Shown here: positions 1 through 64,000 of the stretch, piece by piece
How positions within the stretch are numbered: position 1 is the stretch's first letter
Layout of the letters: each line of letters starts with the position of its first letter
Assembly (NCBI GenBank): GCA_016840085.1
Contig: JAEOTA010000043.1
Coordinates: forward strand, 32,488 to 96,487
DNA length: 64,000 bases
From: Promethearchaeota archaeon
GTDB taxonomy: Archaea > Asgardarchaeota > Lokiarchaeia > Sigyniarchaeales > SOKP01
Reading direction: 5' to 3'
Program-made: the position numbers and the translations under genes
Notes under the pieces: generated by a model
Told to the model about the DNA's origin: nothing
The model's database searches: none
Seen by the model: only the letters and a program-made list of their open reading frames with translations

Positions 1-129
1 TCTTATTACCGTATCACGAAAATTCCTCTGTATCTTTGTAACATTATACGAAAGTGGGCAAATTACCAAAAAATCCCCCACACATCATGTAAAGCATGCG
101 ATAAAGAATTTTCTTATCCCATTATTTGA
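1..129 (+). CDS. C-terminal end of a gene cut by the window edge
   Basis: Frame 1 is open from the first base to a TGA at 127-129, giving about 42 residues of a protein whose start lies outside the window. The tail carries a single CxxC pair (SCKACDKEF) that could be the last half of a zinc ribbon. Nothing identifies the family. It ends 37 bases before the next gene on the same strand. It could also be a chance open frame, since only 42 codons are visible. Confidence 0.35.
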   Translation, partial: SYYRITKIPLYLCNIIRKWANYQKIPHTSCKACDKEFSYPII

Positions 130-166
130 TGCGCTCCCTCATAGGAACGATGTAAAATTATGCACA

Positions 167-634
167 GTGTCAGAAATTGTAGATAAATTTCCTAAAGGTT
201 TCACTCAAATTCCACGAGATTCCAGTTGGTCCACAATGCCTTATGACATAGCAAAAGATGTGCCATTTCCTCTGTGGTTCGATCCTAATAATGAAATACA
301 CCTCGAACAACACCGATTTTTTATGTATGCCCTTACATTAATCCATCTCTCAGGTAAATATCGAGAAAGTATGGATGATGAGAAAAAAAAAATATTTGAC
401 AATGCTAGAAATTTGTTGGATCGAGGAATTCACAGTTGTCAGCAATGGTGGGCTTCGAAACGCCCCTGGTACAGCCCAGATATGATCCTACGCGGACTTA
501 ATGAAGTATTGATGGCAAGTGTGAATGCAAAACGCAGTATTCCGGAAAATAATCCAGATATTAGAGATGCTATGGAGCTTATAATGAAAGATATGTTAAA
601 AGCTCAAAATAAAATAGTTCTATCATTAATGTGA
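167..634 (+). CDS. Uncharacterised 155-aa protein
   Basis: I do not recognise the family. The product is soluble, mainly helical in appearance and rich in Trp (SSWSTMP, QQWWASKRPW). There is no signal peptide or membrane segment. The start is GTG at 167. The C-terminal 26 or so residues (DAMELIMKDMLKAQNKI) are repeated almost exactly in a remnant at 4097-4231, so this gene, or at least its 3' end, was once duplicated on both sides of the AOR/alcohol dehydrogenase genes. Function unknown. Confidence 0.6.
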   Translation: MSEIVDKFPKGFTQIPRDSSWSTMPYDIAKDVPFPLWFDPNNEIHLEQHRFFMYALTLIHLSGKYRESMDDEKKKIFDNARNLLDRGIHSCQQWWASKRPWYSPDMILRGLNEVLMASVNAKRSIPENNPDIRDAMELIMKDMLKAQNKIVLSLM

Positions 635-704
635 AAAATAAAATAAAAAAGGAAAAAATAAGTTTTTAAAAAGAATTTTTCTAAACCAATATAGTTTCTC
701 AATT

Positions 705-2603
705 TTAGCTTGTTGCACTTATTGGTAATATATCTAACTCTTTCAATTTTTCTTCAGTAGGTCTTCCTGTTTCCCAATCCCAGCCACGAACACTATAATA
801 TTTTTTTAAATTATCTTCTAATTCGAGTTTTACGTTTTTTGTTCTTCCTGATGATAAGACTTTCATATTATGATTTGTCAACCTATCATCTTTCCTTGTA
901 ATTCCTAAATTACAGCTGATTAAACGTTTCACAGTATTTATTCGCGATCCAACTTTCATCAGTGATTTTCTATTATAATTAAATCCAGTAGCAGCATTGA
1001 TATAACCGATAATATGTTCAAGTTTAGGGGTTGCGAAATTACAATTTACTGCTGAATCATCAATAGCTCTAAGATCTTGAAGATTAACAAGTCCCTTTTC
1101 TCGTCCTGTTACATCATATCTATTTTTACCCCTTTTAATACGAAGAAGTGGAATATTAACGGTTCCAGATTCCGCCGCATACCAATCACATTTATTATGA
1201 TTTGCACCAACACATCCAGTCATATAACTTAATGCCTGTCCGGCGAATGCTCGTGGTTCATGCATAGGTATTTCTAATCCTTTTACATGTGCTGCTAATT
1301 CAGGATCTACTTCCAGCTTCTCTGCCATTATTCTCACCCCTTCGGCAAGTATATCCCCAATACCTTCCCTATTAACTATTTTTTCAATAAGTCTACAAAC
1401 AACCTCTCCGTTTCCCCACTTAATATCTTGTATTGGAATATCATTTAAAAATTGCTTTATTTTCTCAATCCCAATATTGTTCTCAACCAAATAAATTAGA
1501 AAAGCAATTGAGACTCCGCAAGAAATAGTATCGATACCAAATTTATTACATAAATGATTGGCAAGAAGTACTGGTTTTGAATCAAAAACACCGCATAAAG
1601 TACCTAGTGCAGCAACAGATTCATATTCTGGTCCATCGCTCTCAATTTCATTCCCATCTATTTCAATAATTGTTGATTTTCCACACTTCAGAGTACAACC
1701 TGCACATCCATAACTAAACATTGGATATTCTTCTGTTAAAGTTTTTGATGTTAAATTCTCGGCAAAAAATTCTGTTTCTGTAAAGTAATATCCTGGTGTA
1801 TCACCATTAACCATGCCTAAATCGAGATACATGTTAGTACCATATAAAGTAAAAAGTAAATTCCCCAAATTTCCCATCGGATTTGCTTCTCTTTCAAGTT
1901 GTGCCTGTTTTCTTAATTCCTTCCCTACTTCATTATCTGCAAGAATAATCTTTTCTTTTCCGTCTACTATTAATGCTTTCAAATTCTTTGAACCCATAAG
2001 AGCCCCTAACCCACATCTCCCTACTGCTCTCCCTTCATCATTTATTATAGCACCATATTTAACAAGGATTTCTCCCCCTGGACCAATACAAGCTATTCGA
2101 ACTTTAGGCTTATTTAATTCATCTTTAATTAATTTTTGAGTTTCGTAACAATCTTTACCATGTAATTTTGAAGCATCTTTAAACTCTACGTTTCCATCGT
2201 GAATATACACATAACTTAATCTATTTGCTTTTCCTAAGAAAACAATAGCATCAAAGCCACTATTTCTTAAAGAGATACAAAACAAACCTCCTGAAGATCC
2301 CTCACCCCAAATCCCAGTTAAAGGTGAGATTCCACTCACGGTATAGCGGCCTGAATTTGGTCGAATGGTGCCTGTTATGGGACCAGTAGCAAAAATTAAA
2401 GGATTAATTTCTGAGTAAGGATTTTCTTTTAATTTAATGTAATCATCTTCTGAGAGCAGATCATACGTTATTTTTGCACTTAATCCAGTCCCTCCTAAAT
2501 ATTCTTGTGCAATTTTAGGGCTTAAATCCTTTATTTCAAAACTTTCTCTGCTTAAATCCACAAAGAGGATTTTTCCATTATAGCCGTATAATTTATCATT
2601 CAT
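705..2603 (-). CDS. Aldehyde ferredoxin oxidoreductase family protein
   Basis: Tungsten-pterin enzyme family that oxidises aldehydes to carboxylic acids with ferredoxin as acceptor (cytoplasmic). At 632 aa it has normal family length. The N-terminal half has the AOR signatures GGTGLSAK (about 37-44) and GRAVGRCGLGALMGSKNLKA (about 191-210). Cys residues in YGCAGCTLKCG (about 299-308) and a later Cys in TGCVGANHNKC (about 465) fit the [4Fe-4S] ligands. It lies 23 bases downstream of an iron alcohol dehydrogenase on the same strand, which suggests an operon linking alcohol, aldehyde and acid. The substrate cannot be read from the sequence. Confidence 0.93.
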   Translation of the reverse strand: MNDKLYGYNGKILFVDLSRESFEIKDLSPKIAQEYLGGTGLSAKITYDLLSEDDYIKLKENPYSEINPLIFATGPITGTIRPNSGRYTVSGISPLTGIWGEGSSGGLFCISLRNSGFDAIVFLGKANRLSYVYIHDGNVEFKDASKLHGKDCYETQKLIKDELNKPKVRIACIGPGGEILVKYGAIINDEGRAVGRCGLGALMGSKNLKALIVDGKEKIILADNEVGKELRKQAQLEREANPMGNLGNLLFTLYGTNMYLDLGMVNGDTPGYYFTETEFFAENLTSKTLTEEYPMFSYGCAGCTLKCGKSTIIEIDGNEIESDGPEYESVAALGTLCGVFDSKPVLLANHLCNKFGIDTISCGVSIAFLIYLVENNIGIEKIKQFLNDIPIQDIKWGNGEVVCRLIEKIVNREGIGDILAEGVRIMAEKLEVDPELAAHVKGLEIPMHEPRAFAGQALSYMTGCVGANHNKCDWYAAESGTVNIPLLRIKRGKNRYDVTGREKGLVNLQDLRAIDDSAVNCNFATPKLEHIIGYINAATGFNYNRKSLMKVGSRINTVKRLISCNLGITRKDDRLTNHNMKVLSSGRTKNVKLELEDNLKKYYSVRGWDWETGRPTEEKLKELDILPISATS

Positions 2604-2626
2604 TTTTTTAAATCACTCCAAATAAT

Positions 2627-3958
2627 TTAAAAATCAATGGTTCTACCATCCCAAGCATATTCAAATATTCTTTTTATAATTTCGCTATCGATATAACGAG
2701 CAACCATGAAAGCTACTGGATCGGTTTCAGCATACTTCACTAGCAGATCTAAATTTTTAAAGTACTCTTTCTCAGTAATAACAGGATTCTTCATTTCTTT
2801 TACGCATACTGGACCATCTAATGAATGTATGAAATCTTTAATAATTTGAAGAAATTCAATAGATAACTTATTATTGTCTTTATCTTTAGTATCAATTCCA
2901 AAAAGTGGACATAAATCTTTCCACCTTTCTGAAATTTTCATTTGGAAAGCAATACTATACTGAAGAAACATCCCAACACAAAGTCCATGATGAACATTGA
3001 GTACTTTCCCTAAACTATGGCCTAAGGCATGATCAATTCCAACACGAGAATGAATAAATCCAAGTCCTGCCATCAGTGCTGCTATTTGCATTCGTGATCG
3101 TGCTTCTATATCTTTAGCTCCATATTTATATGCACGAGGTAAATACTTCACTATTTGTTTAATAGCATAGGTATTCATGGCATCGGAAAATGGAGTTCCT
3201 ATAGTCGATACATAAGATCCTACTGCATGAGCTAATGCGTCAAGTCCTGTAGCCATTGTTAAAAAAGGCGGCATATCTTTTACAAAATCAGTAATTAATA
3301 TTGCAAAATCAGGAATCAACTCTGGATGAGAGACAGTAAATTTTTTCGGCGGATTAAAACGTGTATCAGTTAACATCGAAGCGAGAGTAGCTTCAGATCC
3401 AGTTCCAGATGTTGTCGGAATAGCAATAAAATATTTAAGTTTTTTGCGTAAACCAAGAGGTTCTAAAGCTGCAACATTAAATAGATCCATTTCAGGTCTC
3501 TCGTATCTAACCATTAAACCTTTCGTACTGTCAAGTACACTCCCTCCACCAATCGCTATAAATATTTTAGGTTTAAAATCTTCACATATTTTAAATGCTT
3601 CATCAATAGTAGCGAAAGGTCCCTCTGGCTTCACTCCAGCCCATACTTTTGACTCTATATTTATTTTATTTAACATATTACTAATTTGATTACCATATTT
3701 TTCAGTAAAATCATCTGTTATTATTAAAGCTCTTCTCTCTCCTTCTTCAAGATTACCATTTAAATAATCGATTAGTCGGTTTAATGCTGTCATTCCAAAT
3801 ATAACCTTTGGTGATCGAAAAGAAGTCAATATTCCTGAAAGTGCTCTCGCTTTCAACATATTCATTAGATTTCTTAAATTCTCATTAATTTGCTGAGTCG
3901 CTGGCTCAGGTACTTGTTCAGACGCTTGTTCAGTTTTATTTTCCAAAAAACCACCCAT
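2627..3958 (-). CDS. Iron-containing alcohol dehydrogenase (group III)
   Basis: NAD(P)-dependent metal alcohol dehydrogenase family, interconverting alcohols and aldehydes. The nucleotide-binding GGGSVLDSTKG lies at about 137-147. Metal ligands are expected in GLDALAHAVGS and in HALGHSLGKVLNVHHG, both present. The length of 443 aa includes an N-terminal extension of about 45 residues, rich in Glu/Gln/Pro, before the domain. First gene of a two-gene unit with the AOR; the pair would run fermentation in reverse or detoxify aldehydes. It could also act on 1,3-propanediol- or hydroxyacid-type substrates. Confidence 0.92.
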   Translation of the reverse strand: MGGFLENKTEQASEQVPEPATQQINENLRNLMNMLKARALSGILTSFRSPKVIFGMTALNRLIDYLNGNLEEGERRALIITDDFTEKYGNQISNMLNKINIESKVWAGVKPEGPFATIDEAFKICEDFKPKIFIAIGGGSVLDSTKGLMVRYERPEMDLFNVAALEPLGLRKKLKYFIAIPTTSGTGSEATLASMLTDTRFNPPKKFTVSHPELIPDFAILITDFVKDMPPFLTMATGLDALAHAVGSYVSTIGTPFSDAMNTYAIKQIVKYLPRAYKYGAKDIEARSRMQIAALMAGLGFIHSRVGIDHALGHSLGKVLNVHHGLCVGMFLQYSIAFQMKISERWKDLCPLFGIDTKDKDNNKLSIEFLQIIKDFIHSLDGPVCVKEMKNPVITEKEYFKNLDLLVKYAETDPVAFMVARYIDSEIIKRIFEYAWDGRTIDF

Positions 3959-4096
3959 TTATATTTTAATATAATTTTTGATAAAATATTATTAAATAAG
4001 TTAAACCTTCTTAATAAATCTTAATTCATTTTAAAGCTGATTATTAAATTGATTATGATTGTGAAGACTAAACCTAGTTTTCTTGAAAATAATTAA

Positions 4097-4231
4097 GACA
4101 TAATTAATTCTGGATTAAAAGATGCGATGGAGCTTATTATGGAAGATATGCAAAAGGCACAGAATAAAATAATCTTATCACTGGAATTAATTGTATTTCT
4201 AATTCTAGTATCAATAAAATTAAAAAAATAA
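4097..4231 (+). pseudogene. Remnant paralogous to the 3' end of the 155-aa gene
   Basis: Read in frame from 4097, the sequence gives NSGLKDAMELIMEDMQKAQ, then NKIILSLE. This matches NPDIRDAMELIMKDMLKAQ, then NKIVLSLM, at the end of the gene at 167-634. Homology starts near 4106 and stops near 4183; the rest of the frame to TAA at 4229 is low-complexity. No start codon or upstream body remains. It is best read as the leftover of a duplicated gene, or a recombination scar next to the AOR/ADH unit. Confidence 0.7.
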
Positions 4232-4250
4232 GATTAAAAATAATCAAGAT

Positions 4251-4450
4251 TTAATCCTTTTTGAAAATATTACCACACCCGCCACACTTCACATTCTTAG
4301 CATATACCGGAGTACCCTGCTTCAGCAGCATGCTTAAATAGCATTACTTATACTATAGTAAAGTACATTGCTTTTATCGGGCTCCTCATGAAGCTTACGT
4401 GGGTTCTCATTGCCACACTTAGGACATTTAACCCTTTTATACTCAGTCAC
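4251..4450 (-). pseudogene. Frameshifted small zinc-ribbon protein
   Basis: On the minus strand a GTG at 4450, preceded by a good ribosome site (AGGGGA), starts VTEYKRVKCPKCGNENPRK and continues to an in-frame TAA near 4336. In a second frame the sequence continues as QGTPVYAKNVKCGGCGNIFKKD to TAA at 4251. The two halves supply one CxxC each, so together they make one complete zinc ribbon of about 60 residues. The break between them looks like a short insertion or frameshift. A functional programmed frameshift is unlikely but not excluded. Confidence 0.65.
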
Positions 4451-4512
4451 TTTATTCCCCTTAACTCTAAAATAAGATTTTTACATATTTAGTGGGTTTT
4501 ATAAATTTAAAT

Positions 4513-5043
4513 TTAGGTTTTTACTTGGGTTTTTATTATAATCTCTCTCACAATATCATTTATTTTCTTGTTAGTTGTGTCAATAATAATCTCTGCTGCT
4601 GCTTCGTAAGATGGATTTCGAAAATTTAATACTTTTTCAATTTCTATTTTGGGATCTTGTGTATTAATAACAGGTCTAGACTCTTTTCCATCCATCATTA
4701 TTCTTTTATATATTTCTTCTGGTGTCGATTTTAGAAGGACTATAATAAAATTCTCCTTCAAATTATCAATGTTAATTTTATTTAAAACAACTCCACCCCC
4801 ACATGAAATAACGGTTCTTTTTAGCTTAGATGCTTTTATACATGCTAAATTTTCATATTCTCTAAATTTTTGTTCTCCTTCTTCCTTAAAAATTCTTGGA
4901 ATGGATTTACCCGTTTCTTTAACTATAATTTCGTCAGTCTCAATAAATTTATAATCATTTCCAAGCTGTTTAACTATTGCTTTTCCAATAGTTGTTTTTC
5001 CTGTAGCCATAAAACCTATAAGCGCAATAGAATCCTTACTCAT
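4513..5043 (-). CDS. aroK: Shikimate kinase, P-loop (AroK/AroL) type
   Basis: Phosphorylates shikimate at the 3-hydroxyl in the chorismate pathway. The 176-aa product has Walker A GFMATGKTTIG near residues 10-20, the shikimate-binding FKEEGEQKFREYE and SCGGGVVL, and an LID-type segment with GKESRPV. Most archaea use a GHMP-family shikimate kinase instead, so this bacterial-type enzyme is notable. It lies close to aroE and tyrA, but on the opposite strand with a flavin reductase-like gene between. The ATG at 5043 is the natural start. Confidence 0.92.
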   Translation of the reverse strand: MSKDSIALIGFMATGKTTIGKAIVKQLGNDYKFIETDEIIVKETGKSIPRIFKEEGEQKFREYENLACIKASKLKRTVISCGGGVVLNKINIDNLKENFIIVLLKSTPEEIYKRIMMDGKESRPVINTQDPKIEIEKVLNFRNPSYEAAAEIIIDTTNKKINDIVREIIIKTQVKT

Positions 5044-5096
5044 TTTAAAATCAATTTTGTAGTAATAGTAATATTTAGGAATAACTTATCCTCTAA

Positions 5097-5651
5097 CTAT
5101 TCGAATGAAAAGCCATGAGTTCCTAAAATATCTTTTTTTAATTCGATATAAAAACCAGATAAATATGCAAATGAATTAATTTTTTCAGGATCTAGATTAC
5201 CATTTTTAATATAATATGGATCAGTATGTACAGCAACTGCTTCACCAAAATAACATATATGTGAACCTAGTTCAATTCTTTTTATTACTTTGCATTCCAT
5301 ATTCCATGGAAACTCTTTTATCATAGGAACTTTTACTATTGAGGCTTCTTCTTTTGTTAGATTTAATTCATTCCATTTATTAACATCTCTTCCTGAACGT
5401 GTACCACAATAATCCGTTTCTCTTAATTGTTCTATTGTAGGATAATTAATTACGAATTCTCCATGTTCTTCAATTAATTGATAGGAATGACGTTTAGGCT
5501 GTATAGAGATAGCTATAATAGGCGGGTTTAAGCACACTTTGCCAACATATGCTAAAGTTATTAAATTTGCTTCTTCACCAGTTCCTACTGATATAACTGA
5601 GGCGGGCATAGGAAAAGTGGCAATTTTCGGGCTAAGAGAAATTTTGTTCAT
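5097..5651 (-). CDS. Flavin reductase-like (FMN-binding) protein
   Basis: Member of the flavin reductase-like/flavoredoxin family: a small split-barrel FMN protein of about 185 aa. Visible signatures are MPASVISVGT and NLITLAYVGKVCLNPP near the N-terminus, PKRHSYQLI, then FVINYPT and CGTRSGRDVNKW. The ORF track opens at a TTG at 5675, but ATG at 5651 puts the start directly before the conserved domain, so I prefer it. Lies 53 bases upstream of aroK on the same strand; a functional link to aromatic synthesis is not evident. Confidence 0.85.
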   Translation of the reverse strand: MNKISLSPKIATFPMPASVISVGTGEEANLITLAYVGKVCLNPPIIAISIQPKRHSYQLIEEHGEFVINYPTIEQLRETDYCGTRSGRDVNKWNELNLTKEEASIVKVPMIKEFPWNMECKVIKRIELGSHICYFGEAVAVHTDPYYIKNGNLDPEKINSFAYLSGFYIELKKDILGTHGFSFE

Positions 5652-5756
5652 TTTTTTTACTTCTCTATTTTTCAATAAATTGGTTATATAATTATAAATT
5701 GTTTATAATCTTAAAACATATTATTAATTTTTAATTTAATAAGTTAATTACTAAAG

Positions 5757-6626
5757 ATGTCAGCAATAAATTCTATTACAGGTCCTACACTGATCCTTTG
5801 TGTTATTGGACATCCAATCGAACATTCTATGAGTCCGATTATGCATAATGCTGCTATAAAAGATTTAAATCTTAACTATATATATGTTTCATTTAATATT
5901 CTTCCAAAAAATTTAAGAAATGCAGTAAAAGGCTTTAAAGCTTTAAATATTAAGGGAATAAATGTCACTCTTCCTTTTAAACAGAGAATTATGAAATATT
6001 TAGACGAAATTGATCCTTTAGCACAAAAAATTGGGGCAGTTAATACAATAAAAAATGATGACGGCTTTTTGAGAGCAAAGAACACAGATGGAATAGGAGC
6101 AAAGATGGCCTTATTAGAGGCAGGATACGATTTTTCTAATAAAAACATCTTGATATTAGGAGCTGGGGGAGCTGCAAGAGCGCTTTCATTTATTTTAGCT
6201 GAAAATGCGAATAAAATAGTTATAGTAAATAGAACTGAAAAAAGAGCCTTAAAGTTAGCAACCGAACTAAAAAAGTCTTATGGATTGAATTTCGAAGGAA
6301 AGAATTTCAGTAATAAAATTTTGGAGGAAGAGATTAAAAAAGCTGATATCTTAATCAATACGATTCCTACTGGTATGTATCCTAAAATAAATGAATCACC
6401 TATCTCTTCAGAGATTTTACATGAAAGTTTGATAGTTTTTGATGTAATATATAATCCTCTTGAAACTAAATTAATAAAGAATGCAATAGAAAAAGGTTGT
6501 AAAACGCTAGGAGGTTTGGATATGTTAGTAAATCAAGGAGCATTAGCATTTGAATGGTGGACGAATTTAAAACCAAATAGAGGAATTATGAAAAATAAAG
6601 TAATTGAATATTTAGGGTTAAAATGA
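5757..6626 (+). CDS. aroE: Shikimate dehydrogenase
   Basis: Reduces 3-dehydroshikimate to shikimate with NADPH. Full length at 289 aa. The substrate-binding EHSMSPIMHN (about 22-31), catalytic Lys in INVTLPFKQ, Asp in KNTDGIGA, dinucleotide fold GAGGAARALS and the NADP-type NRTEKRA are all present. It overlaps tyrA by four bases (ATGA), so the two are surely co-translated. Divergent from the aroK side, with about 105 bases between this gene and the flavin reductase-like gene holding both promoters. Confidence 0.95.
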   Translation: MSAINSITGPTLILCVIGHPIEHSMSPIMHNAAIKDLNLNYIYVSFNILPKNLRNAVKGFKALNIKGINVTLPFKQRIMKYLDEIDPLAQKIGAVNTIKNDDGFLRAKNTDGIGAKMALLEAGYDFSNKNILILGAGGAARALSFILAENANKIVIVNRTEKRALKLATELKKSYGLNFEGKNFSNKILEEEIKKADILINTIPTGMYPKINESPISSEILHESLIVFDVIYNPLETKLIKNAIEKGCKTLGGLDMLVNQGALAFEWWTNLKPNRGIMKNKVIEYLGLK

Positions 6627-7525
6627 TGTTAGGGAAAAATTTAACAATAATAGGCGGTTCAGGAGGAATGGGCCGCGTTTTTTCAAGATATTTTAAACAG
6701 CATGGCTTTAATGTCACGATAAATGCTCGAAATGCGAAAAAACTGAGACAGATCGCTGAAGACTTAGGGGTAAATTATGAGTTAGATCTCAAAAAAAGTG
6801 TAGAAAATGCTGATATTGTAATGGTTTCAATTCCTATTCACTCAACACCTAAGATGATTGAAAATATAGTCCCATTCATGAAAGAAAATTCTCTAATTTT
6901 TGATATAACATCAATCAAAAGAGAAACTTATAGAGTGTTAAATATAGCTCATAATAAATTCCATATAAACTGCTTATCTCTTCATCCTATGTTTGGTCCT
7001 GGTATTAAGAATTTTAAAAATTACACACTTATTGTTTTAAGAGTTGGAGGTACAAAACACTACAATGAAACTGTCGAAGAATTTTTGGATTTGTTTAAAT
7101 CAGATGGACTAGTTATAACTGAAACTACACTAGAAGTCCATGATAAGCATATTGCATTAACCCTAGGGGTACCGCATATGTTAAACATCCTTTTCTTGAA
7201 TTTATTAAAAAGAACTAATGAATCTTTATCTGAATTAACAAGATATACTGGTACAACATTCTTACTACAAAAAGTCTTCGCTGAAAGTATTATCCAAAGA
7301 GAAATGGAAATGTTTGGCGAAATTCAAATAGAAAATCAAGATTTTTATACTATCTTAGAATTATTTGAGAATTTAATTAAAGAATATAAAAATATAATTA
7401 AAACAAAAGATTTAAAGAGATTCTCCAATATTTTTTCTCAGGGACTGGAATATTCTAAAAAAGATATTCATTTTGAGAATTCATACAAATACTTCTATAA
7501 ATTTATGAAAATCTTAAAAGAATAA
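6623..7525 (+). CDS. tyrA: Prephenate dehydrogenase
   Basis: Oxidative decarboxylation of prephenate towards tyrosine. The Rossmann motif IIGGSGGMGRVFSRYF is at the N-terminus; DIVMVSIPIHSTPKMIE, DITSIKRE and HPMFGPG follow in family order. At 300 aa there is no fused chorismate mutase or ACT domain. The start ATG at 6623 overlaps the aroE stop. An arogenate-specific activity cannot be excluded from sequence alone. Confidence 0.9.
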   Translation: MMLGKNLTIIGGSGGMGRVFSRYFKQHGFNVTINARNAKKLRQIAEDLGVNYELDLKKSVENADIVMVSIPIHSTPKMIENIVPFMKENSLIFDITSIKRETYRVLNIAHNKFHINCLSLHPMFGPGIKNFKNYTLIVLRVGGTKHYNETVEEFLDLFKSDGLVITETTLEVHDKHIALTLGVPHMLNILFLNLLKRTNESLSELTRYTGTTFLLQKVFAESIIQREMEMFGEIQIENQDFYTILELFENLIKEYKNIIKTKDLKRFSNIFSQGLEYSKKDIHFENSYKYFYKFMKILKE

Positions 7526-7547
7526 AAAGAATAAAAAATTGTTAAAT

Positions 7548-7931
7548 TTATTCAGTACTGCTTCCACATAAGGGACAAAACTTAGCATTTTCTCTTTGAT
7601 TCAGCTCAACTCCACAGTTAAAACAGAATTTTGCCTTTTCCTCAACTAACTGCGTTTTTGCTATAGGTTTCTGATTCTCAATTTGAGTGGAAGTGCTAAT
7701 TAATTGATAATTTGAATTTGATTGAGTAATAGTCATTTGACGTGGTTCACAAACATGATTACAATTTGTACAACGGTTTTGTGGTTTATCCAAATAAATC
7801 GCAACATAAATTAATAATCCAAGACCGCCTGTAAATATAGCTAAAATTATTGCTAAACCGATTCTAAAATCCTCTTTTTTAGTGGAAACATTCATTTTAC
7901 AGTGAGGACAATACATCACAGACATAGACAT
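7548..7931 (-). CDS. Zinc-ribbon membrane protein, paralogue 1
   Basis: A 127-aa protein with an N-terminal CPHC and CTNC pair (about 8-11 and 54-57) flanking one hydrophobic segment (LAIILAIFTGGLGLLIYVAI), then a Gln/Thr linker and a C-terminal ribbon CFNCGVEL...CPLCGSS. The layout is a split ribbon around a membrane hairpin plus a second cytosolic ribbon. No enzyme motif. It is one of three tandem relatives transcribed together; function unknown. Confidence 0.8.
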   Translation of the reverse strand: MSMSVMYCPHCKMNVSTKKEDFRIGLAIILAIFTGGLGLLIYVAIYLDKPQNRCTNCNHVCEPRQMTITQSNSNYQLISTSTQIENQKPIAKTQLVEEKAKFCFNCGVELNQRENAKFCPLCGSSTE

Positions 7932-8096
7932 TTTTTTACCTCCAATTTTTCTTTTTAAAAACTATTTCTTTTCTTTAATTAAGTAATATAGAAAGAGATA
8001 CAAAAATGATCTTTAGACCAATTTTTAATTTGAGAAAGAATACTAACTAAAGAAATTTGAAGGAGAATGTAATTATAATAAAAAAAAACTATTATT

Positions 8097-8486
8097 TTAG
8101 ACTTTACCACCACAATTTGGACAATATTTTACTCCAGCTTCTAATTTTTCACCACATAATGAGCAAAAACTAGGCATATCTCCTGTTATTTCCTCAGTTA
8201 CCCCAACTGGTGCTGGTGCTGGTGCAGAATAAGCTCCCCTTTGAAGGCTTTGGGGTTGGGATTGATAAGCAAATTGACTCTGCGGTTGAGAGACAGTGAT
8301 TTTAGTTTTGCAATGCACGCAAGTGTTTTCTTCTTTAGAATAATACCAAATTAAATAGATTATCAGACCAATTCCAGCAGTGAAAATCAGCAATACTATT
8401 GCGAGACAAGTGTCAATATCTTGACGAGTTAATAACACATTCTGATTACACCTAGGACAAAAGCCGGTAGGATTAACAGTTGGCAT
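8097..8486 (-). CDS. Zinc-ribbon membrane protein, paralogue 2
   Basis: A 129-aa relative of the neighbouring gene: FCPRCNQNV, one hydrophobic stretch (CLAIVLLIFTAGIGLIIYLI), CVHCKTKI, a Ser/Gln/Pro/Ala-rich linker, then FCSLCGEKLEAGVKYCPNCGG. The TAGIGLLIYL-type membrane core and the ribbon spacing match paralogue 1, which supports tandem duplication. 165 bases separate it from paralogue 1, enough for its own promoter. Function unknown. Confidence 0.8.
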   Translation of the reverse strand: MPTVNPTGFCPRCNQNVLLTRQDIDTCLAIVLLIFTAGIGLIIYLIWYYSKEENTCVHCKTKITVSQPQSQFAYQSQPQSLQRGAYSAPAPAPVGVTEEITGDMPSFCSLCGEKLEAGVKYCPNCGGKV

Positions 8487-8560
8487 TTCTTAACCTTATT
8501 TTATAATAATTATATTGTTGTTATAATTAAGATAAAGAATGATAGTATTCATATATATTT

Positions 8561-8956
8561 TTATTCTTTAAGATTAACCCCACAACTCGGACAAATTTCG
8601 TCTTGTGCATTAATTTCCTGTTGACAGTATTGACAATGCAGTTTGTTAGCATCTTTTTCTTTTTTTTCTTGTTCTATTGTTTGAAGAATTCGGGTAATTT
8701 GGGCTTTAGGTTCAGGAATTTCTTCGCGTGAATTGTAAAAATCTAATTGATTTTGGCAAAAAGGGCAAACTGTCTTTTTTGAAATAATATAACGATAAAT
8801 TAAAAAAGGAATAAGAGCAAATCCTAATGATGCAAAAATGCAAAGAATCCATATATTAAGATACATACCTTCAATTGCTTTTCTTTTTGGATTTTCAATT
8901 TCTCTCTCACAATTATCGCAATATGCGAATGTCTGACTTTTTTCCATCTCTCTCAT
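8561..8956 (-). CDS. Zinc-ribbon membrane protein, paralogue 3
   Basis: A 131-aa, more diverged member of the tandem trio: YCDNCEREI, one or two hydrophobic stretches (about 32-53), CPFCQNQL, a charged and probably helical segment (LQTIEQEKKEKDANK), then CQYCQQEI...CPSCGVNL. The start could be either of two in-frame ATGs (MREME or MEKSQ). As the 5'-most gene on the minus strand it is the likely start of the cluster. Confidence 0.75.
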   Translation of the reverse strand: MREMEKSQTFAYCDNCEREIENPKRKAIEGMYLNIWILCIFASLGFALIPFLIYRYIISKKTVCPFCQNQLDFYNSREEIPEPKAQITRILQTIEQEKKEKDANKLHCQYCQQEINAQDEICPSCGVNLKE

Positions 8957-9146
8957 TTTAAATAAGATTACACAATCATTTTAATTTTTGTGGTAAAGTT
9001 TTTTCATTCTATTACTTGATAAAATATTATATTTCAATTTGTTAAAAAATTAATAAAATAAGTTCATTAAAAATAAAATCAATATGTCCTTATTGATTTA
9101 TAATCTATAGGATTTCAATTTTGAAAGCTAATTGTTTTGAATTAAT

Positions 9147-9764
9147 TTGACGCAAAAATCTTACTTCATTGCACTAGAAGGTATTGATGGATGTGGTACA
9201 AGCACTCATAGTCATCTCCTTAAAGGATTTTTAGAAAGCAAAGGTTTAAAAGTTCATTTAACGATGGAACCTTCTGAAAGTGACATAGGGAGATTGGTCA
9301 GGAAATATTTAAAAGATAAAGATGTTCCTCCTACTACAGATGCCTTATTATTTGCGTCTGATAGAGATCTCCATTATAAAAATGAAATAAAGAATAAACT
9401 TGAAGAGGGATATATCGTTATCTCAGATCGATATCTAGAATCTTCAATAGTATATCAATCGGTACAATCTGATAAAATTTCAGTTGATTGGGTTAAAGAA
9501 ATAAACAAATTTGTAGGCTTACCTGATATTACAATCATTTTGGACATAGATCCAAAAATAGCATTAGCAAGAAAAGAAGATGAAGATTTAGAAAAATTTG
9601 AAGATACTAACTTTTTAGATAAGGTGAGAGATCTTTATCTTACTCGAGCTAAACAAGAGGGATATACTATTATTAGTTCAGATGACATAATAGAATTTGT
9701 CCAAGAAAAGATTCAAAAAATTATATTGGATAAACTTAGTAAATTGGGTTATATTATAAGTTAA
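9147..9764 (+). CDS. tmk: Thymidylate kinase
   Basis: Phosphorylates dTMP to dTDP. The P-loop EGIDGCGTSTHS is at about 11-22, the DRY motif of the LID region is in SDRYLESSIVYQ and the dTMP-binding MEPSESDIGRLVR is present. At 205 aa it has normal length. It starts with TTG at 9147; no better ATG exists before the P-loop strand. The Gly-Cys-Gly in the P-loop is a mild variant of GxxGxGKS, ending in T rather than K (GTST), so the usual Lys of Walker A appears replaced; tmk paralogues with this change are known in archaea, but activity deserves a check. Confidence 0.85.
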   Translation: MTQKSYFIALEGIDGCGTSTHSHLLKGFLESKGLKVHLTMEPSESDIGRLVRKYLKDKDVPPTTDALLFASDRDLHYKNEIKNKLEEGYIVISDRYLESSIVYQSVQSDKISVDWVKEINKFVGLPDITIILDIDPKIALARKEDEDLEKFEDTNFLDKVRDLYLTRAKQEGYTIISSDDIIEFVQEKIQKIILDKLSKLGYIIS

Positions 9765-9844
9765 AATAATAAAACCTAAATTATAATTGCGACTTTAGAA
9801 ATTGGAATTATTTATTCTGAATCTATAAAAATTCTCGATAAAAG

Positions 9845-11134
9845 TTGAAGAATAGTAAATCTACTGAATATTTTTCCTTTAATGCTGACCGGTTATTTGA
9901 TTTAGTAAAACATTTTAGTTTTCCTAGATTAGCTGGGACTGAGGGTGAGCAAAAAGCTGTAGAACTTGCTGTAGAAACATTTAAGAAAAATGGTTTTGAT
10001 GATTCGCAAATACAAAAACAACCCTTTGAATTCTCTGATTTTTATTCTACGACCTTAATCAAGTTAATTATGGTTATCAACTTAACATTTTCATTATTTA
10101 TTTTGATGTTTGTATATATTGAATTATTTATTACAATATTTATCATAAGTAGTGGGATTATACTAATTATGTTAATTATTAGAGGCTTAAAACATCCTGA
10201 AGATTCTGGTTTTTGGGGGGAATACTATGGAAAAACAATTTCAGCGACTAATGTATTTGCAAAACTAAATGCCACGGTGATTCCAACTGAAACTGCTGGA
10301 AATATAATTATTTCCGCGCACTTAGATTCGAAGTCACAGACCTTTAAAACATTATGGAGAGTAATTTTCTATCGTGTTTGGCTCTATGGAGGTATTTTTT
10401 TAGGAGGATTCCTAATAGCTTTATTTCTTGGAACTTATACGGCTTTAAAACTAAACTTACTTGTCATAAGGGTGGGCCTTTGGGTATTTACAATTTTAAT
10501 TTCAATTTCAAACATATTTTTAATGTTTCTAAGCACTCATAATAGATCCCCTGGTGCTTTAGATAATGCGTCCGGTATGGGTATTACATTTGAATTAAGC
10601 AAATATTTTAAAGAACATCCTCTGAAGAACTTCAATATTTGGTTTTGCCAGTTTTCTGCTGAAGAATTAGGAACTATGGGATCAAGAATTTTTGTTAATA
10701 CTCATGAAGATAAATTTGTTAAAGGAAGAATATTTCAGATTAATTTAGATATGGTTTCATGTGCTAATGACAAAAAAAATAAGCTTCAATTTTTAAAATC
10801 TTATGGAGTTTTCCCACGTAAAAAAATAGCACCTTTACTCAGTAAATATTTGGAAAAAGCTTCAGAAGAAGTTAATTTAAAAATAACAGGATTTCATTTA
10901 TCTACAGGGGCTCATACAGATTCTGTTCCTTTTCATTTAAGAGGATATGATTCTGTTGATATCACTACAAAAGTTGCTGGAAAACATACTCATACTATAG
11001 AGGATACTCCGGATAAAGTTGATCCAAAAATATTACTAGAAGCATGTCTAATTATTCGAAAAGTAATAGTATTGATTGATAATGATTATGAAATGTTATG
11101 TAAAAATCAACAATTAGTATGTGATGAAAATTGA
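9845..11134 (+). CDS. Membrane-anchored M28 family metallopeptidase
   Basis: Di-zinc aminopeptidase fold with two membrane hairpins. The zinc and catalytic residues are all visible: SAHLDSK (about 158-163), PGALDNASG, SAEELGTMGS, INLDMVS and HTHTIEDTPD near the C-terminus. Hydrophobic segments at about 70-112 and 175-228 interrupt the fold on either side of the first zinc ligand, a layout shared with a paralogue at 25632-26807. Starts at TTG; its stop overlaps the TTG start of leuC. The substrate is not predictable. Confidence 0.88.
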   Translation: MKNSKSTEYFSFNADRLFDLVKHFSFPRLAGTEGEQKAVELAVETFKKNGFDDSQIQKQPFEFSDFYSTTLIKLIMVINLTFSLFILMFVYIELFITIFIISSGIILIMLIIRGLKHPEDSGFWGEYYGKTISATNVFAKLNATVIPTETAGNIIISAHLDSKSQTFKTLWRVIFYRVWLYGGIFLGGFLIALFLGTYTALKLNLLVIRVGLWVFTILISISNIFLMFLSTHNRSPGALDNASGMGITFELSKYFKEHPLKNFNIWFCQFSAEELGTMGSRIFVNTHEDKFVKGRIFQINLDMVSCANDKKNKLQFLKSYGVFPRKKIAPLLSKYLEKASEEVNLKITGFHLSTGAHTDSVPFHLRGYDSVDITTKVAGKHTHTIEDTPDKVDPKILLEACLIIRKVIVLIDNDYEMLCKNQQLVCDEN

Positions 11135-12390
11135 ATTACACCTTGGCAGAAAAAATATTATTGGAACATTCAAATCTTAAAGAAATTTCTCCAGGACAGT
11201 TTATTGATTGTGATATCGATTTAATAATGGTCCATGAACAATTAGGAGGACGAATACATAGAGAGTATGAAAAATTAGGTATTGATTATGTTTGGGATCC
11301 TAATAAAATCTTTTTTATTCTTGATCACTGGGTACCTGCTCCTACAATTTCAGCAGCTGAAATGCATCAAGATTGTAGAAAATTTGCAGAAAAATACAAA
11401 TTTATTCATAACATCGGAATGGATAAAGGTATTTGCCATCAAGTCTTACCAGAGATGGGATTTGCCCGACCTGGTATGTTAATAGTAGGTTCTGACAGTC
11501 ATACAACTACTTATGGTGTTTTTAATTGTTTATCTACAGGTATCGGAGCTACTGATGTGTCTGTTGTTTTTGCTACTGGAAAATTATGGTTTAAGGTCCC
11601 AGAATCATTTAAAATAAATCTTTCTGGTAAATTAAATAAAGGAGTGATGTCAAAAGATTTTATCCTAAAATTAATAGGTGACATGTCTACCAAAGGTGCT
11701 ATTTATAAATCTTTGGAATTTCATGGAGATGGTGCAAAATCATTATCAATTGATGGACGTATGACAATTTCAAATATGGTTGTAGAGGCGGGGGCTAAAT
11801 TTGGTATTTTTTTACCTGATGAAAAAGTAACTGATTGGCTCCATAAAAGAACTAATGAAACATTTCAATTTGTATATCCTGATGACGATGCTCTATACGA
11901 AAAAACTTTCGATTATAATTTATCGGATATTACTCCTGTTGTTGCAAAGCCATCTACTCCGGATAATTTAGCTTACATTGAAGAAGTAGAAGGAATTGAA
12001 TTTGATCAAGCATTTATTGGAAGTTGTACAAACGGTAGAATGGAAGATCTTAGGATTGCCGCAAGAATTTTAAAAGGAAAGAAGATAAATTCTAAAATAA
12101 GATTGATAATCATTCCTGCTTCTAAAGAAATATATAAAGAAGCATTACATGAGGGTTTAATTGAAATATTTATTAACGCTGGAGCAATATTTGGACATTC
12201 CACCTGTGGTCCTTGTATTGGTGGACATATGGGTGTATTAGGATCAGATGAAATTTGTATAAGTAGTTCTAATCGAAATTTTGTTGGGAGGATGGGTTCG
12301 CCTAGTTCTCAAATCTACTTAGCATCACCCGCTACTATTGCGGCTTCTGCTATAAGAGGCAAAATTACAGATCCTAGAGAGGTATTATAA
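11131..12390 (+). CDS. leuC: 3-isopropylmalate/homoaconitate-type dehydratase, large subunit
   Basis: Aconitase-family [4Fe-4S] subunit, 419 aa, the usual length of archaeal LeuC/HacA. Iron-sulphur Cys are in GSCTNGRMED (about 297) and STCGPCIGGHMG (about 354 and 357); VGSDSHTTTYG is conserved. With the adjacent small subunit it isomerises 2- to 3-isopropylmalate (leucine pathway) or acts on a homologous tricarboxylate. The TTG start overlaps the preceding stop by four bases, and the small subunit starts at the very next base after its stop. Confidence 0.88.
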   Translation: MNYTLAEKILLEHSNLKEISPGQFIDCDIDLIMVHEQLGGRIHREYEKLGIDYVWDPNKIFFILDHWVPAPTISAAEMHQDCRKFAEKYKFIHNIGMDKGICHQVLPEMGFARPGMLIVGSDSHTTTYGVFNCLSTGIGATDVSVVFATGKLWFKVPESFKINLSGKLNKGVMSKDFILKLIGDMSTKGAIYKSLEFHGDGAKSLSIDGRMTISNMVVEAGAKFGIFLPDEKVTDWLHKRTNETFQFVYPDDDALYEKTFDYNLSDITPVVAKPSTPDNLAYIEEVEGIEFDQAFIGSCTNGRMEDLRIAARILKGKKINSKIRLIIIPASKEIYKEALHEGLIEIFINAGAIFGHSTCGPCIGGHMGVLGSDEICISSSNRNFVGRMGSPSSQIYLASPATIAASAIRGKITDPREVL

Positions 12391-12891
12391 ATGATTGATA
12401 TAATTGGAGGTTTCGTTTATATTTTGGGAGATAATATTACTACTGATGATATTGTCCCCAGTGATGTCTTAACATTAAGAGATACAAATGATATGGCTAA
12501 AAGTACTCTAAAATACATTGATCAGTACTTTGTACAAAATATTAACAGAGGAAATATTATTGTAGCAGGAGAAAATTTTGGATCAGGCAGTTCTCGGGAA
12601 GAAGCTGTTAATGTATTTAAAATTTTAGGAGTAAAAGCAATTATAGCTAAATCTTTTGCTCGAATTTATTTTAGAAATCTGATTAATTTAGGTATTCCGG
12701 GTATTCAATTAAAATGGGAAGATATTCATTTTTCAAAAGAAGATGATCTAGAGATTTCACTTGATCAAGGAATAATTTTTAATAAAAGTAAAAATCTAAA
12801 GATTCAATTTGAAAAATTGCCAACTTTTTTAACAGAAATATTAGAAGAAGGAGGAATTTTAAACCGATTAAAGAGGAATTTAAAGAAGTAA
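12391..12891 (+). CDS. leuD: 3-isopropylmalate/homoaconitate-type dehydratase, small subunit
   Basis: Swivel-domain partner of the large subunit, 166 aa. GDNITTDDIVPSDVL and GENFGSGSSREEAV are the family landmarks, and AKSFARIYFRNLINLGIP the C-terminal one. The loop that sets substrate choice in archaeal LeuD/HacB reads SDVLTLRD here, unlike the YLRT of characterised HacB or the YLVY of some LeuD, so leucine versus lysine-type (or dimethylmalate-type) specificity remains open. Immediate neighbour of leuC, clearly one operon. Confidence 0.87.
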   Translation: MIDIIGGFVYILGDNITTDDIVPSDVLTLRDTNDMAKSTLKYIDQYFVQNINRGNIIVAGENFGSGSSREEAVNVFKILGVKAIIAKSFARIYFRNLINLGIPGIQLKWEDIHFSKEDDLEISLDQGIIFNKSKNLKIQFEKLPTFLTEILEEGGILNRLKRNLKK

Positions 12892-12896
12892 TATTA

Positions 12897-13436
12897 TTAC
12901 ATTAGTCTTTCTATTTCTTTTTGAATCTCTTCTATTCTTCTTTTTGATTTTAACAAAATTTTACTTCTACCATACTTCTGAAACCATCTATTAAACCTTT
13001 CATGTATTGTAACTTCTCTAGTTCCTGCCATATGCTTATCAGCCAAACATATAATTTTTTCTTCTAATGTGATTGGTAAGTAATCTTTTTCAGGTAATCC
13101 AAACCTCTTAGCATCTATTTTATCCAATCCTCCTAAAATATGCCTTTCACAGATTTTCGAGAGTTTATCTGAAAAACCTCTCTCTCTTAATATCTTACTT
13201 CCAATTAAAGCATGTTTAAACCCATGTGTTTTAGTTCTTCCTATATCGTGTAATAATGCTCCAATTTCAATTAAATTCAAGTCAACTTTAACTTTAGTTA
13301 TTTTTTTTGCGATATCTAAAGCCTTATCTGCAACTTTTTCAGAATGACGCCTAACTGAATGTTGGATTTTTAGACTTCTAAGTAAATCAAGTGCAAATTC
13401 CCGATCAGGTAGAATTTCTTCTTTTTTATTCCCCAT
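12897..13436 (-). CDS. HD-domain phosphohydrolase (TIGR00295-like)
   Basis: A 179-aa HD hydrolase common in archaea. The metal ligands are H in IQHSVRRHSEKVA, the HD pair in ALLHDIGRTKTHG, H in GFKHALIGSKIL and D in LADKHMAG. The size and the HDIGR core match the archaeal family with 2'-nucleotidase- or tRNA-processing-like proposals, but the true substrate is unknown. Convergent with leuD with a gap of only five bases. Confidence 0.8.
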   Translation of the reverse strand: MGNKKEEILPDREFALDLLRSLKIQHSVRRHSEKVADKALDIAKKITKVKVDLNLIEIGALLHDIGRTKTHGFKHALIGSKILRERGFSDKLSKICERHILGGLDKIDAKRFGLPEKDYLPITLEEKIICLADKHMAGTREVTIHERFNRWFQKYGRSKILLKSKRRIEEIQKEIERLM

Positions 13437-13540
13437 TAATAACTTATATTATCAACTAATATTAAATTTTTTTAAGATAAGTCGGATTATAACCCAATTA
13501 GAATTTCTTAAAGAAAGAAAAAAGATAAACCATAAGATGA

Positions 13541-14029
13541 TTAATAAAACTCTTCATATGGACCACTTATTAGCCCACCGATTAGTCCTCCTGTAAAGGC
13601 TCCTAAAAAGGCACTAAAAATCCCCCCTAATGTTTCAGTTAATTGATTTCCTTGAAATAAAGCCATTAAATCTACCCCAGAAATTATACTTATTATAATC
13701 CAGATTAATAAAACTACTACAACCACTAATACACTTGATATAATACCTCTTCTTAAACCTTTTGCTATTGTACCACTAATATACCCTATAAATAGCCAAG
13801 CTAGAAGTTGTGCTGCGAAAAATCCTGAAACTGTTAAAGATCCGGAAAAAAATGCGATGATATCAAATTTAAAATTAGCACCAACTAATAATGCAATCGC
13901 TTTTAATAAATCAGAACCGGCATAAGTGTGGATTTGATTAATGAGACTCTCCATATTAAAGAAAAATACACTAAAAAAACTTAAAATAATGCCAGTTATG
14001 ATTCCTAAAATTAACCGATAAGAAGCCAT
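13541..14029 (-). CDS. Integral membrane protein, four segments, unknown
   Basis: A 162-aa protein with hydrophobic segments at about 5-25, 55-85, 95-118 and 135-155, and several small-residue motifs (GSLTVSGFF, GAFTGGLIGGLISG). There are no charged catalytic motifs. Family not recognised; it resembles small archaeal membrane proteins of unknown function. Convergent with nothing; faces away from uS2, with about 230 bases of AT-rich promoter region between. Confidence 0.65.
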   Translation of the reverse strand: MASYRLILGIITGIILSFFSVFFFNMESLINQIHTYAGSDLLKAIALLVGANFKFDIIAFFSGSLTVSGFFAAQLLAWLFIGYISGTIAKGLRRGIISSVLVVVVVLLIWIIISIISGVDLMALFQGNQLTETLGGIFSAFLGAFTGGLIGGLISGPYEEFY

Positions 14030-14262
14030 TATTTAAACTAGTATAAAATTAAATTTTTATATAATAAATGTAATTGATTAGATATATTAATAATTAAAAT
14101 CATTTTTGCTATATTAATACTTTAGTTCTTAGAGATTTAGCAAAAACCTCTTAATAAAATATTAAAATTATGGTATATTTAAGTAATTATTCATTGAATT
14201 TTGAAAATTTCAGAATAACAAATTAAAATTGATATAAGAAAAACATTAACAAGGCTTTAATC

Positions 14263-15090
14263 TTGGCAAAAAGGAAAAAAAAGACTGTTGATGAGGAAAC
14301 AGAAAAAAAAGAGGAGATCTTAGAAGATTTTGAAGATGATTTCAATATTGACTTTGAAGATGATTTGGATTTAGAAGAAGAACTTGAATTATTAGATACT
14401 GATGACATAGAAACTGATATAGAGGCTAGAGAAGAATTAATTGATAAAGACGAAGAAAGAAAGCAACTATATTTAAGCTGTGGGATTCATATTGGAACTA
14501 AGCTTCTCACAGGCGATGCTAGACGTTTTATATATCGTCAAACAAATTATGGCCTATATGTAATTGATTTAACTAAAACAGATGAGCGACTGAAAATAGC
14601 TGCTAGATTTTTAAGCAAATATATTGAAGAAGGAAGCGATAGAGTAATTGTGACAAGTGTACGCAGATACGGAAAAGAACCAGTTCGTCAATTTTGCAAA
14701 GTTCTTGGATGTAAAGCGATAACTGAACGTTTTATACCCGGAAGTTTAACAAACCCTTCAATAGATCCTTATATTAAGGATGCTAGTGTTGTTGTAATAG
14801 TTGATCCTCATGCAGATAAAGTTATTCTGAGAGAAGCTAAATTAGCTCGAATTCCAGTAGTTTCTCTTTTCGATACTGATGATACACTAAGAGGAATAGA
14901 TCTTGCGATTCCAGCAAATAATCGCGGAAAAAAAGCATTAGGTTTAGCTTTTTGGCTCTTAGCACGACAAATTATGTTAGAAGTAGGAAAAATTTCAAGT
15001 GAAGAAGAATTTCCATATACATTGGAGGAATTCACCTCGAAAATTGTTCCGGTATACCGACAAGAACAACAAAATCAAGCAAGAAGATGA
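14263..15090 (+). CDS. rpsB: Ribosomal protein uS2 (30S S2) with acidic N-terminal extension
   Basis: Small-subunit ribosomal protein. The conserved body begins at YLSCGIHIGTKLLTGDARRF (about residue 67) and continues through TSVRRYGKEPVRQFCK, FIPGSLTNP and the C-terminal VVDPHADKVILREAK-type segment, as in archaeal/eukaryotic S2. Ahead of it lies an extra stretch of about 60 residues: a KRKKK patch, then a run dominated by Asp and Glu (EDFEDDFNIDFEDDLDLEEE). The start is TTG at 14263. The extension is translated in frame and not low-quality sequence; its role is unknown. Confidence 0.93.
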   Translation: MAKRKKKTVDEETEKKEEILEDFEDDFNIDFEDDLDLEEELELLDTDDIETDIEAREELIDKDEERKQLYLSCGIHIGTKLLTGDARRFIYRQTNYGLYVIDLTKTDERLKIAARFLSKYIEEGSDRVIVTSVRRYGKEPVRQFCKVLGCKAITERFIPGSLTNPSIDPYIKDASVVVIVDPHADKVILREAKLARIPVVSLFDTDDTLRGIDLAIPANNRGKKALGLAFWLLARQIMLEVGKISSEEEFPYTLEEFTSKIVPVYRQEQQNQARR

Positions 15091-15244
15091 TTTATTAATT
15101 ATTACTTTCCTTATTAATTCCATTTATAATTCTTATTTTAATAATCCTTATTCTTTTGAATTATTTATAATAAATTTTTAATCTTAAATCAATTTCATTA
15201 CCCTAAGGAATAATAACTAATATTAAGTATAGGGTTTATTTAGA

Positions 15245-15394
15245 TCACTTGCCAATTTTATAAATCTGGAGTTCATATTCTTTTTCAGGATTAATTTTTC
15301 CTGAGCGGATATATTCGATTGGGATGTTAAAATAGTAGTTTTTTCCTTTTTTTGTCGGCTTTTTTATGAGTGTGGTAATTAATGCTACGTCCAT
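15245..15394 (-). CDS. AbrB/SpoVT-like microprotein (49 aa)
   Basis: Too short for the ORF track. ATG at 15394 to TGA at 15245 encodes MDVALITTLIKKPTKKGKN and then a YFNIPIEYIRSGKI-type segment ending QIYKIGK. The pattern of a short strand, KGK, a strand with IPIEYI, a Gly turn and a KEYEL strand resembles the swapped-hairpin AbrB fold of small DNA-binding antitoxins. It is divergent from the zinc-ribbon nuclease gene across an inverted repeat, as expected for an autoregulator. The assignment is by pattern only. Confidence 0.6.
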   Translation of the reverse strand: MDVALITTLIKKPTKKGKNYYFNIPIEYIRSGKINPEKEYELQIYKIGK

Positions 15395-15407
15395 AGTGTA
15401 CCATTAA

Positions 15408-15440
15408 GTATTATATTATATATATCTTTTGGTATAATAC
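15408..15440. promoter_or_regulatory. Inverted repeat in divergent promoter region
   Basis: GTATTATA at 15408-15415 and its exact complement TATAATAC at 15433-15440 are separated by 17 bases. The site lies between the AbrB-like microprotein and the nuclease gene and overlaps the AT-rich stretch where both promoters must be. A partial third copy (GTATTATTC) follows at about 15479. It could be an operator for the microprotein, or simply paired TATA elements. Confidence 0.4.
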
Positions 15441-15499
15441 ACAAAATCAGCAGGGTCTTTGAAGATATAAGCCATGAGGTATTATTCTACGTAAGAATC

Positions 15500-16834
15500 A
15501 TGACGCACTTAAATCCCAATTCTGAATTTAGAACAGAGTATATTTATTTGAATACGAAACAAGTTCGAGTTCTCATAAACAGATTAAAGTGTAAAAAGGA
15601 GATGACGCAAAAAGCAATTAGCGAGAAGATTGGGTCAAGTATTGGGAGTGTGTTAGCAAGGGGATCAGCACTCAAATACGAAAGTTATCAAAAATTAAGT
15701 GAATTGGCTAGAAAGGTAAATTTAACGGTTGACATAACGCAAAGGAAATATGTTTATAATCATTCTATCGCATCACTGCAAAAATTAGCGAAAGAGATTG
15801 GGCTAAAGAAAACGGGAGTAGCGGGGAAATTCTTGTCAAAAAAGTATAGAGGGATGAATACATCACATAAATGGCAATGTGGGAGATGCGGAAAAATCTG
15901 GAATACATCCCCTAATAGCATCATGTATCAAGAAAGTTGGTGTACAAGGTGTTCAGGGCGGGAAACATGGACATATGAACAGATGGTAGAATTAGCAAGA
16001 GTGGGTGGTATAGAAAAGACAGGAGTAGCGGGTAAATTTTTAATGAGTAAAAGGGAATATGAACAGCAAACATATCCAGATAGAAGTAAATATCAATGGG
16101 AGTGCGGGAAGTGCGGACATAGGTGGGAATCAAGTGCAAATAACATAAAGCGGGGGTCATGGTGTAGAGAATGTCAATATACTCATCTTTCACGCACATT
16201 AAGGACGCCATATCATGAAATAGTAAAATTGGCAGAAAAAGTCGGGATTATGAAAACAGGGTATGCGGGTGTATTCTTTGCGAGTAAAGAAGAATATCAA
16301 AAAGTTCAAACTCCCAGCCATCATAAATTTATGTGGCAATGCGGAAAATGTCATGAGGTTTTTGAGATGGATATAACCCACGTTAGTCGACCGCAGTGGT
16401 GTCCAAGTTGTACTGAAGGAGAAAGCGAAGAAGTGTGTCGAGGGTTCTTTGAACATATTTTTAAGGCAAAATTTCAAAAAGGGCATCCAGAATGGCTTGT
16501 TAACCCTTTTAGTGGAGGAAAGATGCACCTTGATGGCTATAACAAAAGATTAAAATTAGCATTCGAGTTTAACGGTCCGCAACATTATAAAATGTATCCA
16601 AAATATCATAAGAAGTATCAAGATTTTGTGAAACAACAGGAGCGGGATCTGTTCAAAGCGACACTATGTAAGGAAAAGGACATTAATTTAATTGTAGTTC
16701 CCTATTGGTTTGATTATGATGAATTTCAGGAACATATTATAGAAGAATATGCGAAATTAACTGGGAATGTACTAAAAAAAATTCCTAAGTATGATTGGAG
16801 TAAATTTAAGAGACAAAATTCTAGTTTAAAATAA
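15500..16834 (+). CDS. Zinc-ribbon repeat protein with Vsr/PD-(D/E)XK-like nuclease domain
   Basis: 444 aa. Residues 20-75 look like an XRE-type helix-turn-helix (KCKKEMTQKAISEKIGSS). Three repeats follow, each with a helix, a KTGxAGxFL element and a treble-clef ribbon (WQCGRCGKIW...WCTRC; WECGKCGHRW...WCREC; WQCGKCHEVF...WCPSC). The C-terminus has MHLDGYNKRLKLAFEFNGPQ, then QERD and IVVPYWFD, the D...ExN/Q layout of very-short-patch and phage-type endonucleases. Likely a DNA-binding nuclease of mobile origin, free-standing; the somewhat higher G content of the zinc-finger part fits transfer. Target unknown. Confidence 0.75.
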   Translation: MTHLNPNSEFRTEYIYLNTKQVRVLINRLKCKKEMTQKAISEKIGSSIGSVLARGSALKYESYQKLSELARKVNLTVDITQRKYVYNHSIASLQKLAKEIGLKKTGVAGKFLSKKYRGMNTSHKWQCGRCGKIWNTSPNSIMYQESWCTRCSGRETWTYEQMVELARVGGIEKTGVAGKFLMSKREYEQQTYPDRSKYQWECGKCGHRWESSANNIKRGSWCRECQYTHLSRTLRTPYHEIVKLAEKVGIMKTGYAGVFFASKEEYQKVQTPSHHKFMWQCGKCHEVFEMDITHVSRPQWCPSCTEGESEEVCRGFFEHIFKAKFQKGHPEWLVNPFSGGKMHLDGYNKRLKLAFEFNGPQHYKMYPKYHKKYQDFVKQQERDLFKATLCKEKDINLIVVPYWFDYDEFQEHIIEEYAKLTGNVLKKIPKYDWSKFKRQNSSLK

Positions 16835-16846
16835 ATAAACTATTTT

Positions 16847-17623
16847 CTATACTATTTTAGCATATAATTCTTTAGCTGTTTGATATGCTTCACTATCTTT
16901 TGGGAGTTGTAAAAGATTTTCTCCAATTAAATTCATTTTACTGATTTCTTCGCTGTTTGATATAAACCCAAGGAGTTTTACATAATTTTTCTTAATACTA
17001 GCGACATCCTTTTCCAAAATGTCATGTAAATTGTCTGGAAAGCGATTTCCGAGTATCCAGATATTTTCAAACCGTAGATCAACTTCCTCTGATACTTCTA
17101 ATATGCGTGTCATGGTATGGATGCCCATTTTAGATGGATCACTTACAATTACTAAATCAGTAACATTGCGACCAGTTTTTCGGGAAAAAAATTCTAGCCC
17201 CGCGGGAGCATCAATGAGCACAATCTCATAGTTTTTCGCTAATACGTCAATGATACGTTTCAAATAATTATTAATGCTACAATAGCATCCCTCTCCTTCT
17301 CCTCGACCCATCTCTAAAAGATCAAAAGCATCCATTTCAATTAGGGCATCAAAAACCTCGGATTCGACGATTTGATCCTTAGATACATCAAGAGGTATTT
17401 GCCTTTTTTGGATTTTATGTTTAAACTCAGCCATTTTTCCCCCGATTGTTTCCTTAAAATGGATTTCTTTTCCGATAAGATCTGCAATATTTGCGTCGGG
17501 ATCGGCATCAATTATGAGGATGTTTATTTTTTTATATTTTTCAAGAAGATATTTGAGCATTAAGACGAGGAGCGTAGATTTTCCAACCCCGCCCTTTCCT
17601 GAAAATGAGATAATTTTTCGCAT
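16847..17623 (-). CDS. cooC: CooC-type MinD/ParA family ATPase
   Basis: Deviant Walker A SGKGGVGKST at about 7-16, switch IIDADPDAN and Walker B IVLIDAPAGLEFFSRK identify a MinD-like ATPase. GEGCYCSINNYLKRI is the CooC signature, in the nickel-insertion ATPase for carbon monoxide dehydrogenase. The length of 258 aa is typical. CODH genes are not in this window, but the methanopterin genes further on fit the same C1 pathway. Other CooC-like ATPases of unknown client exist. Confidence 0.85.
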   Translation of the reverse strand: MRKIISFSGKGGVGKSTLLVLMLKYLLEKYKKINILIIDADPDANIADLIGKEIHFKETIGGKMAEFKHKIQKRQIPLDVSKDQIVESEVFDALIEMDAFDLLEMGRGEGEGCYCSINNYLKRIIDVLAKNYEIVLIDAPAGLEFFSRKTGRNVTDLVIVSDPSKMGIHTMTRILEVSEEVDLRFENIWILGNRFPDNLHDILEKDVASIKKNYVKLLGFISNSEEISKMNLIGENLLQLPKDSEAYQTAKELYAKIV

Positions 17624-17825
17624 TTTTTCTTTATCTTATTATTGCTCCTGTTTGGTTAAAATAATTCTATGTTAGAAAAAAAGTTTATTTCATTTAAGGT
17701 TTGATTTTATAAGATATTATTTGATAATGGATTTATCTTTCATAACAAATCTGCAGAAACTCTATTAACTCTTATTTATAAATTCTGATTAACACTTAAA
17801 AAACATTCGCGAAAATACTATGATA

Positions 17826-18509
17826 TTAAAGATAATCATTGATCTTTTTATTTCGAGTTAAATTACGTTTTTCTACATAACGTTTTTCTATCCCATTTCT
17901 CATTCCAGGTAATTCATAACACTTGTCAGGGATGATACTTTTAAAGAAACGTGGATTTTCACGCTCAATAATATTTTGAGATTCATAAAGCGTTTCGAAA
18001 ATTTCCTCACCAGAAAATTGGATGTCATCAAAATATGGTATAATTGGGCGTTTCTTACTTATCTCATCCACAACTTCATTGAGAGGTAATATAAACTCCT
18101 GAATAGTTCCTGCCTCATTAATTATACTCGTTTTATGAATATGCTCATTGTATAAGCAGACTACACATTGAGGCCATCGTTCGTGAAAATAATTTAAGAC
18201 AAGATCCATTACTCGATGTTTAAGTAATGCCAACCCAAATAAAACACCACGATTATTTATTTCTGTTCGTGTAAATTGCTTTGCTCGATAAGCTTCAGTA
18301 AATACTTCTCGCATCATTTGGATGAATTTCTTAGCTATTGGAGTACCTGAATTGCGTAGGATTACGTCTGATAATTTGTTTATCTGATTTATATAATTGG
18401 GTGAATATTTAGAATGACGTGGGAGATTTTCTATAAATTCCTTTCGTGTATATCCTTTCGCACGACCAATGACTTTTAAAGGATCTTGGCAAGTTCCCCT
18501 CTTCTTCAT
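17826..18509 (-). CDS. Uncharacterised partner of radical SAM protein
   Basis: 227 aa, basic, soluble. I cannot place it in a family. Features: a GRAKGYTRKEFI segment, a NRGVLFGLALLKHR helix, WPQCVVCLYNEHIHKTS with a CxxC pair, and a C-terminal basic tail. Its start overlaps the stop of the radical SAM gene by four bases (ATGA), so the two are co-translated and very likely act together. In bacteria the equivalent radical SAM protein pairs with a DUF4130/uracil-glycosylase-like protein; this product does not clearly match that family, so it may replace it. Confidence 0.6.
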   Translation of the reverse strand: MKKRGTCQDPLKVIGRAKGYTRKEFIENLPRHSKYSPNYINQINKLSDVILRNSGTPIAKKFIQMMREVFTEAYRAKQFTRTEINNRGVLFGLALLKHRVMDLVLNYFHERWPQCVVCLYNEHIHKTSIINEAGTIQEFILPLNEVVDEISKKRPIIPYFDDIQFSGEEIFETLYESQNIIERENPRFFKSIIPDKCYELPGMRNGIEKRYVEKRNLTRNKKINDYL

Positions 18510-19834
18510 TGAATCTCCTCATAAAGAATTTTATTATTATCAGAATTCAAAAACTTGCATAGGGTTGTTTGAGTCCGACCATTAATTTTGAGAAAAGGAT
18601 CTGCTCTTTTTAGTACCACACCAATAGATTTTAAGTCTTCTCGACGTTTAAATATGAATTTTTGAGTTCTTAAATTTATTATCCGTTTAGCTGAAATGGG
18701 ACCTATCCCTGGAACTCGTATCAACTCTTGGTAAGATGCATTATTAGGATCTACAAGATTATGATCTTTAAAATAGTATCTTGCTAAGTGGACTTTTGGA
18801 TCTCCTTCAGGTAAGTTATCATCCTCTGTTAAAACTTCTTTTAAATCTTTTAATTTAAAATGATATATACGTAATAACCAATCACTTTGATATAACTGAT
18901 GTTCTCTTGCTAGTGAGGTTGCTTGCTTACCTGCTAATGGAGTGCCCTCGATTGGGATGAAAGAAGAAAAATAAGCACGCCTTAGATCAATTTCCCGATA
19001 TCCCCAGTCGATCCTTTTAAGTAGTTCATAATCGCTTTCATTTTCTGCAGCTCCTACGACAAACTGGGTTGTTTGACCACTATTAAGAATTGGTGCACTA
19101 TCCCATCGAAATTTTTTGTAACCATCTGCTCGTCGATCCTTAATCATTCTTTCTTGAAATTTCAGTTGACAGTCTTTTTTCAAATCTCTTATGACCTTAA
19201 GGGTTTCCTCATTATGTCTAATACGAATCTGTTTTAACCAGCGCTGTCTTGTTATAATATCATTATTAAAATCTTTCTGATCTGCAATTTCCGCGAGATG
19301 ATCTTTAGTTGAGGCTTCTGTATTAATTGATATTCTATCGGAAAGAGATATCGCTTCTTTAAGGAGATACTGACTTACTCCAGGTAGGCATTTAAAATGC
19401 ACATATCCTTGAAAGTTATATTTGAATCGAAGGAGTTTAACCGCTTCCAACATTTCTTCAGTTGTTCTATCAGCACTGCCGCATACCCCTGATGAAATAA
19501 ATAACCCTTCAACAACATTCATCGAGTAAAGTTTCATAAATGTGCGAGCATATTCTTCTGGTGTAAAGCTCATCTTCTTCTTACAACTATGAGAAAAACA
19601 ATATTTACAATTGTAGATACATTTATTAGTATACAGAGTTTTAAAAAGACTCATACATCGACCATCAGGAGTATAGCTATGGCAAATCCCAGCACTTGCT
19701 GTAGCTCCAATCCATTTCTTTGAATCTCCAAAAAGTTTTGGATATTTATCGGTACGACTGGAAGCAGTACTGGCACAAATATCATATTTAGAATTTTCTC
19801 CTAATACTCGAATCTTTTCTAAAGTAGATGGCAC
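18506..19834 (-). CDS. Radical SAM protein of the putative DNA modification/repair family (TIGR03916-like)
   Basis: 442 aa, GTG start. The radical SAM cluster motif is CIYNCKYCFSHSC at about 83-95. ISINTEASTKDHL, FVVGAAENESD and SSFIPIEGTPL are family features, and a helix-hairpin-helix DNA-binding element (ELIRVPGIGPISAKRIINL) sits near the C-terminus. Members are linked in bacteria to uracil-DNA-glycosylase-like proteins, hence the DNA-modification proposal; no reaction is established. Co-translated with the 227-aa gene downstream. Confidence 0.85.
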   Translation of the reverse strand: MPSTLEKIRVLGENSKYDICASTASSRTDKYPKLFGDSKKWIGATASAGICHSYTPDGRCMSLFKTLYTNKCIYNCKYCFSHSCKKKMSFTPEEYARTFMKLYSMNVVEGLFISSGVCGSADRTTEEMLEAVKLLRFKYNFQGYVHFKCLPGVSQYLLKEAISLSDRISINTEASTKDHLAEIADQKDFNNDIITRQRWLKQIRIRHNEETLKVIRDLKKDCQLKFQERMIKDRRADGYKKFRWDSAPILNSGQTTQFVVGAAENESDYELLKRIDWGYREIDLRRAYFSSFIPIEGTPLAGKQATSLAREHQLYQSDWLLRIYHFKLKDLKEVLTEDDNLPEGDPKVHLARYYFKDHNLVDPNNASYQELIRVPGIGPISAKRIINLRTQKFIFKRREDLKSIGVVLKRADPFLKINGRTQTTLCKFLNSDNNKILYEEIQ

Positions 19835-20043
19835 GTTATCTCTCAGCTTCGTAGAATAATATACTTGAATATTCCATATAAGTTTAAATCTTGATATTTA
19901 CCTTATAAAAAGAGGGGGCATAGTGAATTTTAAAAAAAATTTAACTAATAAATCTCAATATTATCTTGAGAAATAAAAATTAAAGTTTTAATTTATTCTC
20001 TCATAAGTATCTAATAATTTCCTTAAAATAAATAGCAAAGTAA

Positions 20044-21870
20044 TTGATTAATATGGTTAAATATACTGGCGGTGAAATAATCGCCAAATACCTAATTAAA
20101 GAAGGTGTAAAATATGTCATTGGTATTCCAGGACATGGAAATCTAGCATTAACTGATGCTTTTTACAGAAATAAGGATAAATTGCAATTAATTCAACCTA
20201 AACAAGAAATGGCAGGTGTACATCTTGCAGTAGGATATTATAGAATTACAGGAAAACCTCTTGTTGTATTTACTTCAATTGGACCAGGTGCAATGAATAC
20301 AGCAATAGGATTGGCAGATGCTTACGTAGATAGCTTCCCTGTTCTATGCTTGACTGGGACTACTCACACACATATGCGTGGGAAAGGAGTTCTTCAAGAA
20401 ATTGAAAGAAAAAGAGATTCTGATATGTTAAGGGTGCTAGAACCAATAGTAAAACGTAGTTGGCAAGTTAGTGAAGTTTCTCAATTACCCTCAATATTAC
20501 AGAGAGCATTTAATCAAATGACGACAGGGCGACGTGGATCAGTACATATCGATCTTCCCATGAATGTGCAAGCAGATGGTATTGACATCGAAATACCAGA
20601 ACCCTTTGAAAGAAGAGCATCTGGACGAATTTTGGGCGATCCTGAATTAATTCAAAAAGTTGCAGGGTTATTAAAAAATTCTAAAAGACCTCTTTTACTT
20701 TTAGGAGGAGGTGTTGTTATATCTGAAGCTTTTGAAGAAGTCAAGAATTTAGCCGAAAAACTAGGTGCCGGGGTAGTTGTCACAATGATGGGAAAAGATG
20801 CCTTTCCAAATGATCACCCTCTTTTCTGTTGGAGTACTGGAAGCAAAGGCACTACTATAGGTTTGAAGATGACTTCTACTGCTGATATTATTATTGCTAT
20901 TGGCTGTAGGTTTGCTGATCAAACAGCAAGTTCTTATAAAGATGGTGTAAGTTTTTCCATTCCGCCAACAAAACTCATTCAAATTGATATCGATCCACAT
21001 GAAATAGGTAAGAATTATCCTGTCGAAGTTGGCATTATTGGAGACGCTAAAGCATGCCTTCAACAAATTATTGAGGAATTGGGTGAATATTCAAAAGACT
21101 ATAAAAATGCTGAATATTTCAAGGAAATTCAAGAAGAAAAGAAGAAATGGTTTGAATTCCTTGATAAACATAGAGATAATACGAAAGTTCCAGTAATGAT
21201 TTCAACAGTATTAAAAGAAATAAGGAAATTTTTCGATAGGGATGCGGTGATAATTACTAGTTCTGGTAATGTTCAAGCACAAATGATTCAGGAACTTGAA
21301 TTCTATGAACCAAAAACCTGTTTAACGGCGGGCGGTTTTTCTACTATGGGATATAGCGTTCCTGCTGCGATAGGAGCCAAATTGGGTTCAATTGATATAG
21401 GAAAGCCAGATAGGCAAGTTGTTGCTTTAGTAGGGGATGGAGATTTTATGATGACCATTTCTGAGCTTTCAGTTGCTGTACAATTAGGGTTAACAAATAT
21501 TTTCTTTATAGTAATCAATAACTACGGATGGATTGCTATTAAAGACCTTCAGCAATCAGCATTTGGAGAAGATCGAGGATATGGTACCGCATTTTATGAT
21601 AAAGAAGGGAATCCTTATTCACCTGATTTTGCAAAAATCGCTGAAGGTTTTGGTTGTTATTCTGAGAGAATTTCGAAAAAAGAAGAGATTCTTCCAAGCT
21701 TAAAAAGAGCTGCTGAGTCAGGAAAACCAGCAGTCATAGAACTTGAAGTTCAAAGGAATTTTCCTTATACTGGTTCACCTGCTGTTGGCTGGTGGGATGT
21801 ACCCATTCCAACTTATCTAGTAGAGCGAAGAAAAAAATACGAAGAGGAAATTAAAGAAGAAAAGTTATAA
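20044..21870 (+). CDS. Thiamine diphosphate-dependent enzyme, acetolactate synthase large-subunit-like
   Basis: 608 aa with the three-domain POX/AHAS architecture. The ThDP-activating Glu is in IQPKQEMAGVHLAVGY (about 58), the central domain has LLLGGGVVIS and the C-terminal ThDP motif is GDGDFMMTISELSV followed by NN about 27 residues on. It could be acetolactate synthase in branched-chain synthesis, consistent with ilvD and leuCD nearby, but glyoxylate carboligase- and cyclohexanedione hydrolase-like relatives share these motifs. No small regulatory subunit is adjacent, which weakens a pure AHAS call. Confidence 0.82.
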   Translation: MINMVKYTGGEIIAKYLIKEGVKYVIGIPGHGNLALTDAFYRNKDKLQLIQPKQEMAGVHLAVGYYRITGKPLVVFTSIGPGAMNTAIGLADAYVDSFPVLCLTGTTHTHMRGKGVLQEIERKRDSDMLRVLEPIVKRSWQVSEVSQLPSILQRAFNQMTTGRRGSVHIDLPMNVQADGIDIEIPEPFERRASGRILGDPELIQKVAGLLKNSKRPLLLLGGGVVISEAFEEVKNLAEKLGAGVVVTMMGKDAFPNDHPLFCWSTGSKGTTIGLKMTSTADIIIAIGCRFADQTASSYKDGVSFSIPPTKLIQIDIDPHEIGKNYPVEVGIIGDAKACLQQIIEELGEYSKDYKNAEYFKEIQEEKKKWFEFLDKHRDNTKVPVMISTVLKEIRKFFDRDAVIITSSGNVQAQMIQELEFYEPKTCLTAGGFSTMGYSVPAAIGAKLGSIDIGKPDRQVVALVGDGDFMMTISELSVAVQLGLTNIFFIVINNYGWIAIKDLQQSAFGEDRGYGTAFYDKEGNPYSPDFAKIAEGFGCYSERISKKEEILPSLKRAAESGKPAVIELEVQRNFPYTGSPAVGWWDVPIPTYLVERRKKYEEEIKEEKL

Positions 21871-21887
21871 TTTTTTTTATTTGCTTC

Positions 21888-22100
21888 TTATAATTCTTCT
21901 GTCAAATACTGGTTCTTGAATTTTTCAGAAGCGGGTTCTCCTCCGATTCCCCAATGAGTCCTTGGAATTTCATGGACAATTACTTCTACTGCTTGCTGAG
22001 GGACATTCAAATCTATGAATACTTTAGTAATGTTTTCAATTAACGTTTTCACTCTTTCTTCCCCGAAACCTTTCCAAACATTTACATGAACAATTGGCAT
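21888..22100 (-). CDS. 4-oxalocrotonate tautomerase family protein
   Basis: About 70 aa. The ORF track starts at MIRMP, but starting at the ATG at 22100 leaves Pro as the first residue after Met removal (MPIVHVNVWKGF), as required for the catalytic Pro-1 of this family. A conserved VEVIVHEIPRTHWGIGG follows. Acts as a small keto-enol tautomerase or a related hydratase/dehalogenase; substrate unknown. Convergent with the ThDP enzyme, 17 bases apart. Confidence 0.85.
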   Translation of the reverse strand: MPIVHVNVWKGFGEERVKTLIENITKVFIDLNVPQQAVEVIVHEIPRTHWGIGGEPASEKFKNQYLTEEL

Positions 22101-22243
22101 TCTTATCAATTAATTTTAATATTAATTAATTTAATTTGTCTATAAAAAATATACTAAATTTTTTCACTTTTTAATTTTACTTCTGGTTTTATTTCTAATA
22201 TTTGATATCTTAATTAATATGCTTAGTATATTTTGTATCTTTT

Positions 22244-23146
22244 TTAACTAGTTAAACGATTGACTATAAAATTTTTAAAAGCTTGGAGATCTTTCCAACT
22301 TCTTGCACATCTTATATTATTTCCCTTTTTACTTATTTTAGTAAAACCAGTTTCAGTAACTTCTAATTTCAAATCATCTATATTAAGCAATTCTTCAGAA
22401 AAAGCAAGATATATTGCAACTGTGTCAAATAAAATTGAGGTTTTTTGTTCTTTACTTATTAAACTCCCAAGTCCTGTTTTTTCAACCCATAATTCAAAAC
22501 ATTCTTTTATTGCATCTACAACGGGATTATTACATTTCATGAATTGCTTATAATTTTCACCCGATAATACGATATTTCCACATGTATCTAAAGGTGTTAT
22601 TGTTTTTTCCCAAGGAGCTTGAAAAACCTTTCTACAAGCAATGACATCGCTAAAGACATTGTATTCTGCCGTAGGTGTAGGATTTTCTTTATATCCAATA
22701 AAAATACTACCCTGCATTCCTATAAAAAACGCATTCTCAGTAATTTTACTGTTAAATTCAATTGCTTCTGCGATATTTCCTAATGGTCCAATAGCAATGA
22801 GTGTTATAGGGTTATAAGATTCTATTATCGTAGAACAAAGTGCTTCAATCCCATTTTCGTAAATAATTCCGGGATAGTTTGATAAATCATAGTCCTTTAC
22901 CCAATTATATAATAATCCTTTATTACTATTGCTTTGAGGTCCAATTCCTATGGGAATGTCAGTGCGATTTGCACGTTCAAGAAATTTAGCAACTAACTTA
23001 GCCTTAATATGAGTATCTTGGGCAACTGTTGTTATTAATTTAACATCTAGTTCTGAACATTTCAATAATAAACCAAGAGCCCATGTATCATCGATATCTA
23101 TACCTATATCAGTATCCAGAATAACTGGAATTTTTTTAAAATTCAA
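22244..23146 (-). CDS. Nucleoside hydrolase (IunH family)
   Basis: 300 aa. The calcium-binding DTDIGIDIDDTW at about 11-22 is the hallmark. ITLIAIGPLGNIAEAI, AEYNVFSDVIACRKVF and the late DTVAIYLA complete the fold. Cleaves the N-glycosidic bond of ribonucleosides in salvage; base preference cannot be inferred. Transcribed in the same direction as the SCP2 protein upstream with a 31-base gap. Confidence 0.9.
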   Translation of the reverse strand: MNFKKIPVILDTDIGIDIDDTWALGLLLKCSELDVKLITTVAQDTHIKAKLVAKFLERANRTDIPIGIGPQSNSNKGLLYNWVKDYDLSNYPGIIYENGIEALCSTIIESYNPITLIAIGPLGNIAEAIEFNSKITENAFFIGMQGSIFIGYKENPTPTAEYNVFSDVIACRKVFQAPWEKTITPLDTCGNIVLSGENYKQFMKCNNPVVDAIKECFELWVEKTGLGSLISKEQKTSILFDTVAIYLAFSEELLNIDDLKLEVTETGFTKISKKGNNIRCARSWKDLQAFKNFIVNRLTS

Positions 23147-23177
23147 TTTCTAAAAGAGTGTTTTTAATTCTATACCA

Positions 23178-24017
23178 TTATACGTTTATAAAATCTAAAA
23201 AGACATCAATTAAACTTTGAAGAACTAAAGCTTTGGCGATATCTCCCTGTATAATTATTTTTCCTGCCATGAAAGCAGATACAGGATCACCATTAAGTAA
23301 TACTTCTGTAGAAGTTTCAAGACTCATTTCTAATATTAAATTAGGATTGGGAACTGTTTTTTTAGTCCATTCCATTCTATTGTCAACAATGCGGATTAAA
23401 TAATTATCAAGGTCAGTAATTTTCATTTGAATTATTAAATCTTCTTCTGAAATTACTTCTTTAGCTTCAGGATTATTATTGACAAAAGCAGTTAAGACTT
23501 CCAAGAAAAGAGGTACTTGGGAGGGTTCAACGGACGATCCTTTAAAATACACATTTATAAGACTTTTCATTGAACTTGCATCAATTAAAATTCTTTCCTC
23601 TCGATTATCTATAATATCTAATAATTTAAAAGCTAATTCTAAGATTTCAACAAATAAAACAACCTTAGATAAATCACCTTTAATTGTAAAGAGTTCTGAG
23701 AAATAGGCTTCTAACGGATCCAAATGACCAAGTAATAATTTAGAAATAGTCCTTAGATCTGAGATTATAATAAAATCAGGGGATTTTAAACTTCCCTCGT
23801 TAAATTTAGCATTTTTATTTTCTATGACAAGGTGATAAGGTTCAGCATCTTCAATTTTCACTTGCAAAGTTAGTTTATAACCTTCAATAAGTTTCTGAGC
23901 TTCTGGATTTGTATTGATAAAATCACAGATTACTTGAAATACAATAGGAATATCTTCAATACTAGCAGCTTCAACACCTTTTTGTCTAATTTCAAATAAT
24001 CTTTCTAAATTTTTCAT
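23178..24017 (-). CDS. Tandem SCP2 sterol-carrier-like protein
   Basis: 279 aa made of two similar halves (about 15-130 and 145-275), each with a leading helix and FLEVLTAFVNNNPEAKEVI-type segment, a beta region, and a closing element of the form SGDLxxAxxF (here TIKGDLSKVVLFVEIL and IIQGDIAKALVLQSLI). This is the SCP2/lipid-carrier-like fold. In archaea these domains may bind hydrophobic ligands. The duplication is old, as the halves are clearly diverged. A third member is at 34451-34876. Confidence 0.75.
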   Translation of the reverse strand: MKNLERLFEIRQKGVEAASIEDIPIVFQVICDFINTNPEAQKLIEGYKLTLQVKIEDAEPYHLVIENKNAKFNEGSLKSPDFIIISDLRTISKLLLGHLDPLEAYFSELFTIKGDLSKVVLFVEILELAFKLLDIIDNREERILIDASSMKSLINVYFKGSSVEPSQVPLFLEVLTAFVNNNPEAKEVISEEDLIIQMKITDLDNYLIRIVDNRMEWTKKTVPNPNLILEMSLETSTEVLLNGDPVSAFMAGKIIIQGDIAKALVLQSLIDVFLDFINV

Positions 24018-24038
24018 TTTAGGTCATGTTCAAGTTTT

Positions 24039-25577
24039 TTAATTAAGTATATTAATTGGTTTATTTTTATAAATAGAGTATGTTCCATCTAATTTTTTTT
24101 TTAGATTCGAAGGAAAATTAAATCTATTTGAATATAGGGTATAAATCAAATCATCAATTTCTTTTTGAAAATCTATGTAATCATAATTTTGGTTGGTTCG
24201 TTTTCCTTTAATAATCTCATTGACTAATTTTTCAACTTTAATTTTTGTTTCAATATTAGGTAGAATAAAAGGCAAAGCTTGAATCCCTGTGATTTGAATA
24301 CTATTCGTATTATTAATAATTCCTTTAGCAAGGTAATTATATAAAGAGCTATTCAACAATCCTAACATAAAAAGAATTGAAATTGATTTATTTTTAACTA
24401 TAAAACCGATTGCTTTATTAGAATCCCAGAAACATCCTTTTGGCATATATCGTGCTGCTAATTTTGAACTTACGCCACTAATAACTATTCCCTCCTTTTC
24501 AAATGGGACGTTTTTAGGAATATCGTAATTTTTTCTTGAATTCTTATTCCAATCCAGTGCTTCCATTATTGGTCTATAATATTGATCTGCTCCCCCTTGC
24601 TTCAAATATGGTATCCATTCTTCTGATTCTAAATCCTCTCTTTTAATAATTTTATACTTTCTGTTTAAATCTGATATATTAGTATTTCTTTTGTTAAATA
24701 TCTCAGCTAATTTAGTACCCTTAACAGCTGCTATATATTTTTTATTATCGTGTGTATGCATTCCGATAAACCCTTGTATATAATCCTCTAATCTTGGTGC
24801 TTCTTCAAATAGTTTGATCACTTGTTCTTCAACATCAATATAAAATATATTAAAAGGTAAGGAATTATACTTTAGTTGCTTAATTTTATTAACAATCTTA
24901 TGAGCTGGATAATCATCTTCACTGTTAATCCTGGTTATAACCTTTATTACATTATTTTCTCTGATATTCTTATTTTTTTGACCTGAAAATTTTGTTAAGA
25001 TAATAATTACTGGATTTGTACTAACTTTTTGTTTTGAGAATAAGTTCTTTGGTGCTAAAAGAATCTCATTGATTATACAATTTCTAAGAATGAATTTCCT
25101 TAATTTTCTATGGGTACTCAGCGTTAAAAATGAATCGCTAGTGATAAAACCTAATCTACCTCCCTCTTTCAATCTCCAGATGCTATTTACGATGAACATC
25201 GCGTAAGTTTCATGAGCATTAATTTTGCCATAAATACTTCTTAATTTTAATCTATTTTTTCTTACATAGGAACTAGCTTTATTTAAATAAGGAGGATTTC
25301 CAACAATAAAATCAAATTCGTTATAAGAATCTGGATATAAAGATAAGAGCGTGTCCTGTAATTTAAAAGAAACACCTAACATTTCTATATCGTGTTTAAA
25401 GCTAGGATTTATATCATAAGTAATTATTTGATTCTTATCAATTCCACATTCTAGTAATTTTTTTACAAAAATACCTGGACCTACGCAGGGATCCAAAATT
25501 TTTTGCCCTTCTTTAATTAGTCCTAATCTAGAAATAATGTATTCTGCTGTTTTAGGAGGTGTTATAACTATTCCCAA
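24039..25577 (-). CDS. N6-adenine DNA methyltransferase, Eco57I/TaqI-like
   Basis: 512 aa. Motif I is ILDPCVGPGIF (about 20-30), motif IV is IVGNPPY, and motif X-like TPPKTAEYII is at the extreme N-terminus, so the gene is complete, starting at TTG. The C-terminal half (YLKQGGADQYYRP, GCFWDSNKAIGF, LLNSSLYNYLAKG, ITGIQALPFILP) matches the specificity domain of TaqI-like and type IIG enzymes. No endonuclease domain or neighbouring restriction gene is seen, so it may be an orphan methylase. Confidence 0.85.
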   Translation of the reverse strand: MGIVITPPKTAEYIISRLGLIKEGQKILDPCVGPGIFVKKLLECGIDKNQIITYDINPSFKHDIEMLGVSFKLQDTLLSLYPDSYNEFDFIVGNPPYLNKASSYVRKNRLKLRSIYGKINAHETYAMFIVNSIWRLKEGGRLGFITSDSFLTLSTHRKLRKFILRNCIINEILLAPKNLFSKQKVSTNPVIIILTKFSGQKNKNIRENNVIKVITRINSEDDYPAHKIVNKIKQLKYNSLPFNIFYIDVEEQVIKLFEEAPRLEDYIQGFIGMHTHDNKKYIAAVKGTKLAEIFNKRNTNISDLNRKYKIIKREDLESEEWIPYLKQGGADQYYRPIMEALDWNKNSRKNYDIPKNVPFEKEGIVISGVSSKLAARYMPKGCFWDSNKAIGFIVKNKSISILFMLGLLNSSLYNYLAKGIINNTNSIQITGIQALPFILPNIETKIKVEKLVNEIIKGKRTNQNYDYIDFQKEIDDLIYTLYSNRFNFPSNLKKKLDGTYSIYKNKPINILN

Positions 25578-25631
25578 ATTTTTATTATTGAATTCGATTA
25601 CTAATCAACACTTTTAAATTATTTTAACTAT

Positions 25632-26807
25632 TCAGGAATCAATTTCAGCTAATAAAATTGTATAAAATTGACAGATTTTTTTTAAAACTAACGGATCTAT
25701 TTTATCAATATTATCATTGATGGAATGTATATAATTATACGAAGTTTTATCTCCATTGCCAAGTCCATGGAACTTCTTACTCATTAGAAATAATCCATCA
25801 CTATATGTCCCTATATAAATTCTCTTTGCATTTTCTAAGCTCATCAGATCCCTATTTTCTAAAATAAAATTCATTGATTTAAAATTATTATTATTAATGA
25901 GACCATGATTATATAAGATAACCTTCTTTGCAATTGAATCAAAATTGATAGTAAACGTCCTTTCTCTATCAAAATCCTTAATATTTTTGTAAAAATTCCT
26001 AACTCCCATTGTTCCAGATTCTTCTGCTCCTGTGAATACAAACCATAAATTAATATTTTTTAGTCTATTATTCGGATTTGAATAGTAATTTAGCAATTCC
26101 ATAACAATTGATATTCCAGACGCATTATCTATTGCTCCTTTAGATTTATTATTCGTTGTATTTAAAACGATAAATAATGTGGCTAATCCGTTAATACTTA
26201 AAACCAAAATACCAACAATCTGAAGTATCAAAATTGAGTTTAGAAGGTAGTATGAATTTATGATATTAATAAATAAACCAACAATGAAGCTAAAAATCCA
26301 TAAATAATAAAATAAAATACGAAATTTCACAGATAATAATTGTCCTTTTGAGTCTAAATGCGAAAAAAGAAGAATATTTTTATTCCAATCTGTTCCTCCA
26401 TTTTTTTCTTCATAATTTATGTTTTTCTGCCCAGATTTTGAAGGTATGGTTACAAAAATATTTTGAGAATGTAATTTTCTTCCTAATTTAATCTCTTCTG
26501 GATTCCTTGTAATTATAATTAGAATAAAAAGCAAGAAAAAAACTAGAAAGATATTTGTATAAGTAAAGATAATTTGGATGTTTGAAAATAGAATTAAATG
26601 AAGCCAAAATAATAGAGTTAAGGATATTTTTGGATAAATTCTTGAATAGAATATACTAAAAGAGAATTCTTGAATGGTTGGAGTAAGATTTAAACCTTCT
26701 ATCTTTTTCTTGGCAAGATTGAAACTATTTCTCTCTAAATATGTACCTGATAATCTTGGAAAAGAAAATTCCTCAAGATTTTCTAAAATATGGTTCTCAT
26801 CGATCAT
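25632..26807 (-). CDS. Membrane-anchored M28 family metallopeptidase, paralogue
   Basis: 391 aa, with the same unusual layout as the enzyme at 9845-11134. Hydrophobic segments lie at about 63-97 and 170-215. Zinc ligands are in LLFSHLDSKGQ, SKGAIDNASGI, TGAEESGTMGVR, INFDSIAK and YNYIHSINDNID. The active site appears complete, so it is probably a functional second copy, diverged in sequence. Substrate unknown. Confidence 0.87.
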   Translation of the reverse strand: MIDENHILENLEEFSFPRLSGTYLERNSFNLAKKKIEGLNLTPTIQEFSFSIFYSRIYPKISLTLLFWLHLILFSNIQIIFTYTNIFLVFFLLFILIIITRNPEEIKLGRKLHSQNIFVTIPSKSGQKNINYEEKNGGTDWNKNILLFSHLDSKGQLLSVKFRILFYYLWIFSFIVGLFINIINSYYLLNSILILQIVGILVLSINGLATLFIVLNTTNNKSKGAIDNASGISIVMELLNYYSNPNNRLKNINLWFVFTGAEESGTMGVRNFYKNIKDFDRERTFTINFDSIAKKVILYNHGLINNNNFKSMNFILENRDLMSLENAKRIYIGTYSDGLFLMSKKFHGLGNGDKTSYNYIHSINDNIDKIDPLVLKKICQFYTILLAEIDS

Positions 26808-26827
26808 AATGCATTATTTTGCTTAAT

Positions 26828-28495
26828 TTAATTTAAATAAGCGCCCACTTTTGCAGAAGCTACACTTTTCCTATAAAGATTTAAATAACCTGTTTTAATC
26901 TTTGGTTCTGGTTTTTTCCATTCAGTTAATCTTTTTTCTATTTCTTCTTTTGTGACTAATAGATTCAATTTACGATTATCAATATCAATTTCTATATCAT
27001 CTCCATCTTCAACAATAGCAATAGGACCTCCTTCAAATGCTTCAGGACACACATGTCCAATGCAGGGCCCTCTTGTAGCTCCGGAATATCTTCCATCAGT
27101 TATCATCGCTACTGAATCCCCTAGTCCCATACCCATTAAAATTGCTGCGGGAAGTGATAATTCTCTCATTCCAGGTGATCCTTTTGGACCTTCATATCTT
27201 ATTACCAAAACATCTCCTTCCTTTATAAAACCTTGAATTAAAGCATCTTTAATATCCTCTTCACTCTCAAACACTTTAGCAGAACCTTTATGATATCTCA
27301 TTTTTGAACTTACAGCACTCTGTTTTATAATTGCGCCCTCAGGTGCTAAATTCCCCGTCAAAATAGCAATTGCTCCTTCTTTCGCTATGGGATCTTCAAA
27401 ATTACGAATTATTTGATAATCTTTAAATTCAATAGAGTTTAAGTAATCTTTCAATGTTAAACCTAAAACAGTTTTAGTAGATAAATCTAAAATACGAGAT
27501 AATTTTTTCATTAGAACACCAACACCTCCAGCTTCGTGAAATTCAGTTAAGTTATATTCTGAAGCTGGTTTGAATTTTGCTAATAATGGAACAGATTTGC
27601 TGAGATTGTCAAAATTAAAATGATTTAAGGATCCCCCAATCTCATGAGATAAAGCACACATATGTAATATCATATTTGTAGAGCCGCCAAAGGATAAAGC
27701 TACTTTGATAGAATTTTCAATTGAATTATGTGTAATAATATCCAATGCTCTCACGTTGTTTTTAACCAAATTCATTATTATTTGACCAGTTTGTTTGCAT
27801 AGTCCTTCTCTTTCAGTACCAATAGCGCTCATTGTAGCACACTTTGGTAAAGAAAGTCCCATTGCCTCAACAATACAAGCCATTGTGTTTGCAGTACCCA
27901 TCATATTACAAGCTCCAGGAGAACAACATGTTTGAGATTCAATTAGAAAAAAATCCTCTTTACTTATTTTTCCAGCTTTATATTCTCCAATTGCTTCTTT
28001 AATGTCACTTGCAACATAAGTTCTTCCTTTTAATGGACCATCTTTAAAATGCTTTGGCTCCATAATTCCTCCTGTAAGGAAGATTGTTGCGATATTACAC
28101 CTTGCAGCTGCTAAAAGCATACCAGGTATTATCTTATCACAAGAGCACAGCATAACCATACCATCAAAATTGTAAGCTTTTATTGTACTTTCGATCGATG
28201 ATGCAATGATCTCTCGAGATGGTAAAACATATTTAGAGAAATTTCCCGAATTAGCAATCCCATCGCATATCGCAATTGTGTTAAATTCCATAGGTGTTCC
28301 TCCCCTATTTCTAATTTCTGCTTTAACGATATTAGCTAATTTTTTTAAATGAATATGTCCTGGATTAATCTCATTCCATGAATTCACAATAGCAATCTTA
28401 GGTTTTTGTAAATCCTCATATGAAAATCCGCAAGCCCGATATAAAGCTCTTTCATAAGCTTTTATAGGATCCAATTCTTCTTTCTGAATTGACAT
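26828..28495 (-). CDS. ilvD: Dihydroxy-acid dehydratase
   Basis: Dehydrates 2,3-dihydroxy-isovalerate and -methylvalerate in valine and isoleucine synthesis. 555 aa, normal length. Cluster-binding Cys are in [14 protein letters not shown] and [42 protein letters not shown] and [16 protein letters not shown] are all family signatures. A sugar-acid dehydratase of the same family is the main alternative, but the sequence blocks read as IlvD. Co-directional with the M28 gene, 20 bases apart. Confidence 0.93.
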
Positions 28496-28577
28496 GATTA
28501 ATTATTCTACAAATAGAGATTATATAAAATTAATGAATAAAAAGAAATTTTAAGATTCCAATACAAGTTTTAAAATC

Positions 28578-29339
28578 TTAGAATCTAATTGATAAGCAAG
28601 AAAGACCTCCATCCATTTTTCTAAATTCTGATATATCGATTTCAAGTATATCATATCCATAATTTAATATCGATTTTTTTAGCTTTTTAAATCCCTTCGG
28701 GATAAGAACATAATTGTTAATCCTTATGCTATTTGCAGCATAACTTTCATCTTTAGTAACTTCAATTAAATTATACTCCTTAAAGATTGGATTATTAATG
28801 AATTCACCTGATACAATTAAATTATTATCTCCGATATAAGATACTCCTGTTTTAAGATGAAGAATATTACTTAATGGAACAGTTACACATGAATAACTAT
28901 AGTGTTCTAAAATCTCTATTAATTGTCTTACCCCTTCCTTATTTGTTCGCTTAGAAACTCCAATATAATATTTATTATCTACTCTCAAGATATCTCCGCC
29001 TTCTAATGTTCCAGGATTTGTAATACACGCAATATTATCATAAAACCTCCCTAAAACCCCCTTTATTTCTATCTCTTCACCTTTTCTACTTATAACACCT
29101 AAATTTGCAATTATTGCTACTTCCTCATTAACAACGGCTGTATCTTCAACAAACGTGGAATCGGGATAACTATCATTTGCATCCAATTGAATAATTTTAA
29201 GTCCACATTTTTTCAAAGCAATCATATATGATAAATGCTGAAAAACAGCCTTGTCATAATCAGGCTTTCCTAAATTTGAAGAAGTTATACCCTTTTGAAA
29301 ATTTTTTGCTGGTTTTCTCACAATTGCCTGTTTAAACAC
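28578..29339 (-). CDS. Dimethylarginine dimethylaminohydrolase/amidinotransferase-superfamily hydrolase
   Basis: 253 aa with the pentein fold. The catalytic Cys is in GGLSCLSIRF at the extreme C-terminus, the His in HLKTGVSYIG, and acidic substrate ligands in TFVEDTAVV and EGGDILRVD. It hydrolyses guanidino compounds (dimethylarginine to citrulline, or arginine-derived substrates). The GTG start is supported by IVRKPAKNF right after. Which guanidine it uses is not known. Confidence 0.87.
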   Translation of the reverse strand: MFKQAIVRKPAKNFQKGITSSNLGKPDYDKAVFQHLSYMIALKKCGLKIIQLDANDSYPDSTFVEDTAVVNEEVAIIANLGVISRKGEEIEIKGVLGRFYDNIACITNPGTLEGGDILRVDNKYYIGVSKRTNKEGVRQLIEILEHYSYSCVTVPLSNILHLKTGVSYIGDNNLIVSGEFINNPIFKEYNLIEVTKDESYAANSIRINNYVLIPKGFKKLKKSILNYGYDILEIDISEFRKMDGGLSCLSIRF

Positions 29340-29376
29340 AGTTAATCAACATAAAATAAATTTATACCTATAGGGA

Positions 29377-30279
29377 TCACAATTCTGATGTAGGATTTTT
29401 ATCCATGCAAGGAACTCCAAATTGACAAAATGCACATCCGACAGGAAAAGTAGCAGGTCTCAATTTACCATCAACCCGACGGATATGAGGTTTTAAAATT
29501 GTACCAATTCTTGCAACTACTTTTCTTGCTACTTTTCGACCATATTCATAACATTTAACTTTATCATGTCCTTTTTCTGTTATAGCTTTAGCGGGACATT
29601 TTTCCACACACATTTTACAAGTACCATTTGAATAATATAAACAATTTCCATATGGGTTATCACTCTTTCTTGGTGTAATTTTGAGAGGTGCATCAGTTAC
29701 AACAGAAGTTAATCTAATATTACACCCAACCTCAGTAATCAAGCCCTCATGTAAACTAAATGTTCCTAAACCAGTTGCAAATGCTATATGACGTTCTGAC
29801 CAAGTTGAGTAAAATCTTCCCTTAGCAATTATTGTAAATGAATCACTTAACATTCCAGCTACAGCTCCATAACTTTTTTTCTTAAAAAAATCAATAATCT
29901 TTCTACATGTTTCCTTCTTAAAAGCATTAGCATAGTTCCTTCCCACAGAATAAATTTCTGCAGGAAGTATTACTCGTAATAATTCTTTTACATTTCTACT
30001 TTCTTTTCGAATTTTATCAACAAAAGGGAATACGATTGAAATAACACGTAGATCTGAAGCTTTTAAATAATCTTGACCTTCTCCTAACCATAATTCAAGA
30101 GGAGTTAAATGTTCTGAACCTACAACTTCTTTAAACTTCTGAAAAATTGGGTCATCACCGCTAGCAACACCAATTTTGGGATTGGAAAAGATTTTACCAC
30201 CACCATAATTTTCATGAAGGCGATTAAGTTTGCTGGTTTCAAAAAAAGAAGTTAGAAACTGATATAATTCATCAATCAC
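29377..30279 (-). CDS. Iron-sulphur protein related to epoxyqueuosine reductase (COG1600-like)
   Basis: 300 aa. The first cluster has CLYYSNGTCKMCVEKCPAKA and a further KCYEYGRK; the second Cys group CAFCQFGVPCMDKNP is near the C-terminus. The N-terminal 180 residues show the QueG-like region with VGRNYANAFK and FATGLGTFSLHEGLIT. It differs from true QueG in lacking the HEAT-type C-terminus, so it is more likely one of the archaeal/anaerobe QueG-like proteins of unknown function that may handle corrinoids or electron transfer. Confidence 0.75.
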   Translation of the reverse strand: MIDELYQFLTSFFETSKLNRLHENYGGGKIFSNPKIGVASGDDPIFQKFKEVVGSEHLTPLELWLGEGQDYLKASDLRVISIVFPFVDKIRKESRNVKELLRVILPAEIYSVGRNYANAFKKETCRKIIDFFKKKSYGAVAGMLSDSFTIIAKGRFYSTWSERHIAFATGLGTFSLHEGLITEVGCNIRLTSVVTDAPLKITPRKSDNPYGNCLYYSNGTCKMCVEKCPAKAITEKGHDKVKCYEYGRKVARKVVARIGTILKPHIRRVDGKLRPATFPVGCAFCQFGVPCMDKNPTSEL

Positions 30280-30369
30280 TAGGTATTACCTTTTATTCCT
30301 CTTTAGATAACTATTTTTACCAAAGGAAATTATATAAATTTAATTAATAATTCTGGGTTTGAATAATTT

Positions 30370-31479
30370 ATGTTAAAAGTAGGGATCATTGGCACAGGAG
30401 TTATCTTTGATCTTAATATATTAGGATATTTAAGACGAAGTGATGTGAAAATCACTTGTTTATGCAATAGAACTGTTGAAAAAGCCAAACAAAAAGTTGA
30501 AAAATTCAATTTAGATAAGAACATCCCCATTTACTCTGATTATAAGGAAATGTTAGATAAGGAAGATTTGGATATTGTAGAGATACTTTTACCACATTAT
30601 CTTCATGCTGAAGCGACTATTTATGCCGCTCAAAAAGAGATAAAGGGAATTTCGGTTCAAAAACCTATGGCTACGACGTTAAAAGAAGCAGATGATATGA
30701 TTAAAGCTTGTAAAAAAACCAACTCAATACTTTCGATTTATGAGAATTTTATTTTTGCGCCTCATATAAAGAGAGCAAAAGAACTATTAGATGATGATTA
30801 TATCGGAGACCTATCATCAATTCGGATTAAAACAGCTATGGGAACTAAGGGTGGTTGGCAAATTCCAGAAAACGCAACGAAATGGAGAAAAGATCCAAAA
30901 AAGATAGGAGGTGCAAAAAAAGGATCTCCGATTTTATTAGATAATGGATGGCATGCTTTTTCCTTGGCATGGTGGTTTTTCAAAGAAGAAATTGAAAAAG
31001 TATTCTCATGGACAGGTAATTATCAAGGATTGGACGCTCCAGCTTATGTAATGTTTAAATATAAACAAAGTAAAGAACATGTAGTTCCTCAATATGGAAA
31101 TATGGAATTTACCTTAATGCCAGAAATGAATTTCTCAGATTCAAAATACTATCCTGTAGATGAATTTATTGAGATTATAGCTAGTCGTGGTATAATGAAG
31201 ATAAACCAAGGCACGTCCATAGGAAATAAGATATCTGAATCAGAAGTTTTTCCTCCTATTGTTATTATAAGAGATGGTAAAGTAGAAACATACACAGATT
31301 TTGAAAAAGACTGGAAATACAGCTTTATTAATGCAACAAATCATTTTATAGATGCAATAAAAAATAATGATGAACCTTTACTTTCTGGCGATCAGGCAAG
31401 ATATATTCTAAAATTTGATCTAGCTGCTATCAAATCTGTTGAAGAAGGAAGAGATATATTTCTTGACGATTTTAATTAA
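30370..31479 (+). CDS. Gfo/Idh/MocA family oxidoreductase (1)
   Basis: 369 aa NAD(P)-dependent sugar or inositol dehydrogenase type. Rossmann start KVGIIGTGVIFDLNILGYL, then VEILLPHYLHAEATIYAA and VQKPMATTLKEADDMI, where EKP of the family is QKP. Its C-terminal domain is about 200 residues. Closely similar to the oppositely oriented neighbour, so the two are paralogues. The genes are convergent and overlap by four bases at their stops. Confidence 0.88.
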   Translation: MLKVGIIGTGVIFDLNILGYLRRSDVKITCLCNRTVEKAKQKVEKFNLDKNIPIYSDYKEMLDKEDLDIVEILLPHYLHAEATIYAAQKEIKGISVQKPMATTLKEADDMIKACKKTNSILSIYENFIFAPHIKRAKELLDDDYIGDLSSIRIKTAMGTKGGWQIPENATKWRKDPKKIGGAKKGSPILLDNGWHAFSLAWWFFKEEIEKVFSWTGNYQGLDAPAYVMFKYKQSKEHVVPQYGNMEFTLMPEMNFSDSKYYPVDEFIEIIASRGIMKINQGTSIGNKISESEVFPPIVIIRDGKVETYTDFEKDWKYSFINATNHFIDAIKNNDEPLLSGDQARYILKFDLAAIKSVEEGRDIFLDDFN

Positions 31480-32741
31480 TCTAATAATAAATCTTTATCA
31501 TATTTCAATTCTTTATGAATCAAACCTTGTTTCATACCTTTTCTTAAATCCTTTCTTTTTCTGGCGAAAAATTTATGTAATCCTGCACTATCAACATCTT
31601 TAGGTGCTTCAACAAAACAGGATCGATTTTTCTCATTTTCAGGAGTAATTTCTTCCCAAAAAACAGTTCTTTTTTGCTGGTCTGAGATGTGTGCCATCTT
31701 AGCAAAGATAGATAGATTTTTTCCTTGTTCTCCAGTATAAATAGGTTCTCCGCCACTCTTCATAACTTCTATGAACTGTTCTGTTGACTTTATAAAAGAG
31801 TATCTCCAATCTCTTGGTAGGTTATTTCCATATGTGTTTATTTCTCCATTGCTACACACTACAATTGGAGGGAACTGGGGACTATTTGATACAAAATTAC
31901 CACCGCATGTACATTGATTTATCCACACTAGTCCTTTTGTACCAGATATTTCAATAAATTCATCACACACATAGTAGTTACTAGGGTAATATAGATTTGG
32001 AGCTAATGTAATTTCCATAGTACCAACTTTAGGAGGATCATCAGGATATTTGCTTGGATATTTCCAAAATATGTAACTTGGTCCATCATATACTACTGAA
32101 AAATAATCAATCCAGCTATATATTTTTTCAACTTGCTTTTGGCCCATTAGCCAGAGAGCCATAGAAAATTTATGAATACCATCATCGTAAACCCATGGAC
32201 CTCCACCGGTTATATCAAAATTCTGACGCCATCCAAGTGATTTAATATCTCTTGGCATACTGGGGCCTCCAGCCATTATTGAATTAATTCTAAAATTTAA
32301 TAATTCTCCAATAATCCCATTATCCAGTAATTCTTTTGCTTTTAAGTAAATAGGATAAAAGCGAAAATTTTCAAATAATTTTAATTTAACTTTCTTTTCT
32401 TTGCATATATTTATCATTTTTTCGCAATCTGTTATTGTGTGAGCCATTGGTTTCTGAACCGAAATTCCTTGAACTCCTGCTTTAGCACAATATTCTGTCA
32501 TTGGTCCATGGAGATGATGAGGGGTTAAAATTTCGACTATATCTAAATCTTCCTTATCAACCATTTTCCGATAATCTGGATAAACTTTTAAGGTTCTCAA
32601 GCCCCATCGTTCTAATTTCTCTCTGGCATTCTTAATATCAATATCAGAAACAGCAATAAGTTCTGTATCTTGCGAATGAAGATATCCTAATACATTTAAG
32701 TTTGCAATATCACCGCAACCGATTATTCCAACTCTTAACAT
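31476..32741 (-). CDS. Gfo/Idh/MocA family oxidoreductase (2)
   Basis: 421 aa paralogue of the facing gene: RVGIIGCGDIANLNVLGYL, VEILTPHHLHGPMTEY, VQKPMAHTITDCEKMI and a shared GPWVYDDGIHKFSMALW-type block corresponding to LDNGWHAFSLAWWFF in the other. It has an extra basic tail of about 45 residues. Both replace the family EKP with QKP. Probable sugar- or cyclitol-linked dehydrogenase; substrate unknown. Confidence 0.88.
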   Translation of the reverse strand: MLRVGIIGCGDIANLNVLGYLHSQDTELIAVSDIDIKNAREKLERWGLRTLKVYPDYRKMVDKEDLDIVEILTPHHLHGPMTEYCAKAGVQGISVQKPMAHTITDCEKMINICKEKKVKLKLFENFRFYPIYLKAKELLDNGIIGELLNFRINSIMAGGPSMPRDIKSLGWRQNFDITGGGPWVYDDGIHKFSMALWLMGQKQVEKIYSWIDYFSVVYDGPSYIFWKYPSKYPDDPPKVGTMEITLAPNLYYPSNYYVCDEFIEISGTKGLVWINQCTCGGNFVSNSPQFPPIVVCSNGEINTYGNNLPRDWRYSFIKSTEQFIEVMKSGGEPIYTGEQGKNLSIFAKMAHISDQQKRTVFWEEITPENEKNRSCFVEAPKDVDSAGLHKFFARKRKDLRKGMKQGLIHKELKYDKDLLLD

Positions 32742-33019
32742 AATTCATTAGCTAGCAAATAATATTCTTAATCTATTAAATTGACTTAAAATTTTAAATC
32801 TTTATAAAAATATATACATATCATTAAAAATTATAATTTAGCAATAGGAAATTTCAAGAGAAAACGATGAAAGCAATATCCCTCTTTTTCAATATGCTTA
32901 ATAGAGATTTTCTACAAACTTATGATAATAAGCGGGTCAAATATCGGCGTTTATTCTCATTTTGTAAGTGATCATTGTCATTATTGGGAAGATGGAGGTT
33001 TATTTAAGGTAACTAAATT

Positions 33020-34225
33020 ATGAATTTTTCATTATTAATAAAACCTGTCTCAGCTGATTGTAATCTTAGATGTGAGTATTGTTTTTATATTGATCATCTA
33101 GATAATGTAGAAAAAAAACCAAGAATGTCTGATAATACATTAGAAGCCATGATTAAAAGTTATATGAAGACTGATCAAAACAATCAATACGCTTTTGGGT
33201 GGCAAGGTGGTGAACCTACATTATTGGGGATAAAATTCTGGGAAAGAGTTATAGAACTTCAAAAAAAATATGCACCCCCTGGAGCTGTTATTAGTAACGG
33301 ACTTCAAACTAATGGAACTCTTATTACAGATGAGATGGCACAATTTTTTGCGGAATATCGGTTTCTTCTTGGTGTAAGTCTTGATGGACCTGCATATCTC
33401 CATGATTATTACAGAAAAACAATAGGTCAGAAACCTACTCACTCACTTGTCATGCGTGGTATTGATCGATTAAAAAAATATCATGTTGATTTCAATATTC
33501 TAATTTTAGTTAATAATAAAACTGTAAAAAAAGCGAGAGAAATCTATCTTTATTTAAAAAATCATGGGTTCAATTACCACCAATACATTCCTTGTGTAGA
33601 ATTTGATGAAAACGGTAATCTCAAACACTTTTCCATAACAGGTGAAGAATGGGGTGATTTCTTATGTGAACTTTTTGATGAATGGATAAAAGAGGATATA
33701 AATCAGATCTCAATTCGATTATTTGACTCTATAATAAATTATTTAGTAAATAAACAATATACTGTCTGTTATATGGGAAGTGATTGCTGTCAATATTTTG
33801 TGGTTGAATATGATGGCAGCATTTATCCCTGTGATTTTTTTGTTCAAGAAAATCTATTATTAGGAAATATAATGAAAGGAGATTGGAGAGATTTCTTAAT
33901 ATCTCCTATTTATAAAAAATTTGGAAAACAAAAATCTTTATGGAATGACTACTGCGATAAATGCTCATATCTTAATTTATGTCATGGAGATTGTCAGAAA
34001 TTTCGTAGTGGTGATTATAAATCCTTAAAAAAATTAAGTGTTTTATGTAAAGGATGGAAAAAATTTTATACTTATAATTTATCCCAATTTGAGATACTGG
34101 CAAAAAATTTAAGAGATAATAAAGAAGTTAATGGATCATTTCAAATAAAAAGAAAAAAAATTAATCGTAATTCACCTTGCCCCTGTGGAAGTGGAAAAAA
34201 ATTTAAAAACTGCTGTCTAAGATGA
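33020..34225 (+). CDS. Radical SAM/SPASM maturase (anaerobic sulfatase-maturase family) with SEC-C tail
   Basis: 401 aa. The radical SAM motif is CNLRCEYCFY at about 15-24. The GWQGGEPTLLG block and NGLQTNGTLI are anSME signatures. SPASM auxiliary-cluster Cys fall in DCCQYFVVEYDGSIYPCDFF and DYCDKCSYLNLCHGDC. The C-terminus adds a SEC-C metal-binding motif, SPCPCGSGKKFKNCC. This family oxidises Cys or Ser of a target sulfatase to formylglycine, or modifies peptides. No sulfatase gene is in the window. Confidence 0.9.
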   Translation: MNFSLLIKPVSADCNLRCEYCFYIDHLDNVEKKPRMSDNTLEAMIKSYMKTDQNNQYAFGWQGGEPTLLGIKFWERVIELQKKYAPPGAVISNGLQTNGTLITDEMAQFFAEYRFLLGVSLDGPAYLHDYYRKTIGQKPTHSLVMRGIDRLKKYHVDFNILILVNNKTVKKAREIYLYLKNHGFNYHQYIPCVEFDENGNLKHFSITGEEWGDFLCELFDEWIKEDINQISIRLFDSIINYLVNKQYTVCYMGSDCCQYFVVEYDGSIYPCDFFVQENLLLGNIMKGDWRDFLISPIYKKFGKQKSLWNDYCDKCSYLNLCHGDCQKFRSGDYKSLKKLSVLCKGWKKFYTYNLSQFEILAKNLRDNKEVNGSFQIKRKKINRNSPCPCGSGKKFKNCCLR

Positions 34226-34450
34226 CATTTTTAAGCAGGGATTAAGTTATTTTCTTACTATTTCTTTTATTTATCATAATTTTCTTGAATTTAGTTTTGT
34301 CTGGAGATCCCCGACAAATAGCTCCATTTCTCATTTTAATTGTTTTATTTTCGAATAATTATTAAAAAATAAAACTTTAAAATAAAATGACATTTCAAAC
34401 TATAACCTTAGTATTTATTTTTAAAAAAAGATATTGGGTTGAATATAAAA

Positions 34451-34876
34451 ATGGTTGACGAAAATTTAGTAAATGAGTTAAAAGAAATGAGGAGCAAAGG
34501 TCCAGGCCAACCTTCTGATGCTCTTAAAATGTATGAATTTATTAAGCAACTAGCTGCAGAAAATGAAGAATTAAAAGAAGAATTAGAAGATATGGATAAA
34601 ATGGTTGTCCAAATGGAAGTAACTGATGTAGATTATAAATATTGGGTAAGTTTTGGTGAAGGTGAAGTTAATTATGGTGAAGGTGTAAGTGATGACGCAA
34701 CTGTTACTATGAAAGCAGCTGGAGCAACTTGGACCGGATTGAGTTCAGGTGAGATTGATTCTACTAGTGCATATATGTCGGGAGATCTTGTTATAGAAGG
34801 AAATCTTCAGGATGCAATTGCATATGGAGAGACGCTCGGGCTTGCTATGGAACTAGGTGCAGAATTCTTAGAATAA
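34451..34876 (+). CDS. SCP2-like lipid-carrier domain protein with helical N-terminus
   Basis: Taking ATG at 34451 rather than the upstream TTG gives 141 aa. A Glu/Leu-rich probable coiled coil (about 30-50, ENEELKEELEDMDK) precedes the beta-rich SCP2 half, which closes with MSGDLVIEGNLQDAIAYGETL, the same closing element as in the double SCP2 protein at 23178-24017. Soluble. Its role is unknown; hydrophobic ligand binding is the family expectation. Confidence 0.75.
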   Translation: MVDENLVNELKEMRSKGPGQPSDALKMYEFIKQLAAENEELKEELEDMDKMVVQMEVTDVDYKYWVSFGEGEVNYGEGVSDDATVTMKAAGATWTGLSSGEIDSTSAYMSGDLVIEGNLQDAIAYGETLGLAMELGAEFLE

Positions 34877-34898
34877 ATTACTTCTTTTAATAATTTCC

Positions 34899-34908
34899 TT
34901 TTTTTTTT
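34899..34908 (+). terminator. Oligo-T run, candidate terminator
   Basis: Ten T residues follow the SCP2 stop by 23 bases. Archaeal RNA polymerase terminates at U-rich runs without a hairpin, so this is a plausible end for the transcript. The sequence is AT-rich throughout, which lowers the weight. Confidence 0.3.
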
Positions 34909-35013
34909 ATATTAATTCTAAATAATAAATTTTAATTTATAACATAAGAATCATTTTTAAGTTGTAATAGTTTTAATTGTATTTTCAATGAAACTATTTT
35001 GGTCTAAAAATAG

Positions 35014-36207
35014 GTGAATGCTTTAAATTCAATTGAACGAGTAAAATCAGCCCTTAATTTCACAGGTCCAGATAAGGTTCCAATATGGAGATTTGGTAGT
35101 GGAAGTGATGTTTATGTTCTTGCCGCTTGGCCAAGTAAGAACTGGAGACCTGGGCATGCTGAAAATGAGATTGGTTTATTTCCGTATGGAAGTGAATACC
35201 TAATAAAATATGGATTATGGAAATGGGATAAACCCGAATGGGCTAAAGATCCTAAATATAAAGATTGGCTAAACTTACCAAGAGAAGAAATTGATGAATT
35301 TGGAACTATATGGATAAAGGGGGGTATAAATACAATGGGACATCCGGGAAGACCCTCACTTACAGATTTTAGCGCATTTGATGAATATTTTGAAAAATAT
35401 ACTCCAAATTTCGATGAAGAAAGCCGATATTCTTTTAGTGTTCAATTAAGCAAAACAAGAACCAAAAAAAAATATCGTATGTGCTCTCTTGGTCTTGGAC
35501 CATTTCAAATTGCCAGTCAGATGCGAGGTTTTAATAGGTTTTTAGTAGATCATTACAAGAATAAAAATGAGCTAAGGAAGCTTTTAAAATATCTTATACA
35601 TATTTATGTTAATTATGAAAAAATGTGGGTAAAATATGATGCTAAACCCCATGGATTTGTTATCTATGATGATCTGGGTGAACAACGAGGGCCCTTTTTC
35701 AGCCCAAAGTTATTTAAAGAATTCTACGAACCAGTGTATAGACCTTTAATTGAAACTGCGCATGAATTAGGTTGTGAATTTCATTTACATTGCTGTGGAA
35801 AGATCGATCCCATAATTCCTTTATTGATTGAATGGGGATTAGATGCAATTGAACTTGATAGCCCCCGAATGACAGGATACCCTGAATTAAATCAATTCAG
35901 AAGAAAAATTATGATATGGGCATGCATAAATATTCAATCGATTTATACGCAAGGAACACCAGAAGAATGTGAAAGAGAAGTTTGGCATATGATTCGTAAT
36001 TTAGGAACTCGAGAAGGGGGTTTTGGTGCTTATTTCTATCCACAAGTAGACCATATTCAAGTACCTGAGTCAAATATTAATGCTTTCATTAAAGGCTTAG
36101 AAAAATATGGTGTTTACAATAATATTCCAGAACATTGGTGGACATCTCCCTTAATTGATGAGTGGAAATACAATAGTGTACCTCCATTGCCACCAAACAA
36201 GCCTTAA
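35014..36207 (+). CDS. Uroporphyrinogen decarboxylase-family protein (methyltransferase-like)
   Basis: 397 aa, GTG start. It has the URO-D barrel: NSIERVKSALNFTGPDKVPI at the N-terminus and FHLHCCGKIDPIIPLLIEWG, whose His/Cys resemble the zinc ligands of MtaA/CmuA-type corrinoid:coenzyme methyltransferases rather than true HemE. Anaerobic archaea often have such proteins for methyl transfer. The methyl donor is unknown and no corrinoid protein is next to it. Confidence 0.8.
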   Translation: MNALNSIERVKSALNFTGPDKVPIWRFGSGSDVYVLAAWPSKNWRPGHAENEIGLFPYGSEYLIKYGLWKWDKPEWAKDPKYKDWLNLPREEIDEFGTIWIKGGINTMGHPGRPSLTDFSAFDEYFEKYTPNFDEESRYSFSVQLSKTRTKKKYRMCSLGLGPFQIASQMRGFNRFLVDHYKNKNELRKLLKYLIHIYVNYEKMWVKYDAKPHGFVIYDDLGEQRGPFFSPKLFKEFYEPVYRPLIETAHELGCEFHLHCCGKIDPIIPLLIEWGLDAIELDSPRMTGYPELNQFRRKIMIWACINIQSIYTQGTPEECEREVWHMIRNLGTREGGFGAYFYPQVDHIQVPESNINAFIKGLEKYGVYNNIPEHWWTSPLIDEWKYNSVPPLPPNKP

Positions 36208-36353
36208 AAAATGTATTGCTTTCCCCCACTCTTCACAAATTTTTTGTTTTCTTACTAAAAATATTCGGAAGATTCGGAAAGTCCTATTTGTTAATAAAGT
36301 CTTTAAAGTAAGAATACTTTTTTGGCTTAATACTTAATAGAATTGATACAAAA

Positions 36354-37103
36354 ATGAATGGAATTCTCTCTGACCTTGGAATTGTCGGAATTACTTACTT
36401 ATACGTTATTTTATCTATTTTTATCCCGCTAATATTATATAAAAAAGAAAAAATTTCTAAATTTGCTGCGCGAAAAGCTGTACACATGTCTGCAGGATTA
36501 GCAATACTAAGTTCCCCATTTTTTTTTTGGCCATTTTGGCCCACAATTATAGCAGCATCTCTCACAATGTTAGTATTTTTCAGTTCAAAAGAGTCTAAGG
36601 TAAAACAACTAAAAGATTTATACGATGCTATCTCTGAGGAACAGGAAGAAGGTTTGAAGAGAGCTTTTCTTCAAGGTCCTTTTTTTTATTGCCTTTCAAT
36701 TACTTCTTTAGTACTTATTTTTGCTATTTTTGCCCCGGACCAATTCTATTTTCCAATAGCAGGCGTTTTAATAATGATAGTTGCTGATACTTTAGCTTCA
36801 GTAATAGGAAAACGTTGGGGAAAAATAGGATTAAGTCTACCTTGGACAAATTCAAAAAGAACCCTTGAGGGATCCTCAACATTCTTCGTAAGCGCATTTT
36901 TATTATGTTTTCTATCGTTTTTTCTATTTGGTTTACTAATTCCAACTTTTCAAGAACCTTTATCTTTTCCTACGATTCTAATTTATTCATTAATTACTAG
37001 CGCAATTGCTACCATAATTGAGCTAATTTCTCCAAGCACGAGTGATGATTTAACTGTTCCAATAGGTAGCACATTAATTATATATGTATTAACTTTACTA
37101 TAG
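36354..37103 (+). CDS. Polyprenol (phytol/dolichol) kinase-like membrane protein
   Basis: 249 aa with about seven hydrophobic segments. AARKAVHMSAGLAIL near the N-terminus, IMIVADTLASVIGKRWGK and KRTLEGSSTFFVSAF are the conserved blocks of the SEC59/VTE5-type CTP-dependent kinases. It begins the lipid gene block and probably phosphorylates geranylgeraniol or another polyprenol to feed lipid synthesis. A CDP-archaeol synthase role is less likely because that family is shorter and has different motifs. Confidence 0.8.
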   Translation: MNGILSDLGIVGITYLYVILSIFIPLILYKKEKISKFAARKAVHMSAGLAILSSPFFFWPFWPTIIAASLTMLVFFSSKESKVKQLKDLYDAISEEQEEGLKRAFLQGPFFYCLSITSLVLIFAIFAPDQFYFPIAGVLIMIVADTLASVIGKRWGKIGLSLPWTNSKRTLEGSSTFFVSAFLLCFLSFFLFGLLIPTFQEPLSFPTILIYSLITSAIATIIELISPSTSDDLTVPIGSTLIIYVLTLL

Positions 37104-37169
37104 CTTCATGATTTTTATTATTCAATGTAAAATTTAATTATATAATATAAGGATTTCAAACTCTCTGTC

Positions 37170-38561
37170 ATGGAAAATACACAAAATTCTTATGATGTAA
37201 TTGTTGTTGGGGCTGGTACTGGAGGTACAACTGCTGCAAGATTTGCAGCTAAAAATGGTTTAAAAGTGTGTTTAATTGATAGAAAGCAAAGAGATCAAAT
37301 TGGGGATAAAATATGCGGTGACGCTGTAGGAAATGAAATTTTTGATTTTTTACATATAAATCATCCAAAAAACGAAGAATTATCATGTCACATAAAAGGA
37401 GCAAAACTTTATTCACCAAATCTTAAGAAATGTATTTCTTTGAAAGACCCCAAACAAGCAGGATATATTGTAAATAGACTAGAATTTGGACAGAGATTAT
37501 TGAATGAAGCACTTGATGCTGGTGTAGAGCAATTCTTAGATAATACTATGGCATTAGACTTATTGTATAAAAATGGAGAAGTTAATGGATTGAAGGTTAA
37601 ATTAGCAAATGGAGAAAGAACTGATCTTAAAGGTAATATACTAATTGATGGGAGTGGGTTTTATTCACCGTTAAGAAAGAATATAAGAAGCAATTTAGTT
37701 GAAAAGGAAATTTTAAAAGAAGATAGTATAATATGTTATCGAGAAATAGTTAAATTTCCTCCAAATGAACAAGAAGTCCAAGATCCTGAATATATCTCAA
37801 TTATTCTTGATCAAGAAAAGGCTCCGGGGGGTTATATCTGGTATTTTCCTAAGAATGAATCTTCTGTAAATATTGGAATAGGCTCTTTCATGGATTATGG
37901 GGGTAAAATCAAAAAATTATATCAAAATAATGTATTTAATGAATTTATAAAAACTTCACATTTTCACATAATCTCTACGGGAGGGGGTGTAGTTCCTGTA
38001 AGAAGACCATTGTGGTCATGCGCCGATAATAGAATCATATTTATTGGAGATGCTGGTTGTCAAGTTAATCCTCTCCATGGTGGTGGGATTGATCCCTCTA
38101 TGAGAGCCGGATTTTACGCAGCAAATTCCGCTATAAGCGCTACAGAAAGTGGTGATTATTCAATTAACAAATTATGGAATTATAATTATAATATAATGAC
38201 TAGTTTTGGATCTGAATTTGCTGCTTTAGATTTGTTAAGAATCGTTCTTCAGTCTCTTTCTAATGATGATTTAAATTTTGGGTTAGAACGTGATTTGTTA
38301 AGCGGAGATGAAATTTTACAAATATCATCAACTGGAGAATTGGATCTTTCTTTAATAAATATGGCAATTAAAGCATTCAAGGGTATTTCTCGTCCCAATT
38401 TATTATTAGATTTGAATTATCTTAGAATTAGAATGAAAGAGATCTCTACTCTCTATAATAAATTTCCCATTAAAATCGAAAATTTTTCAGAATGGAAAAA
38501 TAAAGTAATTAAAATTTATGATAAAATTAAAAGAATGATTTCTAATACTAAAAAGAAATAA
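37170..38561 (+). CDS. Geranylgeranyl reductase family flavoprotein
   Basis: 463 aa FAD enzyme that saturates the isoprenoid chains of archaeal lipids. N-terminal dinucleotide site VVGAGTGGTTAARFAAKNG, GDKICGDAVG, and the second FAD block FIGDAGCQVNPLHGGGIDPSMRAG. The adjacent GGGP and DGGGP synthases confirm the lipid role. Located 66 bases after the kinase-like gene on the same strand. Confidence 0.92.
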   Translation: MENTQNSYDVIVVGAGTGGTTAARFAAKNGLKVCLIDRKQRDQIGDKICGDAVGNEIFDFLHINHPKNEELSCHIKGAKLYSPNLKKCISLKDPKQAGYIVNRLEFGQRLLNEALDAGVEQFLDNTMALDLLYKNGEVNGLKVKLANGERTDLKGNILIDGSGFYSPLRKNIRSNLVEKEILKEDSIICYREIVKFPPNEQEVQDPEYISIILDQEKAPGGYIWYFPKNESSVNIGIGSFMDYGGKIKKLYQNNVFNEFIKTSHFHIISTGGGVVPVRRPLWSCADNRIIFIGDAGCQVNPLHGGGIDPSMRAGFYAANSAISATESGDYSINKLWNYNYNIMTSFGSEFAALDLLRIVLQSLSNDDLNFGLERDLLSGDEILQISSTGELDLSLINMAIKAFKGISRPNLLLDLNYLRIRMKEISTLYNKFPIKIENFSEWKNKVIKIYDKIKRMISNTKKK

Positions 38562-38584
38562 GAAATTATAAAGATGTGAGATAA

Positions 38585-39403
38585 ATGGTCGATATAGTAA
38601 TTGATGAATATATTGAGCAAGTTACGTATGAATATATAATTAATAAAATTAATAATGAAGGTGCGTTGCATTTTTCTTTAATAGATCCAGATCCCTTAAG
38701 ACAAGGACCAATTAAAGCTGCTAGGATGGCTAAATATGCTGAAGAAGCCGGAACTGATGCGATTTTAATTGGGGGGAGTACTGTCTTTGATCAGGGGTTT
38801 GTAGATAAAACAGTCTTAGCAATAAAGGAAAAAGTAGATGTTCCGATAATTATATTTCCTGGAGGTATTAGCAATATTTCTCAGCATGCTGATGCTATTT
38901 TTTTCATGTCTTTATTAAACTCATCTGATCCTTATTTTATTATTGGTCAACAAGCTCTTGCTTCATATACAATAAAAAGTACTAATCTTGAATGCATATC
39001 AATGGCTTATTTAATAATAGAACCAGGAGCTACTGCTGGATGGATTGGAGATGCAAGACTGCTTCCGAGAAATAAACCTAAATTAACAGCTGCATATGCC
39101 CTTGCAGCAGATATGATCGGATTTAAAATAGTGTATTTAGAAGCTGGTTCTGGAAGTGAAAGAATTCCAGTAGAACATATAAAAACAAGTTCACAAGTTC
39201 TAAATATTCCAATAATCGCAGGAGGAGGCGTTGAAAATAAAGATGATGCGAGAGCGTTTGTAGAAGCAGGTGCAGATATTATTGTGCAAGGGTCATTCAT
39301 CGAAAATCACATACTTAAAGATAATGGAAACTCTTTAAGAGAAATTATAGATAAAATTAAAGATTCTGGTAAATCGGTTAAGAAAAATTATAAATTAAAA
39401 TGA
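38585..39403 (+). CDS. Geranylgeranylglyceryl phosphate synthase
   Basis: 272 aa TIM-barrel prenyltransferase making the first ether bond of archaeal lipids. HFSLIDPDPLRQGP, AILIGGSTVFDQG, VYLEAGSGSERIP and PIIAGGGVENKDDARAF are the family blocks, and ADIIVQGSFIE binds phosphate. Normal length. Located 23 bases after geranylgeranyl reductase and 24 before the DGGGP synthase, so one operon. Confidence 0.95.
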   Translation: MVDIVIDEYIEQVTYEYIINKINNEGALHFSLIDPDPLRQGPIKAARMAKYAEEAGTDAILIGGSTVFDQGFVDKTVLAIKEKVDVPIIIFPGGISNISQHADAIFFMSLLNSSDPYFIIGQQALASYTIKSTNLECISMAYLIIEPGATAGWIGDARLLPRNKPKLTAAYALAADMIGFKIVYLEAGSGSERIPVEHIKTSSQVLNIPIIAGGGVENKDDARAFVEAGADIIVQGSFIENHILKDNGNSLREIIDKIKDSGKSVKKNYKLK

Positions 39404-39427
39404 AAAACTATTTAAGTTGATGCTCAG

Positions 39428-40300
39428 TTGAAATTTAAAGATGCTATTGAAATACTTCGCCCTATTAATGATTTAATGGGAAGTTTAACAGTTATTATAG
39501 GCATTTTAAATACAAGATCAGGCATTTCTGTAGAAAATTTAATAATTAATTTCATATTCGGAATTTTAACGTACTTCTTTATTGCTGGATCTGGAATGGT
39601 TATAAATGATATTTATGATATTGAAATTGATAAAATAAATAGACCAGAGAGACCAATTCCACGAGGCGCTATAACACTTAAGCACGCTAAATATTTATTT
39701 GCAGTTGTATTAAGCATTGGACTTGTTTTATCAATTATACACAGCTTTATTCTTAGTCTTAATTTTCTTAATGTAATAATCGCAGCAATTTTTGGTTTTA
39801 TGGGATGGTTATACGCAAAATGGGGTAAAAAAAGTGGGTTCTTTGGAAATATTATTGTAAGTATATCCTTTTCAATAGGTTTAATTTATGGAGCTATTTT
39901 AAATGGTTTTGAAATCCCTATTTATATTTATTATTTCTTTTTAACTTGCTTTTTCCTTCTGTTATCTCGCGAAATTATTAAAGGATGCGAAGATATTGAA
40001 GGAGATAAAAAGCAAGGAGTGAAAACATTGGCTATTCAGATAGGTATAAAGAAATCTGCTTATACTTCTATGATATTCGCAATTCTAGCTATAGTTTTCT
40101 TTATTCTACCGATTTTCACTAATATAATAAATATATTTCTATATTCAATTTCAATGGTTTTCGGTATAATAGTCGTACTTTATGCAGTAATTTTAACTTT
40201 TAAAAGCAATTTGAAAAAAGAGAGTTTTTCTAAAATAAGTTTATTACTAAAAACTGGGGCATTTCTAGGCTTGATTACTTTTATTTTCGCAAGCATTTAA
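39428..40300 (+). CDS. Digeranylgeranylglyceryl phosphate synthase (UbiA family)
   Basis: 290 aa integral membrane prenyltransferase adding the second geranylgeranyl chain. The two Asp-rich motifs, NDIYDIEIDKINRPERPIPRG and CEDIEGDKKQGVKTLA, are intact, separated by several membrane segments. The TTG start at 39428 precedes KFKDAIEILRP, typical for the family. With the previous three genes it completes archaetidate-type core assembly. Confidence 0.93.
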   Translation: MKFKDAIEILRPINDLMGSLTVIIGILNTRSGISVENLIINFIFGILTYFFIAGSGMVINDIYDIEIDKINRPERPIPRGAITLKHAKYLFAVVLSIGLVLSIIHSFILSLNFLNVIIAAIFGFMGWLYAKWGKKSGFFGNIIVSISFSIGLIYGAILNGFEIPIYIYYFFLTCFFLLLSREIIKGCEDIEGDKKQGVKTLAIQIGIKKSAYTSMIFAILAIVFFILPIFTNIINIFLYSISMVFGIIVVLYAVILTFKSNLKKESFSKISLLLKTGAFLGLITFIFASI

Positions 40301-40321
40301 TTAAATTTTGTTTTAAATCCC

Positions 40322-41752
40322 CTAATTTTGATACTCTTTTAAAAGTTCCAAAATTTCTTCAACTTTTTTTTCCTTTACGAATTCCTTTAGTTTTTTCTTA
40401 TGTTCTAAATTCATTTCGATAAAAGGTATGGTTTCAATTAATTTTCTTGTTTGTGTAAGACCTAAATACTTTCTTGTATAAATTGCTTCAGAGTATTTAT
40501 ATGTGGTTAAAAATTCACTATCTAGCTTCTTTCTATAAGTTTCTAACATAAAATTAAAATAAATTTTTATTAACTTTTGATCTTTTGGTGAAATCATAGG
40601 TTCGAAAAAGATCTGAATTGGATGAGTTCTATAGGTGTTTCCCGATACATAAATTCCTTTTACATTATAATCATCTTTAATAATCCCTAATCCAACTCTA
40701 CCGTTATAAGAGCCGGTATCTACAGTTCGAACATATAATATGTTAGATTCTACTTTTTGATTTAGAGTATTATCTATTCGAAGATTTAATTTTTTATATT
40801 CATTATTTTGATAATCATTTGCATCAATAACATTTATCTCATTATTTCCCTTATGCTTCATTACTTCCTTTTTTAGTAAATAGTAATTTATCTTTAAGGG
40901 ACTCTTAGCATGATATTCCTTAAGAAACTCATCAAATTCAGAACCAGCACGAAATTTAAATTCTGGTTTTAAAACATAATGTTTTTTGATTAATTGATTT
41001 TGTTTCTTGATTTTTATACCTTCAAATTTTACATTTTCATATTTTGGTAATACTTTCTTTTTAAAAAACCCAATACATATATTTGTTCCTGTATATTCAA
41101 ATATCTTTGTTTCAAATACGATTATTTTATTAATTCTATAAAACTTTAAGAAATCTTTGCGGAATTTATTCGAAACAGATGCGCCAAAAATGAAATTTGA
41201 AGGAATAATATAAATTAAATTCTGAATATTATTTCTCAAATCATTTATCATAGCAATCTGATATAAATCTTGATATCCCTCATTTTTATCCTTGAATAAG
41301 TTTAAATATTTCTGTGTTTCTTTATGTTTTCTAATATAACCTAAATAAAGATAAGGGGGATTTGTAATATGATATAAAGGATATTTTCTGCTCTTCAAAA
41401 AGATAGGAAAACTTTCTAAGTTATCACGTAATTTTATATTATTAGCTGCCACTTTATAAGGTATTCCAAATTTTCCAGCATTATTAATACACTTTTTTAT
41501 CATCTCTGATTGAATATCAGATAAATAAATATGATCTTCAAAAAATCGAACTCGTTTTTCAGGTGAAATTGAATTTAAAATAGGTAAAATTAAATTTCCC
41601 TCACCTGCATATAAATCAATCCATTTAAAACTCCATAATTTATCTTGAATTTCTGGGAAAATATATTTTAAGAAAATATCTTTTGAAGTTAAATGAATAC
41701 CGTATGATCTCCGATAGTTGTTTTCTCTAATTTGGTTTAAATTTTTACTCAT
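40322..41752 (-). CDS. N6-adenine DNA methyltransferase
   Basis: 476 aa. Motif I WIDLYAGEGNLILPIL (about 42-57) and motif IV HITNPPYLYLGY are clear. The rest is a Lys-rich region with no recognised nuclease. It is less close to TaqI-type enzymes than the copy at 24039 and begins with SYGIHLTSKDIFLKYIFPEI, where other enzymes have the methyltransferase X motif. Convergent with the DGGGP synthase gene, 22 bases apart. A solitary methylase or a type IIG-like enzyme lacking its nuclease. Confidence 0.8.
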   Translation of the reverse strand: MSKNLNQIRENNYRRSYGIHLTSKDIFLKYIFPEIQDKLWSFKWIDLYAGEGNLILPILNSISPEKRVRFFEDHIYLSDIQSEMIKKCINNAGKFGIPYKVAANNIKLRDNLESFPIFLKSRKYPLYHITNPPYLYLGYIRKHKETQKYLNLFKDKNEGYQDLYQIAMINDLRNNIQNLIYIIPSNFIFGASVSNKFRKDFLKFYRINKIIVFETKIFEYTGTNICIGFFKKKVLPKYENVKFEGIKIKKQNQLIKKHYVLKPEFKFRAGSEFDEFLKEYHAKSPLKINYYLLKKEVMKHKGNNEINVIDANDYQNNEYKKLNLRIDNTLNQKVESNILYVRTVDTGSYNGRVGLGIIKDDYNVKGIYVSGNTYRTHPIQIFFEPMISPKDQKLIKIYFNFMLETYRKKLDSEFLTTYKYSEAIYTRKYLGLTQTRKLIETIPFIEMNLEHKKKLKEFVKEKKVEEILELLKEYQN

Positions 41753-41823
41753 TTAAAATATACTAATTAGTTCTTTAAAAATTACAGATAGTCTTATTAA
41801 TAAGTTATTCTAAATATAACTTT

Positions 41824-44067
41824 ATGATTAATTGGATTATAATGGTTTTTTACCAATTATATGATTTAAAATATCTTGACTTAGAACAAATTTTCTGTAT
41901 TAACTTATTACTTTTGATTGTCTGTAGAGGAATATACATAACTTCTTACTATTTCAATTACTGTAAAGACTATAATAAAAAATTAGAGGAAGGAAATAAG
42001 TTATTCACTAAAAACGAGATAGTTTATTTCGGTGTAAAGCAAGCTTCCATTATTCTATTTGGGATGATATATTTTCCTATTACTATATTTATCTCATTCT
42101 ACTCTTTATTAGTGAGTAGCAATTATTTTAAACAAATTGGAGAGCAAGTCAGACTCAAATACACAAATGTTATTGCAAAATTAATTGATATTCTTTTACC
42201 TTTAATTGGAATCATTTGGTTCCTATTTATTAACTTAAATTATTATGCAATTGCTGCAATAGGAATAAGTCTAATTACTTATTTTCATTATGGTCTAAAA
42301 AATTCATCTCTCTCGCTTGGAAAGTTAATTGAAAAATATGATAAACGACGCTTTAATAAATTTCCAAAAGTTGTACAAACTATCGCATTATTTTTATTAA
42401 TTGCAACACCCACGACAATTATTTCAGTTTCAGCAGCTTTTGCACCCCCTTCTAAAAAAGCATATATGATAGAGATGAGAGATGGAGTAAAATTAGCCAC
42501 AGATGTCTATTTTGCTCCAGGTTCTTTTGGTGCTCCTAAACCTGTGATTTTAGTAAGAACTCCCTATGGCAAAAATGGAATGGGAATGTATAGAATGTTT
42601 TATTCTACCCAGGATTATCACCTAGTACTTCAGGATATGCGAGGAACGTATGACTCCGAAGGAGGAGATAAATTCCTCCTTTTTCTTAAATCCTATCAAG
42701 ATGGAGTAGATACTATCAATTGGTTATTAGATAAAAATTGGTGTAATGGTAAAATAGCAAGTGCTGGAGCTTCAGCTCTCTGTATAAATCAATATTTTTA
42801 TGCGGGTATGGCTCCTGAAGGGTTGGTAGCACAACAATTATGGTTTGGGACACCTGAATTATTTGATCATGCTATATACCAAGGATCTTACCATAAATCC
42901 TCGGTAGAAACGTGGATACAAAGTACAGGTCCAGAAAATTGGGAATATCAGTTAGATACGATATTTAAATATTCTAATCCCAAAAATGAAACCCTCTATA
43001 ATTCTACATCTTTATCAATATTAAAGGGACCTCATTATTCAAATATTTCAGTTTATGGAATTCATGTTGGAGGGTGGTATGACCACTTTCTTCAAGGAAC
43101 GATCGATGGATATATAGGTTATGATAATTATGGGACTGAATTAGCAAAAGGCCATCAAAAACTAGTTATAGGACCATGGACTCATGTTAATTTATGGTCA
43201 ACTAAACAGGCAGAACTTATTTACCCTAAAAATTCTAAAGGATTTAATTTAGTTTTTAAATGGGAGCAAAAAGTCTTTGATGCTGCTCTTTTAGGTAAAC
43301 CTATTAATTGGGATGGTGCTAGAGTTGCATATTATTTGATGGGAGATGTGGATACAGCATCGACTGAATGGAATTATTGGCGGTACGCAAAAGATTGGCC
43401 ACTAGATTATATAGATGATAAATGGTATTTTACTTCTGAAGGCGGTTTAATTAATAGTACTCTTCCATCAATAAATAAAAATTTCTCGTTTCTGTACGAT
43501 CCTCGATATCCGGTTCCAAATCGGGGAGGTCAAAATCAACCATTCGATCTTGTGGGACCAATGGATCAAAGAATAATCGAAAATAGATCTGATGTATTAA
43601 TTTTTGAAACTCCTGTATTATCGGAAGCAGTTGAAGTCGTAGGAAGAATTTGGGGCAATTTATTTGTTTCTTCAAACTGTACGGATACAGATTTTACTGT
43701 TAAATTGACAGATGTATATCCAGATGGTCGTTCAATGTTAATTACAGATGGTTCATTAACAGTTAGATCGCGATATAACTATACTTCTGAAATGTTTATG
43801 TCTGGAAATCAGAAGGACGTGTATGAATTACTAGTGGATTGCTGGTCTACTGCTTATGTTTTTGCACCAGGTCATAAAATAAGAGTAGCTATCTCCAGTT
43901 CAAATTATCCACGATTCGCAGCAAACCCAAATACTGGAGTTCCATTAGCATATAGCTATTTGAAGTATAATATCGCGAATAATACATTACTCACTGGTTC
44001 AGATTATCCATCGTGTATAATTTTACCTCATTTAGTGAATGTGAGCAGTACACATATTTTACATTAA
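41824..44067 (+). CDS. CocE/X-Pro dipeptidyl-peptidase (S15) family hydrolase with N-terminal membrane domain
   Basis: 747 aa. Residues 1-205 hold about five hydrophobic segments, then the alpha/beta hydrolase starts at MIEMRDGVKLATDVYF. QDMRGTYDSEGG and GASALCINQYF carry the oxyanion and nucleophile regions; the usual GxSYxG reads GASALC here, with Ser kept. GPWTHVNLW supplies the His. The C-terminal jelly roll (DVLIFETPVLSEAVEVVG) is present. The membrane part probably places the enzyme outside the cell. Substrates could be peptides or esters. Confidence 0.87.
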   Translation: MINWIIMVFYQLYDLKYLDLEQIFCINLLLLIVCRGIYITSYYFNYCKDYNKKLEEGNKLFTKNEIVYFGVKQASIILFGMIYFPITIFISFYSLLVSSNYFKQIGEQVRLKYTNVIAKLIDILLPLIGIIWFLFINLNYYAIAAIGISLITYFHYGLKNSSLSLGKLIEKYDKRRFNKFPKVVQTIALFLLIATPTTIISVSAAFAPPSKKAYMIEMRDGVKLATDVYFAPGSFGAPKPVILVRTPYGKNGMGMYRMFYSTQDYHLVLQDMRGTYDSEGGDKFLLFLKSYQDGVDTINWLLDKNWCNGKIASAGASALCINQYFYAGMAPEGLVAQQLWFGTPELFDHAIYQGSYHKSSVETWIQSTGPENWEYQLDTIFKYSNPKNETLYNSTSLSILKGPHYSNISVYGIHVGGWYDHFLQGTIDGYIGYDNYGTELAKGHQKLVIGPWTHVNLWSTKQAELIYPKNSKGFNLVFKWEQKVFDAALLGKPINWDGARVAYYLMGDVDTASTEWNYWRYAKDWPLDYIDDKWYFTSEGGLINSTLPSINKNFSFLYDPRYPVPNRGGQNQPFDLVGPMDQRIIENRSDVLIFETPVLSEAVEVVGRIWGNLFVSSNCTDTDFTVKLTDVYPDGRSMLITDGSLTVRSRYNYTSEMFMSGNQKDVYELLVDCWSTAYVFAPGHKIRVAISSSNYPRFAANPNTGVPLAYSYLKYNIANNTLLTGSDYPSCIILPHLVNVSSTHILH

Positions 44068-44184
44068 TATAATTTATATCTAATCCATTTTTTTAAATTT
44101 TGTGTTAGATGAGTGAATTTATAATTGATTAAAAGATCTTTTCTAAAAAATTAAAATAAAAAAAAATTAATATTTAAAATTTAA

Positions 44185-44892
44185 TTAAATTCGGCTTTTC
44201 AGTTGTTTTTTATATACGTAAATAAATATGATAGAAAAGGTAGCAGTAATCCCTATCAAAATTGGTAAATCATACCCAGAAATTCCACCACCTCCTGATG
44301 GCCCAGACAACTCTTTAAGCATTTCAGACTCAAGACTATTAGGACAAATATCCGCATAACTTTTATTTTCTGCATAATCTGGAAAAGTTGCGATAAAATA
44401 CCAATTATGAGAACTCTGGATAGCGACTGCTTCATTGGGAATACCTATCTCAATATTTTTACCACTAATTGATCCAACGCTTATGGCATCAAAATAGGAG
44501 CCCCATCCTGAATCAGTCCAAAAACCTTCCATACCCCAAAGATAACCATCTTCCTCTTCATCAAATGATACCATATATGAGCCAGTGCCTTGAAATGTTG
44601 TATATATTGTAAACATATACGTATAATTTTCACTTGTGCTTATTGTGTTATAGAATGCAATAGTGAAATCTTGATCAGAACGAACCATTGTATCAACATC
44701 AAGCTCGGAATGAGAACTAGTACGTTTCCAACTTTTCTCAGCAATATCTATGACAATCACATCTCCTTTAGAATCATTTATATTATCATCTGTTGATAAT
44801 TTCAAATCTGCCCGTGTTATTGTACCTAGAGAGATAGAAACAATTAGAAAAAGATTTAAAATAAACAATATGTTTATATATTTTTTTTTCAT
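44185..44892 (-). CDS. Secreted protein with C-terminal membrane sorting tail
   Basis: 236 aa if started at ATG 44892, which follows a GGTGAT ribosome site by six bases; the track uses an upstream GTG. A signal peptide (MKKKYINILFILNLFLIVSI) begins it. The middle is beta-rich with no known motif. The end is a Gly-rich linker, ISGYDLP, a hydrophobic stretch and YKKQLKSRI. The ISGY + hydrophobic + basic tail is shared with the propeller protein at 55671-57299. Confidence 0.75.
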   Translation of the reverse strand: MKKKYINILFILNLFLIVSISLGTITRADLKLSTDDNINDSKGDVIVIDIAEKSWKRTSSHSELDVDTMVRSDQDFTIAFYNTISTSENYTYMFTIYTTFQGTGSYMVSFDEEEDGYLWGMEGFWTDSGWGSYFDAISVGSISGKNIEIGIPNEAVAIQSSHNWYFIATFPDYAENKSYADICPNSLESEMLKELSGPSGGGGISGYDLPILIGITATFSIIFIYVYKKQLKSRI

Positions 44893-45080
44893 AGAAATCA
44901 CCCTTAAAGTTAATATTTATTAACTTTTTTATTATGGTTTCCAAAGTATACTTTCATTTATTCATTAATAAATTTAATCCCCATTGATTACTTTATAGAA
45001 GAAATAAGGAGTTCATTAGTTATAATTTAAATTGACTTTTAGTGTAGTATTCAATAAAAAAAAAAAGAAAAAAAATTATT

Positions 45081-46136
45081 TTAATACTTAGATTTGTATC
45101 TTTCAGCTTTATAAATTTTATAGAAGTCTTCTATTGTACTAAGTGCTACTAATGCAATTATCAAACCCGCTATTCCTCTAAAAACGTTGTAATATTCAGG
45201 TGCAATTCCAATATTTATTAGTGCTTCCCCAGGCTCTTCAAGAATTATTATTGGGAATATTTCTGGGCGATCCATCATCAAAATTACTACTGATATAGAG
45301 GCTAGTTTTACAGCAATTGTTATACTATGAATAATTTGATGAGCAATCATTTGCCTATTTCCTATTAGTCCTCGCGATAAATCTAAGATTCCTTCGGTTA
45401 AAATGAATAATCCAGCGAATTGAAGATATAATAGGAATTCTGAGTCAATCAGACTTATTATGGCTGGAATAGGTTGTATAAGAAACAATATTCCTATCAC
45501 AATTGCAAATGCTCCACCTATAATTTCTCCTACAGGTTTTATATAGGGTTTTAAAGGCCTTTTCTCTATTTCTGTAAGTGGAATTCCTTTTTCCCTAGCA
45601 GTCTCAAGGCGTTGTTTTTCCTTCTCACGTATTTTTTTAGATTTAAAATCTTCAGGAAAATAGCCCTCCATTGAAAGTACAACAAAGATTATGGTTATTA
45701 TAGCGAAAGCTGAAATACAACCAATTTGAATTCCTTGAATCATGTTTCCGATGAATTCCCCAATATCTATATTCCCAAAAATGAAATCTATCACCTGTGA
45801 AAAAATTGAAATCCCGATGATTACCGCAAATACAATTCCTAATACTTTCAAATAAACTGGCCACATTTCTTCGGAGATATATACTTTTGGAGTCCCTCGA
45901 CGTTTGTATTCTTTTGCTATACTCTCTGGTGTTCCCATATGAGTAATTGCTATTTGAACAGATTCTATTGTTGCTTGACCCATTCCTGATAATTCTTCTG
46001 CCTTATTCCATATATGTTCTTCAAGTTCAGCCAAGATTTCCTTATGCTCTTTTTTATCTTTTAGCCAATCAGGTAGTTTAGATTTTACTTCTTTCAAATA
46101 TTCTTTTATTATATTTGCTATTTCTTTTTCACTCAT
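45081..46136 (-). CDS. HAAS-domain membrane protein, partner of PadR
   Basis: 351 aa. The N-terminal 70 residues (LPDWLKDKKEHKEILAELE, THMGTPESIAKEYKR) form the HAAS-type helical module seen next to PadR regulators. Six to seven hydrophobic segments follow, with a charged cytosolic loop at about 170-200 (KKIREKEKQRLETARE). Its start overlaps the PadR stop by eight bases. Probably a signalling or transport regulator at the membrane; ligand unknown. Confidence 0.82.
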   Translation of the reverse strand: MSEKEIANIIKEYLKEVKSKLPDWLKDKKEHKEILAELEEHIWNKAEELSGMGQATIESVQIAITHMGTPESIAKEYKRRGTPKVYISEEMWPVYLKVLGIVFAVIIGISIFSQVIDFIFGNIDIGEFIGNMIQGIQIGCISAFAIITIIFVVLSMEGYFPEDFKSKKIREKEKQRLETAREKGIPLTEIEKRPLKPYIKPVGEIIGGAFAIVIGILFLIQPIPAIISLIDSEFLLYLQFAGLFILTEGILDLSRGLIGNRQMIAHQIIHSITIAVKLASISVVILMMDRPEIFPIIILEEPGEALINIGIAPEYYNVFRGIAGLIIALVALSTIEDFYKIYKAERYKSKY

Positions 46137-46671
46137 TTCTTAAACCTCTCTCTTTTAATTCTTTTTCTATATTATGCCCACAAACATCACAAAAACGAAG
46201 CTCCAAATTTGTAAGCTCGATTTTGTTAGCACACATAGGACAAAATAAATATTTTTCTGATCTTAAGTTTACTTTAACATCAAATAGTGGTGCAATAGCT
46301 TCCGTCAATTTGCTATAGAATCCCGCAAGGTGATTAAAAATTTTTTTTCCGTATTCTGTAACGCTGTAAAACTTTCTCCGTCTTCCTGAATCCTCTCTTC
46401 TAGAAGTTATTATCGTATCATGTTCTAATTTTCTCAATATTGGATAAAGTGTACCTTCTTCAATAACTAACATTTCATTTGTTTGTTCTGTTAAATCTTT
46501 CAAGATTTTATAGCCATGTAAACCTTCCTTACCTGCTGGCATAAGTATAGATAGTATGCAAAGTGAACTTATACCTCTATTAATCTCAGTCTCTTGTTTT
46601 TCAACATATTCTCTGAAATCTTTTGATGCTATCAAAGCATTCGAATCTAATTCTTTAACTCGTTTTATCAT
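46129..46671 (-). CDS. PadR family transcriptional regulator with zinc-ribbon tail
   Basis: 181 aa if started at ATG 46671, better spaced from GGAAAGAG than the TTG at 46680. The winged helix reads SSLCILSILMPAGKEGLHGYKIL, EGTLYPILRKLEHDTII and RRKFYSVTEYGKKIF, all standard PadR blocks. The C-terminus is a ribbon, CPMCANKIELTNLELRFCDVC, not usual for PadR. It precedes the HAAS membrane gene and its own promoter contains a perfect inverted repeat, so autoregulation is likely. Confidence 0.88.
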   Translation of the reverse strand: MIKRVKELDSNALIASKDFREYVEKQETEINRGISSLCILSILMPAGKEGLHGYKILKDLTEQTNEMLVIEEGTLYPILRKLEHDTIITSRREDSGRRRKFYSVTEYGKKIFNHLAGFYSKLTEAIAPLFDVKVNLRSEKYLFCPMCANKIELTNLELRFCDVCGHNIEKELKERGLRNE

Positions 46672-46713
46672 ATTTTTCAACTCTTTCCACTGTTTTCTAA
46701 ATTTTTATTTTAT

Positions 46714-46734
46714 ATAGTATTTTATGAATACTAT
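46714..46734. promoter_or_regulatory. Candidate PadR operator
   Basis: ATAGTATT at 46714-46721 and its exact complement AATACTAT at 46727-46734 are separated by TTATG. The site is about 43 bases upstream of the PadR start, in the TATA-box zone. A further AGTATT half-site (CACAGTATTT) follows at about 46742. A near-palindromic ATACT/AGTAT core is usual for PadR family operators. Confidence 0.6.
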
Positions 46735-46953
46735 GTCACACACAGTATTTAAATCTTTGTATTTGTTATGCAGTATAATTTTCAAAAAAAATAACCACAA
46801 AGAAGAAAAAAGTCGCGAAGTGAAACAAATTTTAACCTTTATAAAGTTTTGCCTTTCCAAAACCAATTAAATTATTAATTTTTTTTATAAATTAATGAAT
46901 TAGGAAAGTATTTATTCTTTTTAACGTTTTAATATGTTAACAGGTTAGGGGAT

Positions 46954-47619
46954 ATGGATTTAATTCATATTAATCGGCTTCAAAAAACATCAGCTATTTT
47001 TGGAATTTTAGGACCAATGATTAATTTAATTGTATTTGCTGTGTTAGGATTTCTTTATCCAGGTTATAACCCAATGAATCAATTTATTAGTGAGCTAGCC
47101 ACTTCGGAAGCTCCTCACAATATAATTATGAATATTTTTGGTTTTAATGTATTTGGTCTTTATTTGATTTTTTTTGGATTTGGTCTTTATCTAGGCGTTA
47201 AAAAGCATCCATTAACAACAATTAGTATGGTTCTGTTTATACTTTCTGGAGTATGCATTTTTGCTCTTTCACTGTTTCCGTGTGATATGGGTTGTAAAAA
47301 CATAACATTTACAGGTATAGGTCACAATTTATTAATTAAGTTTCCTTCAATTGCCATGCCTACTGCAATTCTTCTTTCATTATATCCATTATGGAAAGAT
47401 AGTAATTGGCGAAACTATTGGTGGCTCTTTTTTTTACAAATTGGGATTTTTTTAATCATATATTCACCAATTGCACTATTAATTGACCTTCCTTTAGTGA
47501 TTGGGTTAATACAACGATTAGGGCTTAGCGTTCCTCTTTCTTGGATATTTATAATGTCAACTAAATTATACCGTTTATCAGGAAAGGATGGATCTCTGAA
47601 ATTAGAATCAATCATTTAA
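46954..47619 (+). CDS. DUF998 family membrane protein (1)
   Basis: 221 aa, six hydrophobic segments. The first luminal loop GYNPMNQFISELATSEAPHN and the Cys-containing loop LFPCDMGCKN are DUF998 signatures. Function unknown, membrane located. It starts GTG or ATG near 46954; ATG GATTTAATT is used. One of three DUF998-like genes in 2.4 kb. Confidence 0.8.
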   Translation: MDLIHINRLQKTSAIFGILGPMINLIVFAVLGFLYPGYNPMNQFISELATSEAPHNIIMNIFGFNVFGLYLIFFGFGLYLGVKKHPLTTISMVLFILSGVCIFALSLFPCDMGCKNITFTGIGHNLLIKFPSIAMPTAILLSLYPLWKDSNWRNYWWLFFLQIGIFLIIYSPIALLIDLPLVIGLIQRLGLSVPLSWIFIMSTKLYRLSGKDGSLKLESII

Positions 47620-47649
47620 TGAAAGCTTCCAATTTTGAAATAAGTGAAT

Positions 47650-48306
47650 TTAAGAAAATGATTTTGTTCTAATTTGATCAATTTTTTTAAGATTATACGT
47701 AATCAAGATCAAATTTATGTCACCTAAAGTTCTTACAATCCATTCAGTTAAAACATGGTCGGGACTTAATATGAATAAAAATATCACATAAAACCCTATT
47801 AATATGAATATGGAATAAGAGATTTTTTTTATAGCTTCTTTTTGTCTAACTAAATATACTGCTAAAAGAACATTGACAAAAAAACCTAAAATCCCTGCAA
47901 TAATTGACCAGAATATATGCTGTGGCTTAAAATCTTCAGAAAAAACTCCTGTTAATATAATTGTAATAGCTAATAAGCATCTTACTATTTGAGTTGCCAT
48001 TAATAATGTTTTATCTATTAATATATCAGTATACCACAGAGATAATCCTATAAAAAAAATAATAAACAAAAATCCAGATACTATTATTGAGACATTATAA
48101 AAAAAAGCTCCATCAGGATTAAATGAAGAGTTACCTAAACTACTCATATAATTTTTTAAGGGACTGAAGGTGTGTGGAGCTAATATGATTGAAATTAACA
48201 TTGAAACCCAAGATAAGATAACTATTAAAAATCCAACTATACACGATATAGGCCATTTTGTTAAAATTAATTTAATCTTTTTATTCAATCTTCTTTTTTG
48301 TCTCAT
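47650..48306 (-). CDS. DUF998-like membrane protein (2)
   Basis: 218 aa, six hydrophobic segments. HTFSPLKNYMSSLGNSSFNP corresponds to the NPMNQFISELATSE loop of the neighbour, and VFSEDFKPQH sits where that protein has its Cys loop. The protein lacks the paired Cys. Convergent with copy 1. Function unknown. Confidence 0.7.
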   Translation of the reverse strand: MRQKRRLNKKIKLILTKWPISCIVGFLIVILSWVSMLISIILAPHTFSPLKNYMSSLGNSSFNPDGAFFYNVSIIVSGFLFIIFFIGLSLWYTDILIDKTLLMATQIVRCLLAITIILTGVFSEDFKPQHIFWSIIAGILGFFVNVLLAVYLVRQKEAIKKISYSIFILIGFYVIFLFILSPDHVLTEWIVRTLGDINLILITYNLKKIDQIRTKSFS

Positions 48307-48539
48307 TTAAAAAATTAAAGACTTTGGATCCTTAAACCTGTCTTCAAGAATTACTAAAGACAACATTTATTTTTATTTTTATTTATTTAAAATTTAGTTT
48401 AATGAAATCAAAACAAATAAATAGATATAATTTATAAAATTCATAAAGAAGATGGATTAAGTATTATCTGAACTAAGTTTCGGTTAGGGGTAAATTTAAT
48501 ATTATTGAAAAGATAAATAAATAATAAGGATAAAAAAAA

Positions 48540-49319
48540 ATGAAGCAAAGAAATTCATATTTGGAATTTTTTAATCCAATTTTCATAAAAATGAAAAAAA
48601 ATACTAAATATCTTTATAATAAACTCACAGAGCCAAAAGTAGTTAAAATTAGCATTTATATAAGCTTGCTGACTTTTTTACCAGGATTAATCTTTGGATT
48701 AATAATTGCAATAAGATTTGGAGGCTTCGAGTATAGTATTTGGTATAATTGGATAAGTGATTTAGGTTCAAATAGATATACACCAGCTCCCTTTATTCTA
48801 GATTTAACATGCATAATAAGCTCAATTTTTATTATTCCTTTAATCTTAAATTTAAGTCGATTATATAGTTCACATCAAAATCATGAATTAGATAACTCTA
48901 AGAAAGAACACTATATTGTTCTATTTAGAAGAATTTTTGGATATATTGGCGTAGTTAGTCTTTTTGTTGGAGTTATAGGCATGTTTTTTGTTGGAGTTTT
49001 TAGTTTAGATCGTTCTCCATTTGATTTGCATTACTATTTCTCTACATCGGCATTTGGTGGATTTGCGGTTGGTGCTTTGTTCACAGGTTTAGCTATAGTA
49101 TTAAGGAAAAGAATATTTCCTAAAACAGTTGGGTATTTTATGGTTTTCGGGCCATCAACAGCTGCTTTACTATATATAATATCTCCAGCACCATTAACAA
49201 GACAGTTTCTTGAATGGATTATGATGTTTTCTTCTCTTGCGTGGTATTATGTAATAGTTTTCATTACTTTACAAAAATTAAATTCACTTCTCTTTTTTAA
49301 TCCTAACTTCAAGTGGTAG
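48540..49319 (+). CDS. DUF998-like membrane protein (3)
   Basis: 259 aa. FGGFEYSIWYNWISDLGSNR and TPAPFILDLTCIISSIFI match the same family loop and following segment. A cytosolic insert of about 25 residues (NHELDNSKKEHYIV) is extra. VFSLDRSPFDLHYYFS replaces the Cys loop. Starts ATG at 48540 after a run of A. Function unknown; role in membrane or lipid biology is only a guess. Confidence 0.72.
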   Translation: MKQRNSYLEFFNPIFIKMKKNTKYLYNKLTEPKVVKISIYISLLTFLPGLIFGLIIAIRFGGFEYSIWYNWISDLGSNRYTPAPFILDLTCIISSIFIIPLILNLSRLYSSHQNHELDNSKKEHYIVLFRRIFGYIGVVSLFVGVIGMFFVGVFSLDRSPFDLHYYFSTSAFGGFAVGALFTGLAIVLRKRIFPKTVGYFMVFGPSTAALLYIISPAPLTRQFLEWIMMFSSLAWYYVIVFITLQKLNSLLFFNPNFKW

Positions 49320-49468
49320 CAAAATCATTTTTTTATATTTATTGTTTTCTTGAAAAATAATTTGGTTTATAAACTGGACTAATATATTGCTAATTTGGAT
49401 AAGTTCAGTGTATATTTAGTTGCTTAAATTCTTTGAACACTAAAAAGTTCTTTCATTATCTAAAATCA

Positions 49469-49630
49469 TTATCCGAACAAACCGCCACCGCCACCGTCAC
49501 CGTCATAAAGGTCTTCGGTACCAGGAATAACGGGAACACCAGCTAACGGTAAAATCACGAAAAGTAAAAGTACAACGAATATTATTATTACAACAACACT
49601 GATTATAATTATCATATTCTTTTTTTCCAT
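49469..49630 (-). CDS. Single-span microprotein with Gly-rich end (53 aa)
   Basis: Too short for the track. ATG at 49630 to TAA at 49469 gives MEKKNMIIIISVVVIIIFVV..., one membrane span of about 25 residues, then a short external segment VPVIPGTEDLYDGDG followed by five Gly and LFG. A ribosome site (GGAAAT) lies a few bases upstream of the ATG. The codon use is coherent and GC rises in the Gly run, which supports translation. Function unknown. Confidence 0.6.
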   Translation of the reverse strand: MEKKNMIIIISVVVIIIFVVLLLFVILPLAGVPVIPGTEDLYDGDGGGGGLFG

Positions 49631-49814
49631 AATATTTCCTATTATTTTATATATATAAGGTTTATTAGAATAAAGGGGAGTAATAATTGATTTTTTTGTA
49701 TGTGACCTAATTATATAACATTTTTTGTAAATTTCTTTATGATTTAAAAATATTAAATTATAAACTTAGTTTTCATTTTATTAGATATTATTCTTAATAA
49801 TTAGTGATATAGTT

Positions 49815-50639
49815 ATGGGTTTATCTAATATTCTTGAAAAAAAGTTAACGAGTTTAATTTCTTTTTTAGACAGCAAAAAAGTAATAGTCGCTTTCTCAGG
49901 AGGGGTAGATAGCTCTCTATTAGCTTTCCTTTCGAAAAAATATTCTAAAGAGACGTTACTTATAACTGAACGTTCTATCCTTTATCCTGAAGAAGAAATT
50001 GAAGATGCAAGTCAATTCGCTAAAATTTTTAACATCCCTCATATGGTAATTGAAAGAGATCCTTTAGATGATAAGGATTTTCAATGTAATCCAGAAAATC
50101 GATGTTATATATGTAAAACTGGTTTATATAACGAGATACTTGAAATAAAGAAATCAAAAAATTTTGATGTAGTTGTAGATGGTTCAAATGTAGATGATCT
50201 TTCCGATTATAGACCGGGAATGCAAGCATTAAAAGAATTAAATATTTCTACTCCATATATCGATTACAAAATAAACAAAGAAGAAATAAGAGAAATAAGT
50301 AAATATTTTGATTTATATGTTCAATCAAAACCGTCAATGGCTTGTTTTTCTTCTCGAATTCCTTATGGACAAATAATAAATGAAGAAAAATTAAAAATGA
50401 TTCGAGAAGCTGAAAAATTCCTTAAAAGCAAATTTAATTTGACACAACTAAGAGTTAGACTGCATGAAGGAAAACTTGCGCGAATTGAATTCCTGCCAGA
50501 AGATATACCGAAAATCTTAACAATAGAAATTATTGATACAATTAAATTGAAATTAAAAGAACTTGGGTTTACTTACATAACTATAGATGTTGAAGGTTTT
50601 AGATCTGGTTCTTTGAATGAAATATTAGATTTAGATTAA
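49815..50639 (+). CDS. larE: ATP-dependent sulfur transferase LarE-like
   Basis: 274 aa. PP-loop VAFSGGVDSSLLAF at about 24-37, ENRCYICKTGLYNEI (about 96) and SKPSMACFSSRIPYG (about 176) are the LarE signatures, the last holding the sacrificial Cys. LarE supplies sulfur for the nickel-pincer cofactor of lactate racemase-type enzymes. No larB or larC is in the window, so another sulfur acceptor is possible; the family is broader than LarA systems. Confidence 0.85.
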   Translation: MGLSNILEKKLTSLISFLDSKKVIVAFSGGVDSSLLAFLSKKYSKETLLITERSILYPEEEIEDASQFAKIFNIPHMVIERDPLDDKDFQCNPENRCYICKTGLYNEILEIKKSKNFDVVVDGSNVDDLSDYRPGMQALKELNISTPYIDYKINKEEIREISKYFDLYVQSKPSMACFSSRIPYGQIINEEKLKMIREAEKFLKSKFNLTQLRVRLHEGKLARIEFLPEDIPKILTIEIIDTIKLKLKELGFTYITIDVEGFRSGSLNEILDLD

Positions 50640-50648
50640 AAATAATAT

Positions 50649-52049
50649 TTAATTTTGTAATTTCACATGCTCAATTATCTTATTTCGCTTTTTTATAGCA
50701 TTTAAAGCGGCTTTTTCAATATTTTTTTCCATTTTTTCCATTGATTCCGGCATATCTTCCCCTATTTCCTTTTTAATTTTAGTATAAGCGGATTCTCGAA
50801 ATCGAGGTAAAATTTCTTTTTGTATATCCTCAGCAAATATCATTTTAACTTGATTTGTATCATCAACTAAACCAATTTCAGCGCATTTAATGTTTACTCT
50901 ACTCAAATCTGAAATAATCTTTTTTGAAGCAGATTCAGAGCAATAAATCAGTAATGCATCTAAAGATACTCCTAAATAGTCAACTCCTACATTTTCAAGT
51001 AATTCAAGAACAATCGGATTAACAAGCTTTCTTACTTCTTGTTCATAAATAACTACTCCACAATTAGCTTCATAATTAATTTCATATAAATCTCCTCTAA
51101 GACCCCCATTAGTAACGTCACACATTGCATGAATCTCATCAAAATATTCAGAATTTAGAATAATCTCACAGGCTTCAAGAAATTTAATATTCATAGTCTC
51201 CTTTACAACATGATGATTTCCTGAATATATCGCTGTTGTTGTTATTGTCCCCCCACCCGCACCCTCTGTCATCAAAATGTTATCTCCAACTTTAATATCC
51301 CTCCTTGCTAAAACTCGAGAACATATACCAACAGCACTAATTCCTCCCACTAAGCGGTTTCCAATAACCATATCACCTCCAATTCGAAGAGTTGAACCTG
51401 CTGTGATTGGAACCTTTGCTAATTCTGAAATTGCTGAAACTCCTGCCATGAAATCAAAAAGTTTCCCTACATCAGCATCATCTCCTAAATGTGTATCAAT
51501 CATTATCGAAATGGGCACCGCTCCTTTAACATATAAATCTCTAAGGCTCGCTCGAGTTACATGAAAACCACAGATAAATGGAAAATCACTTAAGCGGGAA
51601 TGGATACCCTCCATCTTAGACACAACTATTAGATCTTTATTGTTCAGAGAGATATTTTTGGTTTTTTTAATATCTTGTAAACGAACAGCTCCTGCATCGT
51701 CTAAAGATTTAGGGGATAAAAAGGCTTTAGATTTAGTCTCTGATAATTCAGCTATTAATTTGTGAACAAAAAAATCTCCCGCGCCTCTACACCCTATTCC
51801 TTGTTTGCCAACTGATACATTAGCTCTATTTATATCTAATAAGTCTTTAATGAAAGGATCAGATATTACTTTTATATCACTTCTTTGACATTCCTCCAAT
51901 ATGGCTTTAGCAAACTTAAATGCCGAACTCTCATTTATATTTTTAAAATCATGATATTCTTGTACTATTCTTTCGAGAATTTGTTGTTTAGAATACCCTT
52001 TTTTTATTAAATTCCTTGTTAATCCTTCTAAATCGCTCATATCGCTCAA
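50649..52049 (-). CDS. AIR synthase-related (PurM/SelD/HypE fold) protein
   Basis: 466 aa with a helical N-terminal region of about 75 residues, then the ATP-binding PurM-like fold: SVGKQGIGCRGAGDFFVHK, DDAGAVRL, ILMTEGAGGGTITTTAIYSG and AMCDVTNGGLRGDLYE. It resembles the AIR-synthase-like proteins found in methanogens and other C1-metabolising archaea. The acylphosphate-forming partner is unknown. It is divergent from mptG, with only about 75 to 100 bases between, which suggests a link to methanopterin biology. Confidence 0.8.
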   Translation of the reverse strand: MSDMSDLEGLTRNLIKKGYSKQQILERIVQEYHDFKNINESSAFKFAKAILEECQRSDIKVISDPFIKDLLDINRANVSVGKQGIGCRGAGDFFVHKLIAELSETKSKAFLSPKSLDDAGAVRLQDIKKTKNISLNNKDLIVVSKMEGIHSRLSDFPFICGFHVTRASLRDLYVKGAVPISIMIDTHLGDDADVGKLFDFMAGVSAISELAKVPITAGSTLRIGGDMVIGNRLVGGISAVGICSRVLARRDIKVGDNILMTEGAGGGTITTTAIYSGNHHVVKETMNIKFLEACEIILNSEYFDEIHAMCDVTNGGLRGDLYEINYEANCGVVIYEQEVRKLVNPIVLELLENVGVDYLGVSLDALLIYCSESASKKIISDLSRVNIKCAEIGLVDDTNQVKMIFAEDIQKEILPRFRESAYTKIKKEIGEDMPESMEKMEKNIEKAALNAIKKRNKIIEHVKLQN

Positions 52050-52155
52050 ATCCTTCTAAAACACTAAAATCTATGAATAAAAGTATATAATACATTTAAA
52101 TTGTTTTGAAAATTTCTATTTATAGTTGAAAGTTCTTTTTTTAAAAAAATATAAT

Positions 52156-53166
52156 ATGACTTCTTTAAGAATAACAACTCCTTGTCGCATCCACCTTTCA
52201 TTAATAGATGAGAATGGGTATACTGGCAGGGTTGATGGTGGTATTGGCCTTATGTTGGACCGTCCTAATGTAGTATTTGAAGCCTCTAACAACGCTGAAG
52301 AGTTTAAAATTGAAGCTCTTAAATATTACCGAGAATCAATTGAGGTTATAAATGAAATAGCCTCTAAGGTATTTAAAACCTTCAATATTAGTAATAAAAA
52401 CTTTCACTTCAATCTTAAAAGATACTTCCCTTCACACATAGGTTTGGGCTCAAAAACTCAATTGTCTTTAGCTATTGCCACCGCTATAACAAAATTGAAA
52501 AATATTTCTAACTTGACCACAACCCAATTAACTAAATTAGTCGAAAGAGGTGGGACTTCTGGAATTGGGTGGAAGGGCTTTGAAACTGGAGGCTTTATTT
52601 TAGATGGTGGACATGATTTTGGAAAAGGTAAAGAAAAAGAAACATTTTTACCCTCATCTGCCTCAAATTCAGCCAACCCTGCATTAACACTTTTTAGACA
52701 TGATATCCCCCCGAATTGGAGGTTTGTTCTTGTAATTCCCAGTGTAAAGAAAGGGGTATATGGTGATGAAGAAGTTAGTGTATTTCAAAATTATGCGCCA
52801 ATTCCAAGAAATGAGGTAAATGAAGTTTCTCATCAGATAATAATGAAAATTATTCCCTCATTAATTAATAATGACTTAAGTGGTTTTGGGGAGGGTCTAA
52901 AACGAATTCAATCTATTGGTTTTAAAAAAATTGAAATTAGTTTGCAACACCAAGTAGTAAAAGATATATTAAATTTTTTCGATGAATATGGTCTAAAAGC
53001 TTACGGAATGTCATCTTTTGGACCAAGTGTTATAGGAATTGTTGAATCTGATTCTGAGGCAGTAGACTTATTAAAAACGGTTCAAAAGAATCGTAAAAAT
53101 AGAGGAGGTCATATTTATATCTGTAAACCTAATAATAAGGGGGCTAAAATAGAATATTTAGATTGA
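52156..53166 (+). CDS. mptG: beta-ribofuranosylaminobenzene 5'-phosphate synthase
   Basis: First committed enzyme of tetrahydromethanopterin synthesis: joins 4-hydroxybenzoate or p-aminobenzoate with PRPP. GHMP-like fold: SLRITTPCRIHLSLID, VDGGIGLMLDRP, FPSHIGLGSKTQLSLA, GGTSGIGWKGFETGGFILDGG. The track opens at TTG 52126, but ATG at 52156 begins exactly at the conserved MTSLRITTP, so I use it. Six bases separate its stop from mptD. Confidence 0.92.
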   Translation: MTSLRITTPCRIHLSLIDENGYTGRVDGGIGLMLDRPNVVFEASNNAEEFKIEALKYYRESIEVINEIASKVFKTFNISNKNFHFNLKRYFPSHIGLGSKTQLSLAIATAITKLKNISNLTTTQLTKLVERGGTSGIGWKGFETGGFILDGGHDFGKGKEKETFLPSSASNSANPALTLFRHDIPPNWRFVLVIPSVKKGVYGDEEVSVFQNYAPIPRNEVNEVSHQIIMKIIPSLINNDLSGFGEGLKRIQSIGFKKIEISLQHQVVKDILNFFDEYGLKAYGMSSFGPSVIGIVESDSEAVDLLKTVQKNRKNRGGHIYICKPNNKGAKIEYLD

Positions 53167-53172
53167 TTTTAA

Positions 53173-53565
53173 ATGCCTAAAACTAATACAAAAATTTATT
53201 TTTCACCTGCTCTAAGTGAGAGAGAAAGAGCGTGTTTTGAAACTGGTATTAAATTAGGTGCATTATATCATATACTTAGTGGAATCCCTATTAAAAATGA
53301 CGAAAAAGTTATTAATTCTATAGAAAGAGGTATAGAATCGGCTATTTCATGTCAACCCTATGTAAAATCTGTAAAAATTCATTTAAATCGGGAAAAAATA
53401 TCTGGGACTAAAACAACTGAATTTGATTATGATGAGATTACAAGGAAATTAATTGGAGCAGAATTAATTGTTGAGTATGAGTCTGTTTATGTGGTGGCAA
53501 AAGTCGAATGGATTGATGAATTGGAATATCCTCTAATGTTTATTGAAAAAATTAATGAAAAGTAA
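53173..53565 (+). CDS. mptD: Archaeal dihydroneopterin aldolase (MptD, DUF381)
   Basis: 130 aa, the usual length. SERERACFETGIKLGALYHIL, INSIERGIESAISCQPYVKSV and a C-terminal KVEWIDELEYPLMFIEKI are the family blocks. It converts 7,8-dihydroneopterin to 6-hydroxymethyl-dihydropterin in methanopterin synthesis. The position right behind mptG strongly supports this. Ends one base before the convergent DUF447 gene. Confidence 0.93.
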   Translation: MPKTNTKIYFSPALSERERACFETGIKLGALYHILSGIPIKNDEKVINSIERGIESAISCQPYVKSVKIHLNREKISGTKTTEFDYDEITRKLIGAELIVEYESVYVVAKVEWIDELEYPLMFIEKINEK

Positions 53566-54276
53566 TTAATCTATTAACTTACTGATATAATTTCTTACTA
53601 ATTCTATAGCTTTTAATACCCTTTCATTTCTTCCAAATCTTCCAATATTATTCATATGATCTCTCATTTTTTCATGGAGCTTAAAAAATAGACGTTGATT
53701 TTGTTGTTCTTTAGCAAATTTTAAGCGAGTTGCTAAAATTATTGTTTCTAAAGCTAGATTTTCTGCTCTATTAAATAATTTATAAGATTCTTGAATTTTT
53801 TCGGTAAAAATGACATCTAACTTAAATATTGGTATAAATATTTCTCCTAAATCATCTGTTTTAGTTTTTTGGAATTCTTGTAGAACCTTACATATTAAAA
53901 TACCCCATGCTTTCTTTATGTATGGTATATCCATCGCAAGAGGCTCGAGATATTTGAATGAATAATATTTCGATGGAAAATCGCTTAAAATTATAGGGGG
54001 ATTAGGATCTTTTAATGCAGCAAGAGCATATAAATATATATCATCAACGAAATTAATAATAATTATACTGTTGGCTTTTAAATTTTTATAGGTAGATGTT
54101 GTATAAAAAGGAGTTATCTGTAATTTATTTCCTTCTATCAATCTAATGCCCATACAAGAAACATTAGGCTTAATTGCCGTTTCATCATCAGTAATCGAAT
54201 ATGTTGTAGCTAAAATTTCATATAAATAATCTCTTTTTAGCCCAAAATTTTCTGGATTAAAACTCATAGGAAGCAT
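53566..54276 (-). CDS. DUF447 family protein
   Basis: 236 aa of a family that in archaea and methylotrophic bacteria travels with methanopterin genes. FGLKRDYLYEILATTYSIT, NVSCMGIRL and a flavin-reductase-like beta region, then PFYTTSTYKNLKANSIIIINF, are the recognisable blocks. The role in the pathway is unknown; a flavin- or pterin-linked function is inferred from the fold. Convergent with mptD with no gap. Confidence 0.85.
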   Translation of the reverse strand: MLPMSFNPENFGLKRDYLYEILATTYSITDDETAIKPNVSCMGIRLIEGNKLQITPFYTTSTYKNLKANSIIIINFVDDIYLYALAALKDPNPPIILSDFPSKYYSFKYLEPLAMDIPYIKKAWGILICKVLQEFQKTKTDDLGEIFIPIFKLDVIFTEKIQESYKLFNRAENLALETIILATRLKFAKEQQNQRLFFKLHEKMRDHMNNIGRFGRNERVLKAIELVRNYISKLID

Positions 54277-54289
54277 TAAGATTATATTT

Positions 54290-54448
54290 TTAATTAGCTA
54301 GTTTTTCATTATTATTAACATTTTTATCTTCTTTTTTTACTAAACCCGACCATCGCACATTTTTAGCACCAGTAGATTCTGCAATGTGATAGAAATGCTC
54401 TATTTCATTCCTAGACATCATTGAAAAATCTTTTAAGGTCCAATCCAT
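54290..54448 (-). CDS. Possible 52-aa protein
   Basis: ATG at 54448 to TAA at 54290 encodes MDWTLKDFSMMSRNEIEHFY followed by HIAESTGAKNVRWSG and a polar tail. The composition is protein-like (helical, amphipathic, then Asn/Lys tail), but no family is recognised and the upstream signal is weak. It may instead be the surviving end of a larger lost gene in this debris-filled stretch. Confidence 0.35.
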   Translation of the reverse strand: MDWTLKDFSMMSRNEIEHFYHIAESTGAKNVRWSGLVKKEDKNVNNNEKLAN

Positions 54449-54469
54449 ATCCAATCTATCATATTTAGC

Positions 54470-54861
54470 AATACATAAGTTATTAAAAGCTTATTATCTA
54501 ATTCCCCATGCACAGCAATGGTTCCATTTTCTAGCTATTGGTAGATTCTTCTATCAAATACTATTATTTAATATGCAATATAAATAATTTTTTATCTTTT
54601 TTATTATAAAAATGATTTATTTTCAGAATATGAAATTCGATATAAAGGAGAACGATTTAATTCTCAATTTTATGTAATAGATTTTAGACACATTTATCCA
54701 TTACGATGTGATGGAATTACTCATTATAAAATAGATGATATGATATTACAGTCCAAATGTCTAAACTGACACCTATTACAAGAAAAACTTTGGGCGAAAA
54801 ATTGGCTTATTATTTCGGAAGACCCGCTGAAGAAGTTGAAATTATCCTTTCAACTTCATAA
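54470..54861 (+). pseudogene. Gene debris: three short coding-like fragments
   Basis: Three in-frame scraps follow each other. About 54480-54590 reads LIPHAQQWFHFLAIGRFF and ends YK stop, without a start. About 54620-54769 reads YEIRYKGERFNSQFYVIDF, then RHIYPLRCDGITHYKIDDMI to a stop, again without a start. 54757-54861 is ATG MSKLTPITRKTLGEKLAYYF to TAA. Each looks like coding sequence, none is complete. The region is best read as decayed genes, possibly a small toxin-antitoxin type pair, but this is only a guess. Confidence 0.4.
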
Positions 54862-54935
54862 ACAGCACTGTCTAATTTTAATTCTAAGTTAAAATTAGGT
54901 TTAATTTTTAAACCTAAACCTAGAAAGGAATATAT

Positions 54936-55274
54936 ATGTTAAAAAGCCCTAAGATATATAATAGATTAGACCAAATTAGGAAAATAATTTGTGCAAGACA
55001 AGTAATTCTTGCAAAGAGAGATGGTCTACCACTGCAATGGGCGGGGAATTGGTATTCGATTTATGAGTTAGTTAATATAAGTTATCAAGTATCACTTATT
55101 TATAAAAATTCTAAAGATTTCAACTCAGAAGGTATTAAATATACCATCATTGATGGAAAGCGGGAAAGCTCTATTATTATCCCCCTACAAGTTAAAATAT
55201 GTTGTAAAATTAGTGGAATGCATAAAAAAGTTGAATTAATATGTGAGAAATTTCTTTTATTCAATCATTCTTAA
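54936..55274 (+). CDS. Roadblock/LC7-like small protein
   Basis: 112 aa. RLDQIRKIICARQVILAKRDGLPLQWAG followed by YELVNISYQVSLIY and a beta-rich KYTIIDGKRESSIIIPLQ matches the helix-strand-strand-helix order of Roadblock/longin-type proteins, including the RDGLP turn, which abound in Asgard archaea near small GTPases. No GTPase is in the window. The C-terminus has two nearby Cys pairs of uncertain meaning. Assignment by pattern only. Confidence 0.5.
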   Translation: MLKSPKIYNRLDQIRKIICARQVILAKRDGLPLQWAGNWYSIYELVNISYQVSLIYKNSKDFNSEGIKYTIIDGKRESSIIIPLQVKICCKISGMHKKVELICEKFLLFNHS

Positions 55275-55370
55275 TCGGAATCGCCCCATTATAATACTTT
55301 AATATAAAAAATTAATCTACACTAAACTTAATTTGTTAAATCAGGAAAAAACTAGATTATGAATAATAAA

Positions 55371-55500
55371 TGAGAACAATTGTAGAACGATCTAAATCAA
55401 TCAATTTACATATAAGCAGATTAAAATTAAAAAATGTCTGAGAAATTGCTCTATATAGTATAATTTTTACTATTTTTTATTTCTCGGTAAAAATAAATCC
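55371..55500. repeat. Dispersed repeat, copy A
   Basis: Core AATTGTAGAACGATCTAAAT, then TTTACATATAAGCAG, then AAAATGTCTGAGAAATTGC. The core and the ACATAxAAGCAG stretch match copy C; the AATGT(C/T)TGAG stretch matches copy B. Lies in the 396-base gap downstream of the first propeller gene, where I see no coding sequence. Confidence 0.65.
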
Positions 55501-55670
55501 TATCGTTAATAAAACATTTTCAGCTTTTTTAATCTTTCACATATTTATTATTTTCTCTTATTTTTAACTTAAGTTTAACTTCAATCGATTGAATATTCAT
55601 TTCAAAACATTATCTTATTAATTATATCTTTATTTAAAAAAAAAGTTTAATAAGGATTTTATAGTTGGAT

Positions 55671-57299
55671 CTATCTGTTTTTAGATTTTTCATATTTCTT
55701 ATAAGTTATTAATACAACTAACGGTAAACAGAATAATAATAGAACCATATTATATCCTGAAATACTTGGTTGCTGATCTTGTGGCTCATCGGAAGGTTCA
55801 TCAGGGGGCTCATCGGAAGGTTCATCAGGTGGTTCGTCTGGAGATTCATCTTGTTGAGGGTCATTTGGGTCCAAAGGATCATATCCATTGTCCACTTCAA
55901 ATCCATCATTATATCCATCTCCATCGGTGTCTGGATTATTTGGATCAGTAAAATATACATTTATCTCTCGCCAATCGCTCAATCCATCGCTATCAGTGTC
56001 TGGATCGACTCTAAATTTAACTAGACAAAATGTCCCAAATTCTCCAAAAGCATACCATCCTGTTGTATAAATACTATTCTCTGAATCTATATCTAAACCA
56101 ACCCACTTTTTCTCAGCAATCCAGTGTGTTAAACATCCATATTCAACTATTTTTCCTAATGAATTGTATTTTAATAAATTAAAACAATAATATGTTCCAA
56201 AGAAAGTACCAGCTCCAATAATATATATGTTATCGAGGGAATCAATTAGTATTTTTAGAAATCGGGTAACAACCGAATCATCAAATGTTATATTCCATTG
56301 CTCTTGACCATTACTATTATATTTAACCATAAATGCATAATCATTATGTGTAATAAGACTATCACTATAACCAATAACATAGATATTGTTGTTTGAATCT
56401 ACAGCAACACCTTTTCCCTCATCAATATCATTTCCACCCCAAGTATTGGCCCATAATAATGTTCCTGAAGTATCATATTTTAATAAGCACATTTGTCGAT
56501 AGTATGAACTGATATAGATCCATCCTGTAATATAAATATTATCGTAATCATCGATTTCAATCGTATAACCATTATCAATAATAGTTCCTCCCCATGTTTT
56601 ATACCATTTAAAATTGCCATTCCTATCATACTTTATTAAAATAATATCTACACTTGGAGTATAACTATCAGATTCTCCAACTATATATACATCCCCTAAT
56701 GAATCACAGCTTACATCATTACCAATATCCCTGATATCAAAACCTGTTAGACCCCAAGTTCTAAGCCACAAAAAATTACCCCCTTCATCATATTTTATAA
56801 GAAAGATATTATGATTCACATTAGGGGTACCAGCTTGATCTGTATAGTATCCAGTGATAAAGATATCATTGTATTTATTTATACAGATGCCTCCAGCTCT
56901 AAGTTCGCTCAATCCTCCATCCCAAGTACGATTCCACAGAAGCCCTCCTTCTTTATTATATTTCTCAAGATATAATTTTTCATTATGAGGGTAATCTTTT
57001 AAACCAAGATTATATATATTATCATTTTTATCAACTACTGCATCTACTCCATAGTCATTAAGCCCATTATCCATAGTAATTGCTGTACGATTCCATTCAT
57101 AAACTAAGGAAATGTTACCAATAAAAATTGGAACACGTATTTCTGATAGTTTAGGATTATTTTGATATGAGTTTTCATTAAATTTGTCCTCAATATTACC
57201 ATTTCTAAATTGAAATAATGAAAAATAAGGTATTAGGATACACACTAAATAAAATACTATTAGAATAGAACTAATGATACTTTTTTGCCTGTTTATCAT
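55671..57299 (-). CDS. Surface beta-propeller protein (SBBP-type) with C-terminal membrane tail
   Basis: 542 aa. A signal segment at 10-30 (IISSILIVFYLVCILIPYF) is followed by about seven repeats of the type NNIYVIGYSDS...LLKYDSxGxxxW...TWGG (residues about 70-430), a propeller of the SBBP kind. Next come two calcium-binding TSP3-like motifs (DPDTDSDGLSDW, DPNNPDTDGDGYNDGF), a Pro/Asp/Glu/Ser linker of DEPPDEPS units, then ISGYN, a hydrophobic span and YKKYEKSKNR. Likely displayed on the cell surface. Flanked by copies A and B of the repeat. Confidence 0.85.
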   Translation of the reverse strand: MINRQKSIISSILIVFYLVCILIPYFSLFQFRNGNIEDKFNENSYQNNPKLSEIRVPIFIGNISLVYEWNRTAITMDNGLNDYGVDAVVDKNDNIYNLGLKDYPHNEKLYLEKYNKEGGLLWNRTWDGGLSELRAGGICINKYNDIFITGYYTDQAGTPNVNHNIFLIKYDEGGNFLWLRTWGLTGFDIRDIGNDVSCDSLGDVYIVGESDSYTPSVDIILIKYDRNGNFKWYKTWGGTIIDNGYTIEIDDYDNIYITGWIYISSYYRQMCLLKYDTSGTLLWANTWGGNDIDEGKGVAVDSNNNIYVIGYSDSLITHNDYAFMVKYNSNGQEQWNITFDDSVVTRFLKILIDSLDNIYIIGAGTFFGTYYCFNLLKYNSLGKIVEYGCLTHWIAEKKWVGLDIDSENSIYTTGWYAFGEFGTFCLVKFRVDPDTDSDGLSDWREINVYFTDPNNPDTDGDGYNDGFEVDNGYDPLDPNDPQQDESPDEPPDEPSDEPPDEPSDEPQDQQPSISGYNMVLLLFCLPLVVLITYKKYEKSKNR

Positions 57300-57355
57300 T
57301 TTAATCCCCCAAATTTATATTTCCCTCTTTATAAAATTATAATTTTATATTAATT

Positions 57356-57545
57356 TTTTGTCTTATTTATCAATAAGATCTTTTTTTATTTAAATATAGA
57401 CAGTTGTAGAATGATCTAAATTAATTCAAATGGAAAATAAATAATCGGTCTCAATGTGATAGAAAATGTTTGAGGAGTTGCCCTTTATAATAAGGTTTTT
57501 GCTGTTTTCTATTATCCTCTATCAATTTATTCATGATTTTTTAAT
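57356..57545. repeat. Dispersed repeat, copy B
   Basis: 57356-57430 (TTTTGTCTTATTTATCAATA through AGTTGTAGAATGATCTAAAT) is nearly identical to copy C at 59970-60045 over about 75 bases. The continuing part (AAAATGTTTGAGGAGTTGCC) resembles the second half of copy A. Positioned upstream of the first propeller gene. The surrounding 527-base gap contains no gene I can support. Confidence 0.75.
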
Positions 57546-57826
57546 TAAAATTCAAAATATATCTATTTGGATAGAGTGTCTAAATAATTATTTTTAATAA
57601 TAGGAGGAAGTTTTAAAACTTATATAAACATTAGGAATATTTTAGATATCATTTCACTTACAATATATCAAAATTCTTAAATGACATAAAATCACTTATT
57701 ATTATTTAGATTTTCAAATATAAATGTTTGAAGGATAACCAACTTCTTTTAATTTAACTGTTATTGAACTCAACTTAGATACTATATTGTTATTTTCAAA
57801 AATAATATTACTAATTAATAAATAGA

Positions 57827-59881
57827 TTAGTTTAAATAGAAAAATATATTTTTCTGTCGTCCGTATACTAGAAAGATGATACCAAATAGTAAAAAAACTC
57901 CTCCTGATGGTAGATGCCTTGATAAAAAAGGTAAGTACCAATAAGCTCCTAATCCCTGCGAGACTATTAATCCATAAATTAGTGATATAATTCCTAATAC
58001 AATATTACAATATCCAATGCTAACCCAACTCTTTGCACGTTTGGTATTTTTCACTTTTATAATATTTTGTCTTTTTATTTCATTTTCAATAAACTTCATT
58101 TTCTCAGAATCAGGAATAATTCTTTCAGTAAATATGGTGTTTATCCAGTCTCGATATGAAATCCATTCAGTGTCTATCTCAGATTTTATGTATCCATCTT
58201 TATTATATCTGAAATAGTTCTTTAGCTTAGAACCAAATTTCATTCGTAATATAATTAGTGCGATAATACCTATCAATAGAGTAATTGAATATGGCGTTAA
58301 TGTTCTAATCCATGGTAAAGCTACGGAAGAGACGTGTTTAAGACCTGGAATAAATACAAAAAGAGCTATAGTAACTATTATAAATGCAACGCTTAGAAAG
58401 AATAATAATATTTTGCTAATAAACCATATTTGAAACCTTTTTCTGCACTTATAACATGTAGGTATTACACCGTGACTTTTATATTCAAATATACCCCCTT
58501 CTTTTGTCCCACATTTAATACATTTTAAATGACTAAATGGACTTCGCCTTGCCATTTCCGTGTATTTCTTCAATTTTAATTCTCTCTTAATTTCTCTTAC
58601 TGAAACATCTCTTTTCCTTAGTATTAAATACCCTCCTATAACAAACATTATTATAACAATTGGGATTAAGATTGCTAGGAATAAGAGCAAGTTAAAGCCT
58701 CTAGATGGCATTTTCCACAATGCTCTATAAAAATATAATAGGTGCCCCTCCCAATTTCCTGCTACGATATAGGAACCATCTGAAGATATGTCAACACTAC
58801 ATACGGGATTACCAGTATCATACTTCTTTAATGGCTTTGAATTATTTTTACTAAATAAATATACATTATAATCTTTACTTCCCGCTACAATATAATTTCC
58901 ATCAGAGGATATAGCAACATTTAACACCCAGTCATTAGTGGTATATTTCCAAATTGGAGTAGTTCCATTATTATTAAATAAATAAATATTATTATCATCC
59001 CTACTCCCTGCTACAATATAATTTCCATCTGAGGATATACCCACTTCACATACATAACTATTAGTTTCATATACCCAAATTGGTATAGAATTATTCTTGG
59101 TGAACAAATAGATATTAATTCCCCCCACCACAATGTAATTCCCATCTGAAGATATTGCAACACAATTAATAGTTTTGTTGCTAAAATTCCAAATTGGTGT
59201 AGAACTATTCTTATTAAATAAATACAAACTTTCCCAACCTCCCATTCTAAAACTTCCTCCCGCTATTATATATTTTCCATCAGAAGAAATTGCTACACTA
59301 TATAAATCTGCATTTGCAGTATAACTCCAAATTGGTGTAGAACTATTCCTATTGAATAAATATATTCTATAATCTCTCCCTCCAGCCACTATATAATTCC
59401 CATCTGATGAAATTGCTACACTCATTACAACTTCGTTAGTTGTAAAAGTCCATAAAGGTGAAGGATTTGATCGATCGAAAAAATAAATTTTATTATCATT
59501 ACTCCCAATTACAAAGTATTTTCCGTCTGATGAAATTGCTAGATCCATAGTTATACCATTCAATTTGTAACTCCAAATTGGTATAGAACTTGATCGATTA
59601 AACAAATAAATCTCATTAATATTATCACCTCCTACTACAATGTAATTTCCGTCGGAAGATATTGCTAAAGTGATTTGAGGGGAATCATTTGTTTTGAAAT
59701 CCCATATTGGTGAATTTGAGATCTTTAATTTATCCTTAGTGGAGTTATCAATTTGATTATAGTTCAAATCTAAGAATGAAGAATTAAATTTGCTTAAATT
59801 TTGGGTAGAGAAACTCATTATGATTAAAATTGATATAACAATTATAAAGATACTTTTATAAATTTCTTTATATTGACTCAT
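57827..59881 (-). CDS. WD40/PQQ-like propeller protein with membrane and zinc-ribbon C-terminus
   Basis: 684 aa. An N-terminal signal/anchor (IFIIVISILIIMSF) precedes eight repeats of about 41 residues built on AISSDGNYIVVGG...IYLFN...TPIWxY (about 60-395). Then come MPSRGFNLLLFLAILI (first span), a cytosolic zinc ribbon CIKCGTKEGG...TCYKCRKRF, two spans, a polar stretch and two last spans. So the propeller faces out and a ribbon faces in, a sensor-like layout. The repeats are alike at DNA level, indicating recent expansion. Function unknown. Confidence 0.83.
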   Translation of the reverse strand: MSQYKEIYKSIFIIVISILIIMSFSTQNLSKFNSSFLDLNYNQIDNSTKDKLKISNSPIWDFKTNDSPQITLAISSDGNYIVVGGDNINEIYLFNRSSSIPIWSYKLNGITMDLAISSDGKYFVIGSNDNKIYFFDRSNPSPLWTFTTNEVVMSVAISSDGNYIVAGGRDYRIYLFNRNSSTPIWSYTANADLYSVAISSDGKYIIAGGSFRMGGWESLYLFNKNSSTPIWNFSNKTINCVAISSDGNYIVVGGINIYLFTKNNSIPIWVYETNSYVCEVGISSDGNYIVAGSRDDNNIYLFNNNGTTPIWKYTTNDWVLNVAISSDGNYIVAGSKDYNVYLFSKNNSKPLKKYDTGNPVCSVDISSDGSYIVAGNWEGHLLYFYRALWKMPSRGFNLLLFLAILIPIVIIMFVIGGYLILRKRDVSVREIKRELKLKKYTEMARRSPFSHLKCIKCGTKEGGIFEYKSHGVIPTCYKCRKRFQIWFISKILLFFLSVAFIIVTIALFVFIPGLKHVSSVALPWIRTLTPYSITLLIGIIALIILRMKFGSKLKNYFRYNKDGYIKSEIDTEWISYRDWINTIFTERIIPDSEKMKFIENEIKRQNIIKVKNTKRAKSWVSIGYCNIVLGIISLIYGLIVSQGLGAYWYLPFLSRHLPSGGVFLLFGIIFLVYGRQKNIFFYLN

Positions 59882-59969
59882 ACTTAATTACTCCTGACCT
59901 TTATCAACTTCGATTATTTTTTAGAAAAAAGATTAAATCTCTTTTTTTCATTTAATTTTCAATTCTTAT

Positions 59970-60056
59970 TTTTGTCTTGGTTATCAATAAGATCTTTTTT
60001 TATTTAAATATATACAGTTGTAGAATGATCTAAATTAATTTAATTTACATACAAGC
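59970..60056. repeat. Dispersed repeat, copy C
   Basis: TTTTGTCTTGGTTATCAATA, AAGATCTTTTTTTATTTAAA and CAGTTGTAGAATGATCTAAA repeat copy B with a few changes; TTTACATACAAGCAG then matches copy A. Sits between the second propeller gene and the ATPase gene, in the divergent promoter region. Confidence 0.75.
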
Positions 60057-60157
60057 AGTATATAATCATTCAAAATTGCCTTAATTTGGTGCTTTTAAAA
60101 TAAAGTTTAAAAAAATTAAAAATGGTGTGAAAAATAGAACCTGAATTTTACCATTCT

Positions 60158-62275
60158 ATGATTAAAATAACACAAGTTCCAAAAATCAGAAGTAAAATTG
60201 AAGATGAAGCTTCATGGTTGTGCGATCCTTTTGCCAATAGTCGTGTATATGGTACCAAATTTACCTTAAAGGATCGATATTTCTCATGGAAGTTTTTCTT
60301 AAAAGAAGAATCAAAGGAAGATGCATTTAAAAATGGCTATCAATTTTTAGATTATCTAAGAGAGATTTATCCAGGATTATCAGGAGAGGTAAAAGTAAAA
60401 CCAATAGATTTCAAACAAATAAATAAACAGAAGCTATTATTAGAGCTAACTCTTCCTAAACCCTTTTTTAATAAACAGATCAATTTATTTAAAAAAATCA
60501 TCAATCTTTTTACTTTTAATAAAAACCACGTTATCAAAATTTATATTTTATGGCAAAAAGATGACTCTCTAATAGGAGAAATTAAAGGAACAGAATTAGA
60601 AACAGAATATAAGTTAGATGAAAATTTCAAAATAAAAATTTATCTCTCTCTAGTACCAAAATTCGATAATAATATACATATTGAAGATCAGAAGGCAGAA
60701 TTAAAAGGGCACTTAGAATATTTAACTACAGAAATAGCAAACATAGAGGGTGAAACGGCAACACTTACCCAAGTTTCGCCTGACACATGGAAACAAATAT
60801 TGAACGGAAGAGTATTCTGGAAAAATCTGTTAGGTGTGGATACAGGGCGATTCTATCGAGGTATTATAGATCAAATTCCTGAAGATAAAATTCCCGGATT
60901 TGTGAGTCCAAAAGTAATTGATTTCACTATTCCCGAATATTTTCTTCTTGATAAAGCAATAACCGTAAGAAATGAGAATATAAGCTTTTTACAAAAATCT
61001 AATCAAAAGGAAATTTCTCTAGGATATTACATTAGCAGAGGTGTTAAAACACATAAAAAGGTTAACCTTTCAATTAATGACCTTGTTCATCATACATTTA
61101 TTAGTGGTTTAACTGGTTCTGGAAAAACTACATTTTTAAACCAAATACAACAAGAAATATCTATAAAATATCCTAATTGTGGCATTTTGATTATAGGTAT
61201 GAGAAAAAAAGATGAAGATATTCCCTATAATTTAGATATAACCTTAAGGTATGGGGATCAAGACTTCAGAGTTCCCTACTATTTTAAGGGGGAAAATATC
61301 GAGGTAACTTTAGAACAATTAGCAGCTTTACTAGCCTCGTCGCTTGGGTTAAAACAACCAGTTGATATTATTATGTACAATGCAATGATTAAATATTTTG
61401 AAAAAAATAAAGATCTTCCAGATACTTTAGAGGATTTATTTGGAAAACTTTTGAACTGGTTTAAAAATTATCCGTATCATAGAAAATATCAAACCAATAT
61501 TACAAATGCGATAAAGAATCGTGCATTAAGATGGAGTTCATCTCCAATTTTAAAAAATATTACACGTTTGCCTTCTATTAAGCCGTTTTGGTTTATGGAA
61601 TGGATAAATGGAAAAAATATATACATTGATTTGTCTAAATCCATATGTAATGATTTTATAAAAAAACTGTTGATCAATTTGATCTTTCAAATGATTCGTA
61701 TCTTTTTTCCTCAAATTAGGAAGAATAAATTGAAAAATCTTATAATTTTGGATGAAATCGGTGTAATCTTAAAAAAACCAGCCACTACTGTTTCTAATGA
61801 TGATGAATTTGTGTCTCAATATTTTTTTGAAGAGGTTTTTTCTGATTTTCTTGAAGCATTCAGAAGTAGAGGTATCGGTCTCATACTGACAGCTCAAAAA
61901 CCATCACAATTATTTGAATCTGTCTATTCTCTTCCTAGTATTCTCATTTTGTTTAGAACTGCACACTCTTGTAGTAACCTATTTACAAATGATAGAGAAG
62001 AACAAGATACCTTAGCAATTTTTGAAGCTAGAAGGGCTATAGTTATTGATGGTGTTAATGGACGAAAATTTGCAATATATACTAAAGATTTCAATTATAA
62101 AAATTTCTCAAATCATCCTGTCAATAGAATTCAGAATTTATGTCCTTCATGTAAAAATTATATAAAACCGTATGATAATTTTTGTAGTGTTTGTGGTAAC
62201 TCTTTAAACTTAGATTCCAAATCGACTATTGATAAATCGGACATAGAATCTACAAAACTTAAAGAAAATAATTAA
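60158..62275 (+). CDS. HerA/FtsK-like P-loop ATPase with C-terminal zinc ribbon
   Basis: 705 aa. An N-terminal region of about 300 residues has no recognised motif. Walker A is SGLTGSGKTTFLNQI (about 316-330), Walker B NLIILDEIGVIL (about 527-538), and SRGIGLILTAQKPSQL follows as the sensor/arginine region typical of HerA/VirB4/TraG-type motors. The tail is LCPSCKNYIKPYDNFCSVCG. Such ring ATPases pump DNA or protein. It lies 43 bases upstream of a long acidic protein gene, so a two-gene unit. DNA repair (HerA-NurA) is unlikely as no nurA is near. Confidence 0.82.
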   Translation: MIKITQVPKIRSKIEDEASWLCDPFANSRVYGTKFTLKDRYFSWKFFLKEESKEDAFKNGYQFLDYLREIYPGLSGEVKVKPIDFKQINKQKLLLELTLPKPFFNKQINLFKKIINLFTFNKNHVIKIYILWQKDDSLIGEIKGTELETEYKLDENFKIKIYLSLVPKFDNNIHIEDQKAELKGHLEYLTTEIANIEGETATLTQVSPDTWKQILNGRVFWKNLLGVDTGRFYRGIIDQIPEDKIPGFVSPKVIDFTIPEYFLLDKAITVRNENISFLQKSNQKEISLGYYISRGVKTHKKVNLSINDLVHHTFISGLTGSGKTTFLNQIQQEISIKYPNCGILIIGMRKKDEDIPYNLDITLRYGDQDFRVPYYFKGENIEVTLEQLAALLASSLGLKQPVDIIMYNAMIKYFEKNKDLPDTLEDLFGKLLNWFKNYPYHRKYQTNITNAIKNRALRWSSSPILKNITRLPSIKPFWFMEWINGKNIYIDLSKSICNDFIKKLLINLIFQMIRIFFPQIRKNKLKNLIILDEIGVILKKPATTVSNDDEFVSQYFFEEVFSDFLEAFRSRGIGLILTAQKPSQLFESVYSLPSILILFRTAHSCSNLFTNDREEQDTLAIFEARRAIVIDGVNGRKFAIYTKDFNYKNFSNHPVNRIQNLCPSCKNYIKPYDNFCSVCGNSLNLDSKSTIDKSDIESTKLKENN

Positions 62276-62318
62276 TTGAAAGCGAACATTTTAAGAAATT
62301 TTGGGGGATAGATAATCT

Positions 62319-64000
62319 ATGAGTGAATCTGGGGGCGAATACGATGGAGGAGAATCAGATAATCAGCCAGATCGTGATTTCAATAAGGAATATGATCCGA
62401 ATGAAGATTATGACTGGGGAGATGATTATGATCCAGATGAAGACTACGATTGGAAGGATGATTATGATCCAGATGAGGACTATGACTGGGGAGATGATTT
62501 TGATCCGAACGAAGATTATGATTGGGGAGATGATTATGATCCAAATGAAAATGATAAGAGTGAAGATGAATCTGATTCTGATGAGGAACAACCAGAATCC
62601 AAAATCGTTCCAGAAGGAAAAACTCCTGAAGATTTAGCTGGAGATGATATCCCTGAAAATCCAGAAGGTGAAGGACCAAAAGAAGTTCCTGATGAAAGCC
62701 CAGATGATTTTATTGAAGAATCTAAACCAAACGATGATCTCGATAATGAGTCTGACGAATCCTTCGAGGAATATAATCCAGACGATGATCCTGACAATGA
62801 ACCCGAAGATTATTTTAAAGAATATGATCCGAAAAGTGAACCAGAAAAACAACCTGAAGGGATAAACAATCCTAATAGCGATGGCACTATAACTGTTACA
62901 GTCCCGAATGAACCAGAACAAGAACTTGATCAAGAACCTGAGAATGAACCTGAACAAGATCTGGAAGAAAAACTAGAAGAAATCGAAGAATTTGAGTTGA
63001 TTACCACTGAGGGTGAATCAGAGAAACCAAGTGAATCACCTGAAGTTATGAAAATTAGAGCAGATCTCGAAGAAATGGGATTAGCAGATAACACTGAACC
63101 TTTTTATCGTCATGATGAATCTCCCGAACTTAATTCAGATCATGATTTAGAACAAGAAACAGAACAAAACCATGAATATAAATCAGAGTTAGAACCAGAA
63201 AAGGAATTTGATAAACTGTTAGAACAAGAAAAAAAAGAAGTATCTATAAATGATCAAGAATTAAAATTTGAGGACGAAATACATCAAGACGGCAAGATAA
63301 AAGAGGAAATCGAGAGTCAAGAAACTCAAGAAGAACTAGAAGAGTCTTTACAAGAATCCAATCTAAAAAAACCGCAAGAGTCAAAAGAAAAGATAAAAGC
63401 TACAGAAAAAGATAATTATGAAGTCCTTAAAGAGCAATATCATCAAGAAACAAGAAGGAGAGCAATTTATGCACAAAAAGAAACTAAAGGTTTTATTGAG
63501 TGGAAAGAAGGGAAAGGAGAAAAAGAGTATAAAGAATATGAAGAGAAACAAGAATTAGATAAAAAATCAAAAAAAGAAATTCAAGATACAGAAAAAGATA
63601 ATTATGAAGTCCTTAAAGAGCACTATCATCAAGAAACAGGAAAGAGAGCAATTTATGCACAAAAAGAGACTAAAGGTTTTATTGAGTGGAAAGAAAGGAA
63701 AGGAGAAAAAGAGTATAAAGAACATGAAGAAAAACAAGAATTAGATAAAGAATCAAAAAAAGAAATTCAAGCACTTAAAGAAGAATCGGTAGAATATTTA
63801 ATTAACAGCATTAAAGAAACTGCCAGTAATGAAGAAATCTCAGAAAAAACAAGAGAGGAATTAATTGAGTTATTAAAAAAATATGATAAAATTTATGAAC
63901 TGCATAAGAAATTACAGAATCGAGAAATTGTTAAACAAGAATTTGAGCAAGAAATAGAAAAAATAGAAAAAGAATTAGGCGAAAAATTAAGAGTAGGAAC
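62319..64000 (+). CDS. Long acidic repeat protein, runs off the window (at least 560 codons)
   Basis: Absent from the ORF track, probably because it has no stop in the window; I read it open from ATG 62319 to the last base. A GGGGGA ribosome site precedes the start. It begins MSESGGEYDGGESDN, then four 12-residue repeats of YDP(D/N)EDYDWGDD, a Pro/Glu/Asp-rich disordered part (PEN, EPEQEL), then a Glu/Lys coiled-coil part with two copies of a 62-residue unit, and further coiled coil. No enzyme domain is visible. It is probably co-transcribed with the ATPase and may be its partner or substrate. Confidence 0.8.
   Translation, partial: MSESGGEYDGGESDNQPDRDFNKEYDPNEDYDWGDDYDPDEDYDWKDDYDPDEDYDWGDDFDPNEDYDWGDDYDPNENDKSEDESDSDEEQPESKIVPEGKTPEDLAGDDIPENPEGEGPKEVPDESPDDFIEESKPNDDLDNESDESFEEYNPDDDPDNEPEDYFKEYDPKSEPEKQPEGINNPNSDGTITVTVPNEPEQELDQEPENEPEQDLEEKLEEIEEFELITTEGESEKPSESPEVMKIRADLEEMGLADNTEPFYRHDESPELNSDHDLEQETEQNHEYKSELEPEKEFDKLLEQEKKEVSINDQELKFEDEIHQDGKIKEEIESQETQEELEESLQESNLKKPQESKEKIKATEKDNYEVLKEQYHQETRRRAIYAQKETKGFIEWKEGKGEKEYKEYEEKQELDKKSKKEIQDTEKDNYEVLKEHYHQETGKRAIYAQKETKGFIEWKERKGEKEYKEHEEKQELDKESKKEIQALKEESVEYLINSIKETASNEEISEKTREELIELLKKYDKIYELHKKLQNREIVKQEFEQEIEKIEKELGEKLRVG
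62391..62534 (+). repeat. Four 36-base tandem repeats (YDPDEDYDWGDD)
   Basis: Each unit encodes Y/F-D-P-D/N-E-D-Y-D-W-G/K-D-D; four near-exact units are followed by a decayed fifth (YDPNENDKSEDE). The units differ by only a few bases, so the array is recent or homogenised. The array lies near the start of the acidic protein gene. Confidence 0.85.
63399..63770 (+). repeat. Two tandem 186-base repeats
   Basis: 63399-63584 and 63585-63770 encode 62-residue units starting with TEKDNYEVLKE and ending with KSKKEIQ or ESKKEIQ, including RAIYAQKETKGFIEWKE in both. They differ at only a handful of bases and keep frame. A recent in-frame duplication within the acidic protein gene. Confidence 0.85.

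Follow-up and report, generated by a model that had tools for sequence, protein, structure and literature searches.

A candidate homing-type mobile element of Lokiarchaeales that pairs a HerA/FtsK-class ATPase with a giant acidic protein

The window, a 64,000-nt stretch of archaeal DNA (G000:C35:32488-96487) whose final base, 64000, is the end of the host contig, carries at its right end a P-loop ATPase gene followed by the beginning of a gene for a giant acidic protein. Judged from sequence comparisons, this pair is most probably (we estimate the probability at about 0.8) a two-gene, site-specific, homing-type mobile element of Lokiarchaeales with swappable nuclease tips. Those features of homing that can be tested on sequences, i.e., nucleases of homing superfamilies, empty as well as occupied alleles and a nuclease type specific to the site, were all found in the family. 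The support comes from the conserved pairing, the modular tips, insertions with empty alleles, association of tip with site, core replacement and, at one site, a lower dS of the tips; it was drawn from metagenome assemblies in which numerous copies are found at the ends of contigs and the window copy is incomplete.

The ATPase gene and its acidic partner

The first gene (60158..62275, plus strand) codes for a 705-aa protein with homologues in 26 of 58 relatives. Its Walker A motif, GLTGSGKT (61106..61129, plus strand), and Walker B motif, NLIILDE (61736..61756, plus strand), are intact, and residues G317, G322, K323, D532 and E533 are invariant in 16 homologues. Four cysteines near the C-terminus (CPSC...CSVC; 62141..62197, plus strand) form a predicted zinc ribbon, with Pfam zinc-ribbon matches below cut-off; the ribbon is also present in the ATPase homologues of L052-L056 and absent from other homologues. 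All Pfam and NCBIfam matches of the window ATPase are sub-threshold. The curated HerA model NF042943 gives 26 bits against a cut-off of 800, DUF87 gives 16 against 23, and the TrwB domain gives 17.8 against 20.5 (E 0.0017). The best profile matches were obtained in PADLOC, to mad8 (3.5e-14) and HerA (6e-8), i.e., to MADS and defence HerA proteins, and a search with the ATPase family profile matched HerA in the PDB at 3.2e-6. The AlphaFold model (pLDDT 49.6) was too poor for fold comparison. The matches are weak but consistent, and on their basis the protein is assigned to the HerA/FtsK/VirB4 class, within which no curated family fits. The sequence-only reading, which had seen a HerA/FtsK-like motor in something other than a standard HerA, FtsK or coupling-protein setup, was right on both counts.

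The second gene starts with an ATG at position 62319, 43 bp past the ATPase stop codon, and stays open for 560 codons up to the contig end (62319..64000, plus strand); homologues of its core are present in 23 of 79 genomes of the order. The frame opens with acidic DYDW/DYDP repeats of a 36-nt period (62352..62587, plus strand; direct repeat family D1), in which four DYDW units stand in register, 12 codons apart. Asp and Glu make up 41% of residues 1-200, and a Glu/Lys-rich part follows. Further downstream, two tandem 186-nt units, 92% identical (63376..63747, plus strand; direct repeat family D2), carry the conserved motif YHQET.RRAIYAQKETKGFIEWK, which is also found in contigs C4 and C81 and in L052-L057. 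The earlier description of a zinc-ribbon ATPase followed after 43 bp by a frame of at least 560 codons, with Tyr-Asp-Trp repeats giving way to Glu/Lys and growth driven by repeats, therefore stands. Homologues built in the same way are found next to homologous ATPases in many Lokiarchaeota, so the acidic ORF is not a chance frame.

By blastn, the segment 63069..64000 (plus strand) is ca. 95% identical to the starts of C4 and C81, two contigs of the same genome whose first 127 bp are exactly alike. Their reading frames stay open for 1395 and 1240 aa and lead into two different nuclease tips. Contigs C13, C86 and C85 of this genome hold further copies of the core. When both are placed on C81, C13 begins ca. 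49 bp past the end of C35, and it is possible that C35 continues into C13. The tip of the window copy and its right flank lie beyond the contig end, and we infer from the relatives that this copy, too, would end in a nuclease. Because of the same truncation, the C-terminus was out of reach of the sequence-only reading.

The numerous contig ends in genome G017 had also raised the idea of a shufflon or of silent cassettes, which was not supported: shared 55-mers tie each ATPase contig to its own tip contig. Two window-type ATPase contigs are linked in this way (C70 to C4 and C51 to C9); the breaks lie in tandem repeats, and the links themselves cross repeats.

The pairing was assessed on 23 loci picked by the ATPase alone (20 by search, plus the window, C60 and C69), of which 2 were cut by contig ends. 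An acidic giant and/or a nuclease partner was present beside the ATPase in 16 of the 21 informative loci, so the proposed pairing is conserved. The remaining loci include L019, L066 and L070, which are Tad-like with small acidic proteins, the partnerless L065, and L068, with a LAGLIDADG protein ca. 4 kb from the ATPase. A second gene order is seen in C60, L063 and L071, with the nuclease/acidic protein encoded upstream of the ATPase; in both orders, the acidic part sits between the nuclease and the ATPase gene. Profile matches to the ATPase were found in 38 of 79 genomes of the order. At E <= 1e-20 they were confined to this order in a 196-genome sample of the phylum, a scan of named records returned Lokiarchaeota MAGs only, and the viral contigs searched contained no relative. 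The pair is found repeatedly in Lokiarchaeales, and genomes hold many copies of it.

Comparison of copies at different loci delimits the element on the left. DNA similarity starts 60-95 bp before the equivalent of position 60158 and is abruptly lost further upstream: L072/L073 and L074 are 92% identical inside this edge and share no similarity outside it, and the window can be aligned with L075 from position 60097. The left edge is thus placed approximately, within 60063-60097, at the start of the ATPase gene leader (60063..60157, plus strand). Directly upstream, on the minus strand, are genes for two large beta-propeller proteins (55671-57299 and 57827-59881), one with TSP3 repeats and the other a WD40 protein with apparent membrane segments. 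The window-type copies of L053 and L054 adjoin a 289-aa gene upstream of the ATPase (Cas6 by Pfam in L054); their upstream DNA is 98% identical between two species, yet their tips differ.

These boundaries bear on the idea of a conjugative or DNA-transfer element, in which a VirD4-like coupling ATPase would work with a relaxase-like giant. The weak TrwB match (0.0017) speaks for it, as do two genes that precede the ATPase in some copies: one for a HerA-like protein of 1276-1337 aa with apparent membrane segments (L057 11535-15365, L176 9327-13172, L069 11563-15576) and a low-acidity ORF of 230-250 aa. However, in the window-type element neither gene is found in the interval from the mapped left edge to the ATPase, no relaxase family was matched, and the 1276-aa protein, possibly an inactive ATPase, lacks a clear P-loop and a PDB match. 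We consider a transfer element improbable. The absence of NurA and conjugation genes beside the motor, claimed earlier, was borne out: Pfam scans of the neighbours examined, which are a part of all neighbours, revealed no nurA, and no relaxase or T4SS genes lie within the mapped edges of the window-type element. Likewise, ATPases of the soluble branch were recurrently found beside an acidic giant and, among the neighbours examined, not beside nurA or mobilisation genes; the expectation of a neighbourhood free of mobilisation genes is qualified only by the HerA-like protein and the 230-250-aa ORF in front of some copies.

A membrane-anchored branch of the ATPase family (L019, i.e., G000:C69, L066 and L070) has TadA-like (T2SSE) and TadC-like genes nearby, together with genes for small acidic proteins, and these loci probably encode a pilus or secretion system.

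Giant proteins and their C-terminal tips

The 49 giants mapped in relatives share one layout: an acidic, low-complexity, repeat-rich front, a helical core and a variable C-terminal tip. They are ca. 950-2400 aa long, with a maximum of 2437 aa. The tips are exchangeable, and most resemble homing nucleases of the LAGLIDADG, HNH or Vsr/PD-(D/E)XK type. LAGLIDADG_3 was matched by 12 of 47 tips (best 4.9e-13), and matches to PHROGs of HNH/homing endonucleases reached 2.5e-65. Other tips bear GIY-YIG, Vsr-like or PD-(D/E)XK signatures, with motifs judged by inspection, often together with zinc-ribbon, HTH or TFIIB repeats, and L060 has an intein-like domain with LAGLIDADG. Some tips (L059, L069, L161, L166, L168) matched no nuclease family in profile searches. 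Regular expressions for nuclease motifs, which miss known LAGLIDADG tips, hit 26 of 56 giants or partners and 2 of 243 neighbours. The system of translocation or surface assembly suggested by the sequence-only reading is not supported by these data: the C-termini of homologues are usually homing-type nucleases, the copies occupy otherwise empty intergenic sites with the tip matched to the site, and Tad-like pilus loci contain only the membrane-anchored branch (e.g., C69/L019, L070).

A free-standing gene at 15500-16834 (plus strand) of the window codes for a 444-aa zinc-ribbon and Vsr/PD-(D/E)XK-like nuclease homologous to giant tips (7e-33). Its end lies 13 bp from a P-loop ATPase gene in convergent orientation, and it comes with neither a core nor an ATPase of its own. 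It is possible that such nucleases are a source of tips.

Insertion sites and their empty alleles

The junction between acd and etfB is empty in nine congeners, with gaps of 89-221 bp, including the single-contig genomes G004 and G008. It is occupied in G009, G012 and G015, in all three by the same LAGLIDADG tip ca. 127-129 bp from etfB; in G012, the ATPase and giant genes lie directly upstream of etfB, and the left flank is missing. A site beside a radical-SAM gene is empty in seven genomes, carries the same tip type in G017 and G076, and holds a remnant in G000. A GTPase site is empty in three genomes and occupied in G000 and G015 by the same HNH tip (69%), and a site at a PoK-like kinase gene is empty in eight and occupied in G000. 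The right edge of the element maps close to the stop codon of the tip. Together with the left edge 60-95 bp before the ATPase gene, it follows that the window-type element consists of two genes. No terminal repeats were found.

Homologous tips were seen in 4 of 4 pairs with a homologous first downstream gene and in 4 of 942 other pairs (Fisher p = 2e-9; tips were taken as homologous at 45% identity, and the pairs come from related genomes and are not fully independent). Three pairs of tips with 47-53% identity (L145, L170, L177) occupy different sites. Searches that started from the flanks retrieved four more occupants (G003 at SMC, G015 at etfB, the G000 radical-SAM remnant and G015 at the GTPase), each with the tip type expected for its site. 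At the SMC site, the tips of G000 and G017 are 69% identical on cores that cannot be aligned, which indicates that tip and site stay together while the chassis is replaced.

At acd|etfB, dS of the tips is 0.21, 0.28 and 0.28, compared to 0.43, 0.61 and 0.47 for etfB, and tip dN/dS of ca. 0.14-0.22 corresponds to purifying selection. Since tip dS is about half that of etfB, the tips have probably spread horizontally. At the SMC site, the tip is as diverged as SMC itself (dS 1.35 and 1.34, respectively), so this site may be old and vertically inherited. In L155, L157 and L151, the ATPase has been lost and the tip is still open. It thus follows that the ATPase is not needed for persistence; it may be needed for movement.

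In G009 and G015, where the site is occupied, acd contains a 30-bp insert (L155 2040-2071; L157, G015:C46:48699-48730) that includes a hairpin and a TAG in frame; beyond it the normal frame resumes. The nine empty alleles lack this insert. The insert recalls the bypass insert of T4 gene 60, which is thought to be protective against a homing nuclease (PMC5009743). Upstream of the truncated G009 giant, L155 ca. 2340-2790 resembles, by eye, a Cdc48/VAT N-domain.

The sites also help to weigh two further explanations. Were the giants polymorphic effectors, the motor would export them, their nuclease tips would attack neighbouring cells and tips would be exchanged by recombination. A constant front with a variable nuclease C-terminus, the multiple copies and the membrane-anchored ATPase branch in Tad-like loci would suit such toxins, which share the former trait (PMC3482391). 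But the genes downstream, which lie on either strand, differ and are mostly ordinary ones (SMC, PoK-like kinase, radical-SAM, GTPase, etfB), no immunity-like gene recurs among the downstream neighbours examined, the giants match no secretion family, and the tips are of homing type and track the genomic site. An effector role is therefore very improbable. Intracellular defence, in which a HerA-type motor and a nuclease would restrict foreign DNA, draws on the best ATPase profile matches, which are to MADS proteins and HerA of defence systems, and on the existence of known defence pairs of HerA with a nuclease. The giants, however, have no match in PADLOC, and fixed sites matched to nuclease type, with many empty alleles, would be unexpected for a defence module, so we regard this explanation as unlikely.

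Proposed mechanism and relation to known systems

In the homing-type element that we propose, gene 1 would supply a soluble HerA/FtsK-class ATPase, and gene 2 a giant composed of the acidic front, the conserved helical core and an exchangeable nuclease tip, whose coding region closes the element on the right and borders the chromosomal flank. The tip would cleave the empty allele of its own site, and recombination would then copy the element into the cut. As the acidic part lies between nuclease and ATPase gene in both gene orders, the ATPase would probably dock through the acidic region, and it could act as a ring motor moving or processing DNA at the cut. We advance its participation in homing tentatively. 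With similar reserve, we envisage an ATP-driven homing machine in which one motor and an acidic/core chassis carry interchangeable nucleases and the motor takes part in cutting or copying. It is conceivable, at the same level, that by exchanging LAGLIDADG, HNH, GIY-YIG, Vsr/PD-(D/E)XK and intein-like nucleases, one family of elements has been able to colonise many sites in Asgard genomes.

Free-standing homing endonucleases, such as that of phage T4 gene 39/60 (PMC5009743), have in common with the element the nuclease families, intergenic sites beside conserved genes, empty and occupied alleles, and a nuclease type matched to the site. Here, in contrast, a giant acidic/core protein bears the nuclease as its tip and is encoded beside a dedicated ATPase, and several nuclease superfamilies occur on one chassis. 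HerA of HerA-NurA repair and of Sir2-HerA and related defence pairs shares the P-loop motor class, a DUF87-like core and a partner nuclease, whereas the Lokiarchaeales ATPase falls below every curated HerA cut-off, has its own N-terminal region and has no NurA, Sir2 or DUF4297 beside it. Giant proteins and an ATPase gene are likewise features of aloposons, Asgard mobile elements found in Heimdallarchaea, but these encode tandem giants of 3000-6000 aa and a MinD/ParA-like ATPase and occupy tRNA sites (PMC8813620). The Lokiarchaeales element has a single giant of at most 2437 aa and a HerA-class ATPase; the window contains no tRNA, and the sites examined are flanked by protein genes. Among openly licensed papers, we found no published ATPase-coupled homing element. 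On sequence grounds, the element behaves like a free-standing homing endonuclease, which is a known kind; what appears to be new is that a HerA-class ATPase and a giant acidic chassis are combined with it.

The elements also explain some of the assembly breaks in these genomes: these breaks fall in their repeats or shared cores. Homing nucleases are minimal selfish genes that borrow host repair. With a ring ATPase of its own and a chassis on which entire nuclease superfamilies are exchanged, the present element would broaden the notion of a homing element. One class of the giant acidic proteins of Lokiarchaeota would be explained by the family, which would also offer natural nucleases with a constant chassis and variable specificity.
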